DNA of 64,000 nucleotides from Flammeovirga pectinis (lineage in GTDB: Bacteria; Bacteroidota; Bacteroidia; Cytophagales; Flammeovirgaceae): positions 3,100,001 to 3,164,000 of the forward strand of contig NZ_CP034562.1 in assembly GCF_003970675.1 (NCBI RefSeq). Reading direction: 5' to 3'. The notes beneath the pieces were generated by a model. The model made no database searches and had not been told where the DNA came from. It saw only the letters and a program-made list of their open reading frames with translations. Shown piece after piece: positions 1 through 64,000 of this stretch (position 1 is its first letter; each line of letters begins with the position of its first letter). The position numbers and the translations under genes are program-made.

Positions 1-213
1 TAAAGTGTTAGACCAATCAATACTACCTTTGTTAGGTGTTGGTGATAAGTCTCCCATAAAGTTTGAAGAGGTTATCATACCTCCAAAACTCCAATATTTC
101 TTTTTTGATGTGAATCGTGCTCTTCCTCTAACTCCTTGTGCAGAAACTTCAGAAAAAGCGAAAAACATTAACACTAAAAATAAAACAGCTTGAAATGAAG
201 TCTTTATTTTCAT
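1..213 (-). CDS. Outer-membrane beta-barrel protein (DUF6089-like), N-terminal part only
   Basis: The window opens inside a minus-strand gene. Only the first 71 codons are present, from the ATG at 213 leftwards off the edge. Seen: a short lysine-containing start, a hydrophobic stretch at about residues 8-20 and a VSAQ site near residue 26, together a Sec signal peptide. The mature part begins with basic residues, then KYWSFGG and NFMGDLSP. That segment resembles the start of the DUF6089 outer-membrane barrels of Cytophagales, but this is from memory of the family and only one short region is visible. The plus-strand reading frame over the same bases is a shadow. The 223 bases upstream (214-436) hold no gene. 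Confidence 0.7.
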   Translation of the reverse strand, partial: MKIKTSFQAVLFLVLMFFAFSEVSAQGVRGRARFTSKKKYWSFGGMITSSNFMGDLSPTPNKGSIDWSNTL

Positions 214-436
214 TATAAAATTTTTTATAAGTAGACTCAAATTGTTAGTAGGAGCCAAAAAATGTCATTTTAAAGAGTAATTACAATTACCTATTATACT
301 CATACACGTATTATGCCAAATTCATGAAAATCATGTACATAATTAATGAAGAGAAATAGTTAATTGTAGAATACAGCAAAACAATACAAAGCCAAATATA
401 TTAATTTTACAATAAAATATTAACATTATTAAAGAT

Positions 437-1333
437 TTATTTCACTACTTCTTCTAAACCTTTGTTAAATGAGATTGGTTCATATCCAAGTATGTTTTTT
501 GATTTACTAATATCAAAACCCGTTTTCAAAGGTCTTTTTCCATTTTCTTTAAAAGTTCCCGCGGTAACTTCAGTAATTAAATTTGTAGAGAAATTAAGCT
601 TTTTAGCCACTTTCAATGCTATCGCATAGGGAGTTAAATAATCTTTACCCGAAATATGAAAAACTCCTTCGGCTTCTTTATCTAAAATTAAAAAACACCC
701 TTGAGCTAAATCTTTAACATAAGTAGGCGTTCTGTATTGATCATTTACAACTTTTATTGGATTACCTTTTTTTAGATTATTTTTCACCCATAACATTATA
801 TTAGTCCTACTCATATCTTTTACCTGACCATATACAAGGCATGTTCTTACAATGGATGTTTTAAAAGGCCAATTTTGCATTACGCAGTCTTCAGCCATTA
901 ATTTAGTTTGTCCATAAAAATTAGGCGGATCTCTTCTTTCCTCTTCTGTTAGCATTCCTTTATCTCCTGAAAAAACAAAATCTGTAGATATAAAAATAAA
1001 ATGCTTTAATCCATTATTCTTACCCGCTTTTAATAAAAACGCTGTAGCACTAACATTTTGTAAAATAGCTTCGTTGTTATTATCCTCACAATTTTCTACT
1101 TTAGAAATTGCAGCAGCATGAATAATTATATCTGGTTTAACAGATGCAATTACATCGTCAACTTCTTTTTCTATAGATACATCCATAGAAATATAATTGT
1201 AACCCTGTTCTAATAAACGGTCCTTTCCTCTTCCTGAAGCAAACACTTCAATATTCTTTTTTGTTAATAACAATTTTGTGAGGTGCTGACCTAATAGCCC
1301 ATTAGCTCCAGTTATGAGTACTCTATTTCTCAT
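437..1333 (-). CDS. NAD(P)-dependent SDR / dTDP-4-dehydrorhamnose reductase-like protein
   Basis: A 298-residue extended short-chain dehydrogenase of the RmlD type. Residues 8-15 carry the nucleotide-binding TGANGLLG motif. The catalytic set is S116/T117-D118, then Y140 and K144 in YGQTK. The C-terminal half, with the YRTPTYVKDLA stretch, matches the substrate-binding part of RmlD-like sugar-nucleotide reductases. It would reduce or epimerise a nucleotide sugar, or a related carbonyl compound, in the cytoplasm. The neighbours (an outer-membrane protein gene and divergent clpS) do not identify the pathway and there is no rml cluster here, so the exact substrate is unknown. The ATG at 1333 is the natural start because the Rossmann motif follows immediately. 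Confidence 0.85.
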   Translation of the reverse strand: MRNRVLITGANGLLGQHLTKLLLTKKNIEVFASGRGKDRLLEQGYNYISMDVSIEKEVDDVIASVKPDIIIHAAAISKVENCEDNNNEAILQNVSATAFLLKAGKNNGLKHFIFISTDFVFSGDKGMLTEEERRDPPNFYGQTKLMAEDCVMQNWPFKTSIVRTCLVYGQVKDMSRTNIMLWVKNNLKKGNPIKVVNDQYRTPTYVKDLAQGCFLILDKEAEGVFHISGKDYLTPYAIALKVAKKLNFSTNLITEVTAGTFKENGKRPLKTGFDISKSKNILGYEPISFNKGLEEVVK

Positions 1334-1410
1334 TTTTTGTGTTTTATTGATTTTATTTTGTACTATTAACGCAAACTAAATCAATAGTTCTAATGTTATA
1401 TAGTGTGTGA

Positions 1411-1442
1411 TTAGTTAAATATAATCATGATCGTTATTTTTG
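1411..1442 (+). promoter_or_regulatory. Candidate Bacteroidota-type promoter of clpS-recR
   Basis: A perfect TAnnTTTG -7 element (TATTTTTG) lies at 1435-1442. A weak -33 element (TTAG) lies 20 bases upstream at 1411-1414. Transcription would begin near 1449, just before the ATG of clpS at 1467. This argues against the longer in-frame TTG start at 1440, which would fall inside the -7 element. Confidence 0.4.
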
Positions 1443-1466
1443 TGTATTCAAATCTTATACTTTCGT

Positions 1467-1757
1467 ATGTTAAAATTTGCAACTCAACCAGATATAGATG
1501 TTCAAGTACTTGAGGAAACTGAAGTAGACTCTGAACTTAATAGAGAACTTGTAGTGTTCAATGATGAGGTCAATACTTTTGATCATGTAATTGATGCACT
1601 TGTTCAAGTTTGTGAACACACAACACATCAAGCAGAACAATGTACTTGGATTATCCATTACAATGGAAAATGTGCCGTTAAAAATGGTACTTTCGATGAA
1701 CTTGCTCCTATGCGTAATTCAATGTCAGACAGAGGTATATCCTCTGAAATTCTCTAA
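1467..1757 (+). CDS. clpS: ATP-dependent Clp protease adaptor ClpS
   Basis: A 96-residue ClpS adaptor, which delivers N-degron substrates to the ClpAP or ClpCP protease. Seen: the conserved core LVVFNDEVNTFDHVIDAL, containing the N-D-x-x-(N/T) substrate pocket residues, then CTWIIHYNGKCAVKNG, typical of the Bacteroidota version. An acidic N-terminal tail of about 30 residues precedes the core, as expected for the part that docks on the Clp ATPase. The start is taken at the ATG at 1467, not the in-frame TTG at 1440, because a -7 promoter element overlaps the latter. recR follows after 17 bases, so the two are probably cotranscribed. Confidence 0.9.
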   Translation: MLKFATQPDIDVQVLEETEVDSELNRELVVFNDEVNTFDHVIDALVQVCEHTTHQAEQCTWIIHYNGKCAVKNGTFDELAPMRNSMSDRGISSEIL

Positions 1758-1774
1758 TCTAAAATTACCTTTTC

Positions 1775-2386
1775 GTGTTAAACCTTCCTTCAAAATCTTT
1801 AGAGCAAGCAGTTGCTCAGCTTTCAAAATTACCAGGTATTGGTAATAAGTCTGCTTTACGCCTTGCATTACATATTTTGAAGGAGGATGAATTGTACGCA
1901 AAAGATTTAGCTACATCAATTGCTGCATTACGCTTAAATGTAAAATACTGTAAAAAATGCCACAATATTTCTGATGAAGAACTTTGTGGAATTTGTAAAA
2001 ACCCTGTAAGAGACATAAATACACTTTGCGTGGTAGAAAATATGTCTGACGTATTAGCTATTGAATCTACAGGTGCCTATAAAGGGATATATCATGTTCT
2101 CAATGGTGTTATTTCACCTTTACAAGGTATAACGCCTATGGATCTAACTATTGAACATCTTATTGATAGAGTTCATTCCGAAGATATCAATGAAGTAATT
2201 TTTGCTCTAAATGCTAGTTTAGATGGCGATACAACTGCATTCTTCATCCGTCAGCAACTTAATGACATTCCTGAGATGAAAGTCACTAACATTGCTAGAG
2301 GTATTCCTGTTGGTGGTGCTTTAGAATATGCAGATGAGTTAACACTCGGTCGTTCTATTTCTGAAAGAACAAACCTTTCTCAATAA
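1775..2386 (+). CDS. recR: Recombination mediator protein RecR
   Basis: 203 residues, the usual RecR length. RecR works with RecF/RecO to load RecA on gapped single-stranded DNA. Domains in order: an N-terminal helix-hairpin-helix (KLPGIGNKSALRLALHIL, residues 18-35), a four-cysteine zinc finger (C59, C62, C71, C74), then a Toprim domain (LCVVENMSDVLAIES onwards) and a C-terminal Walker-B-like segment (IPVGGALEYAD). The start is a GTG at 1775; no ATG fits before the HhH motif. It lies 17 bases behind clpS on the same strand and is followed tail-to-tail by tatC. Confidence 0.95.
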   Translation: MLNLPSKSLEQAVAQLSKLPGIGNKSALRLALHILKEDELYAKDLATSIAALRLNVKYCKKCHNISDEELCGICKNPVRDINTLCVVENMSDVLAIESTGAYKGIYHVLNGVISPLQGITPMDLTIEHLIDRVHSEDINEVIFALNASLDGDTTAFFIRQQLNDIPEMKVTNIARGIPVGGALEYADELTLGRSISERTNLSQ

Positions 2387-2398
2387 TTTTATAGAGAT

Positions 2399-2430
2399 AA
2401 AAAAACTGAGTCACCTTACAGTAACTCAGT
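2399..2430 (-). terminator. Intrinsic terminator of tatC
   Basis: Arms 2405-2414 and 2421-2430 pair over 10 bp with one G-U, and have a 6-base loop. On the minus strand the hairpin is followed by a run of seven T (plus-strand A at 2399-2405). It lies 9 bases after the tatC stop. It may also help end the convergent clpS-recR transcript. Confidence 0.8.
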
Positions 2431-2438
2431 CTTCAATA

Positions 2439-3269
2439 TTATAATTTCCTTAATTCTTTTTTAGCTTTTTTTTGTTTACCTCTCAAAACACTTGCTGAGA
2501 TATAAATACTTATTTCATAAAGTAATAAAATTGGTCCTGCAATCAAGATTTGAGTTATAGGATCTGGAGGTGTAATAATAGCAGCAACTATCAGAATAAT
2601 AACGATAGCGTGTTTTCTATACTGTTTCATACTTTCTGGAGTAACCATATCAGATTTTGATAAGAAGTATACAACCATTGGTAACTGAAACATCACTCCA
2701 CCGGAAAGGACTATCATTGCTAAAGTTGATATATAAGAGGTTATATCAAACTCATTCAATACAGATTCATCTATTTGATAATTTGACAAAAAGTTAATTG
2801 CCAAAGGTGATACAATAAAATATGAGAATAAAATTCCAGTAATAAAGAGTAAACTCACAAAAAAAGTTGCTCCTGTTGTTACAGTTTGCTCAGTATCATA
2901 TAAACCTGGTTTTACAAATCTCCAAATTTCCCAGAAAGTATAAGGAAAAGCAAAAATTAACCCTATCACAACAGAAGACATTATATGCATTGCAAATTGC
3001 CCTGTCATTGTTCTACTCTGAATTGTGAATGGTAAACTTTCAATACATAAGGCATCTGTATGTAAATACTTAGATAATTCACAAAGCCATTGATATGTTG
3101 GGAAGTCGAGCCTCGATGGACCTAAAATAATCACATTAAATACATATGATTTAGCGATAAAGGCGATGATTGAAAAAATGAAAATTGATGCAACCCCTCT
3201 CATCACATGCCATCTTAGTTCTTCTAGATGATCTAAGAAGGACATTTCTTGCTCAGTACTATCTGCCAT
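2439..3269 (-). CDS. tatC: Sec-independent protein translocase subunit TatC
   Basis: 276-residue polytopic inner-membrane protein, the receptor subunit of the twin-arginine translocase that recognises folded precursors. Seen: the cytoplasmic N-terminal signature MSFLDHLEELRWHVMRG, with the conserved glutamate of the FxxHLxELR motif. Six hydrophobic segments follow. A long periplasmic first loop is characteristic of Bacteroidota TatC. The EIWRFVKPGLY motif and the proline-rich TPPDPITQ segment are also standard TatC features. No tatA/tatB gene lies beside it in this window. The C-terminus is basic (KKAKKELRKL). Confidence 0.95.
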   Translation of the reverse strand: MADSTEQEMSFLDHLEELRWHVMRGVASIFIFSIIAFIAKSYVFNVIILGPSRLDFPTYQWLCELSKYLHTDALCIESLPFTIQSRTMTGQFAMHIMSSVVIGLIFAFPYTFWEIWRFVKPGLYDTEQTVTTGATFFVSLLFITGILFSYFIVSPLAINFLSNYQIDESVLNEFDITSYISTLAMIVLSGGVMFQLPMVVYFLSKSDMVTPESMKQYRKHAIVIILIVAAIITPPDPITQILIAGPILLLYEISIYISASVLRGKQKKAKKELRKL

Positions 3270-3422
3270 TTGTTTGTATAATATCTGTCTTTTTAATTCC
3301 GCCTAAAGTTCGACATTTTGATCGAAATCGCATAATTAATATAAGAACTATATAAGAATACTTGTAAATAAGAATCACATCACGCAATTTCGTAGGATAG
3401 ATTTTACAGAGGACTTATAAAT

Positions 3423-4745
3423 ATGACTTTCTTTAAACATATATTACAATTTTCACTTCCACTTTTGGTTCTTTTATTATTGATTGATATATCTGTAGTA
3501 AAGGCACAAAGTGATTCTTTTAAACAATACAGTTTCGACAGAAATGTAGTAATTGTAATTGATCCAGGACATGGTGGAGAAGATGTGGGCAAACCTAGAA
3601 GTAAAAAAACTTTTAAGCATGAATCTGATTTAAACCTTGATATCGCATTTAGATTAGGTGGTTATTTAGAAGAACGTGTTAAAAATGTAACCATAAAATA
3701 TACAAGAAAAACAGATAGAACTATTTCGCTAACTGATAGAGTTAACTATGCTAATAAAATAAAAGCTGACTATTTTATAAGTATACATTGTAATGCGTTA
3801 AGCAATAGAAATTACCATGGTACGCAAGTTCATATTCAGAGCGAAAAATTTCCAACCTCATTTGGACTAGCAAAAGAAATAGATAAAGAATTTATTCGTG
3901 CTGGAAGAAAGAGTAGAGGTATAAAAGACCGTAATGATAGAGGTCATAATCTTCAAGTATTACAATACACAGAAATGCCTGGGGTATTAATAGAATGCGG
4001 TTTTATGAGTAATCCAACCGAAGAACTATACCTTAACTCCGGTAAAGGGCAAACTTATATTGCCTCAGCACTTTTTAGGGCCTTAAGAAATTTTGAAAAT
4101 AAACGCCCAAGACCAAAGTTAGATGTTCGCTACCCTTATTATAGAGTACAAATTGGAGCTACACCAAATTGGAAAGACCTTTCTGCAAAAAAGTATAAAA
4201 ACCTAAACATGGCTATTGATACTTTAAAAGAAGGAAAAGTGTATTCTTTATTAGTTGGTCGAGAATACATCAAGAAAAATGCAGATGTTCTTGCCAAAAA
4301 AATTAAGAAAAAAGGGTTTAAAGATGCTTATGTGAGAACATTTAACAAGCCTACGATTATTAAGAAGGTAGATCCCAAACCTGAAAAATCACTAGAGAAA
4401 AAAACTACTCCTACTGTAGTAAGTACTTCTTCGGACTCATCAAAACTGAATGCACAAAATGATTCACTTCATTTTTATAGAATTCAAATTATGTCTAGTG
4501 AGGTAGAAATAAACCTTACAAAAAGAGAGTTTACGAATTTAGGCTTTCCTGTTTATCTCTTTTATGATAAGGAAACTAAAAATTCATATAAATATCAGGT
4601 ACTTGTTGGAAAAACTTATTCTAAGGTAGAAGCTGAGAAAATAAAAGCTGTTGTACGAAAAAAAGGTTTCCCTGATGCATTCATTGTAACTGTTTTAGAA
4701 CGCGAGAAGAGAAACCCTGAGGCTGAATATATTCCAAAAAAGTAA
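3423..4745 (+). CDS. N-acetylmuramoyl-L-alanine amidase with C-terminal SPOR-like domains
   Basis: 440-residue secreted peptidoglycan amidase (Amidase_3). A Sec signal peptide (residues 1-29, ending VKAQ) is followed by the zinc-dependent domain: DPGHGGED with zinc ligand H50, E67, H122 in SIHCNA, and catalytic E191 in LIECGFMSNP. It cuts the amide bond between MurNAc and the stem peptide, probably during cell separation. The C-terminal half carries two SPOR-like modules, at about residues 263-325 (YYRVQIGA...) and 352-425 (FYRIQIMS...), separated by a Lys/Pro/Ser/Thr-rich linker. SPOR domains bind denuded septal glycan. Two copies on one amidase is less usual than one. It converges on the DUF892 gene with a one-base gap. 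Confidence 0.93.
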   Translation: MTFFKHILQFSLPLLVLLLLIDISVVKAQSDSFKQYSFDRNVVIVIDPGHGGEDVGKPRSKKTFKHESDLNLDIAFRLGGYLEERVKNVTIKYTRKTDRTISLTDRVNYANKIKADYFISIHCNALSNRNYHGTQVHIQSEKFPTSFGLAKEIDKEFIRAGRKSRGIKDRNDRGHNLQVLQYTEMPGVLIECGFMSNPTEELYLNSGKGQTYIASALFRALRNFENKRPRPKLDVRYPYYRVQIGATPNWKDLSAKKYKNLNMAIDTLKEGKVYSLLVGREYIKKNADVLAKKIKKKGFKDAYVRTFNKPTIIKKVDPKPEKSLEKKTTPTVVSTSSDSSKLNAQNDSLHFYRIQIMSSEVEINLTKREFTNLGFPVYLFYDKETKNSYKYQVLVGKTYSKVEAEKIKAVVRKKGFPDAFIVTVLEREKRNPEAEYIPKK

Positions 4746-4746
4746 G

Positions 4747-5247
4747 CTAAAGTATGTAAACTGCTTCTTTTTCAATGATAGAATGAATTGTTTCATCTAA
4801 TAAAACATCTAAGTCTCGTTCATTTTTAAGCATTTGTTCTAATGCTTCAATAATGGTTTCATCATGTACTTGATGCGCATACATTAATATTAGATGATAC
4901 CCAGACAAATCATTAGAATGTAATTGTTTTACAGCAGATAATATTGCCATATCAGTAACTACAGGGTTAACTGATCTTTCAATTATCTTTTCCATTTCTG
5001 TAATCACTCCTAAACTACATTCACAAATATCACCTACTCCATTTTCTTGTAATTCAGAAAATAAATTATCTAGTGATGTTAAATGCTTCTGAGCATGATG
5101 TTCACAATTCTCTAAAACACGTTTTAAGTGAATAGAATGAACTTTAGTTTTTAGTTGTTGTAAGACTTCTACTTGTTGCGTTTCAGAATCGTAACGATCC
5201 TTAATTTGATGAATAAATAGGTGTCTTAAATCTTCGATAAGTTTCAT
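4747..5247 (-). CDS. DUF892 (YciE/YciF-like) ferritin-like protein
   Basis: 166-residue predicted all-helical protein of the DUF892/YciE-YciF family. These have a ferritin-like four-helix bundle and are linked to stress responses; no biochemical activity is firmly established. Seen: the family start LIEDLRHLFIHQIKD, then helices carrying regularly spaced His/Glu pairs (ENCEHHAQKH in helix 2, GYHLILMYAHQVHDE in the third, LKNERDLDVLLDETI in the fourth). These could form a metal site. The short CECS segment is unusual for the family. It stands alone between a convergent amidase and the DUF4251 gene. Confidence 0.8.
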   Translation of the reverse strand: MKLIEDLRHLFIHQIKDRYDSETQQVEVLQQLKTKVHSIHLKRVLENCEHHAQKHLTSLDNLFSELQENGVGDICECSLGVITEMEKIIERSVNPVVTDMAILSAVKQLHSNDLSGYHLILMYAHQVHDETIIEALEQMLKNERDLDVLLDETIHSIIEKEAVYIL

Positions 5248-5391
5248 AACGTTGTTATTTATAGGTAACTAAAATTATCTTAACACACATATTTACAACA
5301 CTTTATAAATATACAAGTGTAATTTATACACACCAAATTCATCAATAAAATAATCACTTTAAATGACAATAATCACTAAAATGGTTTATAC

Positions 5392-5423
5392 AAAAAAAGG
5401 AGTACAACCTACATCATACTCCT
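5392..5423 (-). terminator. Intrinsic terminator of the DUF4251 gene
   Basis: Arms AGGAGTA (5398-5404) and TACTCCT (5417-5423) pair perfectly with a 12-base loop. On the minus strand they are followed by seven T (5398-5392). It lies about 20 bases after the stop of the minus-strand gene at 5444. Confidence 0.8.
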
Positions 5424-5443
5424 CTTATAAACTTCCTTTTTTA

Positions 5444-6055
5444 CTAAAAAACTTTCATTCCCTCATAAATTCTAGACTGATTCATATGTTTAATAACACC
5501 TCTAAAATTTAACTCTATATTTTCCGTCTGAGCTTTCACCTTTACATTAGCATAATTACCCGCTCCATCTAAAGAGAAACTCATACTTACCATCATTGCA
5601 GGGCCCATTGCGTTAAACTTAACAGTAACTCTACCATTCTCTAACTTCTCAACTTGATAATCAGAAATTTTTCCTTCCATTGTAATTCCACCAACACCAT
5701 TATATCCAACTAACCCTTCAAACCCAAGTTGAAAAATTGCTCTATCATCAACTATTTTCACAAAATTGATTGTACTATTTACATTTTCAACATTTCCATA
5801 TCTATCGTAAGCTTGAATTGCCTCTAATACAAATAATTGACTATCTATACCTACAACAGCATTCTCATGGTTCATTTTTTCTAATTCTTGAGCCAATAAT
5901 TTACGCTGTTGTTTTTGTTCTAATCTTTGTTGTTTTCTCTGAATTCTTAATTCAGCCTTTGTCAACTCTTTTGTTTTTACTGTATCTTGAGCAAATAAAT
6001 CTACTGAACTGAAAAGAATGATGAATGCGAATAAATATTTTAATATATGTTTCAT
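5444..6055 (-). CDS. Secreted DUF4251 domain protein
   Basis: 203 residues with a Sec signal peptide (MKHILKYLF... ending LFAQ, about residue 22). A charged helical Arg/Lys/Gln-rich stretch follows (about 30-58, probable coiled coil), then a DUF4251 domain of predicted beta structure (about 65-203) with the glycine-rich YNGVGGITMEGK motif. DUF4251 proteins are found almost only in Bacteroidota, are exported and have no known function. The start was chosen at the ATG at 6055. The frame stays open 23 codons further upstream, but that extension would bury the signal peptide. A divergent phosphodiesterase gene starts 91 bases away. Confidence 0.8.
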   Translation of the reverse strand: MKHILKYLFAFIILFSSVDLFAQDTVKTKELTKAELRIQRKQQRLEQKQQRKLLAQELEKMNHENAVVGIDSQLFVLEAIQAYDRYGNVENVNSTINFVKIVDDRAIFQLGFEGLVGYNGVGGITMEGKISDYQVEKLENGRVTVKFNAMGPAMMVSMSFSLDGAGNYANVKVKAQTENIELNFRGVIKHMNQSRIYEGMKVF

Positions 6056-6146
6056 AATCTTATAAGTTTTGTATCTAATTAATTTACAGTAATTTGAACG
6101 ATTGAATAGTTTTTTAAGATTCAAATATTTTAAATCATTAACAACA

Positions 6147-6653
6147 ATGGCATTAATAGGTATTATTTCTGATACTCACGGATATATAGACGATAGAATA
6201 ACCGCTCATCTTTCCGATTGTGATGAGATATGGCATGCTGGTGATATTGGTAAAGAAGAAGTAACTGATACGCTAAAGCATTTAGCTCCATTAAGGGCTG
6301 TATATGGTAATATTGATGGAGGTAAGTTGAGAGCAGAATTTCCTGAAGAGCAGATCTTTACTATAAATGGAGTATCTATCTATATGATTCATATTGGAGG
6401 CTACCCTCCTAGATATACTGCAAAATTAAAAAAACGTCTTGATGAATTAAAACCAAAGATCTTTATATGTGGTCACTCTCATATTTTAAAAGTGATTCCA
6501 GACCAAAGTAGAAATTTAATTCATATTAACCCTGGTGCTGCAGGTAAGCATGGTTTCCATAAAATGAGGACTTTAATAAAACTAACAATAGAAGATGGTA
6601 AGCCAAAAGATTTAAAAGTTATAGAACTTGGTGAAAGAGCCTCTCTTAGATAA
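6147..6653 (+). CDS. YfcE/MJ0936-type metallophosphoesterase
   Basis: 168-residue calcineurin-like phosphodiesterase of the small YfcE/MJ0936 family. All metal-binding motifs are present: D9 and H11 in SDTHG, D33 in AGDIG, N55 in GNIDG, H82, and H110/H112 in GHSH. These hold two divalent metals and the enzyme hydrolyses phosphodiesters; the physiological substrate is unknown. INPGAAGK closes the domain, as in the family. The ATG at 6147 puts the first motif at residue 9, as in homologues; the extra upstream codons in frame are not needed. It is divergent from the DUF4251 gene. Confidence 0.9.
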   Translation: MALIGIISDTHGYIDDRITAHLSDCDEIWHAGDIGKEEVTDTLKHLAPLRAVYGNIDGGKLRAEFPEEQIFTINGVSIYMIHIGGYPPRYTAKLKKRLDELKPKIFICGHSHILKVIPDQSRNLIHINPGAAGKHGFHKMRTLIKLTIEDGKPKDLKVIELGERASLR

Positions 6654-6821
6654 TATTATCATATAGCAAAACAATGATATCAATCAACTAAAAAATCATT
6701 ATATCTCACCTGTGTATGTGTTCAAAATACGCTTAATTTGTTCTTGAAAGTTATGAGATGAGATAATGCTAGCAAACTGAAAAATTTTAAAAAATTATCA
6801 GTTTCTAAAAGCGTGACACAG
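6654..6821 (+). other. Gene-free segment before a terminator: possible small RNA or leader
   Basis: No convincing open frame lies between the phosphodiesterase stop and the terminator at 6822. The segment contains several short inverted repeats, for example AAACTGA/TCAGTTT (about 6773-6804) and AATGAT/ATCATT further upstream. It could be a long 3' UTR, a small RNA or part of a chrA leader. I see no perfect TAnnTTTG element to assign a start. Confidence 0.3.
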
Positions 6822-6862
6822 ACAGGCATCGGGCGATTTAAGTGCTCGGTGCCTGTTTTTTT
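6822..6862 (+). terminator. Strong GC-rich intrinsic terminator upstream of chrA
   Basis: Arms 6822-6834 and 6844-6856 pair over 13 consecutive positions, two of them G-U, with a 9-base loop. Six T follow (6857-6862). It is by far the most GC-rich hairpin nearby. It sits 169 bases after the phosphodiesterase stop and 84 bases before the chrA ATG, so it either ends an upstream RNA or acts as an attenuator for chrA. Confidence 0.85.
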
Positions 6863-6946
6863 ATGTCCCATTTTTTTTCAAAAAGACCACAATTAAATTC
6901 ATTTTCAAGTAGATCTTTGCACTACATAAATTATCAAATAAATAAG

Positions 6947-8071
6947 ATGAATAACTTTCCCCGTATTGCAGAAGTTTTTTTTGTGATGTTTAAATTAGGT
7001 TGCTTAGCATTTGGAGGACCCGCTGCTCATATTGCTATGCTTGAAGAAGAAGTTGTCCAAAAAAGAAAATGGATGACTAGAGATCACTTTTTAGATCTTG
7101 TAGGAGCAACTAACTTAATACCTGGCCCTAACTCTACAGAAATGACAATGCATTGTGGTCATGAAAGAGCTGGGTTTCTTGGACTCATTGTTGGAGGTAT
7201 ATCCTTCATATTCCCAGCAGTTGTACTAACTGGAATTTTAGGATGGGCTTATGTAACATATGGTACCTTACCCAATATAGCTCCTTTCATCTACGGCATT
7301 AAGCCTGCTGTTTTAGCAATTATAGCTTCTGCTATTTATAAATTAGGAAAAAAAGCACTTAAAAATATTGAATTGGGTGTACTAGGAGCAATCACAATTT
7401 TATTAAGTATTTGTGGTACTAATGAAATTTCATCTCTTTTAATTACTGGCTTTTTAGGTGTTTTATATTTTTCGTTTAAAAATTCACCTTCCTCCACCAA
7501 AAAAGCATTTCTTCCCTTAGTATTTACAAATTCATTACCTGTATCTTCCATAACATCAAGTACTATATTTCTAACTTTCTTAAAAATTGGTACTGTATTG
7601 TATGGTAGTGGCTATGTACTGTTTGCTTACTTAGATGCTGAACTTGTAACAACTGGTATTCTTACTAGAGGAGAGTTGATGGATGCAATTGCTATAGGTC
7701 AATTTACTCCAGGGCCTGTTCTATCAACTGCTACTTTTGTTGGTTATTTATTAGAGGGTATTAGTGGTGCTCTGTTGGCAACATTGGGTATCTTTTTACC
7801 TTCGTTTATATTAGTAGTCCTATTAAACCCTATCATCCCTAAATTACGAAATTCTAAAACTGTTGGTTATTTTCTTGATAGTGTTAATATTGCTTCTGTA
7901 GCAATTATGGTAATAGTTCTTTTCCAAATGAGTGGAGATATAGCCTCTCAATGGCAAGGAATTGTAATTGCATTATTAAGTTGTATTGCCACATTTTGTT
8001 TCAAAAAATCAAGCCCTATATGGATTGTTTTAGGTGGAAGTTTAGTAGGTTATTTACTCCATTTTATTTAA
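6947..8071 (+). CDS. chrA: Chromate efflux transporter (CHR family)
   Basis: 374-residue inner-membrane protein with two homologous halves, each beginning with the CHR signature: LGCLAFGGPAAHIAMLE near residue 20 and IGTVLYGSGYVLFAYLD near residue 210. Each half contains a P-G-P motif (NLIPGPNSTEM; QFTPGPVLSTATF). About ten to twelve hydrophobic segments are visible. Characterised members pump chromate out of the cell; homologues in pristine habitats may carry other anions. The ATG at 6947 gives a normal N-terminus. The frame runs upstream through the terminator hairpin at 6822-6862, so the longer starts are rejected. It is followed by asnB on the same strand. Confidence 0.9.
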   Translation: MNNFPRIAEVFFVMFKLGCLAFGGPAAHIAMLEEEVVQKRKWMTRDHFLDLVGATNLIPGPNSTEMTMHCGHERAGFLGLIVGGISFIFPAVVLTGILGWAYVTYGTLPNIAPFIYGIKPAVLAIIASAIYKLGKKALKNIELGVLGAITILLSICGTNEISSLLITGFLGVLYFSFKNSPSSTKKAFLPLVFTNSLPVSSITSSTIFLTFLKIGTVLYGSGYVLFAYLDAELVTTGILTRGELMDAIAIGQFTPGPVLSTATFVGYLLEGISGALLATLGIFLPSFILVVLLNPIIPKLRNSKTVGYFLDSVNIASVAIMVIVLFQMSGDIASQWQGIVIALLSCIATFCFKKSSPIWIVLGGSLVGYLLHFI

Positions 8072-8111
8072 TAGTAGAATCAAAATCTTTTTTTGTAAAT
8101 TCGTTACTTAA

Positions 8112-8137
8112 AATAGAGATCTTCTATTGTTTTTTTA
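8112..8137 (+). terminator. Weak candidate terminator of chrA
   Basis: A 6-bp stem (AATAGA/TCTATT) with a 5-base loop is followed by a G and seven T. It lies 40 bases after the chrA stop and 26 bases before asnB. The stem is AT-rich, so efficiency is doubtful. Confidence 0.4.
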
Positions 8138-8163
8138 ACTAAAAAGAGCAGCCAACATCTAAT

Positions 8164-10065
8164 ATGTGCGGAATTACAGGGTTATTTGCTTTCAATGAAA
8201 TTGGAAGAATGCAAGCAATTCATCTTCAAAGAGCAAATGATAAAATTACTCATCGTGGACCAAATGCTTCGGGTATTTTTAATAGTCATTTTGTACATCT
8301 TGGACACAGAAGGTTATCAATTATCGACCTCAGTGAAGGTGCCAATCAACCCATGAACGATATATCTGATAGGTATAGTATTGTTTTTAATGGAGAGATT
8401 TATAATTTTCTTGATATCAAAAAACAACTTTCTGTAAAGGGCGTAAAGTTCGTTACTTCCTCTGACACAGAAGTACTATTATATGCATACATACATTATG
8501 GTAAAAAATGTGTTGAGTTGTTTAATGGTTTCTTTGCTTTTGCTATCTATGATAATCAAGAAGACAGTTTATTTATAGCTAGAGACAGAATGGGTATTAA
8601 ACCTTTACTCTATGCTGTTGATGAAGATAAGATAGTATTTGCTAGTGAAATGTCAGCTCTTTTAGAATTTGGAATAGACAAACAAGTTGACCCTACGTCT
8701 ATTTATCAATTATTACAACTTACCTACATACCTACTCCTAATTCTATTTTTAAAGGTATCAAGAAATTACCTCAAGGGCATTGTATGTTCATTAAGAATA
8801 AGAAAATAGATATTACTCCTTATTATTCTCTGAAAGAAGCTACTTCAACCCCTTTAACGATTAGTTATGATGCTGCTAAAAAACAATTAGTAGAACTTTT
8901 AGATCAGTCAATTCATGATAGAATGATTGCAGATGTACCACTAGGAGCTTTTTTAAGTGGAGGAATCGACTCTTCTGCTATTGTTGCTCTTGCTTCTCGA
9001 CATACTAATCAATTACAAACCTTTTCTATTGGTTATAAAAACGAACCTTTATTTGATGAAACTCATTATGCAGAGTTAGTAGCTAAAAAATATAAGACTC
9101 ATCATACTGCATTTCAATTAACTCCTGACGATTTCTATCAACATTTATTTGAAATGTTAGACAATTATGGTGAACCATTTGCTGATGCTTCTGCCATTGC
9201 CGTAAACATACTTTGTAAAGAGACAAAGAAAAATGTTACTGTAGCACTTTCTGGTGATGGCGCTGACGAAATGTTTGCTGGGTATAATAAGCATTATGGA
9301 GAATGGAAATCTCGACAAGGAGGCTTACTTCCTTCCCTAGTTAAAACACTAACACCTTTATTAAAGAAATTACCACAAAGTAGAAATTCATCACTTGGTA
9401 ATAAAATTAGACAAGCTGTGAAATTTGGTGATGGTTTATCGCTTACACCTGAAGAAAGATATTGGTTCCAATGTTGTTGGAGAGATACTAATTCTACAGA
9501 TCAGATTCTTAATTCTTCATTTAAAGAGAGTGTAAACTCTACTGAGTTCTTAAATAGAAAAAATGCGATTACTGCTGCAATTGATGGAAAAGGAATTAAC
9601 GATGTTCTGTATGCAGATTTAAATGGATTATTGGTTAATGATATGCTTCATAAAGTTGACTCAATGTCTATGCTTAATAGCTTAGAAGTGAGAGTACCTT
9701 TCTTAGACCACAGAGTAGTTGAGTTTGCAATGCGTTTACCTACCTCATATAAAATAAATGAGAACATGAAAAAACGTGTTTTACAAGATGCCTTTAAACC
9801 ATTACTTCCAGAAGAACTTTATAAACGTCCGAAACATGGCTTTGAAGTACCCTTAATGAATGGTTATAAAACTGTACTTAGACCATGGATAAATGAACTA
9901 TTAAACAAAGATTTTGTTATTGAGCAAGGAGTCTTTAATGTTGAATATACTGAAGCATTAAAACAACTAATCTTCAATTCATCAAATTATGATCAAAATC
10001 AAGTATGGTCTATTTTAACATTGCAACATTGGTGGAAAAAGTATAAACCAATGATTAATCAATAA
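8164..10065 (+). CDS. asnB: Asparagine synthase (glutamine-hydrolysing)
   Basis: 633 residues. It makes asparagine from aspartate, ATP and glutamine. C2 after the initiator Met (MCGITG) is the nucleophile of the N-terminal class-II glutaminase domain; HRGPNASG and FNGEIYN are further glutaminase motifs. The C-terminal synthetase domain has the PP-loop SGGIDSS near residue 265 and GDGADEMFAGY downstream. KRPKHGFEVPL near the C-terminus is typical of the AsnB type found in both amino-acid metabolism and surface polysaccharide clusters. The start is certain because C2 must be exposed. No polysaccharide genes lie beside it, so a housekeeping role is likely. Confidence 0.93.
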   Translation: MCGITGLFAFNEIGRMQAIHLQRANDKITHRGPNASGIFNSHFVHLGHRRLSIIDLSEGANQPMNDISDRYSIVFNGEIYNFLDIKKQLSVKGVKFVTSSDTEVLLYAYIHYGKKCVELFNGFFAFAIYDNQEDSLFIARDRMGIKPLLYAVDEDKIVFASEMSALLEFGIDKQVDPTSIYQLLQLTYIPTPNSIFKGIKKLPQGHCMFIKNKKIDITPYYSLKEATSTPLTISYDAAKKQLVELLDQSIHDRMIADVPLGAFLSGGIDSSAIVALASRHTNQLQTFSIGYKNEPLFDETHYAELVAKKYKTHHTAFQLTPDDFYQHLFEMLDNYGEPFADASAIAVNILCKETKKNVTVALSGDGADEMFAGYNKHYGEWKSRQGGLLPSLVKTLTPLLKKLPQSRNSSLGNKIRQAVKFGDGLSLTPEERYWFQCCWRDTNSTDQILNSSFKESVNSTEFLNRKNAITAAIDGKGINDVLYADLNGLLVNDMLHKVDSMSMLNSLEVRVPFLDHRVVEFAMRLPTSYKINENMKKRVLQDAFKPLLPEELYKRPKHGFEVPLMNGYKTVLRPWINELLNKDFVIEQGVFNVEYTEALKQLIFNSSNYDQNQVWSILTLQHWWKKYKPMINQ

Positions 10066-10184
10066 AAAAAATCCATTTTATTAAAAAAAATTACTATAAT
10101 TCGATTATATTATTGATATTATGTGAAGTGAATGAAATATGTCATTTTGAGTGTATCATACTCTCATAAAATTTTTTAATCTAT

Positions 10185-10199
10185 TAGGATTTTATCCTA
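10185..10199 (+). repeat. Short perfect hairpin upstream of the Cas6-like gene
   Basis: TAGGAT-TTT-ATCCTA, a perfect 6-bp stem with a 3-base loop, lies 32 bases before the GTG start. It is noted because Cas6 proteins bind small stem-loops. Nothing else connects the two. The rest of 10066-10231 is AT-rich with no gene. Confidence 0.4.
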
Positions 10200-10231
10200 C
10201 TTGAAGTTACCAACTACAAATTTTTTAGAAG

Positions 10232-11029
10232 GTGCGCATTAGAATAATCTTCAATCTCCGCAATAAGGGTGCAATACTACCCTTTCATCATCAGAAACTT
10301 GTTCAGAACATGCTTAAGATAGTATGTGCAAACAATGATGTTTTTGATAAAGCTAGTTTTACTTTCTCTGGTCTTAAAGGCCAGACTAAAGTTGGCCGTG
10401 AAGGCCTCCATTATTTTTCGAAAAAAGCTACAATAGTTCTTACTAGTCCAAATAAAGGATTTATAGATAAAATTGTTAAAGGGCTATTTCAAGAATCACA
10501 CATTCTGTTAGGCAATTTAATGCTTCAGGCAGATTATGTTGAGGAAGAAGAAGTTCCTGAATTTAAGGAATCTATGAAATTCCTTTGTATCTCTCCAATC
10601 GTACCATTTCATATGATTGAAGGTTTAAACAATAAAATGTTTGTAAACCCTTTGAGTGATGATTTTTCGGACATGTTGTATGATTCAACAATGTTTAGAA
10701 TGGAAAAATCTGGTAAATATACTCCAGAACAAATCTCATCTTTCTTTCGATTCCAAGTAATTCCTGACCAAGAGTATTTGGCTAGAATTAATAGGATGGA
10801 CAAGAAATTTGCACGTATTTATTCTGTAATAAAGAATGGTGAAATCCAAGAAGCCCGTGGCTACACTTTACCTTTTGAGGTAATGGCAGCTCCTGAGGTT
10901 CAAGAATTCATCTATCATAATGGCTTTGGTGAGTTAACAACTCATGGTTTTGGAATGTTAGATATCCCTAATTTCAATCCAAAGAAATCTCCTTATGAAA
11001 TATCTAAAGACACTGCTACTCAAGAATAA
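10232..11029 (+). CDS. cas6: Stand-alone Cas6-like RAMP endoribonuclease
   Basis: 265 residues matching the Cas6 (TIGR01877-type) architecture of two ferredoxin-like folds. Seen: the N-terminal NKGAILPFHH strand-loop with H19/H20 as candidate catalytic residues, FTFSGLKG (43-50), a SPIV motif (121-124) opening the second domain, and the glycine-rich RAMP loop GFGELTTHGFG (231-241) before the last strand. Canonical Cas6 cuts CRISPR repeat RNA into crRNAs. No repeat array and no other cas gene lies anywhere in this window; the neighbours are asnB and a site-2 protease. A TAG stop sits one codon upstream of the GTG at 10232, and the next Met is residue 27, inside the fold, so GTG is the start. 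It overlaps the convergent protease gene by 14 bases. Confidence 0.82.
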   Translation: MRIRIIFNLRNKGAILPFHHQKLVQNMLKIVCANNDVFDKASFTFSGLKGQTKVGREGLHYFSKKATIVLTSPNKGFIDKIVKGLFQESHILLGNLMLQADYVEEEEVPEFKESMKFLCISPIVPFHMIEGLNNKMFVNPLSDDFSDMLYDSTMFRMEKSGKYTPEQISSFFRFQVIPDQEYLARINRMDKKFARIYSVIKNGEIQEARGYTLPFEVMAAPEVQEFIYHNGFGELTTHGFGMLDIPNFNPKKSPYEISKDTATQE

Positions 11030-12206
11030 AAGGAGTAGGTGTAAAGCATAATATAAAAACAATTAAAGTGATGATACCAATGATTTTTCTCTTGGTGTCA
11101 ACACTTTTTTTGTATAAAGCAGGTGGGTGATGTAAACCTAAAACCTTAGATAATAAAAACCCAAAGAGTAACCATCCTTGATAGCCAACAATACCTTCTG
11201 TAAAAGTTGAAACTACAAATTGTAATGTAAAAATTGCCATTGCAAAAAGAGCTACAGAGACTTTGTTCTCAAATAAATTCATAGAAACAAAGAACAGATA
11301 AGCTACATATAATGGAGCATAAGTAATTAATAAATCTGTAGAATCATAGGCTGAAAATAATCCTAGACCTCCCCAAAAAAGAAATATTGCAAAAGTAAAT
11401 GGTAATAATCTATTAAACCATTTCATTCCAATAATACTATATAATGCATGTCCCCCATCTAACTGTCCAAATGGCAGTAAGTTTAACGCTGTAAAAAAAC
11501 ATGCTAAATACCCTGCAAATAGAAATGGATAATGCATCATTTCATGACCATTTGGAACTAATGATGCATCTGGAGCTACAAAATATCTAAAAAACTCAAA
11601 TAATAGATTTGTACCTAAACTCAAACTTTCTCCCTCAGGTAAATTCTCATATGCATATTTTGCATAATCTAAACCCCATTTTTGATATTCTGGATGAATT
11701 TGAAAAATATATTCTGGAGGAGGTAAGTGCGTAAATCCATAGGCAAGAACACATAATGCAGCTACAAAGCCTGCTAGAGGACCAGAAACTCCAATATCAA
11801 AAAATTGAGTTCTTGTTTTTATAACACTCTTAATTTTTATAAAAGCTCCAAATGAGCCAATAGATGGTCCAATACTAAATAACCATACAGGAATATAATA
11901 AGGTAAGGTTACTTTTAATTTATAATACCTTGCTGTAAAATAATGACCAAATTCATGAACTGTTAAGATACCCAAGAAAGGTAAAGAATAAGACAACGAC
12001 CCTATCCATTCTTCTGGAGTTAATTCACTCATTAGAAGTGATTTACCGTATATCCATTCCGCTCCAGCAAATGTACTTGCACAAACAGTTAACAAAAAAA
12101 GTAATAGATGTTTCCACCAAACCATACCAACAGTTGTTTTCTTAATTGGCTTTTCTTCAAGCTGAATATCTGATTCTGATTGATAAGAATCTTTATTTTC
12201 TTTCAT
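11016..12206 (-). CDS. Site-2 protease family (M50) membrane metalloprotease
   Basis: 396-residue intramembrane protease. Zinc site: HEFGH with H84, E85 and H88 inside a hydrophobic segment, and the second motif LPFGQLDGGHAL near residue 265. About eight hydrophobic segments follow a polar cytoplasmic N-terminus of 30 residues. The family cleaves transmembrane segments, often of anti-sigma factors, but many members like this one (no PDZ domain visible) have unknown substrates. It is convergent with the Cas6-like gene, overlapping by 14 bases, and divergent from the RluA-type gene with a 68-base gap. Confidence 0.88.
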   Translation of the reverse strand: MKENKDSYQSESDIQLEEKPIKKTTVGMVWWKHLLLFLLTVCASTFAGAEWIYGKSLLMSELTPEEWIGSLSYSLPFLGILTVHEFGHYFTARYYKLKVTLPYYIPVWLFSIGPSIGSFGAFIKIKSVIKTRTQFFDIGVSGPLAGFVAALCVLAYGFTHLPPPEYIFQIHPEYQKWGLDYAKYAYENLPEGESLSLGTNLLFEFFRYFVAPDASLVPNGHEMMHYPFLFAGYLACFFTALNLLPFGQLDGGHALYSIIGMKWFNRLLPFTFAIFLFWGGLGLFSAYDSTDLLITYAPLYVAYLFFVSMNLFENKVSVALFAMAIFTLQFVVSTFTEGIVGYQGWLLFGFLLSKVLGLHHPPALYKKSVDTKRKIIGIITLIVFILCFTPTPFILE

Positions 12207-12274
12207 ATATCTTTTCTTAAAATAAGTTTTGCAAGTTAGCTTTGTATTATCGATCGAACAATAAAAATTTTATA

Positions 12275-13216
12275 ATGATAGAAAAGAAACATCTCCACGA
12301 GGAATTCATAATACCAAAAGGAAGTAAAAGTACTCGTTTAGATCATTTTCTATCTTTACAACTTCCACAAAAAAGTAGGAATCTGATACAAAAACAGATT
12401 AAGGAAGCAATGGTTTTGGTAAATGAAAAAAAAACAAAATCTAGTTACGCAATCAAAGCAGATGATAAAATACAATGGTTCGAATCCTATCACAAAAGAA
12501 TAGAATTAGTAGCTTATAATTTTCCACTACAAATTCTTTTAGAAGAAAGAGAATTTATAGTTATCAATAAACCATCAGGAATGCCCATGCACCCTGGACT
12601 AGGTCATTATGATACCACAATACAGAATGCTTTAAAGTATCATTACAACAACACTCAACAGCCTAATGCACTCGTTAAGGATTGTATTGTTCAACGCTTA
12701 GATAAAGACACAAGTGGTGTATTAGTATTAGCAAAAACTGAAGCTGCCAGAGAGTTTTTATCTAAGCAATTTCAGAAGATGAAACCTTACAGAATATATT
12801 ATGCTTTAGTATGGGGTAGATTAAATAGTAAAGAAGGAACAATTGATGAGTTTATTGGACGAAATCCATTAAATGAAAGAAGTATTGAAGTAGCGAAAGA
12901 TCATTCTTTTGGTAAAAAAGCAATCACCCATTACAAAGTAATAAAGGAATTTAATAAATACTCTTTAGTTGAATGTAAACTTGAAACAGGGAGAACACAT
13001 CAAATCCGTGTCCATATGCAATATATTGGCCATCCATTAGTAGGAGATAAACGGTATGAAATTCCTTTTCTTGTAAATGATATTAAATTACAGAATACAA
13101 TTGGCAGGCATTGCTTACATGCAAAAACATTACATTTTGTATCTCCAATAGATCAAGAAACTATTCTAAAATTCGATTCTGAATTACCTATTGAGATATC
13201 TAATCTTTTAAAATAA
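12275..13216 (+). CDS. RluA/RluD-family RNA pseudouridine synthase
   Basis: 313 residues. An S4-like RNA-binding part (STRLDHFLSLQLPQKSRNLIQ, residues 19-40) precedes the synthase domain. That domain has the catalytic aspartate D143 in RLDKDTSGVL and the closing TGRTHQIRVHMQ motif. It isomerises uridine to pseudouridine in rRNA or tRNA; the RluD/RluC/RluA subgroup and target site cannot be told from the sequence alone. The ATG at 12275 is chosen because it opens directly into the S4-like region; the preceding codons of the frame look non-coding. It ends at a bidirectional terminator facing the tRNA-Asp array. Confidence 0.88.
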   Translation: MIEKKHLHEEFIIPKGSKSTRLDHFLSLQLPQKSRNLIQKQIKEAMVLVNEKKTKSSYAIKADDKIQWFESYHKRIELVAYNFPLQILLEEREFIVINKPSGMPMHPGLGHYDTTIQNALKYHYNNTQQPNALVKDCIVQRLDKDTSGVLVLAKTEAAREFLSKQFQKMKPYRIYYALVWGRLNSKEGTIDEFIGRNPLNERSIEVAKDHSFGKKAITHYKVIKEFNKYSLVECKLETGRTHQIRVHMQYIGHPLVGDKRYEIPFLVNDIKLQNTIGRHCLHAKTLHFVSPIDQETILKFDSELPIEISNLLK

Positions 13217-13217
13217 A

Positions 13218-13249
13218 AAAAGACAAGCTCTAAATCGAACTTGTCTTTT
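13218..13249. terminator. Bidirectional terminator between rluA-like gene and tRNA-Asp array
   Basis: Perfect 10-bp stem AAAAGACAAG (13218-13227) / CTTGTCTTTT (13240-13249) with a 12-base loop. There are A's on the left and T's on the right, so it works for both the plus-strand gene and the minus-strand tRNA transcript, which ends 8 bases earlier. Confidence 0.85.
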
Positions 13250-13256
13250 AATTTGT

Positions 13257-13333
13257 TGGCGGAACAGACGGGACTCGAACCCGCGACCCCCTGCGTGACA
13301 GGCAGGTATTCTAACCAACTGAACTACTGCTCC
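13257..13333 (-). tRNA. tRNA-Asp (GTC), copy 7 of the array (last transcribed)
   Basis: 77-base tRNA read on the minus strand. Acceptor stem GGAGCAG/CTGTTCC, discriminator G and encoded CCA; anticodon loop CTGTCAC gives anticodon GTC (Asp); T-loop GGTTCGAGTCC is intact. Nearly identical to E. coli tRNA-Asp. Confidence 0.97.
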
Positions 13334-13371
13334 AGTCATCTAGTTTTTGAAAGTCTTGATGAAAGACTTGT

Positions 13372-13448
13372 TGGCGGAACAGACGGGACTCGAACCCGCG
13401 ACCCCCTGCGTGACAGGCAGGTATTCTAACCAACTGAACTACTGCTCC
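13372..13448 (-). tRNA. tRNA-Asp (GTC), copy 6
   Basis: Same sequence and structure as the neighbouring copies, CCA encoded, separated by a 38-base spacer from the copy at 13257. Confidence 0.97.
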
Positions 13449-13486
13449 AGTCATCTAGTTTTTGAAAGTCTTGATGAAAGACTTGT

Positions 13487-13563
13487 TGGCGGAACAGACG
13501 GGACTCGAACCCGCGACCCCCTGCGTGACAGGCAGGTATTCTAACCAACTGAACTACTGCTCC
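13487..13563 (-). tRNA. tRNA-Asp (GTC), copy 5
   Basis: Same sequence as the other copies, CCA encoded, with a 38-base spacer on its 3' side. Confidence 0.97.
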
Positions 13564-13600
13564 AGTCATCTAGTTTTGAAAGTCTTGATGAAAGACTTGT

Positions 13601-13677
13601 TGGCGGAACAGACGGGACTCGAACCCGCGACCCCCTGCGTGACAGGCAGGTATTCTAACCAACTGAACTACTGCTCC
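13601..13677 (-). tRNA. tRNA-Asp (GTC), copy 4
   Basis: Same sequence as the other copies. The spacer to the copy at 13487 is 37 bases, one T shorter than the first two. Confidence 0.97.
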
Positions 13678-13714
13678 AGTCATCTAGTTTTGAAAGTCTT
13701 GATGAAAGACTTGT

Positions 13715-13791
13715 TGGCGGAACAGACGGGACTCGAACCCGCGACCCCCTGCGTGACAGGCAGGTATTCTAACCAACTGAACTACTGCTCC
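13715..13791 (-). tRNA. tRNA-Asp (GTC), copy 3
   Basis: Same sequence as the other copies; 37-base spacer on its 3' side. Confidence 0.97.
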
Positions 13792-13828
13792 AGTCATCTA
13801 GTTTTGAAAGTCTTGATGAAAGACTTGT

Positions 13829-13905
13829 TGGCGGAACAGACGGGACTCGAACCCGCGACCCCCTGCGTGACAGGCAGGTATTCTAACCAACTGAACTACT
13901 GCTCC
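13829..13905 (-). tRNA. tRNA-Asp (GTC), copy 2
   Basis: Same sequence as the other copies; 37-base spacer on its 3' side. Confidence 0.97.
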
Positions 13906-13943
13906 AGTCATCTAGTTTTTGAAAGTCTTGATGAAAGACTTGT

Positions 13944-14020
13944 TGGCGGAACAGACGGGACTCGAACCCGCGACCCCCTGCGTGACAGGCAGGTATTCTA
14001 ACCAACTGAACTACTGCTCC
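13944..14020 (-). tRNA. tRNA-Asp (GTC), copy 1 (first transcribed)
   Basis: Same sequence as the other copies; 38-base spacer on its 3' side. It is the promoter-proximal copy. Confidence 0.97.
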
Positions 14021-14057
14021 AGTTGCTTTTAAACAGGTATTCCTCTTAAAAGCGATG

Positions 14058-14089
14058 CAAAGATGCACCCTTGATTTGGATAAAACAAG
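14058..14089 (-). promoter_or_regulatory. Candidate promoter of the tRNA-Asp array
   Basis: On the minus strand CATCTTTG (14065-14058) matches TAnnTTTG at all but the first base. A TTG of the -33 type lies about 20 bases upstream (14088-14086). Transcription would start about 30 bases before the first tRNA. This is pattern matching only. Confidence 0.45.
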
Positions 14090-14171
14090 TCACAACCTCA
14101 ATAAAAATTGTAATTTTATCTTAACAAAACCATAATATATTGATTTACAAGTATGAATCAATAGAAAACTA

Positions 14172-15440
14172 TCAGATTAAAAAATGGAACATATCCTCAT
14201 TTTCATTCAGTAGTTCAAATTTGTAACCTCTTTTTTCCATTCTGATCATTAATGCATCAAAATCTTCAGGAGATTTCACCTCAATTCCTACTATTGCTGG
14301 AGCCTTTTCTCTATTGACTTTCTTTGTGTACTCAAAATGACAAATATCATCATTTGGTCCTAAAATTTCAATCAAATACTCTCTTAAAGCTCCTGCTCTT
14401 TGTGGGAAACGGATCATGAAGTAATGTTTGTAACCTTCATATAAAAGAGACCTTTGTTTGATCTCTTCCATACGTCCAATATCATTATTAGAGCCACTTA
14501 CAACACAAACTACCTTCTTACCCTTAATCTCGTCTTTAATCGCATCTAGTGCAGATATAGACAAAGCTCCTGCAGGTTCTACAACAATTGCGTCTTCGTT
14601 ATACAACCTTAATATTGTAGAACATACTTTTCCTTCAGGTACTAATATTACATCCTCTAGAAATTGTTTTGCAATTCTAAATGTATTATCACCTACCCTT
14701 TGAACAGCAGCACCATCTACGAACTTCTCAATTTTATCTAGAGTTACTACTCTATCTTGAACAATTGATTCTTTCATTGCTGGAGCTCCTTCTGGTTCTA
14801 CACCATAGATTTTTGTAGCAGGGCTTATTTGTTGAAAATAACTTCCTACTCCAGACGATAGACCACCTCCACCAATTGGCATTACTAGGTAATCTATTTC
14901 TTCTTTAGCATCTTCTAAAATCTCTAACCCAACAGTACCTTGACCTTCGATCACCTTAGGGTCATCAAAAGGATGAATAAAGACTCTGCTTTCCTCTTCA
15001 CAACGTTTCATAGCTGCAGCGTAGGCATCATCAAAAGTATCACCAATAAGTACTACCTCTACTTTATCTTTGCCCCACATTCTAACCTGACTCACCTTTT
15101 GCTTAGGTGTTGGAGCAGGCATATAAATTACACCATGAATTCCCAATAGTTTACAAGAATATGCAACTCCTTGTGCATGATTACCAGCACTCGCACAAAC
15201 AATACCTCTATGCTGCTCTTCTTCAGTTAAAGAAGAGATTTTATTATACGCACCTCTAAGCTTATATGAACGCACAATTTGCAAGTCCTCTCTCTTTAGC
15301 CAAATATCTGCTTGATATCTTTCTGATAAGTTCAAGTTCCTCATTAAAGGCGTTCGCGTAACGACATCCTTTAATTTTCTATGTGCTTTAACTATTGACT
15401 CAACGGTTGGTAAGTCTACAAATTCTTCTGTTTCTTGCAT
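14172..15440 (-). CDS. ilvA: Threonine ammonia-lyase (threonine deaminase)
   Basis: 422 residues. It converts threonine to 2-oxobutanoate, the first committed step to isoleucine. PLP lysine K60 lies in SYKLRGA, and the phosphate-binding glycine loop GGGGLSSG near residue 187. After about residue 325 comes a C-terminal ACT-like regulatory domain (HYFMIRFPQRAGALREYL) of the short single-copy type, so feedback control by isoleucine or valine is plausible. It follows ilvC on the same strand, but a terminator lies between them (15512-15543), so it may also have its own promoter in 15441-15511. Confidence 0.95.
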   Translation of the reverse strand: MQETEEFVDLPTVESIVKAHRKLKDVVTRTPLMRNLNLSERYQADIWLKREDLQIVRSYKLRGAYNKISSLTEEEQHRGIVCASAGNHAQGVAYSCKLLGIHGVIYMPAPTPKQKVSQVRMWGKDKVEVVLIGDTFDDAYAAAMKRCEEESRVFIHPFDDPKVIEGQGTVGLEILEDAKEEIDYLVMPIGGGGLSSGVGSYFQQISPATKIYGVEPEGAPAMKESIVQDRVVTLDKIEKFVDGAAVQRVGDNTFRIAKQFLEDVILVPEGKVCSTILRLYNEDAIVVEPAGALSISALDAIKDEIKGKKVVCVVSGSNNDIGRMEEIKQRSLLYEGYKHYFMIRFPQRAGALREYLIEILGPNDDICHFEYTKKVNREKAPAIVGIEVKSPEDFDALMIRMEKRGYKFELLNENEDMFHFLI

Positions 15441-15511
15441 GGGAAATCACCTTATATCTTTATATATAATAAAGAGGGTTGATATTTCAATTGAATTAGA
15501 TACATAAGAAA

Positions 15512-15543
15512 ATCAAAAAGGGACAGCCTAAGCCATCCCTTTT
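15512..15543 (-). terminator. Intrinsic terminator after ilvC
   Basis: Arms AAAAGGGA (15516-15523) and TCCCTTTT (15536-15543) pair perfectly with a 12-base loop. The T-run on the minus strand continues to 15515. It marks the end of the main ilv operon and separates it from ilvA. Confidence 0.75.
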
Positions 15544-15564
15544 CTATATAAAAAACTGAATTGC

Positions 15565-16629
15565 TTACGCTTCAGCTTCTACTTCTTGATTTTCTGGACG
15601 AAGTGCACGTACTGCTGCACCTGCTCTCCACATTTCAGACTCACGTAATACACGTAATTCTTCGTCTAATTTCTCACGGTAATCTGGTTGTGAGTTAGTA
15701 TCGATAGAACGTTGTGCTTCTTCACCTGTAGCTACTGAACGATATAAATCTTCAACTACTGGACGAACTGCATCACGGAATTTATCTTTCCAATCTAATG
15801 CACCACGTTGTGCTGTAGTAGAACAGTTAGCATACATCCAATCCATACCATTTTTAGCAACTAATGGCATTAAAGATTGTGTTAACTCTTCAACAGTTTC
15901 GTTAAATGCTTCAGATGGAGAGTGACCGTTTTCTCTTAACACATCATATTGTGCTTCGAATAAACCTTGAATACCACCCATTAATGATCCACGCTCACCT
16001 GTAAGGTCAGAGAATACTTCTTTTTTGAAGTCAGTTGGGAATAAATATCCAGCACCAACACCAATACCTAAAGAAATAGTTCTGTTATAAGCGTTTCCTG
16101 TAGCATCTTGGTAGATAGCATAAGAAGAGTTCAAACCACGACCTTCTAAGAACATTGTTCTTAAAGAAGTACCTGATCCTTTAGGAGCTACTAAAATTAC
16201 ATCAATATCCTTTGGAGGAACGATGTTAGTACGCTCATGGTAAGTTACACCAAATCCGTGAGAGAAATAAAGTGCTTTACCTGGAGTTAATTTCTCTTTT
16301 AATTGTGGCCATACAGCAATTTGAGCTGCATCAGAAAGAAGGTAACAGATAATAGAACCTTTTTCAGCTGCTTCACCGATTTCGAAAAGTGTTTCACCTG
16401 GTACCCAACCGTCAGCAACAGCTTTGTCCCATGAAGCACCACCTTTACGTTGACCTACGATTACATTAAGACCATTATCACGCATGTTTTGTGCTTGACT
16501 TGGACCTTGTACACCGTATCCGATAACTGCAATAGTTTCTTCTTTTAAAATTCCCTGTGCTTTTGTTAATGGAAATTCTTCACGCATTACTACGTTCTCA
16601 ACTACTCCTCCGAAATTAATCTCTGCCAT
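15565..16629 (-). CDS. ilvC: Ketol-acid reductoisomerase
   Basis: 354 residues. It converts acetolactate or acetohydroxybutyrate to the dihydroxy acid with NADPH and Mg2+. The Rossmann motif GYGVQGPSQAQN lies near residue 37. The QR at the end of the second strand (VIVGQRKG) contacts the cofactor phosphate, and the C-terminal knotted domain carries the metal-binding Asp/Glu residues. The form resembles the compact Bacteroidota type. The ATG at 16629 is chosen because the frame further upstream runs through the 64-base gap after ilvN. Fifth gene of the ilvE-D-B-N-C operon. Confidence 0.95.
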   Translation of the reverse strand: MAEINFGGVVENVVMREEFPLTKAQGILKEETIAVIGYGVQGPSQAQNMRDNGLNVIVGQRKGGASWDKAVADGWVPGETLFEIGEAAEKGSIICYLLSDAAQIAVWPQLKEKLTPGKALYFSHGFGVTYHERTNIVPPKDIDVILVAPKGSGTSLRTMFLEGRGLNSSYAIYQDATGNAYNRTISLGIGVGAGYLFPTDFKKEVFSDLTGERGSLMGGIQGLFEAQYDVLRENGHSPSEAFNETVEELTQSLMPLVAKNGMDWMYANCSTTAQRGALDWKDKFRDAVRPVVEDLYRSVATGEEAQRSIDTNSQPDYREKLDEELRVLRESEMWRAGAAVRALRPENQEVEAEA

Positions 16630-16693
16630 AATAAAAAAAATAAATTTGTGATTCCTTAGTTTGAAAGTTTTCTTTTTTAAAGGTCCTTCGACC

Positions 16694-17233
16694 TTACACA
16701 ATCGCATCCTCTTGTTCGAACTCTGCTAGTAACGTACTAATTTCTTGACGTTCTTTAGAGAGTGCAATTCTACCTGAACGGCCAAACTGCAATAGACCAA
16801 AAGGTTTTAATGCTTCATATAATGCTTGAGTGTCTTCTTCATGACCAGTTTTTTCAATGACCATAAAATCAGCTTTTGCCGCTAATATTCTAGCATGACT
16901 CTTACGAACAATATTTTCTACTGCATCAGAGTCTGTTAAATTATCAACGCCTACTTTATATAAAGCTACTTCTTGATATATCATTTCCTTGTCTTCGTAA
17001 AGAAAGCAACGAACTACATCAATTTGTTTTTCTATTTGTAATGAAAGCTTTTGCGCTGCACCTACCGTTGCATTAAATACAATTGTAAAACGGTGAATGT
17101 GCTCTACTTCTGAAGCAGATGTAGTTAAGCTTTCAATGTTTAATTTTCTTCTTGAAAAGATAATAGAGATACGGTTTGTTAAACCTACTACGTTCTCTGT
17201 AAATATCGATAATGTAAATCTTTGCTTTTCCAT
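16694..17233 (-). CDS. ilvN: Acetolactate synthase small (regulatory) subunit
   Basis: 179 residues, the usual length. The N-terminal ACT domain starts at FTLSIFTENVVGLTNRISIIFSRR and binds valine for feedback inhibition; the C-terminal half is the second domain that activates the catalytic subunit. It ends 12 bases after ilvB, the gene for its partner, which implies cotranscription and stoichiometric expression. Bacteroidota genomes often label this subunit ilvN or ilvH. Confidence 0.93.
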   Translation of the reverse strand: MEKQRFTLSIFTENVVGLTNRISIIFSRRKLNIESLTTSASEVEHIHRFTIVFNATVGAAQKLSLQIEKQIDVVRCFLYEDKEMIYQEVALYKVGVDNLTDSDAVENIVRKSHARILAAKADFMVIEKTGHEEDTQALYEALKPFGLLQFGRSGRIALSKERQEISTLLAEFEQEDAIV

Positions 17234-17245
17234 AATCTTAATCTT

Positions 17246-18988
17246 TTATTTCAAGCGAACTTCTGATACTGAAGCTCCTGTTTGTATCATAGGGAATACA
17301 TTTGATTCCTGCTCTACAACAACTTCTAAGAAAGATGGACCATCTGAAGCTAACCATTCGTCCATTTTATCGCTTAACGACTCTCTCGTTTCTGCTTTAT
17401 CAGCTTTGATATAATATGACTCTGCTAATTTCACAAAATCTGGATTTACCATTTCTGTAAAAGAATAGCGTCTATCAAAGAATAATTCCTGCCATTGACG
17501 TACCATTCCTAAGAAGCTATTATTCAATACTAAAATCTTTACAGGGATTTTATATTGGAAAATAGTACCCAATTCTTGTACTGTCATTTGGTAACCTCCA
17601 TCTCCAGAAATAGAAACTACTGTTCTATCGGGTGCTCCAACCTTTGCTCCAATAGCTGCCGGTAATGCAAAACCCATAGTTCCTAAACCTCCTGAACTTA
17701 CAATACTATCAGTTTTTTTAAACTCATAATATCTTGAAGCTTCCATTTGATGTTGTCCAACATCAGTTACTACAACAGCTTCGCCTTTAGTTTTATCAGA
17801 TAACATTCTGATTACTTCAGACATTTTCACTTTTTCTGTAGATGAACCTAATGCGTAATCAAGAACTTCTTCTTTTTCTATTTTATCACAAGCATGGAAT
17901 TCTGCAACCCACTTTACATGTTCTCTCTTTTCTATTTTTGGTAGAATACGTTCAAGAGCCGTTTTAGCATCAGAAATGACAGCTACTTCAGTTTTTACAT
18001 TTTTATCAACCTCAGAAGGGTCAATCTCAAAATGTATTACTTTAGCCTGCTTAGCATAACGAGATAAATCTCCTGTAACACGATCATCAAAACGCATACC
18101 TATTGCTATCAAAACATCACATTCGTTTGTTTTGATATTAGCACCATAATTACCATGCATTCCCAAGTATCCAACATATAATGGATGGTCTACAGGAACT
18201 GCTGATAACCCTAAAAGGGTTGACGCCATTGGAATACCTGATTTTTCAGCGAATGCAATTAATTCTTCTTCTGCTTTAGAAAGCATCACACCATGTCCAA
18301 CAAGGATATAAGGCTTTTTTGCTTGATTGATTAATGCTGCTGCTGCATCTATAGATTCTTCTGTAGCTGTAGGAACTGGTCTATAGCTACGAATATTTTC
18401 ACAACGCTTATATTCAAAATCAAACTCTTCGAATTGAGCATCTTTTGTAATATCTATTAATACAGGACCTGGTCTACCACTTTTTGCAATAAAAAATGCT
18501 TTCGCTAATGCTTCTGGAATTTCTGAAGCTTTAGTTACTTGATAATTCCATTTTGTAACAGGAGTTGAAATACCTACTACATCAGTTTCCTGAAAAGCAT
18601 CAGTCCCTAATAAATGAGATGCTACTTGACCTGTAATTGCTACCATAGGTGTTGAATCTATCATAGCATCTGCCAAACCTGTAATTAAGTTTGTAGCTCC
18701 AGGACCTGAAGTTGCAATACAGACGCCCACTTTATGATTGACTCGAGCGTAACCTTGAGCCGCATGTGTTGCACCTTGCTCATGACGCACTAAGTAGTGC
18801 TTAATCTTGTCTTCATAATGGTAGAGTTTATCATAAAATGGCATGATAGCCCCACCTGGATAACCAAAAAGTGTATCTACTCCCTCTTCTAAGAATGCCA
18901 TAAGCACTGCTTCTGCTCCACTTACCCTTTTTGTCGTCTGGCCAACTACTTGTTCTTCATTGGACATCTCTTTTGTCGCTGTACTCAT
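17246..18988 (-). CDS. ilvB: Acetolactate synthase large (catalytic) subunit
   Basis: 580 residues, a three-domain thiamine-diphosphate enzyme. It condenses two pyruvates, or pyruvate and 2-oxobutanoate. Catalytic E70 lies in [15 protein letters not shown]; the TPP/Mg motif runs from [13 protein letters not shown] to LNN in the C-terminal domain; a central FAD-binding domain lies between (RFDDRVTG is a recognisable segment). It lies between ilvD (41 bases upstream) and ilvN (12 bases downstream). Confidence 0.96.
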
Positions 18989-19029
18989 ATTGAAACAATT
19001 TGTCGTACTAATTTTATAACAATGAACTA

Positions 19030-20712
19030 TTAAAATTCATCTGTTACACATCCCTCAGATGCTGAAGAAACTGTCTTTATATACTTATATAAAATACCTT
19101 TTTTGAATTTTGGTTCCGGAGCAACCCAATTTTTTCTTCTTTCGGCTAATTCTTCATCAGAAACACCTACAGAAATTTGGTTGGTAATTGCATCAATTGT
19201 AATAATATCACCATCATTTACTAATGCGATATTACCACCAACAGCTGCTTCTGGAGTAATATGCCCCACAACAAAACCGTGAGTACCTCCTGAGAAACGT
19301 CCATCTGTAATTAATGCGACTTCTTTACCTAAGCCGACACCCATAATTGCTGATGTTGGTTTAAGCATTTCTGGCATACCAGGACCTCCTTTAGGACCTT
19401 CGTAACGGATAACTACTACATCACCCTTACTTACTTCACCTGCCTGAATACCTGCTATTACTGCAAACTCATCATTATACACTTTTGCAGGACCAACAAA
19501 TTTCTCACCTTCTTTACCAGTAATCTTAGCTACAGAACCTTCCGTTGCCAAGTTTCCATAAAGAATTTGTAAGTGACCTGTTGATTTAATTGGATTATCT
19601 TGAGGGCGTAATAAATCTTGTTCGCCACCTAAAGGTTTAACATCTGCTAAGTTCTCAGCAATTGTTTTACCTGTAACGGTCATACAAGTTCCATCAATTA
19701 GGCCCCAATCTAATAATGTTCTCATTACTGCAGGAATACCTCCTACTGCAAAAACATCTTCCATTAAATATTTACCTGAAGGCTTAAGATCTGCTAAGAA
19801 TGGCACTTTATCAGAAACTCTTTGAATATCATCCAAAGTTAATTTGATATCTGCTGCTTTAGCGATAGCTAACATATGCAACGTTGCATTTGTAGAACCA
19901 CCTAATGCCATGATTACCGTTAAAGCATTGTCAAAAGATGCTTTTGTAAGTATATCTGATGGCTTAAGATCTAATTTTAATATATGATGCATTGAAGCAC
20001 CTAAATTTTTACATTCTGCTCTCTTCTCTGCACTAACTGCAGGGTTTGATGAAGAATAAGGTAAACTCATACCCATAGCTTCAATTGCTGAAGCCATTGT
20101 ATTAGCTGTATACATACCTCCACATGCTCCTGCACCTGGAATAGCATTTTTTATTACCCCTTTATAATCTTCGTCAGATATTGTTCCTGCAATTCTTTCA
20201 CCCAAGGCTTCAAATGCTGATACAATATTTAATTTTTTATTTTTAAAACATCCTGATGCAATAGTACCACCATACAACATAATTGTTGGACGGTTAATAC
20301 GACACATTGCCATCATTGCTCCAGGCATATTTTTATCACAACCAACAACAGTAATTAAGCCATCGTAAAATTGACCGTTTACTACAGTTTCAACAGAGTC
20401 TGCAATAATATCTCTTGATGGAAGTGAGTAACGCATACCTATTGTACCGTTTGTAATACCGTCACTTACACCAATAGTATTAAAAATCAAGCCTACTAAA
20501 CCCTCTTTCTGAACACCTACTTTAACAATAGCTGCTAGATCATTTAGATGCATGTTACAAGTATTTCCTTCATAACCAGTACTTGCAATACCAATTTGAG
20601 GTTTTTTCATATCATCATCTGTAAGACCAATACCATAAAGCATTGCTTGAGCAGCAGGCTGTGTATCGTCTTGAGTAATAGTACGGCTGTGTTTGTTTAA
20701 CTCCTCTGCCAT
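19030..20712 (-). CDS. ilvD: Dihydroxy-acid dehydratase
   Basis: 560 residues. It dehydrates dihydroxy acids to the 2-keto acids of valine and isoleucine. Three conserved cysteines that hold the Fe-S cluster are present: C52 (EGNTCNMH), C125 (GCDKNMPG) and C197 (GAGACGGM). The C-terminal [20 protein letters not shown] motif is intact. It sits 29 bases downstream of ilvE in the operon. Confidence 0.96.
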
Positions 20713-20741
20713 TGTCTTATATTGTTTGTCTGTATAGTTTC

Positions 20742-21638
20742 TTAAATAATTGAGTAATTGTCATACTCACTTTGTGTTACAAATTGTCTGTACTTTTCAA
20801 ATACTTCACATCCAATGGTATCATCCCAATCTTTTTTCATTGCTCTACCATCAATGCTACTAATACCTGTAATCTGAGCTGCAGTACCTGTAAAGAAAGC
20901 TCCATCAATATCGTTAAGATCTTCTGGTTTGTATTGCCCTTCTACCACTTCAACTCCAAGACTTTTTGCAATACCAAATACTACTTCACGAGTAATACCT
21001 GGATAGATATGTCCTTTTTGAGAAGTATATAACTTACCACCTTTTTCAAAAAAGAAATTAGCACCAGTTCCTTCTGCAACATATCCTTCAACATCTAATA
21101 AGATTGCATCATCAAAACCTCTTTCTTTAGCTTCTGCAATAGAAACAATTGAATTAATATAGTGACCAGAAATTTTAGCTTCTACATTAAAAGAATATGG
21201 GCTAGGACGAGTATATGTTGAAATTGTTATATCTAATAAATCTTTACCCAAAAATTTATCCCATCTCCACGCTGCAATAAAAATATTGTTCGTTTTAGTA
21301 GGTGTTAGATCCATATTTGCACTTGCGTAAACCAATGGTCTAACGTATGCATCCTTGAATCCATTTTCTTCAAGTAATTGGTATGTTATTCCTACAAGCT
21401 CATCAACAGAATAATCTAGGTTCAAGTGCATTGTTTTTGCCGCTTCAACAAATCTAGTATAATGTTGTCTTGCTTTGAATATATGTGGACCTAAAGCAGT
21501 ATCATAAGCTCTTACCGCATCAAAAACTCCGTTACCGTAGTGTAAAGACTGCGAAAAAAGATCTGCTTTTGCCTCTTCAGCCTTGATAAATTCTCCGTTA
21601 TGGAAAATTACTGTATCCTTATCATAATATTTTAACAT
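20742..21638 (-). CDS. ilvE: Branched-chain amino-acid aminotransferase
   Basis: 298 residues, fold-type IV PLP enzyme. It performs the last step to valine, leucine and isoleucine. The PLP lysine is K155 in EAKISGHY; the YVRPLVYAS segment and the [11 protein letters not shown] motif are typical. The frame remains open to a TTG at 21668, but the ATG at 21638 fits the family N-terminus ([14 protein letters not shown]). First structural gene of the operon: the attenuator terminator ends 62 bases upstream and the Ile/Val/Leu leader peptide lies beyond it, so expression should rise on branched-chain aminoacyl-tRNA shortage. Confidence 0.95.
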
Positions 21639-21700
21639 ACCTGAAGAGTTTATAGATGTTTTAAACAATTAAATCAACTTTGAAACAAAAATGTTTTAAT

Positions 21701-21741
21701 AAAAAAACCACTGTCATAATTTTTATTCAATCTGACAATGG
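21701..21741 (-). terminator. Attenuator terminator of the ilv operon
   Basis: In transcript sense CCATTGTCA (21741-21733) pairs with TGACAGTGG (21716-21708) over 9 bp including one G-U, with a 16-base loop. Seven T follow (21707-21701). It stands between the leader peptide and ilvE on the same strand, where an ordinary terminator would silence the operon, so its formation must be conditional. Confidence 0.88.
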
Positions 21742-21789
21742 CCTGTATTTATTTCTTGTATTCACAAAATATATATCCCGACCATTATC
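21734..21789 (-). promoter_or_regulatory. Antiterminator of the ilv attenuator
   Basis: In transcript sense GATAATGGTC (21789-21780), which spans the leader stop codon, can pair over ten consecutive positions (two G-U) with GGCCATTGTC (21743-21734). The second segment contains most of the 5' arm of the terminator, so the two hairpins exclude each other. A ribosome at the leader stop would cover the first segment and let the terminator form. A ribosome stalled at the upstream Ile/Val/Leu codons would leave it free and allow readthrough. Confidence 0.82.
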
Positions 21790-21856
21790 TTTCCTTCAGC
21801 AGGACGACAATCGTTTTTCTAATAATTAGGACAATATTTTGCGTTTTATTCAACAT
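21785..21856 (-). CDS. ilv operon leader peptide, Ile/Val/Leu-rich (23 residues)
   Basis: ATG at 21856, TAA at 21787-21785, too short for ordinary gene finding. Eleven of 23 residues are branched-chain: I8 V9 L10 I11 I12, then I16 V17 V18 L19 L20, plus L2. The second block is written ATT GTC GTC CTG CTG and ends four codons before the stop. CTG and GTC are uncommon in this AT-rich genome, where TTA and GTA/GTT prevail, which should make translation sensitive to charged tRNA. Promoter spacing places the transcription start about a dozen bases before the ATG. The peptide itself presumably has no function; its translation senses amino-acid supply. Confidence 0.88.
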   Translation of the reverse strand: MLNKTQNIVLIIRKTIVVLLKER

Positions 21857-21875
21857 ATCTGATCATTGTTTACAT

Positions 21876-21908
21876 CAAATATAAAGATCTTCCGTTTTAA
21901 TTTGCAAA
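21876..21908 (-). promoter_or_regulatory. Promoter of the ilv operon
   Basis: On the minus strand a perfect -7 element TATATTTG (21883-21876) and a perfect -33 TTTG (21908-21905) are separated by 21 bases, inside the 17-23 range of the Bacteroidota primary sigma factor. Predicted start near 21869, then the leader ATG at 21856. The rest of the 447-base gap 21639-22085 is otherwise free of genes. Confidence 0.75.
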
Positions 21909-22085
21909 AAAATAAGAGTGAACCTCGTTTACTTTTTATAAATAATTACGAATCCTAACATAATATATCGTTTACAATGTCTATTTAAATACAAATAAGC
22001 ACCATTTTAACAGAATAATAAATATCATTCCTAAGCCAAAAAGTATTAACTATATTTGTATATATAATAAATAGATCAGAACTCA

Positions 22086-22727
22086 ATGATTCAAAGAGTA
22101 GGCAGTTTTGTAAGAAACAAGATGTTTCCAAGCTTAACTTGGAAAAAAGAAAAAGGTGAACATCCTAGTATATATCTTACTTTTGATGATGGTCCTATCC
22201 CAGAAATTACTCCATGGGTTTTAGACCTTTTGAAAGAGTACAATGCTAAAGCAACTTTCTTTTGTGTTGGTGATAATATCAAGAAATACCCTGATACATA
22301 TAATAAAGTTTTAGAAGAAGGCCACACAGTAGGTAACCATACTTTTAATCATCTTCAATATTGGAAAAATGGTTTATCGAAATACCTTAAAAATATTGAT
22401 GAGTGCGAAAAGTGGCTAAATTCTAATAATAAGTTTATTGAAAAGAAACCTCGAAAACTTTTTAGACCTCCACATGGGCAAATTGGCAAAAAACTTTTAC
22501 AAAAAGTCTTACCTGATTATGAGATTATCATGTGGCATGTTTTAACAAGAGATTACAATAAAAACTACAACGAAGAGACTTGTTTAAAAACAGCAATTAA
22601 GCTAACAGAAGACGGGTCAATCGTTGTTTTTCATGATAGTTTAAAAGCAGAAAAGAATTTAAAATACGTTTTACCTCGTTTTTTAGCATTTTTTTCGAAA
22701 AAAGGGTACAAATTTAAATCTCTTTAA
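22086..22727 (+). CDS. Polysaccharide deacetylase family protein (NodB domain)
   Basis: 213 residues, one NodB domain. Motifs in order: LTFDDGP (general base and metal Asp pair), GNHTFNH (the H-x-x-x-H metal ligands), RPPHGQIG, MWHVLTRDY and the closing IVVFHDS. The family removes N- or O-acetyl groups from glycans; the target here is unknown (peptidoglycan or surface polysaccharide). No clear signal peptide is visible, although the first 20 residues are basic. A perfect TATATTTG -7 element is at 22051-22058, without a convincing -33 box. It is divergent from the ilv operon and 81 bases before parA. Confidence 0.87.
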   Translation: MIQRVGSFVRNKMFPSLTWKKEKGEHPSIYLTFDDGPIPEITPWVLDLLKEYNAKATFFCVGDNIKKYPDTYNKVLEEGHTVGNHTFNHLQYWKNGLSKYLKNIDECEKWLNSNNKFIEKKPRKLFRPPHGQIGKKLLQKVLPDYEIIMWHVLTRDYNKNYNEETCLKTAIKLTEDGSIVVFHDSLKAEKNLKYVLPRFLAFFSKKGYKFKSL

Positions 22728-22808
22728 ATAAAGAAAATACATTTTTTAATAGTACATTATTAAAAAAACTATATTTGTGTTTACAAGAAATTTTAGAGAA
22801 GAGACACA

Positions 22809-23588
22809 ATGGGTAAGATAATCGCAGTAGCCAACCAAAAAGGCGGCGTTGGCAAGACCACAACTGCTGTAAACTTAGCAGCTAGTTTTGCTGCTATGGA
22901 GTATAATGCATTACTAGTTGATGCCGATCCTCAAGCAAATTCAACTTCTGGATTAAACCTTGATCCTAAAGAAGAACGAAAAAGCATTTATAACTGCATG
23001 GTGGAAGACATCAATGTAGAAGATATAATCGTAAATTCTGATTTTGATTATTTGGATATCATTCCTTCTCACATCGACTTAGTTGGTGCTGAAATTGAAA
23101 TGATTGATATTGAAGACAGAGAAATGCGAATGCTAAGGGCTTTAGAACAAATTAAAGATAAATACGATTTTGTAATTGTAGATTGTTCTCCATCTCTTGG
23201 TTTAATTACAGTAAATGCCTTAACAGCTGCAGATTCAGTTATTGTACCAGTACAATGTGAGTTTTATGCATTAGAAGGCTTAGATAAATTATTAAATACT
23301 GTAAAACTTATTCAATCACGATTAAATCCTAACTTATTAATAGAAGGGATTTTAATGACAATGTATGATACTCGTTTACGTTTATCAAACCAAGTGGTTG
23401 AAGAGGTTAAGAAACACCTTGGTGACTTAGTTTTTGATGTTATCATTCCAAGAAACATTAAATTAAGCGAAGCTCCAAGTTTTGGTGTACCTGTAATTGC
23501 TCATGATGCAGTGAGTAAAGGAGCTGTATGTTACCTAAATTTAGCACAAGAAATTTTGACTAAAAACAAAATGACTGCTAAAGTTTAA
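22809..23588 (+). CDS. parA: Chromosome-partitioning ATPase ParA (Soj)
   Basis: 259 residues, Walker-type partition ATPase. The deviant Walker A KGGVGKTTTAVN is at residues 10-21, the switch VDADPQAN follows near 38, and Walker B is VIVDCSPSLG. It drives segregation of replicated origins together with ParB. It lacks the N-terminal DNA-binding extension of plasmid ParA proteins, so it is the chromosomal type. A TATATTTG element lies at 22770-22777, consistent with a promoter 32 bases before the ATG. parB starts 53 bases downstream. Confidence 0.96.
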   Translation: MGKIIAVANQKGGVGKTTTAVNLAASFAAMEYNALLVDADPQANSTSGLNLDPKEERKSIYNCMVEDINVEDIIVNSDFDYLDIIPSHIDLVGAEIEMIDIEDREMRMLRALEQIKDKYDFVIVDCSPSLGLITVNALTAADSVIVPVQCEFYALEGLDKLLNTVKLIQSRLNPNLLIEGILMTMYDTRLRLSNQVVEEVKKHLGDLVFDVIIPRNIKLSEAPSFGVPVIAHDAVSKGAVCYLNLAQEILTKNKMTAKV

Positions 23589-23641
23589 AGTATACATCTC
23601 TATAAATACTATTAATTAACCTATTTGAGCGCGGCGAGATT

Positions 23642-24580
23642 ATGCCTGATAATTCAGAAAAGAAAACATTAAAAAGAAGGAATGCACTCGGTAAAGGTCT
23701 AGGAGCCTTACTTGGTGATCCTAAAAAAACAGAAACAGCTGCCACAACAGAACCTGCTGAAGCTGTTAGTGTAAATATTGTAGAAAAATTAGATGAGATT
23801 TCTATTGATCATATTGAAAGAAATCCTTTTCAACCTCGCCTCGAATTTAAAGATGAAGCATTAAAAGAACTTGCTGATTCTATTCGTGTTCAAGGTATCA
23901 TTCAACCCATCACTGTACGTCGATTAACAGAAAATCAATTCCAAATCATTTCTGGAGAAAGACGATGGAGAGCTTCTAAAATGGCAGGATTAGAAAAAAT
24001 ACCTGCTTACATTAGAGGAGCTAACGATGCTCAGATGCTAGAAATGGCATTAATTGAAAATATTCAAAGGGAAGATCTTAACCCTATAGAAGTTGCTATC
24101 TCCTACCAAAGGCTAATTGCTGAATGCGATTTAAAGCAAGAAGAACTAGGAGATAGAGTTGGTAAAAAAAGATCAACTGTTGCTAACTATTTACGCTTAC
24201 TTAAATTACCGCCAGAAATTCAGACAGGATTACGCAACGGAATGATAACAATGGGCCATGCTCGTGCCCTTGTAAATGTAAATAGTATTGAAGTACAATT
24301 GACACTTTTTGATACAATTGTAAAAGATGAATTATCGGTACGTAAAACCGAAAATTTAGTACGTGATATTATTCAAGGAAAGGACCCTTTAACGGCCAAG
24401 TCTAAAAATAAAAACGAACCTCTTGATTTCGAATTTAGTAGACTACAAAGAGATTTATCTTCGCATTTTGGAACTCAGATTAAAATTAAAAATTCTGATG
24501 AAGGAAAAGGAGAAATTAAAATCCCTTATCAATCTGTTGAAGACCTTAACCGTATTTTAGACATTCTAAAAACTCACTGA
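23642..24580 (+). CDS. parB: Chromosome-partitioning protein ParB
   Basis: 312 residues. An N-terminal GKGLGALLGD motif (interaction with ParA) is followed by the CTPase/ParB-N domain with RNPFQPR, GERRWRASKMAG and the ENIQREDLNPIEVA boxes. The helix-turn-helix that reads parS comes next (QEELGDRVGKKRSTVANYLRLLKLP), then a C-terminal dimerisation region. I found no parS-like palindrome within the window. Its stop TGA overlaps the ATG of the next gene (TGATG), implying translational coupling. Confidence 0.96.
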   Translation: MPDNSEKKTLKRRNALGKGLGALLGDPKKTETAATTEPAEAVSVNIVEKLDEISIDHIERNPFQPRLEFKDEALKELADSIRVQGIIQPITVRRLTENQFQIISGERRWRASKMAGLEKIPAYIRGANDAQMLEMALIENIQREDLNPIEVAISYQRLIAECDLKQEELGDRVGKKRSTVANYLRLLKLPPEIQTGLRNGMITMGHARALVNVNSIEVQLTLFDTIVKDELSVRKTENLVRDIIQGKDPLTAKSKNKNEPLDFEFSRLQRDLSSHFGTQIKIKNSDEGKGEIKIPYQSVEDLNRILDILKTH

Positions 24581-25290
24581 TGCTGCGTTTACGCAATCAT
24601 ATATTTTATCTATTCATTTTTGTTTTTTGCTTTTCTTTTTTCAATGGATTTTCTTCATTTGCTCAAACAGAGCCAATACCGGATACAACCGAAGATGAAG
24701 AAATTTCTGAAGCAGAAAGAAACCAAAGATCTATGGACTCGCTTACAACAATAAAAGCGATTCCAAACCATATTGATCAAAAAGAAAAAAAGCGGAAACA
24801 AAAAATACAATATGAGAACTTAACAGAACCTACTAAGGCTTCTTTTTATTCTATTGTAATACCTGGTTTAGGCCAGATTCATAACAATAAAGTATGGAAA
24901 GTGCCTATTCTTTATGGTGGGTTTGCAGTGTTTGGCTACTTTATCAAATTTAATCATTCTAATTATATACAAAGTAGTCATTGGTTAGCGTATAAGGCAG
25001 ATTCTGATCCTCTAAATGATAACTTAATTCCTGAGATTTATAGAAATTTAACCGTCGAAAATCTTAGAAACAGAAGCGATAACTTTAGACGTGATAGAGA
25101 CTTTATGATTATTGTTACTTGCATGTGGTATATGTTAGGAGCTTTAGATGCTGCAGTAGATCAACATTTAAAGTATTATGACATAAGTGATGACCTATCT
25201 TTTAAAGTTTCTCCCGCAGCAATTCCAGATCCCTTAACAGGTTTACCAGCTGTAGGTATGACACTCTCACTAAAATTAAACTCTAAATAA
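24580..25290 (+). CDS. DUF5683 membrane protein
   Basis: 236 residues. Signal peptide or N-terminal anchor (about 10-28, ending SFAQ), a charged linker, then the DUF5683 core with PGLGQIHNNKVWKVPILYGGF and hydrophobic segments. The family is of unknown function. Its position directly behind parB, with overlapping start and stop, is a conserved arrangement in many Bacteroidota as I recall it. It may link to the cell envelope, but there is no evidence for an enzymatic role. Confidence 0.85.
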   Translation: MLRLRNHIFYLFIFVFCFSFFNGFSSFAQTEPIPDTTEDEEISEAERNQRSMDSLTTIKAIPNHIDQKEKKRKQKIQYENLTEPTKASFYSIVIPGLGQIHNNKVWKVPILYGGFAVFGYFIKFNHSNYIQSSHWLAYKADSDPLNDNLIPEIYRNLTVENLRNRSDNFRRDRDFMIIVTCMWYMLGALDAAVDQHLKYYDISDDLSFKVSPAAIPDPLTGLPAVGMTLSLKLNSK

Positions 25291-25298
25291 TATAACAA

Positions 25299-26024
25299 AT
25301 GAATTTTTTATTAATTGGCTACGGTAAAATGGGTCAGACCATTGAAGGTATTTTAAAAGAAAGAGGACATAATGTTGTTGGAATTATTGACAAAGACAAC
25401 CGTTCTGATTTAGATACCATTAACCCGTCTACAGTTGATGTTGCAATTGAATTTACTCAACCAAGTTCTGCATACGATAATATCAAAACATGTTTAGATA
25501 AAGGTATTCGTATTGTTTCTGGAACTACTGGTTGGTTAGATAAAAAAGATATTATAGAGGCTTCTACTCAAGATAATAATACAGCATTCTTTTATGCTTC
25601 AAATTATAGTTTAGGTGTTAATATCTTTTTTGAATTAAATAAGAAATTAGCCAAAATGATGAGTGCATTTAATGCCGAATACAAATCATCTATGGTTGAA
25701 ATTCATCATACACAAAAATTAGATGCTCCTTCTGGAACTGCTATAACTTTAGCTGAAGGTGTTATCGAAAATTTTGAAGGTGTTGATAAGTGGACATTGC
25801 AAGGAGAAGATAAAGCTGTTGATAATGGTATTGAAATAGAAGCTGTTCGTGAACCAAATGTACCTGGTACTCATGAAATATCTTATACTTCTGAAATTGA
25901 CAGAATAGATATTAAACACACTGCTTTTACAAGAAAAGGTTTTGCTTTAGGAGCTGTACTTGCAGGTGAATGGTTACACAAAAAAGAAGGTATTTTTGGC
26001 ATGCAAGATATGCTATCTTTATAA
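25299..26024 (+). CDS. dapB: 4-hydroxy-tetrahydrodipicolinate reductase
   Basis: 241 residues. It reduces the product of DapA in the lysine/diaminopimelate pathway. The Rossmann motif GYGKMGQTIEGIL is at residues 7-19; the catalytic region HHTQKLDAPSGTA is near residue 135. The family usually has E(L/I)HH here, and EIHH is present. It starts 8 bases after the DUF5683 gene, so it probably belongs to the par transcript. Confidence 0.95.
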   Translation: MNFLLIGYGKMGQTIEGILKERGHNVVGIIDKDNRSDLDTINPSTVDVAIEFTQPSSAYDNIKTCLDKGIRIVSGTTGWLDKKDIIEASTQDNNTAFFYASNYSLGVNIFFELNKKLAKMMSAFNAEYKSSMVEIHHTQKLDAPSGTAITLAEGVIENFEGVDKWTLQGEDKAVDNGIEIEAVREPNVPGTHEISYTSEIDRIDIKHTAFTRKGFALGAVLAGEWLHKKEGIFGMQDMLSL

Positions 26025-26047
26025 GATAAAATTATATTGAAAGAATA

Positions 26048-27277
26048 ATGAGTAAAAAAGATAAAAAACTAAAATCAGGTAGTAAAGAATGGACTGACGC
26101 TCTCATTTTTGCAATAATAGCTGCAACTTTAATTCGTTGGGCTGCATTTGAGGCATTTACAATCCCTACTTCATCTATGGAAAAATCGTTATTAGTTGGC
26201 GATTACCTTTTTGTAAGTAAAGTTCATTACGGACCTCGTACACCAAAAACAATTTTGCAATTACCTTTAACGCATCAAACAATTTGGGGTACACAAATAC
26301 CTTCCTTCTTGGATTGGGTTCAACTAAAGTCACATAGAATCCCTGGTTTTACATCTGTAAAAAATAATGATGTAGTTGTCTTTAATTATCCTGCGGAAAA
26401 AGGATTCCCATCGGATATGAAGTTAAACTATATCAAACGTTGTATCGCTATTGCTGGTGATACATTACAGATTAAAGACCAAGAAGTTTTTATAAATGGT
26501 AAAAGAGCTGAAACTCCATCAGAGAGCCAAACACAATATACTATTGTATCTAAAACTCAAATTGGTAAAAGAACTCTAGAAAAATACAATGTTTACGCAT
26601 ATGACTATAATAATATAGCTCATTACAGGTTAAACATGGTTCCAGGACCTGAAGGTAAATTTACGTATACAGCAATGTTACCTAAACATAGTGCTGATGA
26701 TTTAAGAAAGTTAGATTTTATAGAATCTGTTGATAGGATTTACGCTAGAGAAGATAATGATGTCTTCCCACAAAAAGCAAGTAATAATTGGTCTATTGAT
26801 AATTTTGGACCACTTTATATTCCTAAGGAAGGTGATGTAGTTAAAATTACAGCAGACAACTGGTCGCAATATAAAGCGATTACAGAAGAATATGAAGTAG
26901 ATTATAATGATGGTAAAATAGGTACATTTAAGGATGGTAAATTCTATTTAGGAGACGAAGTTCAAGAATCGTATACCGTAAAGCAGAATTACTATTTTAT
27001 GATGGGAGATAACCGTCACAATTCATTAGATTCAAGATATTGGGGATATGTTCCGTTCGACCACGTAATAGGTAAAGCTGTTATGGTCTGGATGTCTAAA
27101 GACAATAATCCTGATGCAGAAAATAGTATTAGATACGACCGCATTGGTCTTCTAATTGGTAGCGATACACAAATTCCTAGTTGGATTAAAATCGTTATTG
27201 GCATCTTACTACTAGCATTCTTTGGTTATTTCAGCTTCGTTAAAAAGAAAGACGAGGACAATAATCAAATTAAATAA
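26048..27277 (+). CDS. lepB: Signal peptidase I
   Basis: 409 residues, long for the family because of an insertion between the catalytic boxes, which is normal in Bacteroidota. Catalytic serine S43 lies in PTSSMEKSLLVGD and catalytic lysine K130 in YIKRCIAIAGD; MGDNRHNSLDSRYWG follows. An N-terminal transmembrane segment lies at about 18-36, and there is an additional C-terminal hydrophobic segment (IKIVIGILLLAFFGYFSF). It removes signal peptides of Sec and Tat exported proteins at the outer face of the inner membrane. Last gene of the par-dapB-lepB group, followed by a terminator. Confidence 0.95.
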   Translation: MSKKDKKLKSGSKEWTDALIFAIIAATLIRWAAFEAFTIPTSSMEKSLLVGDYLFVSKVHYGPRTPKTILQLPLTHQTIWGTQIPSFLDWVQLKSHRIPGFTSVKNNDVVVFNYPAEKGFPSDMKLNYIKRCIAIAGDTLQIKDQEVFINGKRAETPSESQTQYTIVSKTQIGKRTLEKYNVYAYDYNNIAHYRLNMVPGPEGKFTYTAMLPKHSADDLRKLDFIESVDRIYAREDNDVFPQKASNNWSIDNFGPLYIPKEGDVVKITADNWSQYKAITEEYEVDYNDGKIGTFKDGKFYLGDEVQESYTVKQNYYFMMGDNRHNSLDSRYWGYVPFDHVIGKAVMVWMSKDNNPDAENSIRYDRIGLLIGSDTQIPSWIKIVIGILLLAFFGYFSFVKKKDEDNNQIK

Positions 27278-27307
27278 TAAAAATACTAAAGACGTTTTTA
27301 CGTCATC

Positions 27308-27345
27308 ATAGCCGGAGTTGACATTGTTGACTTCGGCTATTTTTT
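27308..27345 (+). terminator. Intrinsic terminator after lepB
   Basis: ATAGCCGGAGT (27308-27318) pairs with ACTTCGGCTAT (27330-27340) over 11 bp with one G-U, then a T-run. A second small hairpin (GACGT/ACGTC) precedes it. It closes the parA-parB-DUF5683-dapB-lepB transcript. Confidence 0.85.
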
Positions 27346-27382
27346 CAAACCATAATTACCATATATTAATCACATAGTAGAA

Positions 27383-29563
27383 ATGAAAAAATTCTTACAC
27401 ATCGTTTTAATTTCATTTGTGCTTACACCATTTTCGGTATTTGCACATGAGGGAATGTGGCTTCCTTCCCTTCTTCAACAATTAAATGAAGAAGATATGC
27501 AGGCAAATGGATTTAAGCTAACAGCTGAAGACATTTATTCTGTCAATAAATCAAGTATGAAAGACGCAGTTGTATGGTTTGGTAGAGGCTGTACAGGTGA
27601 AGTTGTTTCTGATAAAGGTTTAATTTTAACTAACCACCATTGTGGATACGGACAAATCCAATCTCATTCAACAGTAGAAAATGATCTACTAACTAATGGT
27701 TTTGCTGCACAATCTTTTGGAGAAGAACTTAAAAGTAATGGTTTAACGGTCAGCTTTGTTGTGCGTATTGAAGATGTATCTAAAGCAATTCTTGATGGTG
27801 TAACAGATGACCTAAAAGAAGAAGAACGTCAAAAAATCATTAAAGAGAACATCGCTAAAGTTGGTGATAATGCTATTAAAGATACACATTACGAATACAT
27901 CATTAAACCTTTCTTTTACGGTAATGAGTATTATATGTTTGTTATGGAAACATTCACAGATATTAGATTGGTATTTGCTCCGCCTTCATCAATTGGTAAA
28001 TTTGGAGGAGATACTGATAACTGGATGTGGCCAAGACACACAGGTGACTTTTCAATTTTTAGAATCTATGCTGATAAAGATGGAAAACCTGCTGAATATT
28101 CAGAAGATAATATTCCTTACAAACCTAAGTACCATTTTCCTATCACATTAAATGGTGTGAAACCTAACGATTTTACAATGGTTTATGGTTTCCCCGGTCG
28201 CACAAAACAATATTTACCATCAGAAGGTATTGAATATACTGTAGATAAATCAAACCCTATTAAAATTGCAATGCGTGAAAAAACAATTGCAATTTATGAT
28301 AAAAATATGGCCGCTGATGACAATGTCCGTATTAAATATTCAGCAAAAAAAGCGAGAGTTGCCAATGCTTACAAAAAATGGATTGGCGAAAGTAAAGGTT
28401 TAAAACGTCTTGATGCTATTGATAAAAAAGTAGAACAAGAAAAAATGTTTGCTGATGCCGTAAAGAATAAACCTGAATATGCTTCTTTACTTGCAGATTT
28501 TAAACAAGAGTTTAAGGAAATTGAAAAGTATCAGTTAGCAAGAGATCTTTATGTAGAAGAATTGTATTACGGACCAGAGATACTCCGATTTGCTTTAGGG
28601 TTTGAAAAATTGAACAATGCAAACGCAGGTAACCCTGAAACGATGAAAACTATTGCAAAACTGAAAAACTCTACAAATAGTTTTTTCAAAAACTATGATA
28701 AAGCAACAGATCAAGAAGTCTTTGTATCTGCATCAACTTTATATTCAGAAGCAATTGACTCTAGTTTCTTACCATCCGCTTTTTCGAAAGCAAAGGATAA
28801 AGACGCTTTCAATAAACTTGCTGCTACGGTATATAAAAAGAGTATTTTCTGTAATCAAGATAAATTAGATGCTTTATTAAATGGTCCAGAAGATGCTATT
28901 TACAGTAAAATAGTAAAAGACCCTGCCTTTATTATTGCTAAAGAGATACATGATACATTCACTATAAAAGTACAACCAGAGTACAGTAAATTGTCGGAGA
29001 GTATAGATTTATCTATGCGTACATATGTGAAGGCATTACAAGAAGTATTTCCTAATAGAGAATATGTTGCCAACGTAAAAGGTGCTAGTAAGCAATATTG
29101 GTCTGATGCTAACAGTACGCTAAGAGTAACTTATGGTAAAATTGAAGGGTCTGAACCACGTGATGGTGTAGATTTTAAATATTATACCACTCTAGAAGGT
29201 GTTATGGAAAAAAGATTAGTTGATGTTCCTAATACTCATGAGTTCTATGTTCCAAAAAAACTTATTGACTTATATAAGGATAAAGACTACGGTCAGTACG
29301 CAGAAGATGGTAAAATGGTGGTTTGTATAACAGGCTCAAACCATACAACTGGTGGAAACTCCGGGTCACCTGTAATCAATGCAGAAGGACAACTTATAGG
29401 TATCAATTTTGATAGAACTTGGGAATCAACAATGTCAGACTTAATGTTTGATCCCGTAAAATGTAGAAATATCATTGTTGATATTCGTTACGTCTTATTT
29501 GTTGTTGATAAATACGGTGAATGTAGTCGATTGATTGATGAAATGACAATCGTGAAAAACTAA
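27383..29563 (+). CDS. S46 family dipeptidyl-peptidase, DPP11-like
   Basis: 726-residue periplasmic serine peptidase with a signal peptide ending VFA (residue 21). Chymotrypsin-like catalytic residues: His in TNHHCGYG (H85/H86), the Asp region GGDTDNWMWPRHTGD, and S660 in GGNSGSPV. Eighteen residues after the serine is R678 in NFDR. In the characterised Porphyromonas enzymes an arginine at this place gives preference for Asp/Glu at P1 (DPP11), whereas glycine gives hydrophobic preference (DPP7). I therefore infer acidic specificity. It removes dipeptides from the N-terminus of imported oligopeptides and so serves protein nutrition. It stands alone between two terminators. Confidence 0.93.
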   Translation: MKKFLHIVLISFVLTPFSVFAHEGMWLPSLLQQLNEEDMQANGFKLTAEDIYSVNKSSMKDAVVWFGRGCTGEVVSDKGLILTNHHCGYGQIQSHSTVENDLLTNGFAAQSFGEELKSNGLTVSFVVRIEDVSKAILDGVTDDLKEEERQKIIKENIAKVGDNAIKDTHYEYIIKPFFYGNEYYMFVMETFTDIRLVFAPPSSIGKFGGDTDNWMWPRHTGDFSIFRIYADKDGKPAEYSEDNIPYKPKYHFPITLNGVKPNDFTMVYGFPGRTKQYLPSEGIEYTVDKSNPIKIAMREKTIAIYDKNMAADDNVRIKYSAKKARVANAYKKWIGESKGLKRLDAIDKKVEQEKMFADAVKNKPEYASLLADFKQEFKEIEKYQLARDLYVEELYYGPEILRFALGFEKLNNANAGNPETMKTIAKLKNSTNSFFKNYDKATDQEVFVSASTLYSEAIDSSFLPSAFSKAKDKDAFNKLAATVYKKSIFCNQDKLDALLNGPEDAIYSKIVKDPAFIIAKEIHDTFTIKVQPEYSKLSESIDLSMRTYVKALQEVFPNREYVANVKGASKQYWSDANSTLRVTYGKIEGSEPRDGVDFKYYTTLEGVMEKRLVDVPNTHEFYVPKKLIDLYKDKDYGQYAEDGKMVVCITGSNHTTGGNSGSPVINAEGQLIGINFDRTWESTMSDLMFDPVKCRNIIVDIRYVLFVVDKYGECSRLIDEMTIVKN

Positions 29564-29586
29564 TTCAGGACGAGACACAATACATA

Positions 29587-29628
29587 AAAAAAAGCCTTAT
29601 TTCAAATTCGAAATAAGGCTTTTTTTTT
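29587..29628. terminator. Bidirectional terminator between S46 peptidase and glucosaminidase genes
   Basis: A nearly symmetrical perfect stem: AGCCTTATTTC pairs with GAAATAAGGCT around a 6-base loop, flanked by A-run and T-run. It ends the plus-strand peptidase transcript and overlaps the stop codon of the minus-strand gene at 29627. Confidence 0.9.
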
Positions 29629-30148
29629 ACATTTCATCTAATTGATATAATTTATATTTTTCAATTAAATCAATAATTTTTTTACTGTATTCTGGATCTG
29701 TTGCGTAACCACATTTTGATAATCCCTTTGCCCATGCTTCATAATCATAAATTGGAAGCTCAAAAAGTGATTCATACCATTTTCTAGCAGTTAGAAACTC
29801 TCCATGATCAAAATAAGAATCTAATACTGAATTGTATACCCGGAAGCATTCAGCATCTGCATCATCATCATGAGTTGTTGTTTCTCCTTTCCATTGAGCA
29901 TGACATTTAATACCAAAATGATTATTTGATTTCATTGCCAATTCTCCCTCTCCAAAACCTGATTCCAAAATACCTTGAGCAATCGTTATACTTGCTGGTA
30001 CTTGGTACTTCTTCATAGTTTGTACAGCATAGTATCCATATTTTTCTATGTATGCTGTAACTCTATCTTCTGCGGGTTTAATAAAAGAAAAACATGATGA
30101 AAGGTTAAAGAATAAAATCGTTAATAAAAGGAATAATTTAATTTTCAT
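29627..30148 (-). CDS. Glucosaminidase-domain lipoprotein (peptidoglycan hydrolase)
   Basis: 173 residues. The N-terminal signal ends in the lipobox LSSC (C19), so it is probably a lipoprotein. The rest is a Glucosaminidase (GH73-like) domain: SITIAQGILESGFGEGELA contains the catalytic glutamate, followed by NHFGIKCH and YDYEAWAKGLSKCGYATDPEYS. It should cleave the GlcNAc-MurNAc backbone of peptidoglycan at the envelope. The cognate partner of such small enzymes is often a LysM protein; none lies here. Convergent with the S46 gene. Confidence 0.88.
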   Translation of the reverse strand: MKIKLFLLLTILFFNLSSCFSFIKPAEDRVTAYIEKYGYYAVQTMKKYQVPASITIAQGILESGFGEGELAMKSNNHFGIKCHAQWKGETTTHDDDADAECFRVYNSVLDSYFDHGEFLTARKWYESLFELPIYDYEAWAKGLSKCGYATDPEYSKKIIDLIEKYKLYQLDEM

Positions 30149-30249
30149 GTTTTAGGTTCGACTATACTTATAAGGTTATTTGTATTAATAGTAATACAGT
30201 TTAAAGTACATATAAGTCGAAATAATTATTCCTTATTAACAAGATAAAA

Positions 30250-30702
30250 TTATTCTTCTAATTTTAATCTTTCCGTTATTTCTGCTATCGCCTTCTCTTC
30301 ATCATCATTAATTCCTTCAGAAGCTTCTGCAAACAAAGTTAGAATATCAAGTATATCTTCTTTTTCATCATCATTTTCTTCCAAATAATTTGCTAAAGTA
30401 TCTAAGAAAGGATCTTTCCACTGCTCAAGTGTTTTTATCAAATACTCTAGCTCATTAAAATATACTTTTTGTAAATTTTCTAATTCAGATCTTGTTAAAG
30501 AGCTTTTATAGCCTTCTGCCATAAATTTTGATAAGTATTTTACAAATACCCACTCTTCTTCATCTACAATACCATCAGAAGCAACAATTAGCAAACAAGG
30601 GAAATAGGTAAATAAAGTTTGAAAATGTAAACGCGATAATTCTATCTGATTTGATGCGTTATATTTTTTGTAAAGTTCTTCTGTATTAAGATGCAAACTC
30701 AT
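30250..30702 (-). CDS. TerB-like helical protein
   Basis: 150 residues, acidic and predicted all-helical. Seen: LLIVASDGIVDEEEWVFVKYLSKF near residue 38, and a second similar acidic segment (FAEASEGINDDEEKAIAEIT) near the C-terminus. Both fit the (S/A)DG-x-(V/I)-(D/N)-x-x-E pattern of TerB-fold repeats, which bind metal in characterised members. No ter operon genes are near, so a link to tellurite resistance should not be assumed. Divergent from tsaD. Confidence 0.65.
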   Translation of the reverse strand: MSLHLNTEELYKKYNASNQIELSRLHFQTLFTYFPCLLIVASDGIVDEEEWVFVKYLSKFMAEGYKSSLTRSELENLQKVYFNELEYLIKTLEQWKDPFLDTLANYLEENDDEKEDILDILTLFAEASEGINDDEEKAIAEITERLKLEE

Positions 30703-30748
30703 AGTTATTTTTTAAAATTCAATCAATGTCAGTTAATGCTTTCTTATT

Positions 30749-30783
30749 TTTCTAGGGCATTCGCTTCAAGTAATGTAATTTTG
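30749..30783 (+). promoter_or_regulatory. Candidate promoter of tsaD
   Basis: A perfect -7 TAATTTTG at 30776-30783. A poorer -33 (TTTC, 30749-30752) is separated by 23 bases. Start of transcription near 30790, about 20 bases before the tsaD ATG. Confidence 0.45.
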
Positions 30784-30808
30784 TTCTTTAAAGTCAAAGA
30801 ACAAAAAA

Positions 30809-31825
30809 ATGAGCGGAATAATCCTAGCTATAGAATCATCTTGCGATGAAACATCAGCATCAGTAGTTAAAAATGGTACTGTTTTAAGTAATATAGTTTC
30901 TACACAAGAAGTACACCAAAAATATGGAGGTGTAGTTCCTGAATTAGCATCTAGGGCGCATCAAAAAAATATTTTACCCGTAGTTAGCGAAGCATTAAAA
31001 GGTGCAGGAATAAAAAAAACTGATCTTGATGCTGTAGCTTTTACTAAAGGACCTGGACTGTTAGGTGCATTGTTGGTAGGTACTTCTTTTGCTAAAGGTA
31101 TGGCTATGGCATTAGATATTCCATTAATTGGAGTAAACCACATGCAAGCTCATATTCTTGCTCACTTTATTGAAAGTCCAAAACCTAAGTTTCCATTTTT
31201 ATGCTTAACTGTAAGTGGAGGACACACACAGTTAGTTGTTGTGAAATCTCCCCTTGAAATGGAAGTTATTGGTGAGACTATTGATGATGCTGTTGGTGAA
31301 GCCTTTGATAAAACAGCTAAAATTATGGGTTTAGATTATCCTGGAGGACCACTCATAGATAAATTTGCTAAAGATGGTGATCCATTAAAATTTAAATTCC
31401 CAAATGTCAATATTCCAGATTATAATTTCTCTTTTAGCGGTATAAAAACTGCTTTTTTAAATTTCCTTAGAAAAGAAACACAAAAAGATGCCGATTTTAT
31501 TGAAAAGAATAAAGCTGATTTATGTGCTAGTATTCAATTTACGCTGATACGTATTTTAATGAAAAAGCTTACCAAGGCAGCCAATGAATTAAATATAAAA
31601 GAAATTGGTATTGCAGGTGGTGTTTCTGCGAACTCTGGCTTAAGAAGTACGTTAAAAGAAGAAGGTGAAAAATTGGGTTGGAATGTGTTTGTTCCAGAAT
31701 TTGAACATTGTACAGATAACGCAGCAATGATTGCAATGGCTGCACATTACCAATATGAGGGTAAAGATTTTGAAAAACTTTCTACCTCTCCAAATCCTCG
31801 TTTAAAATTTACTGGATCAAGATAA
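30809..31825 (+). CDS. tsaD: tRNA N6-adenosine threonylcarbamoyltransferase
   Basis: 338 residues. It transfers the threonylcarbamoyl group to A37 of ANN-decoding tRNAs. ASKHA-fold motifs: ESSCDETS near residue 9; the metal-binding HMQAH (H111, H115); SGGHTQLV; GEAFDKTAKIMGL; and EHCTDNAAMIA with the third metal ligand. Normal length. It is followed after 13 bases by a small membrane-protein gene, probably in the same transcript. Confidence 0.96.
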   Translation: MSGIILAIESSCDETSASVVKNGTVLSNIVSTQEVHQKYGGVVPELASRAHQKNILPVVSEALKGAGIKKTDLDAVAFTKGPGLLGALLVGTSFAKGMAMALDIPLIGVNHMQAHILAHFIESPKPKFPFLCLTVSGGHTQLVVVKSPLEMEVIGETIDDAVGEAFDKTAKIMGLDYPGGPLIDKFAKDGDPLKFKFPNVNIPDYNFSFSGIKTAFLNFLRKETQKDADFIEKNKADLCASIQFTLIRILMKKLTKAANELNIKEIGIAGGVSANSGLRSTLKEEGEKLGWNVFVPEFEHCTDNAAMIAMAAHYQYEGKDFEKLSTSPNPRLKFTGSR

Positions 31826-31838
31826 AACAAATTTCTCT

Positions 31839-32159
31839 ATGGGTCTAATTGTTGTTGCTCTCGCATTTATTACTGCCATTGGATTGGGTATATTCTTTAG
31901 TGTTCAATCTAAAAATAAAGGTATTGATACATCTAACCGTTCCTTTTTAACTGACGCTAATGTTATAAAGTTAGCATCAGAAAAAAAAGAAGGAATAAGT
32001 GTTGCAGCTCTTTGTCTTCATTCAAATGCCAACGCAAAAGATGCTAAACAGAAATTAGAAGACCTTAGAGAACAAGGAATTCTCTATTTAAGTATAGAAG
32101 AAAATGGAACAGAAAAATATTTAATAAGTGACATATCACTTTTAGATCATAAAAAATAA
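31839..32159 (+). CDS. Small membrane-anchored protein of unknown function
   Basis: 106 residues. One N-terminal transmembrane segment (IVVALAFITAIGLGIFFSV) is followed by a cytoplasmic-looking domain of about 75 residues. The order of helices and the segment SEKKEGISVAALCLHSNANAKDAKQKLEDLREQ with a short beta hairpin (ILYLSIEENGTEKYLIS) resemble a winged-helix fold, but no family is recognised. It sits 13 bases after tsaD, so it is likely cotranscribed. Confidence 0.6.
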   Translation: MGLIVVALAFITAIGLGIFFSVQSKNKGIDTSNRSFLTDANVIKLASEKKEGISVAALCLHSNANAKDAKQKLEDLREQGILYLSIEENGTEKYLISDISLLDHKK

Positions 32160-32287
32160 ACCTTCTTAGGGGTTAACTTTTGTTAAACCTTTTGTTGAGA
32201 TATTTACTATACAAATAAATTATATTGATATAAGGTATTAAATGGAGTTTTTATCTCCTTTAGTCCATATATGAAAATGAAAAATGG

Positions 32288-32322
32288 AAAGTCTTTTGAA
32301 TACAATTTCAAAAGACTTTTTT
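32288..32322 (+). terminator. Intrinsic terminator between the tsaD unit and lgt
   Basis: Perfect 13-bp stem (32288-32300 with 32307-32319) with a 6-base loop and a T-run to 32322. The open frame upstream of lgt passes straight through it, which shows that lgt starts downstream at 32353. A smaller hairpin (GGAG/CTCC) lies about 40 bases before it. The remainder of 32160-32287 shows nothing recognisable. Confidence 0.85.
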
Positions 32323-32352
32323 GTTTACAAAAGCATTTTACATATTTGTGCT

Positions 32353-33207
32353 ATGGAATCAATACTAGCATTTATACATTGGGATGTCAACCCAGAAATA
32401 CTTCCAGGAATACTTCCTGTAAGATGGTATGGTTTACTTTTTTCATTAGGGTTTTTTATTGGTACATGGATAATGGCCAAAATCTTCGTGAATGAGAACC
32501 GACCAGAATCTGACGCAGATGCCATTTTAATTTATATGGTTGTTGCTACAATAATAGGAGCACGATTAGGGCATGTTTTATTTTATCAACCTGATTATTA
32601 TTTACAACATCCACTTGAAGTTCTTCAAATTTGGAAAGGAGGATTAGCAAGTCACGGTGGTGCAATTGGTATTATCATCGCTCTTTATTTATATAGTAGT
32701 AAGAGACCTGACCAGCCTTGGTTATGGATATTAGACCGTATTGTAATTCCTGTAGCTTTAGCAGGTTGTTTTATACGTTTTGGTAACCTAATGAACTCAG
32801 AAATTATTGGAAGACCAACTGATGTACCTTGGGCATTTATTTTTGAACGTGCTTATGTTGCAGATCCGTTGACACCTCGTCATCCTGCTCAGTTGTATGA
32901 ATCTATCACATACCTTATAATATTCTTTATTCTAGGTACTATTTATAAAAAGAAGGGACACAAGTTACCTCAAGGTATATTATTCGGACTATTCTTAATA
33001 TTAGTATTCGGAATGCGCTTTGTTTGGGAATTCTTTAAAGAAGATCAAGTAGCATTCGAAGCAACTATGGAATTAAATATGGGGCAATGGTTGAGTATTC
33101 CTGCTGTATTAGGAGGACTCTTCTTCTTTGTTAGATCACTAGGAAAAGCAGGTACTCCACCTCCATTTCCAGAAGTTAATCCCAACGAAGATAAACTGAA
33201 GAAATAA
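32353..33207 (+). CDS. lgt: Prolipoprotein diacylglyceryl transferase
   Basis: 284-residue inner-membrane enzyme. It transfers diacylglycerol from phosphatidylglycerol to the lipobox cysteine. Seen: seven hydrophobic segments, the HGGAIGI motif and the Lgt signature GCFIRFGNLMNSEIIGRPT, followed by HPAQLYES. The ATG at 32353 follows a -7-like CATATTTG and a TTTG 17 bases upstream; the longer frame contains the terminator and is rejected. A near-leaderless transcript is possible. It ends in a bidirectional terminator shared with hemA. Confidence 0.95.
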   Translation: MESILAFIHWDVNPEILPGILPVRWYGLLFSLGFFIGTWIMAKIFVNENRPESDADAILIYMVVATIIGARLGHVLFYQPDYYLQHPLEVLQIWKGGLASHGGAIGIIIALYLYSSKRPDQPWLWILDRIVIPVALAGCFIRFGNLMNSEIIGRPTDVPWAFIFERAYVADPLTPRHPAQLYESITYLIIFFILGTIYKKKGHKLPQGILFGLFLILVFGMRFVWEFFKEDQVAFEATMELNMGQWLSIPAVLGGLFFFVRSLGKAGTPPPFPEVNPNEDKLKK

Positions 33208-33249
33208 AAAAAATCCTTGATTAATAAATTCATTAATCAAGGATTTTTT
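33207..33249. terminator. Bidirectional terminator between lgt and hemA
   Basis: AAAATCCTTGATTAAT (33210-33225) pairs perfectly with ATTAATCAAGGATTTT (33232-33247) around a 6-base loop, flanked by A's and T's. It serves both convergent genes. Confidence 0.9.
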
Positions 33250-33276
33250 CTTTATAAACGATTAGTCATTTAAAAT

Positions 33277-34533
33277 CTATTTTTCAATATCAATATTAAA
33301 TAACTCCGAAATCATTTGCCCCATTTTCTCCCCTTCCTTTTTGTCTGCACTTGCAGATGCTTTTAATTGAAGCACAGGAACTTTCATTATCTTATTTAAT
33401 AAGTTCTTTGTAATCTTATCAACTTGTTTCTGTTCCTTCAAACTTAGTTGCCCTTGATATTTTAGAACTTCTTTTTCTCTTATTGATTCAAGTGTATTCT
33501 TTAATCCTTTAATTATAGGAGAATACTCCATTTCTTTAGAACGCTTATTGAATTCAACTAAAGAATCTTGAATTATAGCTTCTACCTTAGGAATAGAATT
33601 TAATCTACGCTCTAACGCTTTATCGGCTCTTGCATTTATATCGTCTACTGTGTAAACTAATACACCAGGAATTTTATCTACATCTTCTGCTACAGACCTA
33701 GGTACAGAAAGATCTAAGAAACATTTAAAAGCTAGAATATCTAAATCTTTAACATTATCAACATTAAAGTAATCTGCTATTGGTAGAGAAGATATAATCA
33801 CGTCTGCTTCTTTTGCAGCATGCCATAACTCCTCAAAAGCTCTAATATTATACCCTGTGTCTTCTGCTAGTTCTTCTGCAACACTTAATGTTCTATTCAT
33901 TATCGTTACATCAGAAATATCTGTATTCTGAAGGTTCCTAACAGCGTCTGTTCCAATTTCTCCAAGCCCAACAACTAAAACCTTCGGGTCAGTTATATCA
34001 AGCGTTAGCTCATCAATCATTTCTACTGCAGCATAAGAAACAGAAGCCGCTCCATCTCTAAATTCAGTTTCTATCTGAACACGCTTATTTGCATTGAAAA
34101 TTGTATGCATTAAACGATGCAGATACTGACCAGCCATATTATAGTCGGCCGTCCATTGGTAAGCTCTTTTAACTTGATTCGAGATTTGAATATCACCTAC
34201 AACTTGAGCTTCTAAACCAAGTGCAACACGAAATAAATGATTCTGCACTTGAAGAGGATCGCAATCAGACTCAAAATACTTTACGGCTTCCTTGATGTCA
34301 ACACCTTTCTTATTACTTATTTTCTGAATAATATCAACAGACATGTCCTCATCAGATACATAAAATGCTTCTGTTCTGTTACAAGTCGACACAAATAATA
34401 ACTCATTAATACGATCATCCGATTGATAATCTTTCAATAACTCTTCACATTCTTGCTGAGTTAATGAAAACTTACCACGGACGTCTATTGGCGTATTTTT
34501 ATATGATAATCTTACTTCTTTGAAATCTTTCAT
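33277..34533 (-). CDS. hemA: Glutamyl-tRNA reductase
   Basis: 418 residues. It reduces glutamyl-tRNA to glutamate-1-semialdehyde, the first step of C5-pathway heme synthesis. The catalytic cysteine is C51 in STCNRTEAFYV; the NADPH domain is marked by VLVVGLGEIGTDAVRNL and the IMNRT strand end; the C-terminal helices form the dimerisation domain. Heme regulation is often through N-terminal residues of this enzyme, which cannot be judged here. No other hem gene is adjacent. Confidence 0.95.
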   Translation of the reverse strand: MKDFKEVRLSYKNTPIDVRGKFSLTQQECEELLKDYQSDDRINELLFVSTCNRTEAFYVSDEDMSVDIIQKISNKKGVDIKEAVKYFESDCDPLQVQNHLFRVALGLEAQVVGDIQISNQVKRAYQWTADYNMAGQYLHRLMHTIFNANKRVQIETEFRDGAASVSYAAVEMIDELTLDITDPKVLVVGLGEIGTDAVRNLQNTDISDVTIMNRTLSVAEELAEDTGYNIRAFEELWHAAKEADVIISSLPIADYFNVDNVKDLDILAFKCFLDLSVPRSVAEDVDKIPGVLVYTVDDINARADKALERRLNSIPKVEAIIQDSLVEFNKRSKEMEYSPIIKGLKNTLESIREKEVLKYQGQLSLKEQKQVDKITKNLLNKIMKVPVLQLKASASADKKEGEKMGQMISELFNIDIEK

Positions 34534-34628
34534 CGTATTATTCAGAAAGTAAATAGATGAGATAGTGTTAATCTCCTAAATACAAATGTACAACTGTTTT
34601 TAAGAAAATGGTAACTCCTTAAATTTGA

Positions 34629-35759
34629 TTACCAATTTATATTATAAATCAAGCTGTTAGGGTAAAAATCTAAGGCTATAAATGCAAAACTTTGTTTAGA
34701 CATTAGCTGTTTTAATTGTTGACCTTTTAAAGATCCATCAACACAAAGTCCATTAAAATTCCATGTCGATTTTGTTTGTTCATCAATAAAATGATTGCCT
34801 TCTGAAGAAAATGTTAATAGTCTCCCATCATGAAATGAAGAATACGCAGCCATTGAACCCGATTTGTCATTATTTTTAATTTCTCTACCTCCTAGCATTG
34901 CAGTTGAGTTCCCTTCATAAAAAACCACAACATACATATCCATCGGTAAATCATTGAGTACTTTACGTTGTTGTAAATCTTCTAAAGGATAAATTATATG
35001 GTTTCCACGTAATTCAACTAATACAACTGTTTCCATTGGCATTAGCTTTTCGCTAGGCATATAATTTAAATAAAGAGGCTTTTCTGTTAAAACATTATCA
35101 TATTTATAATAAGGATTGATACCATAAGGTAATTGCTCATCTTTTACATTATCTCTGATAACCAAACCATACTTACAGTTTTCGTAAAAGTCTCCCATTG
35201 TCATTCTAAGAGAAGGTATTTGTTTTAACTCTGTTCCTAAAAAATGACCAACTTTAGCCGTACCATTATATTGTTGCCACCACGATTCCGTTTGCTGATC
35301 ATAAAGAATAATATTACTCTTTCTAATCATGCCAGAAGGTTTAAGTAACAATTCTCTTTGTACCCCTCTATGTGTAAAACGGCGTTCATAAACTATTACT
35401 GCATCTGTAAAGGGACAGTAGGTAACTGCTATTGGCATTCCTCCAATTCTATCATTAATTACTTGATGGAATATTAGAAACTCTAGAGGGTATGCCTTGT
35501 ACTCTCTACCAGCACTTACAACAACAACATTTTCGTTATTATTATAATATTCTTTTGACGTTTCTTCGTTATAAAAACGAGGGTTATCTATACTCTGAAA
35601 AGCTGATCTAGGCGTTAAGGCCTCAAACTCATAAAGTGAAATTGTTGTTCTGTTCAAGTCAGTAGTCCAATCATCTTTCACCCCAACTCTACTCAGCTGC
35701 GCATAGCCTTGTAACACAAACCCTATTACTAATACCGAGAGACTGATTATTCTCTTCAT
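34629..35759 (-). CDS. Secreted DUF3179 domain protein
   Basis: 376 residues with a signal peptide (MKRIISLSVLVIGFVLQGYAQ). The DUF3179 domain covers nearly the whole mature protein. Recognisable are VVSAGREYKAYPLEFLIFHQVIND, then AVTYCPFTDAVIVYERR with a conserved cysteine, and STWNFNGLCVDG near the C-terminus, a second family hallmark. Members occur in bacteria and archaea and have no known function. A cysteine in a TYCP context hints at a redox or thiol function, but this is a guess. Confidence 0.82.
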   Translation of the reverse strand: MKRIISLSVLVIGFVLQGYAQLSRVGVKDDWTTDLNRTTISLYEFEALTPRSAFQSIDNPRFYNEETSKEYYNNNENVVVVSAGREYKAYPLEFLIFHQVINDRIGGMPIAVTYCPFTDAVIVYERRFTHRGVQRELLLKPSGMIRKSNIILYDQQTESWWQQYNGTAKVGHFLGTELKQIPSLRMTMGDFYENCKYGLVIRDNVKDEQLPYGINPYYKYDNVLTEKPLYLNYMPSEKLMPMETVVLVELRGNHIIYPLEDLQQRKVLNDLPMDMYVVVFYEGNSTAMLGGREIKNNDKSGSMAAYSSFHDGRLLTFSSEGNHFIDEQTKSTWNFNGLCVDGSLKGQQLKQLMSKQSFAFIALDFYPNSLIYNINW

Positions 35760-35835
35760 TATTTCCTTTTATCAAAAAATTATTAGGTTCTCTTAAACAG
35801 CATAAATTTAAGAAAAAGAACTCACTTTATATTGT

Positions 35836-37149
35836 TTATCTTATTCTATTTGGTGTTTCTCTTCCTTTAACAATTGGTTCGATACCAACTATAATACCTT
35901 TCGTTACCTCAACAACATTATTATAATTAATAGTTGATGGTTCATCATTAACGGTATGGTAAAAAGAATCAAAATCTATATCTGTAGAAGATACTGTATG
36001 AGCTGGTACTCCCTTTGCTGCAAAAGGTGCATTATCTGAACGCATAAAAAGATTGAGATCTTCATAAGGATCAGCAAAAAACTTAAATTTCACTTTCCTA
36101 TTTGCCAATACATTACCTGACATTATTTTACCCAATGATGATTTATTATAACCTGTTATATATGCCTTTCTTTTACCATTTGCAGAAGTTTTACCTATCA
36201 TTTCAATATTGACCATTGCAACAATATTCTTTAACTCCTCTTCAGTCATTTTACTAGCCATATAAGTGGACCCTACTAAACCAAGCTCTTCTGCTGTGAA
36301 TGTTGTAAACAGTAAAGTTCTTTTATTAATATTTTTTCTTTTCGCAAAATAAGATGCTATTTGGATTACTGCAGATACGCCAGATGCATTATCATCTGCT
36401 CCATTTGCTATTGAATCTCCTTGGATAGTTTTTAAAATTCCTAAATGATCATGGTGTGCTGAAATCATTACCGTTTGCTCTGTGGCTCCTTTCAACTTAG
36501 CCATAACATTTCTCATTTCGACTTTTTCAACATCCTGAGAAAAATCAATAACTATTTTCTTAAATTTTGCTCTAATTGTTGGATTATCTTTTACCCAAAT
36601 AATTCTTTGAGGAGAAGCAATACTTTCTTGATAAGGTTTTCTTACTTCCGATGCAATCAACTGAGATAATGATATTAGATGTTCCTTAGATTTTACCCAA
36701 ACGAATGTCAATTGATCTGAAGAAATAAGTTGTTTTCTAAATTCTTGAAAAGATGTTCCTTCTGGGATTTCTTTTACAGCAATATCCTTAAGTTTCTTAG
36801 AATAGATAGATTCTACATTTGTATCAACAAAAAAATCACCTTCGCTAATTGGTAATTTATTTAATGATAATGCGTTCTTTTCAACAACTTTAGAATATTT
36901 AGTCAATACTTGGAAATAAGTTCCATTATCTCCTGCAGGTGTTAAGCCTAACTTTTTAAATTCATTACTGATAAAATCTGTTGCTATATGTTCCCCTTCA
37001 CTCCCTGCAAGGCGACCTCTTAAAATATCACTTGAAAGAGAATCAATTATATATTTTGTTGTTTGAACTGATATTTGAGCATAAACATTAGAATTTGAAA
37101 TGCTTATCAAAACAATAAAAAGCAATACGAAAGTTTGTACTATTCTCAT
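35836..37149 (-). CDS. M28 family zinc aminopeptidase/peptidase
   Basis: 437 residues, exported (signal peptide ending VYAQ, about residue 25). Co-catalytic zinc motifs of the M28 family: AHHDHLG (first ligand His and catalytic Asp), NGADDNASGVSA (bridging Asp), TAEELGLVGS (general base Glu and ligand Glu), and the final His in TDIDFDSFYHT. It should release amino acids or dipeptides in the periplasm. An inserted region before the catalytic domain (residues 100-200) replaces the usual PA domain. Downstream of DUF3179 in position but transcribed ahead of it, with 76 bases between. Confidence 0.88.
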   Translation of the reverse strand: MRIVQTFVLLFIVLISISNSNVYAQISVQTTKYIIDSLSSDILRGRLAGSEGEHIATDFISNEFKKLGLTPAGDNGTYFQVLTKYSKVVEKNALSLNKLPISEGDFFVDTNVESIYSKKLKDIAVKEIPEGTSFQEFRKQLISSDQLTFVWVKSKEHLISLSQLIASEVRKPYQESIASPQRIIWVKDNPTIRAKFKKIVIDFSQDVEKVEMRNVMAKLKGATEQTVMISAHHDHLGILKTIQGDSIANGADDNASGVSAVIQIASYFAKRKNINKRTLLFTTFTAEELGLVGSTYMASKMTEEELKNIVAMVNIEMIGKTSANGKRKAYITGYNKSSLGKIMSGNVLANRKVKFKFFADPYEDLNLFMRSDNAPFAAKGVPAHTVSSTDIDFDSFYHTVNDEPSTINYNNVVEVTKGIIVGIEPIVKGRETPNRIR

Positions 37150-37307
37150 GAACTATGAAGATATGTTTAGAAATTCCCTAATGATTTCAATTATTAGAAA
37201 CTTTTTAAGGGGGTTTATGTATTTAAGTAGTGTGACACAATTCGGCTATGAATTGCTTTTAATGATAAAAGTAAAATAATTTTTACTGAAAATCTAAGTC
37301 TACAACT

Positions 37308-37793
37308 ATGAAAGAAAACACTACAGAAGTGGAAAATCTTTTTAATCAATTAAAAGATGCCACTGATAAAGATACAATATTAGATATAGAAAATTCAATA
37401 TTACAGTTATGGCAAAAAACTGATGATCCATTTTTAAATGATATCATTGCCTTAGGTGTTGAACAAATGTCTAACGAAAGATACAAGGACGCTATTGCAA
37501 CTTTTTCTCATGCTTTGATATTTAATAAAGAGTGTGCTGAAATTTTTAATAAAAGAGCAATTTCTTATTACATGCGTGGTGAATTTAATAACGCCATCAA
37601 AGATCTTAAAAAGGTACTAGAATTAGAACCTAGGCACTTTGCTGCTATGTCTGGACTTTCAACAATTTATAAAGAATTGAAATTAGAAAAGCATACATTG
37701 GCAATGTTACACAAACTGTTATTGATTGTTCCTAATAAGAAAGGGTTAACATCTCAGGCAAAAAGTCTAAGAAAAAAAATTAAGAGTAACTAA
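37308..37793 (+). CDS. Tetratricopeptide-repeat protein
   Basis: 161 residues. About three TPR units are visible from residue 55: RYKDAIATFSHALIFNKEC, GEFNNAIKDLKKVLELEP and the following LEKHTLAMLHKLLLIVP. The A-x-x-x-Y/F...G...A...A pattern is clear. It has no signal peptide or membrane segment, so it is a cytoplasmic scaffold or adaptor of unknown partner. Its stop overlaps that of the convergent 86-residue gene by 4 bases. Confidence 0.82.
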   Translation: MKENTTEVENLFNQLKDATDKDTILDIENSILQLWQKTDDPFLNDIIALGVEQMSNERYKDAIATFSHALIFNKECAEIFNKRAISYYMRGEFNNAIKDLKKVLELEPRHFAAMSGLSTIYKELKLEKHTLAMLHKLLLIVPNKKGLTSQAKSLRKKIKSN

Positions 37794-38050
37794 TTTACAA
37801 ATTGTAAATCTCTTTTTCTTTGACTTGGATCTGGAGCTTCTGGTGGTAATATAAATACGCCTGGAGGTAGATCTAAATCAGGGTCTTTAGGTTCTTGAGG
37901 CCAACCTCCGTTATTATCGTTATCGTCATCATCTTTATCGAATGTAGAACTACCTGGATTGTCTGTTATTAGAAATGTTTTATAAAAAGACCAAATAGCT
38001 AGTCCTATAGATAAATACATAAGTAACAGTAAGATATGGATATTCTGCAT
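37790..38050 (-). CDS. Small single-pass membrane protein, acidic and proline-rich tail
   Basis: 86 residues, no family recognised. One transmembrane segment near the N-terminus (ILLLLMYLSIGLAIWSFY) is followed by a low-complexity acidic stretch (DKDDDDNDNN) and a proline-rich segment (PKDPDLDLPPGVFILPPEAP). The composition suggests a disordered soluble tail. It is supported as a gene by an ATG start, a coherent domain layout and a fitting gap; the terminator at 38127 lies upstream of it and belongs to the S4-protein gene. Confidence 0.55.
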   Translation of the reverse strand: MQNIHILLLLMYLSIGLAIWSFYKTFLITDNPGSSTFDKDDDDNDNNGGWPQEPKDPDLDLPPGVFILPPEAPDPSQRKRDLQFVN

Positions 38051-38126
38051 GACAATGATAGTTGATAATTTATAAAGAGTATTATTTGTACTTAATTTAA
38101 AAATAAAAATAATTCGTTATATAAAC

Positions 38127-38157
38127 AAAGAGGTACCCACATGAGTACCTCTTTTTT
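38127..38157. terminator. Intrinsic terminator next to the S4-domain gene
   Basis: AAAGAGGTAC (38127-38136) pairs with GTACCTCTTT (38145-38154) perfectly, 8-base loop. It ends the minus-strand MORN/S4 transcript 9 bases after the stop. The T-run is better on the plus strand, so it can act in both directions. Confidence 0.75.
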
Positions 38158-38165
38158 AATGTATT

Positions 38166-38471
38166 TTATTTTAAATAGAATCTTTTTTCTTCTATATATT
38201 CATTTAATTTGTCGAGTTCTTCTTTTACGGTAATCTCTTCTAAGTTTTCTTCTACTAAAGATGCTCCAACTCGTTTATCAATAACTTTTAGTACTTTATA
38301 TTTTCTCCAAATTGGTGTTTTTTTCACATCAATTACATCCCTTTCTGTTACTTTTTGAGAAGGTTTTGGCATTTTTCCGTTTAAAAGTACTTCTTCTTTT
38401 TTACAAGCATCTGTGGCTAGAGATCTCGTTTTAAAAACTCTAACGCACCATAAATATTTATCTATTCTCAT
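38166..38471 (-). CDS. S4-domain RNA-binding protein (Hsp15-like)
   Basis: 101 residues. The N-terminal S4 domain MRIDKYLWCVRVFKTRSLATDAC with VLLNGK is followed by a basic strand region, typical of the Hsp15/RqcP family that binds the 50S subunit carrying a stalled nascent chain. It may therefore take part in ribosome rescue. A shorter acidic C-terminal tail distinguishes it from E. coli Hsp15. It lies 16 bases downstream of the MORN-type gene on the same strand. Confidence 0.82.
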   Translation of the reverse strand: MRIDKYLWCVRVFKTRSLATDACKKEEVLLNGKMPKPSQKVTERDVIDVKKTPIWRKYKVLKVIDKRVGASLVEENLEEITVKEELDKLNEYIEEKRFYLK

Positions 38472-38487
38472 CTCATTTTAGGTTAAA

Positions 38488-40059
38488 TTAATTTGGATAC
38501 TTAACTTCTAATAGAGTGCCTTTCTCATAAATTTCTTCTCTCTCCAATACTCCATTTTTATCAAAATATTTCCAAGAATTTAATTTCTTGTCTTTGTATT
38601 GTTTCCCTGAAGCTCTTAACTGACCATTATCATAGTATTGTTTTACAACTCCATAAATATAGCCTTTATCATAAGGTGTTTCTTTCAAAGTAGTTTTACC
38701 ATCTTCAAAATATTCTATTCTAATTCCAACAAGGCGTCCTTTTCTATATCGTTCTTTTGTTAGAATAATACCATCATGATTATAAATAAAAGCCTCACCT
38801 TCTTCAAAACCATTACTGTATTGCTTCTTGGTTTTAACTTTTCCATCAGAATAATATGTTTTCCAAGTTCCTGATTTTAACTTTTTAGCATACTGTCCTT
38901 CTACTTTCAATACTTTGGTATCAAAAAATTCTTTAAATGTATAAGCTGAAGGATTTTTAGCATAAACCTCTAAAATCTCCAACGTTTCACCATCAGTAAA
39001 GAACGTTTTTTGTTCGCCCTTTTTCAGTCCTTTTTGATAATTAAAAAACTCCTTCAAATTACCATTATCGTAAAATACTTTAGTAATACCATGCATTTTA
39101 CCAGATTGCATATGCCCTTCTTTTAAAAGAGTTCCACTTTCATTAAACTCTCTAAATATCCCTTTTTGCTCTTTACCTAAAGCCGTAATCATTTCAGCTT
39201 TTAATTGACCTGATTCGTAATAATTTTTATAATTTCCAGTATTCTTACCTTCAATCATTTTTACTTCAGACATCAATTTTGAATTTCTATAATATTCTTT
39301 TCTTAACCCATGTTCTAGGTTATGCTGAAAAGGAATTAAAAGTTTTAGTGTTCCATCTTCAAAATATTCTTTTGATTCTCCCTCTAGAACTCCATTTATA
39401 AATAGGCTTTCTTTCTTTGTTTTACCACTTGATGCATAATAAGTTGTATAGCTTCCATCAATTAAACCATCGAGGTAATTCCCTTTTTGAACAAGATTTC
39501 CTTTTTCATCAAATACTTCAGTAATTCCATTACGCTTTTCACCTAACATTTGTGATTTCGACATTACAATTCCCGAAGGGTAATACTCTGTCCACATATT
39601 AGTTTTGGTATTATGTTCTAACTGAATTTCTCCAGATTGATAATACTTTTTCATCGTACCAACCATCACATCATTTTTAAAATGTGCTTCCGTCTTTTTC
39701 ATACCTTCTACATAAAAAGAGGTATATTTTCCAGATTGGATTCCGTTCTTGTAATGGGTTATAAAATGAACCTGACCGTTCTCAAAGAATTCTTGAAATA
39801 TTCCATTTAACTCTCCATCCTTATAATGTGATTTCACAATTAAATTGTCACTACCGGGAAAGTACCTTTTATATTCTCCATCAATTCTATTTGAATCGCC
39901 ATCAATTACATAAAACTCTTCGGCAACAATCCCTGCCCAATCATCATAAAATGTTTTGATAACTGTTCTATTTTTTGTTTGAGCAAAAGCTGATAAAGAA
40001 AAAATAGTAAACAGACTAATTAGAAATGTATATTTGAGTGTCTTAATTTTTGTATTCAT
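38488..40059 (-). CDS. Secreted MORN-variant repeat protein (YwqK-like)
   Basis: 523 residues with a signal peptide ending AFAQ. The mature protein is a continuous series of more than fifteen units of about 22 residues built on YY-x-x-G-x-(L/V)-x...Y-x-x-G-x-x-x-G (examples: YFENGQVHF, YYQSGEIQ, YYSDGKVK, YYDNGQLR). This is the MORN_2 / YwqK variant repeat, expected to fold as an elongated beta solenoid-like sheet. Databases often label such proteins antitoxins because of Bacillus YwqK; no toxin gene is adjacent and the label is not supported here. Function unknown; periplasmic or surface location likely. Confidence 0.8.
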   Translation of the reverse strand: MNTKIKTLKYTFLISLFTIFSLSAFAQTKNRTVIKTFYDDWAGIVAEEFYVIDGDSNRIDGEYKRYFPGSDNLIVKSHYKDGELNGIFQEFFENGQVHFITHYKNGIQSGKYTSFYVEGMKKTEAHFKNDVMVGTMKKYYQSGEIQLEHNTKTNMWTEYYPSGIVMSKSQMLGEKRNGITEVFDEKGNLVQKGNYLDGLIDGSYTTYYASSGKTKKESLFINGVLEGESKEYFEDGTLKLLIPFQHNLEHGLRKEYYRNSKLMSEVKMIEGKNTGNYKNYYESGQLKAEMITALGKEQKGIFREFNESGTLLKEGHMQSGKMHGITKVFYDNGNLKEFFNYQKGLKKGEQKTFFTDGETLEILEVYAKNPSAYTFKEFFDTKVLKVEGQYAKKLKSGTWKTYYSDGKVKTKKQYSNGFEEGEAFIYNHDGIILTKERYRKGRLVGIRIEYFEDGKTTLKETPYDKGYIYGVVKQYYDNGQLRASGKQYKDKKLNSWKYFDKNGVLEREEIYEKGTLLEVKYPN

Positions 40060-40153
40060 TAGGTATATATCATTATTCTAAGGTACAAAGATCAATTATC
40101 ATTCCTACAATGACAACTAAGTAGTAAGTTTTTAAGATTTAAATCGATTCTTT

Positions 40154-41245
40154 ATGTATTTACATATCGCTGGAAAGGAATTCAAAATCAATGATCTACG
40201 CAATGGAAACTTTCAAATGTATGGAGAGGAATATATTGATAATGTTCTAATTTTCTGTTTTGAATGGTTAAATGGTAAAGAAGAATTTACCATGCAGTCA
40301 TCGGGTTCTACCGGAATGCCTAAAGCTATACTTGTAAAAAGAAGTCAGATGGAAGCTAGTGCAAAAGCAACTGCCAAAATATTAGCAATACAAGAAAATG
40401 ATAAGGCATTAATCTGTATAAATACAGAATACATTGGAGGTAGAATGATGCTCGTAAGAGCTTTAGAATTTAAACTAAATACATGGATTATACCACCTAC
40501 TTCTCACCCATTTAGTAAAGTTCCTAGAGATATCGAATTTGATTTTATTGCAATGGTTCCTTTACAAGTCCAATCATCAATTGACAATGAATTGGAGCAA
40601 ATACAAAAAGTAAAGAAAATTATTATTGGAGGTGCACCTATTAGTAACCTTTTAAGTAATTCAATTCAGCAAAACCTACATCATACCGCTATCTATATGA
40701 CTTATGGCATGACTGAGACGGTCTCTCATATTGCACTTAAAAAAATTAGCTATACAACTGATGGTTTATATCATACACTAGATGGGGTCTCAATAAATGT
40801 AGATGAACGCAATTGTCTGAATATTATAGCCCCAATGTCTGACTATAAAAAAGTACAAACTAATGATGTGGTAAAATTACACAGTTCAACATCGTTTGAA
40901 TGGTTAGGAAGAGCAGATAATATAATTAATTCTGGAGGTGTTAAAATACAAGCAGAAAAAGTTGAAACTCATATCTTAAAAATACTATCCGATATGGGGT
41001 ACTCTTCTGTAAGTTTATTTATAGGAGGCATTCCACATTCCTTATTAGGGGAACAAGCAATTTTATTTATTGAAGGAATTAGTTTAACTATTGATGATCA
41101 AAAAACACTTCTCCAAAATCTTTCTAAAAAAGTAGGTAAATTTGAAGTACCAAAACAGATTCATTCTATTGGTAGTTTTATAAAAACAGACACAATGAAA
41201 GTTAGAAGGAAAGAAACTATCAATAAATTCTTAGAAACTCAATAA
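40154..41245 (+). CDS. menE: AMP-forming acyl-CoA ligase, probable o-succinylbenzoate-CoA ligase
   Basis: 363 residues, short for an adenylate-forming enzyme but usual for Bacteroidota MenE. P-loop SSGSTGMPKAILVK near residue 50; YMTYGMTETVSHIAL is the A5 motif; EWLGRADNIINSGGVKIQ is the A7/A8 hinge region; a conserved Lys (TDTMKVRRKE) lies near the C-terminus. It would activate o-succinylbenzoate in menaquinone synthesis. Other men genes are not in the window, so the assignment rests on length and motif type. Its TAA overlaps the ATG of a short glycosyltransferase remnant. Confidence 0.75.
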   Translation: MYLHIAGKEFKINDLRNGNFQMYGEEYIDNVLIFCFEWLNGKEEFTMQSSGSTGMPKAILVKRSQMEASAKATAKILAIQENDKALICINTEYIGGRMMLVRALEFKLNTWIIPPTSHPFSKVPRDIEFDFIAMVPLQVQSSIDNELEQIQKVKKIIIGGAPISNLLSNSIQQNLHHTAIYMTYGMTETVSHIALKKISYTTDGLYHTLDGVSINVDERNCLNIIAPMSDYKKVQTNDVVKLHSSTSFEWLGRADNIINSGGVKIQAEKVETHILKILSDMGYSSVSLFIGGIPHSLLGEQAILFIEGISLTIDDQKTLLQNLSKKVGKFEVPKQIHSIGSFIKTDTMKVRRKETINKFLETQ

Positions 41246-41301
41246 TGAAGATTAGTGTTATTACAGCTGTTTATAACTCTATTGATTATTTAGAAAAATA
41301 G
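41245..41301 (+). pseudogene. Remnant of a family 2 glycosyltransferase (first 18 codons)
   Basis: The ATG overlaps the menE stop (TAATG) and the frame reads MKISVITAVYN followed by SIDYLEK and then TAG. This is the standard opening strand of GT-A glycosyltransferases of family 2 (MKISVIT-x-x-YN). The next expected parts (the DQSxxD and DGSTDGT region) are missing; the 3' end of the convergent regulator gene follows 18 bases later. It looks like a gene truncated by deletion or by the stop codon. A genuine coupled 18-residue peptide is possible but less likely. Confidence 0.6.
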
Positions 41302-41319
41302 TTACTTTCCTACTAAAAT

Positions 41320-44238
41320 TTATTTAAAGGATAATATATAGTCTTGAAGGTTCTGACTACTTTCTAATACCAATTTTTTCTTTAAGCGATAACGTGATGT
41401 TTTGATACTATCTTGAGAGATACCTAAAAGATTAGCACATTCATATAACCCTAAATTCAATCTTATCAATGCACAATGCCTAAGATCATGTGCTGTTAAA
41501 TTAGGGTGATTTTCTTTTAATTTTTGATTAAAATCGGTGTGAATACCATCAAAATACAATTGAAATTCTTCCCAATCTTTGTCTGTTTTATCACTTTGTT
41601 CTATCGTCTTATTTAATTTATTAAGTGATGTTGCTAATTCAGGATGGTTGTTTACAGTCTTTTTTATTTGGTCTTGTAAGGTATGTAGGAAATTATTTTT
41701 CTCTACAATATTTAAAGTAACAGCAGTTAATCTACCATTCTTCTGATCAATAATCTCTTGTAACTGTTCTTCTCTCCATTGAGAGTTCTTTAATTCTACT
41801 TCAGCAATAGATTTTTCATTCTCAATAATTCTTTGCTTTTTATTAAAAAGATCTTGTTGCTGCTCCATTATTTGTGTCCGTTGAGTAGCTATTTCTTTTG
41901 CTCTCATTTCAACAAGGTATTCTAACCTTTTCCCTTTCGCTCTTAGATTTTTATTATAAAGTCTTATCGCTATAAAAAGTAGAAAAATAGAACAAACTAC
42001 TACTGTTATATAAAACCATAACTGTCTGAACCAAGGTGTAATTACATTAAATGTAATAGAAGAAATAGCACTAATTAATTTGCCTTTTTCTTGCGATCTA
42101 ACTTCAATTGTATAATTCCCTCCTTCAACATTTAAAATACTAATCTTACCCGTATTTTCCATTTCTGACCAAATGGTATCTTGAGAAAGAATACGGTATT
42201 GGTACCTCGTATTGATTAAAGGAAAAGAATGAGATGAGTAACTAATCTCCACATTAGAAGAATAAGGAATTTCTGTTGTTGAGTCCCATATTTTTTTCTC
42301 TCCATTATTACCAGAATAAACAACTTTTATAGATTGTATTTCTGTAGCTTTTGGTAGTGATTTATCTTCCGAATAAAATAACAATCCTTTTTCTGTTACA
42401 ATCCAAAGTTCCTTTTGATTGTCTTTTACTAAACCACCAATTTTAATTGCATTAGAAGGTAAACCATTTGTCTTATCGAATAGTTGAGCTTTACCATTTT
42501 CTATTCTATATACACCTTTAAAAGAAGCAAGCCACAAAATATTATTTGCTCTTGAAATAGCTTTTAAATTGGCATTTTTTTCTAAACCTAAAGCCGATAT
42601 TTCCTTTAAACTAATAGAAGAAGAAGTACCTCTAACAAAAGAAAAGCAACCATCAGAAGTTGCTAAGAATACATTTTCGGCATCAATTAATATATCTCTG
42701 ATAATAATATCTTCTCTTACTGTTCTTGGAAATTTTAATTTGAGGTTTTCAAACAGCTGATCTGTATAATTATAACGTTGTAATAAATAACCTTTATGAG
42801 CTGTTCCTACATAGAAAGCCCCATCAGCAATACCTTTGATAACTTGAACATCTTTTAAATTATCACTTGATAAGTATGAAAGTTTATGCTCTTTTGTGTA
42901 TTTATAAATTCCATCTTGATACTCTCCAGTAATCCATAAATTATTTTCATCGTCTACAAAAAATGATGTTATAGACTGTGTGAATTTAATTCCCTCTAGT
43001 TTTGTATAATTATTAGAATTTGGAGAAACAAAAAAGATATCTCCAACATAACTACCAAAAACCAACTGTCCTTCAAATTCACCAATTGATCTAATACGAT
43101 CAGGAAATGAATAAACATGTTGTTGTCTCCATTTCTCCTCTTTTTTGATAAACTGACGAACACTATCACCCTCAGAAAAAAGTAATGAGCCATCTTTAGC
43201 TATATATGCACTTTCTACTAGCACATGGTTATTAAGTAAGTCTAATCTATTAAAGGGTATCTCTTTGAGTAAACCAATACTCTCTGTACTACCAATCCAA
43301 ATACCTTTTCCTTGTTGATAGTCTATTGACAATACATCTTCGTTACCTTGTAGATTAATTTTACTATAGGTAGAGTGATTTTCAAGTAAATCAACAAAGT
43401 AAGCTCCATTATTCCATGTACCTAGAATTAATTTATTTTTTGAAAGGATTTCTCCTACAGAAATATCAGGTAAATTGACTCTTTTCTTCCATTTGATTAA
43501 CTGACCTAATCGATTTACTTCCATTTCGAATAGTCCTTGTTTACATCCCACAAAAAATGATTTAAAGCCATTCTTTTTTACCCACGAAATCTCATTAATA
43601 TCAATTGGTAATCTGATAGATAAAAATCTATCTTTTTCTTTGTCATATCTAAAAATATTACCAGAAAAACTAAAGACCCAAGGGTTTTTAAAACCATCAA
43701 CATCAAATAAAATAGACCGTACGTAGTGTGGAGATTGAGAACGTAATTTAAGGTGGTATCTCTTTAAAGATTGCCCCTTTTTATAAAGTACAATAGAAGA
43801 ATCTTCTCCTATCCAATATTCCTTATTATTTGTTGCAAAAATACTTTTAGGATAGAATAATTTATTTCTATCAAATTCATGTGTGCCTTCAATAAAGTCT
43901 TCAAACTGATAATTATTTCCCTTTGAAATAATTTTACCTACACCTAGATCATGAACAACTAATATGTCGCCATTCTTCTCTTTGGTAAAAGACTTAATAT
44001 AATTACTAGAAAAAGCAGAAGGGAAATATTTTGTTGATTCTCCATTAAAACGCATGACCCCATTATCAGAAGCGCCCCAAAGTATTCCATCACCAGTATT
44101 GTTTATTGCTTTTAGTTGTCCTGATATTAGGCTAGCATCAACAGGATAATATATAAAATTTGATGATTGTGCATAAATAGAATATTTACCAACAATTAGT
44201 AGAGAGATAATAAATACAATAGTTAATAATCGCTTCAT
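41320..44238 (-). CDS. Membrane beta-propeller regulator with Y_Y_Y domain, coiled coil and C-terminal HTH
   Basis: 972 residues. A signal peptide (ending IYAQ) is followed by about 650 residues of Reg_prop-type propeller units (GILWGASDNGVMRF, KGIWIGSTESIGLL, NNLWITGEYQDGIY, KELWIVTEKGLLFY), then a Y_Y_Y domain (NTRYQYRILSQ...GGNYTIEVRSQ). One transmembrane helix follows (LWFYITVVVCSIFLLFIAIRLY, near 735), then a long coiled coil, and a C-terminal LuxR-like helix-turn-helix (LTAHDLRHCALIRLNLG...LGISQDSIKTSRYRLKKKL). There is no histidine-kinase or receiver domain. It is thus a hybrid-like sensor that would bind DNA directly from the membrane. Family members often sense polysaccharide fragments, and a GH13-like gene lies nearby. 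Confidence 0.85.
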   Translation of the reverse strand: MKRLLTIVFIISLLIVGKYSIYAQSSNFIYYPVDASLISGQLKAINNTGDGILWGASDNGVMRFNGESTKYFPSAFSSNYIKSFTKEKNGDILVVHDLGVGKIISKGNNYQFEDFIEGTHEFDRNKLFYPKSIFATNNKEYWIGEDSSIVLYKKGQSLKRYHLKLRSQSPHYVRSILFDVDGFKNPWVFSFSGNIFRYDKEKDRFLSIRLPIDINEISWVKKNGFKSFFVGCKQGLFEMEVNRLGQLIKWKKRVNLPDISVGEILSKNKLILGTWNNGAYFVDLLENHSTYSKINLQGNEDVLSIDYQQGKGIWIGSTESIGLLKEIPFNRLDLLNNHVLVESAYIAKDGSLLFSEGDSVRQFIKKEEKWRQQHVYSFPDRIRSIGEFEGQLVFGSYVGDIFFVSPNSNNYTKLEGIKFTQSITSFFVDDENNLWITGEYQDGIYKYTKEHKLSYLSSDNLKDVQVIKGIADGAFYVGTAHKGYLLQRYNYTDQLFENLKLKFPRTVREDIIIRDILIDAENVFLATSDGCFSFVRGTSSSISLKEISALGLEKNANLKAISRANNILWLASFKGVYRIENGKAQLFDKTNGLPSNAIKIGGLVKDNQKELWIVTEKGLLFYSEDKSLPKATEIQSIKVVYSGNNGEKKIWDSTTEIPYSSNVEISYSSHSFPLINTRYQYRILSQDTIWSEMENTGKISILNVEGGNYTIEVRSQEKGKLISAISSITFNVITPWFRQLWFYITVVVCSIFLLFIAIRLYNKNLRAKGKRLEYLVEMRAKEIATQRTQIMEQQQDLFNKKQRIIENEKSIAEVELKNSQWREEQLQEIIDQKNGRLTAVTLNIVEKNNFLHTLQDQIKKTVNNHPELATSLNKLNKTIEQSDKTDKDWEEFQLYFDGIHTDFNQKLKENHPNLTAHDLRHCALIRLNLGLYECANLLGISQDSIKTSRYRLKKKLVLESSQNLQDYILSFK

Positions 44239-44297
44239 ATTCTTAGCTTAAAAGAATTTACTAAAATATAAACAATCAGATTTGTTTACAAATACAC

Positions 44298-44352
44298 AAT
44301 TGTTGATAACTTTCTGATTTTATCACTTTATATCAGAAAGTTATCAACAATT
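44298..44352. repeat. Perfect 21-bp inverted repeat with 13-base loop
   Basis: Arm 44298-44318 is the exact reverse complement of arm 44332-44352. It fills half of the 117-base gap between two minus-strand genes and begins 3 bases after the kinase stop. No T-run follows on the minus strand, so it is not a standard terminator. Each arm contains TTATCAACA, one base from the DnaA box TTATCCACA, in opposite orientations. Confidence 0.9.
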
Positions 44353-44355
44353 ATA

Positions 44356-46782
44356 TTACTCCTCTATTTTCTGAGGCCCTATGATCGGTAATATAATTGT
44401 GAACGAAGTACCTTTTCCTACCTCTGAATCAACTTTAATATCACCTTTATGATCTTGAATAATACCAAACGAAATAGACATGCCTAATCCTGTACCTAAC
44501 CCCACTGGTTTGGTTGTAAAGAAAGGATCAAAGATTTTATTTACAGTTTCTTTATCCATTCCACCACCATCATCAGTGATTCTTATGTAGACCATCTTCT
44601 CATCGCTCCAAGTTTTTATAGATAAGTTTCCTTCACCTTTAATAGCTTGTTCCGCGTTGTTAAGAATGTTCATAAATACTTGGTTAACTTTACTCTCATT
44701 ACAGTTAACCAATGGGATATTTCCATAGTCTTTATGGACTTCTACTCTGTTTTTAAGTTTATTATTTAAAAGTGTGAGAGAGGTATCAATACCTTCTTCA
44801 AGATTGGCTTCTTTAAATTGAGCGGAGTCCATTCTTGCAAAAGTTTTCAAGTCCATTACAATTTGAGTAGTTCTATTTGCTCCTTCTTCAACACCTTTTA
44901 AGAGATCGTTTATTTCTTGAATTACAAACGTGATATCGTAATTTTCTTCAATCTCATTTATCGTTTCTTGTTTTACAAACTTCTTGAGTTCATTAAAAGC
45001 TTGAATCAAATCTTCTATATCATCTTTTAGAGGAAGAACATTATTCGCCACAAAATTTATTGGGTTATTAATTTCATGAGCAATACCTGCTGTCAATTGT
45101 CCAATCGAGGCTAATTTTTCTGAGCTAACAAGTTGATCTTGCATCTCTTTTAGTTGAGATAAAGCACTTTCCGTATCCATTAGAGAATCGTGCATTGCAA
45201 TATTTTTTGATGCAATCTCGTCATTCTTGTGTTCGAGCGTTAAATTAGACTCTCTGATTTCATCATGTGCAACTCTTAATTTCTCAGACTGAGTTCTTAA
45301 AGCTTCATTCTGACGTTCAATGTGCTTCGTTCTTTTCTCTACTAAAAGTTCTAGATGGTTTTTATGCACTTCTAGTTGCTTCTGTGCATCTTTTAATTCT
45401 GTAACATCAACCAAGAAACTTGTTACACCAATAATTTCTCCTTGAGTATTTCTAAACGGGTTAAAAAACTGTTCGAAATAGTACCCTTTAAATTTATCTA
45501 CAACTACTAAGTCTTCTCCTTTTATACAACGATCAAAATATTCTCTTTCAAAAATATTCTTGTTGTTCTCTTTTATACTATCAAAAATATCTAACAAATA
45601 GACGCCTTTTTCTAGACGGACACCTGTAAGCATTTCTGTTATTTTCATAAACTTATTATTACAACTCAGTAAACGTTTATCACGATCTAAAGTATACATC
45701 ATGATATGGTCTGAGTTGTCTAATATATTTCTTAATAGTTCATTGGTCTTCTTATATTCTTCAACAACAACTTTACGTTGTCCTAATTCACTTTTCCATT
45801 TACTTACCATAAATGTTAAAGATGAAGTAATGATTACCCATAACAAGAATACCAATGCCATTGTAAAATTACGCGACTGAATTGAGCTTCTTAATACAGC
45901 CTCAAGTGGTACTCTAGTAGTAATAACCCAAGGTTCTGTCATTCCTTGAATTTTAATAGGAAACAACATTTCATAGTAGCTTTCGTCGGTTTCGCTGTTT
46001 TCTACTATTCTACTTACCTTTTGATCGTTTCTTAATGATGCAAATAAGTAAGCAGGAATACCATCATTCTTTCCAATATCAGAAGGGTTTACAGAACCTA
46101 CTATCTGACCATTTGGAGCGGCAATACATACATATCTTTTATCATCTCCATCAGTATCTTTTATAAAGTTTTGAAAAAATGATAAGCGAATTGCAGAACC
46201 AACTGCTCCAATAAATTTATCACTTTCAGAAAAGAAAGGCAATACTACATGTACAGCAAATAAATTATTACTACCATTCTGTATATGCTTCGGTAACGTT
46301 ACAAAAGACTCTCTTGATGCCAAGATTCTTTCTTTCAAGAAGAACTCGTTCCAGTCTAATGTTCCTTTTTTTATTTCATGATTAATTGCTCCATCTGCGT
46401 TCATAGATTCATTATCATAAAATATAGGATTGTAAAAGGCATTGTCTGTAGAATTACTATCTACAAGTACCATCCACATATATTCAATATTAGTATATTG
46501 TATAACAGTATTATCTAGAAGTCCCTCAAGGATTTCATCTGTATTCCCCTGGTCTTCAGCAATAATTTGCATAGTATTACTTATCAACCTCATTTCGCTC
46601 AATAAGGTTTGTAATCTAGACTCGATAGTTTCTCCATATCTAACCGCACGTTCTTTAGTAACCTCGAATGCTAATTTTCTAGAGTTACTTCCGCCGTTTT
46701 CATAGACTTTATATCCTATTATTAAGAAACAAAAGGTAGTGAGGGTTATTACCCACCATATAGATCTTGATTGTGAATTCAA
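44356..46782 (-). CDS. Membrane sensor histidine kinase (Cache-like sensor, PAS, HisKA, HATPase)
   Basis: 808 residues. One transmembrane helix (WVITLTTFCFLIIGYKVY), a periplasmic region of about 270 residues resembling a double-Cache sensor, then a second helix near 310 (FTMALVFLLWVIITSSLTFMV). A cytoplasmic PAS domain (LLRNILDNSDHIMMYTLDRD...GVTSFLVDVTELKDAQ) and a coiled coil of about 100 residues follow. The dimerisation box AGIAHEINNPINFV carries phospho-acceptor H569, and the HATPase has DDGGGMDKE, DPFFTTKP and GTGLGMSISFGI. No response regulator gene is adjacent. The neighbouring propeller regulator is not an obvious phosphorylation partner because it lacks a receiver domain. Confidence 0.9.
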   Translation of the reverse strand: MNSQSRSIWWVITLTTFCFLIIGYKVYENGGSNSRKLAFEVTKERAVRYGETIESRLQTLLSEMRLISNTMQIIAEDQGNTDEILEGLLDNTVIQYTNIEYMWMVLVDSNSTDNAFYNPIFYDNESMNADGAINHEIKKGTLDWNEFFLKERILASRESFVTLPKHIQNGSNNLFAVHVVLPFFSESDKFIGAVGSAIRLSFFQNFIKDTDGDDKRYVCIAAPNGQIVGSVNPSDIGKNDGIPAYLFASLRNDQKVSRIVENSETDESYYEMLFPIKIQGMTEPWVITTRVPLEAVLRSSIQSRNFTMALVFLLWVIITSSLTFMVSKWKSELGQRKVVVEEYKKTNELLRNILDNSDHIMMYTLDRDKRLLSCNNKFMKITEMLTGVRLEKGVYLLDIFDSIKENNKNIFEREYFDRCIKGEDLVVVDKFKGYYFEQFFNPFRNTQGEIIGVTSFLVDVTELKDAQKQLEVHKNHLELLVEKRTKHIERQNEALRTQSEKLRVAHDEIRESNLTLEHKNDEIASKNIAMHDSLMDTESALSQLKEMQDQLVSSEKLASIGQLTAGIAHEINNPINFVANNVLPLKDDIEDLIQAFNELKKFVKQETINEIEENYDITFVIQEINDLLKGVEEGANRTTQIVMDLKTFARMDSAQFKEANLEEGIDTSLTLLNNKLKNRVEVHKDYGNIPLVNCNESKVNQVFMNILNNAEQAIKGEGNLSIKTWSDEKMVYIRITDDGGGMDKETVNKIFDPFFTTKPVGLGTGLGMSISFGIIQDHKGDIKVDSEVGKGTSFTIILPIIGPQKIEE

Positions 46783-46892
46783 TTCTTAAAGATGATATTA
46801 ATATTATTGGCCATTATATTCAGTTACTCACAAAGTTACATTGCAATTTTACCAATGACCACCTTGTTAAGTTTTTTTTACGAATTATTGCA

Positions 46893-46912
46893 AATAACAT
46901 AAAAATGTTATT
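46893..46912. repeat. Perfect 8-bp inverted repeat in the kinase/GH13 divergent region
   Basis: AATAACAT-AAAA-ATGTTATT. A near-palindromic segment around GTTAAC follows at about 46940. It lies in the 276-base gap (46783-47058) between divergent genes, so it could be an operator; no protein can be named. The rest of the gap shows nothing recognisable. Confidence 0.45.
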
Positions 46913-47058
46913 AAAAATATGGATCGAAACGGGTTGCAATCATTTGTTAACAAAATGATGCATTTTTAGTTCGGTGAATTAACTAAGAAAATTGTAGATT
47001 AGATAACACACTGTCAATATAAGTTCTATTTCAGTACAAACGTTTTGAAATAATAAGT

Positions 47059-49056
47059 ATGAAAAAAGATTCAAAGCTACTCAAAATCCTTGATTTCTTA
47101 GAAGCAAATGAAGCCAAAGAAACTAGAGATTATTATGTGCCTTCATTATGGCTAGGGCAGGAACAAGGCGCTTCCTATCCCGTAAAAACAAACCCAATGA
47201 CGTTCTTCAAGGAGTCGATTCAAGAAATCACTGCTCCTACAGATAGAAATGTCAACTATAATCATTCCCTTTCTCAATTAAGAAACGAAGTACACGGTTA
47301 CGGTGGTGATTGGACTTACGTATCTAGTTTCTATAATTTATTTCCACGCTTAACAACCGCATACGACCACGATAACAACGGTCATGTTGGTTCTGGAAAT
47401 AGAATGGACATTACAAGTAGCGATAATGGATTTAGAGAGACTGGAACATTATTAAAATGTATTTCTATGCTTAAGTACATAAGAGACTTAGGCTGTAATA
47501 CTGTATATATGTTACCTCTTACTAGTATTGGTGAAGACGGTAACAGAGGAGATTTAGGTTCTCCATATGCTATTAAAGATCAATATAAACTTGATCCCAA
47601 TTTAGCAGATCCACTTATTCCTTTTACTGTAGAAGAGCAGTTCGAAGCTTTTGTTGAAGCTGCTCACATGATGGGAATGCGTGTTATTATGGAGTTTGTT
47701 TTACGTACATCTTCTTTAGGAGGAGATTGGGTAAAAATAAACCCTGAGTGGTTCTATTGGATAGATAGAAAAAGAGCTCATGAATACCATAGCCCTGAAT
47801 TCCCTGCCAATGAATTAGCTGCAATTAAGCAAATTCCTGAAGGTGGAGGATATCACTTTGCACCAAGTAGAGAATACCGTTCTTTATTTAAAAAGCCACC
47901 TACTCCAGAACAAATTAAAATTGAAGACGGAAAGTTTGTAGCTTATACTGATGAAGGTGAATTAATTATTCCTGGTGCTTTTGCAGATTGGCCACCAGAT
48001 GATATTCAACCAGCATGGTCTGATGTTACGTATTTACGTATGTACAATTTTCCTTATGATCATGAACCAAATGATTATAATTACATTGCATACGATACTA
48101 TACGTTTTTACAATCCTGAATTAGCTCAACCAACACACGTAAATAGACCTTTATGGGATAAAATAAGTGGTGTTATACCTCACTACCAATCATTTGGTAT
48201 TGATGGAGTTATGATTGATATGGGACATGCTTTACCTCAACCTCTTATGGAAGAGATAATTGATGGAGCACGCAGAAATGATAGAGATTTTGCTTTCTGT
48301 GAAGAAAACTTTGATGTTACTCAGAAAAGTAGAAATGCAGGTTTTAATGCTGTACTAGGCCACGAATGGAGAGTTACTTCTCGTGATAAACGCCAAGGTA
48401 TACAAAGAATTGTCGAAGATTCTAATGATTACCTTGCCTTGCCATATTATGGTACACCAGAAACGCACAATACGCCTAGAGCTATGATGCGTGGTGGAGA
48501 ACCACATTGTAAGGTTACTTATGTTTTAAATAAGTTCTTACCTAACTCTATTCCTTTTATACATCAAGGTTTTGAGCTTTTAGAAGAATGGCCCGTTAAT
48601 ACTGGTTTAAATTTCTTACAATCAGAAACAGATTTTTATAGCCAACAAAGATTACCGTTGTTCTATAAATCTGCTTTGCGTTGGAACAACGATCACAACT
48701 TAATAGGGTATATTAAATATATCAATAACATTTACAATCACTTTGGTTGGTTATTGAACAATGATCACTTACGTGGCAATGAAGAGTCTATGACAATTCA
48801 TTACCCAGAAACTGCTTTTGAAAGTGTTATTGCTTTTGAACGTTTTGATCCGTGGCACCCAGAACATTCTCTTCTTGTAGTTGCTAATACAGATTACAAT
48901 AATTCTCAAGACTTTTTCTTAAATATTCCAGGTACTAACAATGGTGCTTATTGGGATTTTGCAGGAAAGAAAGAGTATAAATTTGTTGATAATTGGATGT
49001 CTGCAACTTTAGAAGCTGGCCAATGTTTAATAATTGAAATTAGAAAATTGATCTAA
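47059..49056 (+). CDS. GH13-like alpha-amylase family protein with altered catalytic motifs
   Basis: 665 residues, no signal peptide, so cytoplasmic. The TIM-barrel pattern of GH13 is visible. Strand 4 has FGIDGVMIDMGHALP with the expected nucleophile D387, but the arginine two residues before it is Met (M385). Strand 5 has FAFCEENF with E415/E416 as candidate acid. Strand 7 reads ETHN with H470 and Asn where GH13 normally has His-Asp. The strand-3 box (MRVIMEFVLRTSS) lacks the usual D...NH. GGDWVKINPEWFYW is reminiscent of GlgE-type maltosyltransferases. It may be a transferase or phosphorylase rather than a hydrolase; the substrate is unknown. A terminator follows. Confidence 0.7.
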   Translation: MKKDSKLLKILDFLEANEAKETRDYYVPSLWLGQEQGASYPVKTNPMTFFKESIQEITAPTDRNVNYNHSLSQLRNEVHGYGGDWTYVSSFYNLFPRLTTAYDHDNNGHVGSGNRMDITSSDNGFRETGTLLKCISMLKYIRDLGCNTVYMLPLTSIGEDGNRGDLGSPYAIKDQYKLDPNLADPLIPFTVEEQFEAFVEAAHMMGMRVIMEFVLRTSSLGGDWVKINPEWFYWIDRKRAHEYHSPEFPANELAAIKQIPEGGGYHFAPSREYRSLFKKPPTPEQIKIEDGKFVAYTDEGELIIPGAFADWPPDDIQPAWSDVTYLRMYNFPYDHEPNDYNYIAYDTIRFYNPELAQPTHVNRPLWDKISGVIPHYQSFGIDGVMIDMGHALPQPLMEEIIDGARRNDRDFAFCEENFDVTQKSRNAGFNAVLGHEWRVTSRDKRQGIQRIVEDSNDYLALPYYGTPETHNTPRAMMRGGEPHCKVTYVLNKFLPNSIPFIHQGFELLEEWPVNTGLNFLQSETDFYSQQRLPLFYKSALRWNNDHNLIGYIKYINNIYNHFGWLLNNDHLRGNEESMTIHYPETAFESVIAFERFDPWHPEHSLLVVANTDYNNSQDFFLNIPGTNNGAYWDFAGKKEYKFVDNWMSATLEAGQCLIIEIRKLI

Positions 49057-49082
49057 GTATCAATTCGATCATATACTTATTT

Positions 49083-49117
49083 AGACTGTGTATTTAACAA
49101 TGCACAGTCTTTTTTTT
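49083..49117 (+). terminator. Intrinsic terminator of the GH13-like gene
   Basis: AGACTGTG (49083-49090) pairs with CACAGTCT (49103-49110), 12-base loop, followed by at least seven T. Confidence 0.85.
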
Positions 49118-49243
49118 ACTTAAAAATTAACCCATTAAATATTATAAAAATTAGTTAAATATCATTATCAAAAAATATTTATAAAGTTTGACATTAAACT
49201 ATAGTTTGCACCAAAATGAAAAAAGTATTTTAATATTAATGAT

Positions 49244-49894
49244 ATGAAATTTGTAAAAGTGCAACTATTAATTATTTGCTCGTTTTTAGCATTAACAACT
49301 TCAAATGTATTTGCTCAAGAAGTAAAAGAAACAGTAAATCACAATCAATATGTAGAAAGTTATAAAGACAACTATACTAAAAAAGAACACCATGTAGAAG
49401 GTCTAGAGCATGATGGGGAGCATGAAAAAATGAAAAGACATAAAGTTTCGTTCTATTTAGGATATGCTTTTATTCCTCAAGAAATTTCTTCCCACGAAGG
49501 ATTGTTAGTACCTAGTTTTGGACTTGATTATACTTTTAGGATCTCTAAAAAATTCTCTATCGGGTTAGTAAACGATATGGAAATTGCACAATACATGATT
49601 GAAGTTCCCGGTGAAGGACATGGAGAGAATGGAGGAACTGAAGAACTAGAAAGAGAGTATGCATATGTTGGTGCATTAATGTTATTCTACAGTCCTATTA
49701 AAGGATGGAATGTTGGTGTAGGTCCTGGTATTGAGTTAGAGAAAAATCAAAACTTTGCTGTTTGTAAATTTATGATTGAAAAAGAATTTGAATTACCTGG
49801 AGAATGGTGTATCTCTCCAAATTTCTCTTACGACATTAAAGGAAATGTATACGATACGTGGAGTTTTGGGGTAGCTTTTGGTAAAAGTTTCTAA
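49244..49894 (+). CDS. Outer-membrane beta-barrel-like protein with His/Glu-rich N-terminus
   Basis: 216 residues. A signal peptide ends NVFAQ near residue 25. About 45 charged residues follow, rich in His and Glu (KKEHHVEGLEHDGEHEKMKRH). Alternating strands then end in FGVAFGKSF with a terminal phenylalanine, the usual C-terminal mark of outer-membrane barrels (VSFYLGYAF, FGLDYTFRISKKFSIGLVN, GWNVGVGPGIEL, SYDIKG...WSFGVAFG). A second His/Gly/Glu patch (GEGHGENGGTEELE) sits in a predicted loop. The His clusters might bind metal, which is only a suggestion. Similar proteins are annotated as hypothetical in Bacteroidota. Confidence 0.7.
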   Translation: MKFVKVQLLIICSFLALTTSNVFAQEVKETVNHNQYVESYKDNYTKKEHHVEGLEHDGEHEKMKRHKVSFYLGYAFIPQEISSHEGLLVPSFGLDYTFRISKKFSIGLVNDMEIAQYMIEVPGEGHGENGGTEELEREYAYVGALMLFYSPIKGWNVGVGPGIELEKNQNFAVCKFMIEKEFELPGEWCISPNFSYDIKGNVYDTWSFGVAFGKSF

Positions 49895-49952
49895 TTAAAT
49901 GTATTCATAAAGACTGTTTAATGTCCCTTCTCTTGTATCTTTACACATATGT

Positions 49953-50687
49953 GTGATAAATAACAAGTGGCGAACATTGAAAAAAATTTTAAAAATATCG
50001 ATAGCAATTTATTGCTTCTTAATTTCTGATGTATCTATTGCTCAAATATCAGATGATAAGAGATTATGGTTACATTATTTTAATTCTATTAAGCTAAATA
50101 AGAAATGGAGTGTTGATACCGATGCAGCCTATCTACATCAGTTTGATTTAACAGCAAATAGAATACAAGCTCGTTCCGGGGTTAAGTATAAAATCAATAA
50201 AAACTTTTCTGTAAGAATAGGGATGGGATATTTCTATGTTTTCGATCCTGAAGGAGCTAATGTATCAGAAATCCGTCCTAATCAAGATATAATTGGCAAG
50301 CACTATATTAGCAGAAATAAATCTTGGTTTTTTACACAAAGAGCTAGGTTTGAGGAGCAATTTTTAACCACCACTATAGAAGACGAACTGATTAAAGGAA
50401 AAGATCAGAAAAATAGATTAAGGTATTCTTACATGATAAGAAAAGCAATCAACTCTTGGACTTTTGGTATTGGAGGTGAAATGTTTATCAATTTTAACGA
50501 TAAATCTACAAATGCCTTTGTAAATAAACATAGAGCATATGCTGTAATCAATAAAAAAATAAATGATAACCTTGCTTTAGAAGCTCAATATATTAGGGAA
50601 GATAGCTTTAAATATCAGCAAGGATCTATCTACCATGCAGATGTTTTAAGATTATGCGTTAAGCAGGTTATTCACACTAAAAAATAA
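49953..50687 (+). CDS. DUF2490 outer-membrane protein
   Basis: About 244 residues. Signal peptide (KKILKISIAIYCFLISDVSIAQ), then a beta-barrel of the DUF2490 type: DDKRLWLHYFNSIKLNKKWSVDTDAAY, RIQARSGVKYKINKNFSVRIGMGYFYVF, RNKSWFFTQRARFEEQF and NRLRYSYMIRKAI show the alternating strands. Function unknown. No ATG precedes the signal peptide. The start is a GTG at 49953 or a TTG at 49977; a TATCTTTA -7-like element at 49936-49943 would leave almost no leader before the GTG, so the TTG is a serious alternative. The 3' end overlaps the convergent DegT gene by 36 bases. Confidence 0.75.
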   Translation: MINNKWRTLKKILKISIAIYCFLISDVSIAQISDDKRLWLHYFNSIKLNKKWSVDTDAAYLHQFDLTANRIQARSGVKYKINKNFSVRIGMGYFYVFDPEGANVSEIRPNQDIIGKHYISRNKSWFFTQRARFEEQFLTTTIEDELIKGKDQKNRLRYSYMIRKAINSWTFGIGGEMFINFNDKSTNAFVNKHRAYAVINKKINDNLALEAQYIREDSFKYQQGSIYHADVLRLCVKQVIHTKK

Positions 50688-51776
50688 TTTAGTTTGTGCT
50701 ACCACATATTTTAGTTCTTCATTACTTAGACCTACAAAAAGAGGTAAGCTCAAAATAGTATTGGCGATTTTTTCTGAAATGGGGAAATCGCCTTTTTTAT
50801 ATCCTAAATAAGCTACAGACTTTTGTAAATGTATTGGAACGGGATAATGAATAATAGTTTGAATATTCTTTTCTTTCAAAAATGTTGCTAGTTCGTCTCT
50901 ATGTTCCGTTAAGATTGTAAATAAGTGATAGGCTGGTTCTACACATTCTTCAATTTCAAACAGCCTAATATCACCTACCCCCAATAATTCTTTAGAATAT
51001 AAAGCAGCCAACCTTTTCCGTTCTTCTGTCCAACCAGATAAATATTTTAATTTTACTGATAGTACAGCAGCTTGTAAATTATCTAACCTTGAGTTTAGCC
51101 CTAGTACATCATGATAATACTTTTCAGAAGAACCATAATTTCTAATTGCTTTACATTTATCTGCTAACAATTGATTATTTGTAGTTATTGCACCCCCATC
51201 ACCAAGTGCTCCTAGATTCTTACCTGGGTAAAAGCTTGTTGCATTAAGATGACCAAAACTACCCGTAAATTGTTTATTATAAGTTGCTAAATGAGCTTGG
51301 GCGTTATCTTCAATAAGATAAATTTCTTTCCCTTCAATCATTTTTAATATTGATGATAAATCCACAACATTACCATACATATGAACTGGTATAATTGCTT
51401 TTGTCTTTGCTGTAATACTCTTTTCTAATAATTCACAATTTATTAAACCATCTTTTTGATTTACATCTACAAGAACAGGTTTTGCACCAACTAATACCAC
51501 AGCTTGTAACGTGGCAAAAAATGTATTTGCAGTAATAATTACCTCATCTCCTTCATTAATATCAAGTGCTAATAATGCAATTTTCAGAGCATCTAGCCCA
51601 TTTCCTACACCTACACAATAGTTTACTTCTGTTGCTTTAGCGTATTGCTTCTCAAACGTATTTAGCTCCTCTCCTAAAATAAAACTATTAGCAGAATAAA
51701 CTTCTTCAATTGCAGATAATACTTCCTGTTTAATTGAGGCATGGATACTATCTAAAGACAAAAAAGGTACTATCAT
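50652..51776 (-). CDS. DegT/DnrJ/EryC1/StrS family aminotransferase
   Basis: 374 residues, PLP-dependent sugar aminotransferase. Seen: the opening VPFLSLDSIHASIKQEV, GVGNGLDALKIALLAL, EDNAQAHLATY and the PLP lysine in ATSFYPGKNLGALGDGGAI. The FdtB/VioA/WecE-type subgroup aminates 3- or 4-keto dideoxy sugars for surface polysaccharides. It stands alone here, without other nucleotide-sugar genes, so the exact sugar cannot be named. Convergent overlap of 36 bases with the DUF2490 gene is unusually large. Confidence 0.88.
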   Translation of the reverse strand: MIVPFLSLDSIHASIKQEVLSAIEEVYSANSFILGEELNTFEKQYAKATEVNYCVGVGNGLDALKIALLALDINEGDEVIITANTFFATLQAVVLVGAKPVLVDVNQKDGLINCELLEKSITAKTKAIIPVHMYGNVVDLSSILKMIEGKEIYLIEDNAQAHLATYNKQFTGSFGHLNATSFYPGKNLGALGDGGAITTNNQLLADKCKAIRNYGSSEKYYHDVLGLNSRLDNLQAAVLSVKLKYLSGWTEERKRLAALYSKELLGVGDIRLFEIEECVEPAYHLFTILTEHRDELATFLKEKNIQTIIHYPVPIHLQKSVAYLGYKKGDFPISEKIANTILSLPLFVGLSNEELKYVVAQTKLFFSVNNLLNA

Positions 51777-51831
51777 ATATTTATTTTTAATAAATGTATA
51801 GATAATACCTTTTCTTATATTTCTAAAGAAA

Positions 51832-52209
51832 TTAGTAGGCTAATTCTTCAACAGGTAGATACTCTTCTTTCGGATCCACAAATACCTGTTCATCAAGTAT
51901 TACAATTGGTGTTTTTAATAATGATGGAAAATCTACTAATGTTCTTACTAGAACAACATCATTCATTTCATTAAAATCATCAGAAAAGCATCTATACCAA
52001 GGTGATTTCTCATTAATCAATACAGACGATGGTTTTACTCTCATTTTTTCTAGAATGCCGACAAGTAATCGTTCCGATATTGGACAAGCATTTACTTCTA
52101 TTTCTCTGAGATCTGCAATTTTTAAATTTACATCTTTTGCAAATTTACTTTGTTTCGGACAAGAACTGTCATAAAGGATAACAGGCCTTTTAGTTATTGA
52201 TAGTGACAT
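51832..52209 (-). CDS. ArsC/Spx-like thioredoxin-fold protein
   Basis: 125 residues. The start PVILYDSSCPKQSKFAKDV has the strand-Cys-helix layout of a glutaredoxin/ArsC fold with a single cysteine (C17) in place of CxxC. Later FPSLLKTPIVILDEQVFV matches the cis-Pro and 'P(L/I)hxRPIh' region of ArsC/Spx proteins, but with K-T-P instead of R-P. It may therefore be an arsenate-reductase-like or redox-regulator protein, or a divergent member without activity. No ars genes are near. Confidence 0.55.
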   Translation of the reverse strand: MSLSITKRPVILYDSSCPKQSKFAKDVNLKIADLREIEVNACPISERLLVGILEKMRVKPSSVLINEKSPWYRCFSDDFNEMNDVVLVRTLVDFPSLLKTPIVILDEQVFVDPKEEYLPVEELAY

Positions 52210-52371
52210 GGTGGTAGTTTATTGGATACAGGTATATTATTATATCATAATTTAGTAATAAATGCTTCTAATTATCGAAATCTTCATCATCATGAATTGC
52301 TGATAATTATCATACTTTTTAATACTGTATCGTTTTTTGGATTATTAATAGTGGAAAAATGTTAGCAACTA

Positions 52372-52388
52372 ATACACATCTAGTGTAT
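52372..52388 (+). promoter_or_regulatory. Candidate LysR-type operator (perfect palindrome)
   Basis: ATACACATCTAGTGTAT: arms ATACAC and GTGTAT around a 5-base centre, 54 bases before the LysR-type gene. Perfect dyads at this place are usual for autoregulation in this family. The remaining 52210-52441 shows only weaker dyads (AATTATC/GATAATT). Confidence 0.45.
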
Positions 52389-52441
52389 ATTTAATTCATT
52401 CCGTCTATTAATTTAGTGAAAAATCAAACCTAAAGCAAAAA

Positions 52442-53335
52442 ATGAAATCACATTTTAGATTACATGTTTTCTACGAAGTCGTTCAACGTCAGAGTTTTAC
52501 AAAAGCTTCTGAAGTACTCGGTATTTCACAACCTGCTGTTACTAAACATGTTAGAGCTTTAGAAGAAGAGTATCAACTCCCATTACTTGAAAGAAAGGGG
52601 GTTATTATCCATTTAACACAAGCTGGTGAAATATTAAAAGCTTACTGCGAAAAGATTTTCAGCTTAGAAAGGCAACTAACTTTTGAAATGGATGCTTTAA
52701 AAGATCATCAAGGGGGTACAATTCGTATTGGGGCTAGTACTACAATTGCTCAATATATTATACCTAGTGTGATTGCGGAATTTCAACAAAAAGTAAAAGA
52801 TGCCAAAGTTGAAATCAAAAGTGGAAATACAGAAGCTATTGAAAACTGGCTTATAGAAGATAAAATAGATATTGGAATGATTGAAGGTTCTCCACATAGA
52901 GGAGGGTTAAAATATATTCCATTTTTGAACGATGAACTAGTATTAGTTGCATCATCAAAGTTTAATAAGCTACAAACAATAGAGCTTAAAGATATTTTCT
53001 CTAAACCAATAGTTATGAGAGAACAAGGAAGTGGAACAAGGAAAATTATTGAATATGCTTTAAAAGATGAAGCTCTTTCTATTAATGATTTAAATATAAT
53101 TATTGAATTAGACACTACTGAAAGTATTAAACGCTACATCGCATCTTCTCCTAACTATGCTATTTTATCTATTTACTCTATTCTTGATGAATTGAATAGA
53201 GACCAACTTCAAATAATAGATATTGAAAATTTTGAGATGAACAGAAAATTGCATTTTGTTATAAGAGAAGGTGGCTCTATAGGCTTAGGTAACAAATTTA
53301 TGGACTATACTATGCTTCATTATAACAAAAGGTAA
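52442..53335 (+). CDS. LysR-type transcriptional regulator
   Basis: 297 residues, normal length. The N-terminal winged HTH spans residues 1-60 (FYEVVQRQSFTKASEVLGISQPAVTKHVRALEEEY). The C-terminal periplasmic-binding-like effector domain starts near residue 90 (GGTIRIGASTTIAQYIIPSVI). That layout and the YIIP segment resemble the CysL/YeiE branch, which controls sulfur or sulfite genes. A YeiH-type exporter gene follows 74 bases downstream on the same strand, a pairing well known for this branch. It is probably its activator. Confidence 0.9.
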   Translation: MKSHFRLHVFYEVVQRQSFTKASEVLGISQPAVTKHVRALEEEYQLPLLERKGVIIHLTQAGEILKAYCEKIFSLERQLTFEMDALKDHQGGTIRIGASTTIAQYIIPSVIAEFQQKVKDAKVEIKSGNTEAIENWLIEDKIDIGMIEGSPHRGGLKYIPFLNDELVLVASSKFNKLQTIELKDIFSKPIVMREQGSGTRKIIEYALKDEALSINDLNIIIELDTTESIKRYIASSPNYAILSIYSILDELNRDQLQIIDIENFEMNRKLHFVIREGGSIGLGNKFMDYTMLHYNKR

Positions 53336-53350
53336 TAGTATATTACTTTT

Positions 53351-53400
53351 ATGAATCATTATTCATCTAATTTTTGATCACATTTGTATACAATCAAAAA
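53351..53400 (+). promoter_or_regulatory. Two dyads in the promoter region of the yeiH-type gene
   Basis: ATGAAT-CATT-ATTCAT at 53351-53366, and TTTTTGAT/ATCAAAAA separated by 14 bases at 53371-53400, ending 9 bases before the ATG. Either may be the binding site of the adjacent LysR regulator, or the second may be an RNA hairpin covering the start. Confidence 0.4.
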
Positions 53401-53409
53401 TTAAAATTT

Positions 53410-54369
53410 ATGAATAATATATCGATTCAAAATATTAAATCTAATCCAACTATAAATAAAGTTGTTTATATAACTTTAGCCTTACTAACATTAACTCCTT
53501 GGGTATCTACAGCTGCTGCATTATTTAGCGGTATTTTCTTTGCTATTTTCTTTAAATTACCCAACCAACAATTAAATAAAAAAATTAGTAGTAGTCTTTT
53601 AAAATGGTCTGTAGTCTTTTTAGGTTTTGGCTTAAACGCTACTGATGCTATAAAAACAGGTTCTGAAGGATCTTTAATTACCTTTACAAGTATTGCTTTA
53701 ACTTTAACTCTAGGAGGAATTTTAGGTAGAAAGTTTGGGCTAGATAAAACAATTTATAGACTTATCGCTTCTGGTACTGCAATATGTGGTGGTAGTGCTA
53801 TTGCTGCAATGGCTCCAGCATTAAAAGCAGACGAAAGACAGATTTCTGTAGCTATGGGAACAGTCTTTATTTTAAACGCTGTGGCATTAGTTCTCTTCCC
53901 TATAGTTGGTAACTATTTAGATATGTCGCAAAACCAATTTGGTTGGTGGGCAGCATTGGCTATTCATGATACTAGTGCTGTAGTGGGTGCTGCACAAGCC
54001 TATGGAGAAGAAGCATTAAAAATTGCGACAACAGTTAAATTAACAAGAGCTTTATGGATTGTTCCAATCTCATTAATTGCAGCCTTTAGTCAATCTGGTA
54101 AAATTAATTTTAAAACAATGCCTACATTTATTTTAGGTTTTGTGATTGCGATGCTCATCAATTCATACTTTCCTAGTACGCATGTAATTGCTCCTTTCTG
54201 TAATTTTATTGCTCATAAAGGTTTGGCATTATCATTATTTACAATTGGTTGTACATTAGATTTAGATAGCGTGAAACATGTAGGTACTAAACCAATGTAC
54301 CAAGGTATTATACTTTGGTGTTGTGCTTCTGTAGTATCTTTAATTGCAGTATTGCATATATTTAAGTAA
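53410..54369 (+). CDS. YeiH/UPF0324 family putative sulfate exporter
   Basis: 319 residues, about ten hydrophobic segments. Family motifs: SGTAICGGSAIAAMAPALKAD (the GxxICGxSA box), WAALAIHDTSAVVGAA, and KLTRALWIVP. Databases name these putative sulfate exporters; the transported compound is not firmly established. The ATG at 53410 is chosen over the TTG at 53374, which lies in the dyad region. It lies downstream of its probable LysR regulator and is followed by a terminator. Confidence 0.88.
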   Translation: MNNISIQNIKSNPTINKVVYITLALLTLTPWVSTAAALFSGIFFAIFFKLPNQQLNKKISSSLLKWSVVFLGFGLNATDAIKTGSEGSLITFTSIALTLTLGGILGRKFGLDKTIYRLIASGTAICGGSAIAAMAPALKADERQISVAMGTVFILNAVALVLFPIVGNYLDMSQNQFGWWAALAIHDTSAVVGAAQAYGEEALKIATTVKLTRALWIVPISLIAAFSQSGKINFKTMPTFILGFVIAMLINSYFPSTHVIAPFCNFIAHKGLALSLFTIGCTLDLDSVKHVGTKPMYQGIILWCCASVVSLIAVLHIFK

Positions 54370-54394
54370 AAAAAGAATACTATTTCTTTTAAAG

Positions 54395-54430
54395 AACCTT
54401 TGGATAAATAATTATTCAAAGGTTTTTTTT
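54395..54430 (+). terminator. Intrinsic terminator of the yeiH-type gene
   Basis: AACCTTTG (54395-54402) pairs with CAAAGGTT (54417-54424) with a 14-base loop, then T's to 54430. It lies 26 bases after the stop and 34 bases before the next ATG. The frame of the next gene stays open through it, so the downstream start at 54464 is preferred. Confidence 0.8.
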
Positions 54431-54463
54431 ATTATTTTTATATATCACCTAATACCCATTTAT

Positions 54464-56167
54464 ATGAATATATCCCATACTAAAAAGAATATTATCATTG
54501 GTTCTCTTACCCTAGTACTATTACCTATTGTTATATTTTTAGCTATTAGGTTTGGTACTTATAGATTAGAAAAATTAGCTACAGATACTTTAAAGGAGAT
54601 TGCAATAGGAAAGAAAGGCAAAGGATATTTTGTCAATTTTCAAGATTTTGATATCAATTGGTCAGCAAGTAAAATTAAAGCAATTGGAATTACTATTATT
54701 CCTAATATTACTGATAATAATAATAATTGGATCAATGGCTCTGTTGATACACTTAGTATTCAATTCAAGAATATCTTTACTAGTGCTATTTTAGGAGAAG
54801 TAAACCTTGAGCACATAAGAATAATACATCCCAATATTCAATATTTTTGGGCTTATCAAGCTAAAAAAGGAACTACTAAAAAGACGACTACAAAGCACTC
54901 TCCTATCCCTAAATTTGATGTTCTAAGTAAGAGATTATCTACTATTGGTATATCATCTATAGAAATTACTAATACAGAATTTAATGGATATGCTGTAGAT
55001 AAAAACAATCAGCATAAACATATATTTCACTCCGAACAGAATTTTTTAATTGAAGGAATTGAATTTAATCTTGATGAAAATAATATCAATAAGATTATCA
55101 ATATTAAAACCTTTTTGTTCTCTTGTGGGCCTACATTTATGCGAAAAGATGGCAGTCTATATGGGTATAAATTTGATAGTCTAGTGATTAATAATCAAAA
55201 TGATTTTATTACACTCTCTAAGTTTAAACTACATCCTCTTTATTCAGACAAAGTATTCTTTGATATATCAGGTAACCAAACTGATAAAATGACATTAGAA
55301 ATTGAGGAGCTAAAGGGATCTGGTTTTAAAACCAAACATCTTTTTAATAAAGATATGATTGCACTGAATAAAATTTCTGTACATCAATTAAACTACGATA
55401 TCTACAGAGATAAAAATTATAAAGAAGATACTTCAAAATATAAGGAATTGCCCAATAGACTACTCAAGAGAATGAAAATTGATATACAAATTGACACTAT
55501 CAATATAAATCAAAGTGCAATTTCTTATAGAGAGAAAAGTAAAGATGCAGACCACCCTGGTATACTTCGCTTAACTAAAATTGATGGTAGTATTCATAAT
55601 ATTAATTCAACCAGTAATTCTCCAATCGATATTGATTTAAAATTTAATTTCCTAGGCAAGTACCCAGCTTATTTAAAATCATCTATCTCTTTAGATACTA
55701 CCTCCAATTGGTTTTTAAAAGCAGATGGTCACATATCAAAATTTCCTCTTGTTGCATTAAATACTTTTACTCATAACAATCTAGGTGTTCTATTTCAGAG
55801 AGGGTATTCGAAAAAAATAAATTTTAATTTAACGCTAAATAATGATATTGGCAGAGGTAATTTAGATTTCTTTTACAATGATTTAAAACTGAAAGTAACC
55901 GGTAAAAATGACATGAAAGTTAGTTTTGTAGAATCTTTAGCTGGTTTTGCTGCTAATAATATTGTTGCTTATAAAAATAATTGGGATGATAAAAGAGCTA
56001 GACATGCCCCTTTATATTTTAAGAGAGTGACCTATAAATCTCCAATCCATTATCTAATACATACTATCTTATCTGGAGCTACAACCTCTGTAATAGGTTC
56101 TTATGCACAGTTGCCTCCAGATGAAAGGAAAGAGTACAAGCAACGTAAAAAATCTACTCACCAATAA
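54464..56167 (+). CDS. AsmA-like membrane-anchored protein of unknown function
   Basis: 567 residues. One N-terminal transmembrane anchor (NIIIGSLTLVLLPIVIFLAIRF) is followed by a long beta-rich region without cysteines. Features such as FQDFDINWSASKIKAIGITI, LGEVNLEHIRIIHPNIQYFW and the final SLAGFAANNIV...IHYLIHTILSGATTSVIGS recall AsmA/DUF748-type proteins, which bridge the periplasm and are implicated in lipid transport. The match is by general pattern, so I am not certain. The C-terminus is basic. Convergent with yjbQ, overlapping by 14 bases. Confidence 0.6.
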   Translation: MNISHTKKNIIIGSLTLVLLPIVIFLAIRFGTYRLEKLATDTLKEIAIGKKGKGYFVNFQDFDINWSASKIKAIGITIIPNITDNNNNWINGSVDTLSIQFKNIFTSAILGEVNLEHIRIIHPNIQYFWAYQAKKGTTKKTTTKHSPIPKFDVLSKRLSTIGISSIEITNTEFNGYAVDKNNQHKHIFHSEQNFLIEGIEFNLDENNINKIINIKTFLFSCGPTFMRKDGSLYGYKFDSLVINNQNDFITLSKFKLHPLYSDKVFFDISGNQTDKMTLEIEELKGSGFKTKHLFNKDMIALNKISVHQLNYDIYRDKNYKEDTSKYKELPNRLLKRMKIDIQIDTININQSAISYREKSKDADHPGILRLTKIDGSIHNINSTSNSPIDIDLKFNFLGKYPAYLKSSISLDTTSNWFLKADGHISKFPLVALNTFTHNNLGVLFQRGYSKKINFNLTLNNDIGRGNLDFFYNDLKLKVTGKNDMKVSFVESLAGFAANNIVAYKNNWDDKRARHAPLYFKRVTYKSPIHYLIHTILSGATTSVIGSYAQLPPDERKEYKQRKKSTHQ

Positions 56168-56570
56168 ATGTAATTACTAGAGACCTTGCTCCTCCTCTAT
56201 TTCTATGCTCACCTAGGTATATACCTTGCCAAGTACCTAGTAGAGGTCTCCCATTACTAATTGGAATAGAAACTGATGTGCCTAGAGTTGCTGTTTTTAA
56301 ATGAGCAGGCATATCATCTGCGCCTTCATAGGTATGTTCATAATAAGGAGCATTTTCTGGGTGTACTCTATTAAAATGACTTTCAAAATCTGTTCTTACA
56401 GATGGGTCTGCATTTTCGTTTATAGTAAGTGATGCAGAAGTATGTTTTATAAACACCTGTAAAATACCCGTATACCCTTTAATTTCTGGGATTTTAGAAA
56501 ATACTTCCTCTGTAATAATATGATAACCTCTTGAGTAAGGCTTTAGTTGAATTTCTTTTTGAATAACCAT
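56154..56570 (-). CDS. yjbQ: YjbQ family protein (secondary thiamine-phosphate synthase-type)
   Basis: 138 residues, the usual length. Seen: HTSASLTINENADPSVRTDFE with the conserved His and Asp, then HLKTATLGTSVSIPISNGRPLLGTWQGIYLGEHRNRGGARSLVITFIGE, the family hallmark. The YjbQ/UPF0047 fold has a putative metal site. E. coli YjbQ shows weak thiamine-phosphate synthase activity in suppressor studies, so the true role is uncertain. Confidence 0.92.
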   Translation of the reverse strand: MVIQKEIQLKPYSRGYHIITEEVFSKIPEIKGYTGILQVFIKHTSASLTINENADPSVRTDFESHFNRVHPENAPYYEHTYEGADDMPAHLKTATLGTSVSIPISNGRPLLGTWQGIYLGEHRNRGGARSLVITFIGE

Positions 56571-56585
56571 TCCTATTTATAAAAT

Positions 56586-56616
56586 AAAAAAAGCTGTATC
56601 TATTAAAATACAGCTT
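56586..56616 (-). terminator. Intrinsic terminator of the tlpA-like gene
   Basis: On the minus strand AAGCTGTAT (56616-56608) pairs with ATACAGCTT (56599-56591) and is followed by T's to 56586. It lies 11 bases after the stop at 56628. Confidence 0.82.
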
Positions 56617-56627
56617 CATTTTGATTA

Positions 56628-57116
56628 CTAAATCCCTAATTTTTCAAATAACGTTTCAATTTCTGGGCTTGATGGTCTTGGAGCATCAGCCTCTTTTACT
56701 TTACCTTTTTTATCTAATAAAATAAATCTAGGTATAGATTGAATATTGAACTTTTGAACAAAATTATTATTGTCTGCAAAGTGAAATTGATTACCTTCTA
56801 ATGCTTTTTTAGTCACCATTTTTTTCCATGCTTCTGTATCTTGATCAACAGATAAACTCACAAAAACTACATCTTTACCATGGTGTTTTTTCTCTAAACT
56901 TTGTAAAGAAGGAATCTCTCTTAAACAAGGTCCACACCAAGATGCCCAAACATCTATGTAAACGTATTTACCTTCAAATTGTGTAAAGTCTACTTCTTTA
57001 CCGTTCAAATCTTTAAAAGTATATAGCTCTTTATCATTAGTTGGTAAAAATGTAAAACTTGCTAATACTAATGTGATGATTGCCCCTAAAACTGGGAGGA
57101 TTAATTTCTTTTTCAT
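56628..57116 (-). CDS. TlpA/ResA-type thiol-disulfide oxidoreductase
   Basis: 162 residues. An N-terminal signal or anchor (KLILPVLGAIITLVLASFTF) is followed by an AhpC/TSA-Redoxin thioredoxin fold. The active site is WCGPC in ASWCGPCLREIPSL, and a cis-Pro lies in SIPRFILLDKKGKV. It acts in the periplasm, reducing or exchanging disulfides, for example in cytochrome c or outer-membrane protein maturation. The ATG at 57116 is chosen because it begins the signal sequence. Confidence 0.88.
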   Translation of the reverse strand: MKKKLILPVLGAIITLVLASFTFLPTNDKELYTFKDLNGKEVDFTQFEGKYVYIDVWASWCGPCLREIPSLQSLEKKHHGKDVVFVSLSVDQDTEAWKKMVTKKALEGNQFHFADNNNFVQKFNIQSIPRFILLDKKGKVKEADAPRPSSPEIETLFEKLGI

Positions 57117-57227
57117 AATGAGTGTATTTATAAAATTAATGTTCAATGTAAAGATGCTAAATGGATTTCTAAAACTATAGGATATAATTCCTTACTATGT
57201 GTCTATTTTTCCTAAAATATTAGATGC

Positions 57228-57264
57228 AAAAAAAAGGCCGATAAGTTAAAACCTATCGACCTTT
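57228..57264 (-). terminator. Intrinsic terminator of htpG
   Basis: Arms 57233-57243 and 57254-57264 pair over 11 bp with one G-U in the minus-strand transcript; 10-base loop; the T-run on the minus strand continues to 57228. It lies 25 bases after the htpG stop. Confidence 0.8.
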
Positions 57265-57288
57265 CATAATCATTTGTATATTGCTATA

Positions 57289-59163
57289 CTAGATGATATC
57301 TAAAGAACGGTTTATAAATGCAGTAAGATCAGCACCTTTCAAGTTACCTTGAGATAGTTTTGCTAAATCGTAAGCATGTTTTACCAATTTATCTTGAGCA
57401 TCTGTATTTTCTTCTTTCAAGATTCTTCCTACAAGTTCACTGTTACCGTTAATAGTTACAGTATCTCCGCCAGGGAAACCTCCGAACATACCACCCATGC
57501 CACCTTGCATAGCTGACATTTCTTCCATTCTACGCATAAACTCAGGCTTAGTAATCATTACCGGAAGTTCATCAGCTGTCATAGCTTCAACTTTAGGCTC
57601 TAATTTGTCGTTGTTTAATGCTCTTTTAAAGATATCTACTAAATTCTTAGTTTCATCTTCTGTTAAAACTGACTCATTTTTCTCATCTGTTTCAATCAAG
57701 TTGTTTACAGTATCAGAATCGATACGCTTCATTGTAACATTTTCGAACTTATGCTCAGTGTTGCTAACAAAGTGATTATCAATCATAGTGTCCATTTTCA
57801 AGACATCATAACCTTTTTTCTTAGCTGCTTGGATGTAAGTATCTTGTGTACCTTGATCCGAAGCATATAAGAATACTGATTTACCATCCTTATCAACTTG
57901 GTTAGAAGCAATGTGCTCTTTGTATTCTTCAAGCGTAAATTTCTTTCCATCGATGTTTTCAAATAGACAGAATTTTTTCGCTTTATCAAAGAACTTGTCA
58001 TCAGTCATCATTCCGTATTTTACGAATAGACCAATGCTTTCCCATTTCTTCTCATAGTTCTCACGATCGTTTTTGAACAAGCTGCTCAATCTATCACTTA
58101 CTTTACGTGTAACGTAGCTAGAAATTTTCTTAACGTTAGCATCAGATTGTAAGTAAGAACGAGAAACGTTCAATGGAATATCTGGAGAATCAATTACACC
58201 ATGCATTAAGCGTAAAAACTCAGGCATGATTTCCTCTACATTGTCAGTAATAAATACCTGACGAGAGTACAATTGAATTTTATCTTTATGAGGAGTGATA
58301 TCTTCGCTTACTTTAGGGAAGTAAAGAATACCAGTTAATTCGAATGGATAATCTACATTTAAGTGAATCCAGAATAAAGGCTCTTCAGACATTGGGTACA
58401 ACTCCTTGTAGAAGTTTAAGTAGTCCTCATCTGTTAATGTTTTAGGATCTTTAGTCCATAAAGGTTCGTTTTTATTGATGATATGTGGTTCTACAATTTC
58501 CACATCTTTAGCATCATCGCCTTCACCTTCTTTTTCTGTTCTCTTATCAACACCTACTTGAATTGGAATAGGCATAAATTTAGAGTAACGATCTAAGATC
58601 TGACGTAAACGTTGCTCGTCTACAAATTCTTCAGAATCTTCGTTTACATGAAGAACAATAGTAGTTCCTCTTTCAGTTTTGTCAGATGGAGTGATTTCGT
58701 AAGTTGTAGAGCCATCACATTCCCATTTAACAGCTGGTTCATCTTTAAAAGATTTAGTGATAACATCAACATTATCAGCAACCATAAATGCAGAATAGAA
58801 ACCTAAACCGAATTTACCAATGATAGTTGATGTATCTACATCTTTAAATTTCTCAACAAATTCTGTTGCTCCAGAAAATGCTACTTGATTAATATATTTT
58901 TCAACCTCTTCTTCGGTCATACCAAGACCTCTGTCAGTAATAGAGATTGTTTTTGCTTCTTTATCTACATCAACTTGGATTGTTAGATCACCTAATTCTC
59001 CGTTGAACTCTCCCATAGATGCTAACTTTTGAAGTTTCTGTGTTGCATCTACTGCGTTTGCTACTAATTCACGTAAAAATATATCGTGATCAGAATACAA
59101 GAATTTTTTAATTATCGGAAAGATATTTTCAGTATTCACTGAAATAGAACCTTTTGACGCCAT
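57289..59163 (-). CDS. htpG: Molecular chaperone HtpG (Hsp90)
   Basis: 624 residues. An N-terminal GHKL ATPase domain contains FLRELVANAVDATQKL, TDRGLGMT and GKFGLGFYSAFMV. The middle domain has DVSRSYLQSD with the catalytic-loop arginine, and the C-terminal dimerisation domain carries a Met/Gly-rich insertion (MSAMQGGMGGMFGGFPGG) that is peculiar to Bacteroidota HtpG. A typical AsnAla motif (residue 37 region) is present as NAVDA. Upstream lies a gene-free region of 684 bases; no recognisable heat-shock element was found there. Confidence 0.95.
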   Translation of the reverse strand: MASKGSISVNTENIFPIIKKFLYSDHDIFLRELVANAVDATQKLQKLASMGEFNGELGDLTIQVDVDKEAKTISITDRGLGMTEEEVEKYINQVAFSGATEFVEKFKDVDTSTIIGKFGLGFYSAFMVADNVDVITKSFKDEPAVKWECDGSTTYEITPSDKTERGTTIVLHVNEDSEEFVDEQRLRQILDRYSKFMPIPIQVGVDKRTEKEGEGDDAKDVEIVEPHIINKNEPLWTKDPKTLTDEDYLNFYKELYPMSEEPLFWIHLNVDYPFELTGILYFPKVSEDITPHKDKIQLYSRQVFITDNVEEIMPEFLRLMHGVIDSPDIPLNVSRSYLQSDANVKKISSYVTRKVSDRLSSLFKNDRENYEKKWESIGLFVKYGMMTDDKFFDKAKKFCLFENIDGKKFTLEEYKEHIASNQVDKDGKSVFLYASDQGTQDTYIQAAKKKGYDVLKMDTMIDNHFVSNTEHKFENVTMKRIDSDTVNNLIETDEKNESVLTEDETKNLVDIFKRALNNDKLEPKVEAMTADELPVMITKPEFMRRMEEMSAMQGGMGGMFGGFPGGDTVTINGNSELVGRILKEENTDAQDKLVKHAYDLAKLSQGNLKGADLTAFINRSLDII

Positions 59164-59338
59164 TTTATCTATATTTAGTTTAATAAATTACTTTTAAAAG
59201 CTAATTGATATATTCTACCAATTCAGCTTCATCACTATTTCCAAATTGCATACCATACCGAAAAAATAGTTTTTTTGTCAGTTTAATCTGTCGAAATGTC
59301 AGTTATTACCTTGTAATTTAGATTCAAATGGTTTTCTA

Positions 59339-59369
59339 TTGGGTTTCAAGAAAAAATAGTATAGATTTG
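59339..59369 (+). promoter_or_regulatory. Candidate promoter of a non-coding transcript
   Basis: A perfect -7 TAGATTTG (59362-59369) with a -33 TTG (59339-59341) 20 bases upstream. No gene starts within 450 bases downstream on the plus strand, but a strong terminator lies at 59661-59691. Confidence 0.5.
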
Positions 59370-59375
59370 CAATAG

Positions 59376-59691
59376 TAATTTCAACCATTATAATTGGAAT
59401 TATAGTATTGAAAATAGAAATAAGTTAAAATCTTATTTCTAAACTAATTTAAAAACTCTCTAATAAACATATATCTAACGGGCATAAATTTAACTAATCA
59501 ATACATCTCGAGATTATATTTTCTCATTAATGTTTAGACAGAATAATACATTCCTGTATTATTTATTTCCCTACAGATTATTAAGAGTATTTTTAAAATG
59601 TCGTAAGATCAGAAATTGATCTTGCCTTCAAAATTGTATAAGTAGTCACACATCATAATGAAAGGCTGTCGAACATTTCGACAGCTTTTTT
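59376..59691 (+). ncRNA. Candidate structured non-coding RNA of about 315 bases
   Basis: Start inferred from the promoter at 59339-59369; end from the terminator hairpin at 59661-59691 (13-bp stem, one G-U, six T). Between them are four perfect stems: TATAATT/AATTATA (59389-59404), AGAAATAAG/CTTATTTCT (59416-59440), AATAATACA/TGTATTATT (59542-59563) and AAGATCA/TGATCTT (59605-59623). No open frame of note exists. It shows none of the conserved core sequences I would expect in RNase P RNA, tmRNA or SRP RNA. A long leader for the helicase gene is the alternative. The rest of 59164-59338 is the htpG upstream region, where I see nothing. Confidence 0.45.
59661..59691 (+). terminator. Intrinsic terminator in the gene-free region
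   Basis: GCTGTCGAA pairs with TTCGACAGC around a 3-base loop, extended by A-T pairs and one G-U to 13 bp, then six T. No coding gene precedes it on the plus strand. Confidence 0.8.
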
Positions 59692-59747
59692 CTTGCATAT
59701 CATTTTGATTTTTAATCAAATAGTCTCTATAAGTACAATATCTTCCC

Positions 59748-59810
59748 AATAGGTATTAATGAATTGAATATGTTTTCAATAAATCTGAAATTTATTCATT
59801 AATACCTATT
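59748..59810. repeat. Perfect 17-bp inverted repeat at the helicase promoter
   Basis: AATAGGTATTAATGAAT (59748-59764) is exactly inverted at 59794-59810, 29 bases apart. The second arm touches a perfect -7 element of the helicase gene. A smaller hairpin TTTGATT/AATCAAA is at 59704-59720. It may be an operator or, if transcribed from upstream, a 63-base stem-loop. Confidence 0.88.
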
Positions 59811-59817
59811 AGCTTTG
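59810..59817 (+). promoter_or_regulatory. -7 element of the DEAD-box helicase gene
   Basis: TAGCTTTG, a perfect TAnnTTTG, 30 bases before the ATG at 59848. A -33 box is not obvious, and the position it should occupy lies inside the inverted repeat. This suggests that a protein bound to the repeat could control the promoter. Confidence 0.5.
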
Positions 59818-59847
59818 TCTTTCATAAGTAACTTTTATAATCATTAT

Positions 59848-61131
59848 ATGACATTTGAATCCCTTGGCGTAATGCCATCTATCCTTGAAGCACTTGAAAC
59901 TCGTGGATATACAACACCAACTCCTATTCAAGAAAAATCTATTCCTTTTATTTTAGAAGGTCGTGATTTACAAGGATGTGCACAAACAGGAACGGGTAAA
60001 ACTGCCGCTTTCTGTATCCCAATTATTCAGCGTCTTTCTCAGAATCCTAAAAAGGGAAATAAAATTAGAACTTTAATTTTAACTCCTACTAGAGAATTAG
60101 CTTTACAAATTGGAGAAAGCTTTAGTGAGTATAATGAGAATAATAATTTAAAGCAGCTTGTTATTTTTGGTGGTGTATCTCAAGAAAAACAAGTAAAAAA
60201 ATTAAAACAAGGTGTTGACGTTCTAATAGCTACCCCTGGTCGTTTATTAGATTTAATGCAACAAAAATTTATATCACTGTCACATTTAGAAATTTTTGTT
60301 CTAGATGAAGCTGACAGAATGTTAGATATGGGTTTTATCCATGACATAAAAAAAATATTGAAAGTTCTTCCTGAAAAAAGACAATCATTATTTTTCTCTG
60401 CAACTATGCCAGATAGTATTGTACAAATCTCTAACAGGATTCTTACAAACCCTAAAAAAGTAGAGGTTACTCCGGTTTCTTCAACTGCAGAAACTATTGA
60501 TCAGTTTATTTATTATGTTGATAAGCGTAATAAGAAAAATTTACTGCTTAAAGTGTTAGAAGACGAAGCTATGGATTCAATTCTAATATTTACTCGTACT
60601 AAAAGAGGTGCAAACCATATTGCTGGTACTTTAAGTGATAAAGGAATAAAAGCTGAAGCAATTCACGGTAACAAATCGCAGACTGCAAGACAAAGAGCGT
60701 TATCTAACTTTAAAGACAAAAAAATTAGAGTACTTGTAGCTACTGATATTGCAGCTAGAGGAATAGATATTAGCCAATTAAAATTTGTAATCAATTTCGA
60801 GGTTTCTGATACTCCAGAAACTTATGTACATAGAATTGGTAGATCTGGGCGTGCTGGTGAAGAAGGCGTAGCTTATACATTTGCAGATGGTTCTGAACTT
60901 AAAGATGTTAAGGCTATCGAAAAATTAATTGGTAAAAGAATACCAGAAGTAAGAGATCATTCTTTTCCTATGCAAGAAAAAGAAAGTGACATTGCTAAAT
61001 CTACCGCCAAGAAACAAAAACAAGGTCAAAGAGGTAAACCAAAAGGTGCTCCTAAGAAAAGTAGAAATAATTCTTCTGGTGGTGGCAATGGTAGTGGTAG
61101 TAATAATAGAAGTAAAGCAAGAAGAAGATAA
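59848..61131 (+). CDS. DEAD-box ATP-dependent RNA helicase (RhlE-like)
   Basis: 427 residues. All helicase motifs are present in order: Q motif (TPTPIQEKSI), AQTGTGKTAA (I), PTRELALQI (Ia), GG, TPGRLLD (Ib), DEAD (II), SAT (III), IFTRTKRGA (IV), ATDIAARGID (V), HRIGRSGRAGEEG (VI). The C-terminal tail of about 50 residues is Lys/Arg/Gly/Ser/Asn-rich and disordered, as in RhlE-type helicases of Bacteroidota that help in ribosome assembly and cold adaptation. The ATG at 59848 is preferred to the upstream TTG at 59815, which overlaps the -7 element. A terminator follows. Confidence 0.93.
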   Translation: MTFESLGVMPSILEALETRGYTTPTPIQEKSIPFILEGRDLQGCAQTGTGKTAAFCIPIIQRLSQNPKKGNKIRTLILTPTRELALQIGESFSEYNENNNLKQLVIFGGVSQEKQVKKLKQGVDVLIATPGRLLDLMQQKFISLSHLEIFVLDEADRMLDMGFIHDIKKILKVLPEKRQSLFFSATMPDSIVQISNRILTNPKKVEVTPVSSTAETIDQFIYYVDKRNKKNLLLKVLEDEAMDSILIFTRTKRGANHIAGTLSDKGIKAEAIHGNKSQTARQRALSNFKDKKIRVLVATDIAARGIDISQLKFVINFEVSDTPETYVHRIGRSGRAGEEGVAYTFADGSELKDVKAIEKLIGKRIPEVRDHSFPMQEKESDIAKSTAKKQKQGQRGKPKGAPKKSRNNSSGGGNGSGSNNRSKARRR

Positions 61132-61162
61132 TACTAAAATCTTAATTTAGGCTTACTCAAAG

Positions 61163-61199
61163 AAAGGTTATTACTTAATTAAAGTAGTAACCTTTTTTT
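61163..61199 (+). terminator. Intrinsic terminator of the helicase gene
   Basis: Arms 61163-61175 and 61183-61195 pair over 13 bp with one G-U and a 7-base loop, then T's to 61199. It overlaps the stop of the convergent kinase gene by one base and can serve both strands. Confidence 0.8.
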
Positions 61200-63016
61200 C
61201 ACAAATTAATATCTTCGATCCGGATAAATGTTCCATAAACAGAAGACTCTATTGTAATGTCTCCTCCAATTGCATTCGAACGGTACTTAATGTTTTTCAG
61301 GCCAATTCCTTCATTTATTTTTTTCATGTCAAAACCTATTCCGTTGTCTTCGTATATGACACGTCCTATAGTCGAATTCTTTTCTCCAAAAAACTGCAAA
61401 TAGATTGATGTTGCATTACTATGCTTCTTAGCGTTTGTAAGCAACTCTTGTGTTATCCTATAACAATGGTTTAAGTTTTCTGATTTATCACTTTCTGGCC
61501 ATGAGTGAAACTGCAGGTACACACGCATATTTCCATTATTATACCTAGTTCCTAAATCCAATATAGCTTCTTTAAAATTAATAGAATTTAGTGTAGGAGA
61601 TATCAATCCATGACTCATATCTCGGACTACTTTTATCGTTTTTGAAATAATTTCTTTAATTTCTCTATCTCCTAAATCATCCGATTTGTTTACTAAGGCA
61701 AGATTGCCTCCTACATAGTCATGCAATTCTCTGCCTATTCTATTTCTTTCTTCTTCTTGCCCTCTTAGTATTGCTTGGGAATATTCTTTTTCGTAATTTT
61801 TTTGAGATATTAATAATGAATTATGTTCTTCATATACTTTTAATAAATGATTAATTAAAAGTGCAAAATAAGACAGCGACTCATATGTAATAAAAATATA
61901 ATAAAGGTAATCTGTAAAGTTAGACCTCTCTATTATTCCCATATGAGGTAAAGAAACAAAGATTGCAATTACAAAAAGCCTAGAAATAAAAACGATGAAT
62001 GTATATTTTGCAAGCCTATTATTTTTATTCCATTGTTTTAATAATACATAAAAGCACAATCCAAAACTAATCCATGATAAAAGAACAATACTTGTAAAAA
62101 TAGAAGCTACAACAATGTAATTAGATATATATACTAGTAGCAGTGTTGTAATAATTGTATAAGTAAAAATTCCTGGTGTTATCCAAATTAATACTTTTCT
62201 AAAGCTTTGGTCTTTATCTGAAATGTAATAATAGAAATACATTAGAAATGTAACGTATACCATGTTAGCAATATGCCTAATTACATAATTTAATTGTTCT
62301 AATTCTATGGGTATATATTTTAAGAAGAAACCTAATTCACTTTCAGCAAAAAGTAATCCTCCATAAAACGATATGGCATAATATATAAATACTTTTTTCT
62401 TTGTGAAAATGCCAATTATTAACCCCAAGGTTAGGAAAACTAAAACTATAATTCGTAAAGTATTTATTACTTCTCGCTCATTATGTACATTGTTATTGAA
62501 GGTTTTACTTTCATATAAAAATATGTCAGTATGTGTAGGCCAACCTTCACCATTCATAAAATAATATACTTCTTTTTTTTCTCCAGCCTCAAAACTCAAA
62601 GGAATAGAATACCCTCTAAAATTATAATTATTTTCTTCTTGGTGGAAGTCGGATTTTGTGCCCGCATTAATGATTTCTAAATCCTTTTTATTTGATTCTA
62701 TCCATAATTTAAAAACTGGAATGAGAGTATATTTGAAACAAAGAATTTTATCAACCGCTACACTACTTTCTATCGTTAATTTACACCACTTCCCTTTATT
62801 AAAAGGACCGTTTGATAAACCACTAATTGATTGGTTAATCCATAAATTTGGGAAATATGGAATCTCATTAATTATTAAAGGGGCTTCATCTGCATAAATT
62901 TGCACCTCTTCTGTACAATTTATAACCTGCTGACTGTCAGCTGTAATTAAAAAACCAAAAGAATAATTGGAATAGAATAGTAATACAAGAATTAATAAAC
63001 GACAATAGAAAAGCAT
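61199..63016 (-). CDS. 7TM (DISM) sensor histidine kinase, HisKA_3 type
   Basis: 605 residues. A signal peptide (MLFYCRLLILVLLFYSNYSFG) is followed by a periplasmic 7TMR-DISM extracellular domain (about 20-170). Seven closely spaced transmembrane helices (about 180-385) and a short coiled coil come next. The HisKA_3 box EEERNRIGRELHDYVGG carries phospho-acceptor H432, and a HATPase has ELLTNAKKHSNATS, EDNGIGFD and GIGLKNIKYR. It pairs with the LuxR-type response regulator encoded just upstream. The ATG at 63016 is preferred over a TTG at 63064 because it starts the signal peptide. Confidence 0.9.
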   Translation of the reverse strand: MLFYCRLLILVLLFYSNYSFGFLITADSQQVINCTEEVQIYADEAPLIINEIPYFPNLWINQSISGLSNGPFNKGKWCKLTIESSVAVDKILCFKYTLIPVFKLWIESNKKDLEIINAGTKSDFHQEENNYNFRGYSIPLSFEAGEKKEVYYFMNGEGWPTHTDIFLYESKTFNNNVHNEREVINTLRIIVLVFLTLGLIIGIFTKKKVFIYYAISFYGGLLFAESELGFFLKYIPIELEQLNYVIRHIANMVYVTFLMYFYYYISDKDQSFRKVLIWITPGIFTYTIITTLLLVYISNYIVVASIFTSIVLLSWISFGLCFYVLLKQWNKNNRLAKYTFIVFISRLFVIAIFVSLPHMGIIERSNFTDYLYYIFITYESLSYFALLINHLLKVYEEHNSLLISQKNYEKEYSQAILRGQEEERNRIGRELHDYVGGNLALVNKSDDLGDREIKEIISKTIKVVRDMSHGLISPTLNSINFKEAILDLGTRYNNGNMRVYLQFHSWPESDKSENLNHCYRITQELLTNAKKHSNATSIYLQFFGEKNSTIGRVIYEDNGIGFDMKKINEGIGLKNIKYRSNAIGGDITIESSVYGTFIRIEDINL

Positions 63017-63116
63017 AGATAGTTTATGATAGTTACTTGGTTGCTTATTGAATAATAACGTCAAGGACTAAAAATAGATATCATTAAAAGAAATACAAAA
63101 TAGTTTATCTAAAAAT

Positions 63117-63737
63117 CTAGACTAATAAATTATCGATGGCATATTTTACTAAATCTGCTCTATTTTCAATATTCAATTTTGATTTAATATTTCTATTGTG
63201 TGTTTTAACCGTTTCTGTACTGATAAAAAGCTCGTCGGCAATATCAGCATTACTTCTACCCTTGGCTACCAGCTTTAAAATATCTTCTTCTCTTGGCGAT
63301 AGAAAAACTTCATTCTCTGCAGTAGAAAATTCTAGGATACTTTTAATTCTTTTAGAAAAATATGTTCCATTATTTTGTAGATAATCAATTGCCTTTACAA
63401 ACTCTTTTGCATTATCATCTTTAAGAATGTAACCATTTATTTTCTGCTCTATTGTTTTTTTAATAATAGAGGGTTTATCGTGCATAGTTACAATAAGAAA
63501 CTTGGTAGATCTACCTATAAGTTTTTTCTGAGCCCTTTCAATAAATTCAAAACCTTTCATCTGTGGCATTTCCATATCAATTAAAATGATATCAAATATC
63601 CCTAATGGAAGTTTTAATGCCTCTTCAGGATTGGAAATAGATTGTACTTCGGCGGTAAAGTGTTTTTTTATTAGTTGTTCAATGCCCATACTAAATAATA
63701 TATGGTCATCGACAATTAATATATTAATAGAATACAT
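63117..63737 (-). CDS. LuxR/NarL-family response regulator
   Basis: 206 residues. A receiver domain (phospho-acceptor D54 in IILIDMEMPQM, acidic pair D10/D11, and K near 105 in GYILKDDN) is followed by a LuxR-type HTH (LSPREEDILKLVAKGRSNADIADELFISTETVKTHNRNI). It precedes the 7TM kinase by 100 bases on the same strand, so they form a two-component system, regulator first. The target genes are unknown. The 222 bases upstream (63738-63959) hold no gene. Confidence 0.93.
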   Translation of the reverse strand: MYSINILIVDDHILFSMGIEQLIKKHFTAEVQSISNPEEALKLPLGIFDIILIDMEMPQMKGFEFIERAQKKLIGRSTKFLIVTMHDKPSIIKKTIEQKINGYILKDDNAKEFVKAIDYLQNNGTYFSKRIKSILEFSTAENEVFLSPREEDILKLVAKGRSNADIADELFISTETVKTHNRNIKSKLNIENRADLVKYAIDNLLV

Positions 63738-63917
63738 AGTGAGTAGGTAAGTCGTTTTTTATAAACCAGTCGTTGTTAAACTTTTCTAATAATAGTAGTC
63801 AAGTTTGTTTAAATGTAAATATGATGATTTATACACATATAACATAAAAACAAACAATTTTTTATTTAAAGTATCCTACTTTTTGATTAAATGGAAATGG
63901 TTTTTATTTCTTAATAA

Positions 63918-63953
63918 CAAAAAAAGTCATACTTACTTGTTGTAAATATGACT
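63918..63953 (-). terminator. Intrinsic terminator of a minus-strand gene entering from the right
   Basis: AGTCATA (63925-63931) pairs with TATGACT (63947-63953), extended inward by a second TTAC/GTAA segment, and is followed on the minus strand by at least seven T. Confidence 0.75.
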
Positions 63954-63959
63954 CTCAAT

Positions 63960-63998
63960 TTAGTATCTTTCTTTATCTTGTAGTTTAAAATCAAACAG
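63960..63998 (-). CDS. Possible C-terminal end of a minus-strand gene
   Basis: On the minus strand a frame entering from the right edge reads LFDFKLQDKERY and stops at TAA (63962-63960), 6 bases before the terminator hairpin. Another frame ends even sooner (TGA near 63990), so the frame is not certain. Nothing can be said on function. Confidence 0.35.
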   Translation of the reverse strand: MFDFKLQDKERY

Positions 63999-64000
63999 CC

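Follow-up and report, generated by a model that had tools for sequence, protein, structure and literature searches.

The minus strand at 21908–21701 of the Flammeovirga pectinis window (the whole 64,000-nt stretch that was analysed, positions 3,100,001–3,164,000 of NZ_CP034562.1) very probably carries a four-segment ribosome-mediated transcription attenuator of the trp/his type that controls ilvEDBNC. The basis in hand comprises the parts themselves, their conservation, covariation in three strands and the predicted folds. The attenuator is very likely real because relatives keep the parts while the letters change. The initial annotation had already read the region as a ribosome-mediated attenuator, and that reading was supported, but it overlooked segment 1, the downstream ilvA and the spread in the phylum.

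The promoter-like pair TTTG-N21-TATATTTG is located at 21876–21908 on the minus strand, with TTTG at 21908–21905, a spacer of 21 nt and TATATTTG at 21883–21876. When 280 nt were shuffled 5000 times, 46 shuffles contained a TTTG-N19..21-TANNTTTG pair. The leader ORF MLNKTQNIVLIIRKTIVVLLKER (21785–21856, minus strand), read from the sequence, has 23 codons plus TAA, and 11 of its 23 residues are Ile, Leu or Val. The main control codons ATT GTC GTC CTG CTG occupy 21797–21811 on the same strand. The leader stop TAA (21787–21785) lies inside the antiterminator 5′ arm, 146 nt upstream of ilvE. GTC and CTG make up 4.9% of Val and 1.2% of Leu codons, respectively, in 14 genes of the window totalling 4797 codons.

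The four-segment trp/his design arises because base pairing also links the control codons to the antiterminator arm. Segment 1 is this control-codon stretch (21801–21814), which pairs with segment 2 through AC/GT, ATTGTC/GATAAT and TCCT/AGGA, according to predicted folds and synonymous recoding. Segment 2 is the antiterminator 5′ arm GATAATGGTC across the leader stop (21780–21789), identified by sequence, covariation and folds. Segment 3 is the shared arm GGCCATTGTCA (21733–21743; covariation and folds), which acts as the antiterminator 3′ arm and the terminator 5′ arm. Segment 4 is the terminator 3′ arm TGACAGTGG (21708–21716; sequence and covariation), and the U7 tract of the terminator was read from the sequence at 21701–21707. 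All four segments and the U7 tract are on the minus strand. The antiterminator joins GATAATGGTC (21789–21780) with GGCCATTGTC (21743–21734) by 10 pairs including G-U, and the terminator joins CCATTGTCA (21741–21733) with TGACAGTGG (21716–21708) by 9 pairs, one of which is G-U. The terminator hairpin has a 9-bp stem and a dG of approximately −13.9, and 62 nt separate the U7 tract from ilvE. A simple promoter/terminator scan with a loop limit of 8 nt missed this terminator, whose loop is 16 nt as drawn. The initial annotation had described the promoter, a 23-codon leader with 11 Ile/Val/Leu residues, rare GTC and CTG codons, an antiterminator arm overlapping the leader stop, and a terminator sharing an arm with the antiterminator before U7, in this order; each of these was found between 21908 and 21701.

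Folding of the 174-nt leader RNA gave a z of −4.24, which was equalled by 0 of 200 shuffles. The ribosome-free RNA was predicted to form both the 1:2 hairpin and the terminator (−42.1). The predicted fold was the antiterminator (−21.5) when segment 2 was free (RNA from 21796 or 21790) and the terminator (−18.7) when the RNA was free only from 21778 or 21772. The claim that masking segment 2 favours the terminator and freeing it favours the antiterminator thus agrees with the predictions, in which the ribosome footprint was assumed. Once segment 2 was freed, the margin of the antiterminator over the terminator was small, about 2.6 kcal/mol by constrained MFE (−21.5 vs −18.9) and about 2.0 by ensemble. 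The 1:2 hairpin was predicted in 9/9 genus members and beat synonymous recodings there, with a mean z of −3.07 (8/9 below −2; L008 at −1.1). The mean z was −0.77 in the other family loci, 0.02 in the order and −0.43 in the phylum set. Outside the genus, the recoding test showed no general excess stability of the 1:2 hairpin, although values below −2 occurred in one of the 12 order loci and three of the 15 phylum loci.

We infer the transcription start, leader translation, stalling, ribosome footprint and read-through as follows. RNA polymerase would begin transcription near 21870, with immediate translation of the leader ORF. When charged Ile-, Val- and Leu-tRNA are ample, the ribosome would reach the stop and cover segment 2, and the 3:4 terminator would form. 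Under shortage, it would stall on ATT-GTC-GTC-CTG and cover segment 1, leaving segment 2 free for 2:3 pairing, which would block the terminator and allow ilvEDBNC to be transcribed. Without translation, 1:2 and 3:4 would both form and transcription would stop.

The gene order ilvE-D-B-N-C, as given by the initial annotation, was borne out, with each of the five genes passing the cut-off of one or more NCBIfam models. These minus-strand genes encode the branched-chain amino acid transaminase ilvE (20742–21638, ATG at 21638; TIGR01122), the dihydroxy-acid dehydratase ilvD (19030–20712; TIGR00110), the acetolactate synthase large subunit ilvB (17246–18988; TIGR00118) and small subunit ilvN (16694–17233; TIGR00119), and the ketol-acid reductoisomerase ilvC (15565–16629; TIGR00465). 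We infer the ilvC start near MAEINF, and its open frame extends to 16707. The threonine ammonia-lyase gene ilvA (14172–15440, minus strand; over the TIGR02079 cut-off) lies 3′ of ilvC. A terminator-like hairpin (approximately 15543–15515, minus strand) separates the two genes, so ilvA would be part of the operon only if this hairpin is read through. The upstream neighbour at 22086 is divergent; since it runs the opposite way, the leader terminator does not merely mark where an operon stops.

The genus search covered nine genomes including that of the window, and the gene was present in 9/9. Among the 18 genomes of the family search, 17 had the gene, and eight of the loci came from outside the genus. 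In the alignment of the nine genus members, the leader and arms are conserved along with the promoter boxes and the T tract. If either TTTG or CTTG is allowed as the first box and either TATATTTG or TATATTTA as the second, at N21 spacing, 14 of 16 family loci have the pair, 11 of them as exact TTTG-N21-TATATTTG; the scripted search of these 16 loci did not find the pair in L033 and L034. The genus leaders vary in length by one codon with the frame kept (9/9), and all five distinct leaders have GTC GTC followed by a CTN codon. Pairwise differences among the five at codon positions 1, 2 and 3 numbered 21, 31 and 70. The 94 differing codon pairs consisted of 40 synonymous differences, 13 I/L/V exchanges and 41 others, and these 41, being non-synonymous outside I/L/V exchanges, count against the attenuator reading.

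Outside the genus, leader, arms and terminator were found in 7 of the 8 family loci, where the arms were altered yet still paired; no leader or arms were visible in the eighth (L035). Genus members and L028 have CCATTGTC as the core of the shared arm, L029 has CCATTATC and L030–L034 have CCTTTCTC; the antiterminator arm varies together with this core, and so does the terminator 3′ arm. Compensatory change was seen in all three strands across the family, and T5 positions 3 and 6 covary with both partners. The mean AT:T5 pairing was 7.75 of 8 within a row and 5.97 with the different T5 of another row (8 distinct rows, 16 loci). L028 and L029 each have one mismatch in the best 8-base antiterminator register, at a shifted position. 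The Ile/Leu/Val codons and the mutually exclusive pairing, which homologues were expected to lose if the initial reading was wrong, were both kept in 9/9 genus members and 7/8 other family loci.

Leaders before other amino-acid operons of the genus were also searched. A WWW leader and a terminator were found upstream of trpE in 9/9 genus members (L190–L198), and the sequence suggests that this leader may be a parallel trp attenuator. Rfam at gathering score, including RF01692, gave no match at the four of nine Flammeovirga trpE loci tested. An attenuator was found within 700 nt in 0/9 members each for leuA, hisG and the top-scoring aspartokinase locus.

The terminator and antiterminator could be real and yet respond to a protein, a small molecule or an uncharged tRNA (RNA-binding protein, riboswitch or T-box), with the ORF being incidental. 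Such systems all have terminator/antiterminator pairing in common, and the leader is well folded throughout, which would suit them. However, Rfam at gathering score gave no match in the leader region or in 20 related loci, and even at E up to 10 the matches to the leader were only at chance level; across the window, it gave seven tRNA matches, all away from the leader. In addition, the conserved stretch 5′ of the arms is an open frame in which differences are commonest at third positions, and the leader residues track the operon (I/L/V for ilv and WWW for trp). A sensor other than the ribosome is therefore very unlikely. The leader ORF might instead serve re-initiation or ribosome loading, or encode a small functional peptide, with the hairpin being a constitutive partial terminator. 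Leader-peptide re-initiation has been proposed, with a Bacteroidetes distance peak at 11–14 bp (PMC4833913). Three points make this explanation extremely unlikely: the leader stop stands 146 nt from ilvE, far past this peak; it shares bases with the antiterminator arm; and three-strand covariation is seen in the arms. Ile codons and T runs are frequent in AT-rich sequence, but a chance arrangement in AT-rich intergenic DNA has a negligible probability, as none was as good when the 400-nt ilvE upstream region was dinucleotide-shuffled 3000 times (13 shuffles gave any detector match) and the arrangement is conserved across genus, family and order.

The distribution of the ribosome-mediated attenuator was examined with the same detector, which demanded a terminator of −9 kcal/mol or lower, a leader with at least 6 I/L/V per 10 residues and an antiterminator duplex of −6 or lower. 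The order search covered 194 genomes, of which 43 had the gene at E ≤ 1e-70; with G002 and G009 added, this gave 45 ilvE loci, nine of them genus members and thus close relatives. The detector was positive within 600 nt upstream of ilvE in 38 of the 45 loci. The controls gave 8/900 shuffles, 1/45 reverse complements and 0–6/45 for ten other residue sets, of which FML (6/45) is not an independent control because Leu is common to FML and I/L/V. No detector match was obtained in the other seven ilvE loci (L035, L037, L042, L049, L159, L163 and L166), and L042 and L159 nevertheless have a strong terminator.

The phylum search for ilvD matched 105 of 257 genomes at E ≤ 1e-150. It gave 105 places of 1500 nt each, with the locus of the window omitted and G035 counted twice; G035, G046, G077 and G090 are in both the ilvD and ilvE sets. 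The detector was positive before ilvD in 45/105 loci, vs 23/420 shuffles and 4/105 reverse complements, and gave no match in 60/105. These 60 loci and the seven negative ilvE loci speak against the attenuator reading, as do the negative results at leuA, hisG and aspartokinase, the lack of an Rfam match and the small energy margin of the antiterminator. Matches that were doubtful by eye, such as L066, L081, L124, L129 and L152, were left in the 45/105. By kinship, the positives were 8/10 in the order, 24/43 in the class and 13/52 beyond it, and the last rose to 22/52 if the antiterminator was not demanded. Families f27, f32, f31, f56, f37 and f49, with 3–5 loci each, had no detector match before ilvD. 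Possible tandem attenuators, with two successive branched-chain leaders before one gene and a terminator for each, were seen in L039, L044, L045, L056, L080, L104 and L123. Two further loci among the nine flagged as tandem, L129 and L150, were false by eye.

The valine codons of the leaders were counted with one leader per locus, at detector-positive loci with adjacent gene sequence. L066 and L073 were excluded beforehand as doubtful, and the 43 loci counted were L001–L009, L028–L034 and 27 of L036–L080. GTC accounted for 94 of the 143 leader Val codons. Its fraction was 0.96 in the genus (28 codons), 0.57 in the family (35), 0.61 in the order (31) and 0.57 in the phylum (49), and the pooled fractions in the adjacent genes of these sets were 0.01, 0.06, 0.13 and 0.07. 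The leader GTC share was above that of its own adjacent gene in 39/43 loci, the exceptions being L036, L048, L053 and L057. Pooled by family, leader GTC was above the genes in 10/10 families, some of them on 1–2 codons. Leader Ile is mostly ATT, so a general preference for codons ending in C does not account for the bias. The trp leaders of the genus, which are related sequences, used GTA or GTT in 23/23 Val codons and no GTC. That GTC and CTG were chosen solely to build the 1:2 hairpin fits the genus (−3.07) but fails in the other sets as a whole.

GTC as a mark of a rare isoacceptor tRNA-Val(GAC) was also considered and rejected, as no such tRNA was found in Flammeovirga. ARAGORN on 30 candidate loci (10 of the 30 from the first tRNA search and a further 20) gave eight tRNA-Val, which form a single cluster in G000 and all have UAC. 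The GAC anticodon pattern gave four matches, none of them a tRNA-Val, vs three and four in the controls; a pattern of this form recovers 28 of the 39 distinct tRNAs known from the window's genome. Among the matches listed, a stricter GAC/UAC pattern found nothing but UAC in the four genus members drawn (G000, G003, G004 and G006), and a tRNA-Val(GAC) gene in at least three other genomes of the order (G013, G014 and G018). The tRNA inventory may be incomplete because tRNA-Ile(GAU), which must exist, was likewise not found and the first tRNA search scored 150 of 607 candidates. Only tRNA-Val(UAC) was found in Flammeovirga, so GTC would be read there by wobble. G013, in which the GAC gene is present, also uses GTC (3/6 leader Val codons in L032), so the lack of tRNA-Val(GAC) is not required.

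We tentatively speculate that Bacteroidota have a wide range of branched-chain attenuators, some of them tandem, in which valine is sensed via GUC alone, the signal coming from slow wobble decoding and not from a rare isoacceptor. This joint reading is possible and on balance somewhat doubtful. Selective charging of isoacceptors has been offered as the reason for the codon bias of E. coli leaders (PMC1183508), and the GUC-sensing reading is a codon-level variation on this idea. In it, GUC would be the valine codon with the weakest or scarcest decoding route.

Attenuation of ilv operons is classical. Ribosome-mediated attenuation requires transcription and translation in close step, and Bacteroidota ribosomes largely do not use Shine-Dalgarno sites. 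A conserved Bacteroidota attenuator is a ready in vivo test of transcription-translation coupling in the phylum and offers a concrete model for ilv and trp operon control in Flammeovirga. Both the spread among relatives and the favouring of a single valine codon merit follow-up, and the GTC bias is a clean test of what makes control codons sensitive. The mechanism class is already known, and related lineages are already suspected of using it; the segment 1 pairing and the leader GTC bias make the present case somewhat more interesting than a plain instance. Work by Lopatovskaya in 2010 reportedly may cover Bacteroidetes. Flavobacterium psychrophilum belongs to the same phylum as Flammeovirga and to a different order. 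Strong clues of leader-peptide attenuation have been reported upstream of its amino-acid operons (PMC9723704), in passages that give no leader sequence, covariation or codon analysis. The initial annotation states that candidate attenuators had been proposed for such operons in Bacteroidetes. Small ORFs reminiscent of attenuation leader peptides were described in Bacteroides thetaiotaomicron (PMC7366714). According to a 2010 survey, leader-peptide systems were previously known only in Proteobacteria and Actinobacteria, and the survey added Firmicutes (PMC2965389).

Ribosome-mediated attenuators of E. coli and Salmonella include trp, his, leu, thr, ilvGMEDA, ilvBN and pheA (PMC1183508). By description, the Flammeovirga leader is like them in its short leader ORF, clustered control codons, 1:2, 2:3 and 3:4 pairings and U-tract terminator, and differs in phylum, promoter type and gene order. 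It also resembles the ilvB-II (Corynebacterium), ilvB (Leptospira) and ilvB-OMG (41 representatives, various phyla) RNA motifs, for which a branched-chain-rich uORF before ilv genes is described and attenuation proposed; the ilvB-II motif is also described with a terminator stem (PMC10272879). Some ilvB-OMG members may be relatives of the Flammeovirga leader, as compared by description only. The Bacteroid-trp RNA motif RF01692 (PMC2864571) is a Bacteroidetes cis-regulatory candidate that is, by name, relevant to the trpE leaders. Among the literature matches listed, which covered few subscription papers, no title or abstract opening described the Flammeovirga leader or the GTC bias.

Seven tandem tRNA-Asp genes were observed at 13257–14020 of the window. 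A 179-aa repeat ORF (13462–14001), on the strand opposite to the tRNA-Asp array, is read off the array and is probably no gene.
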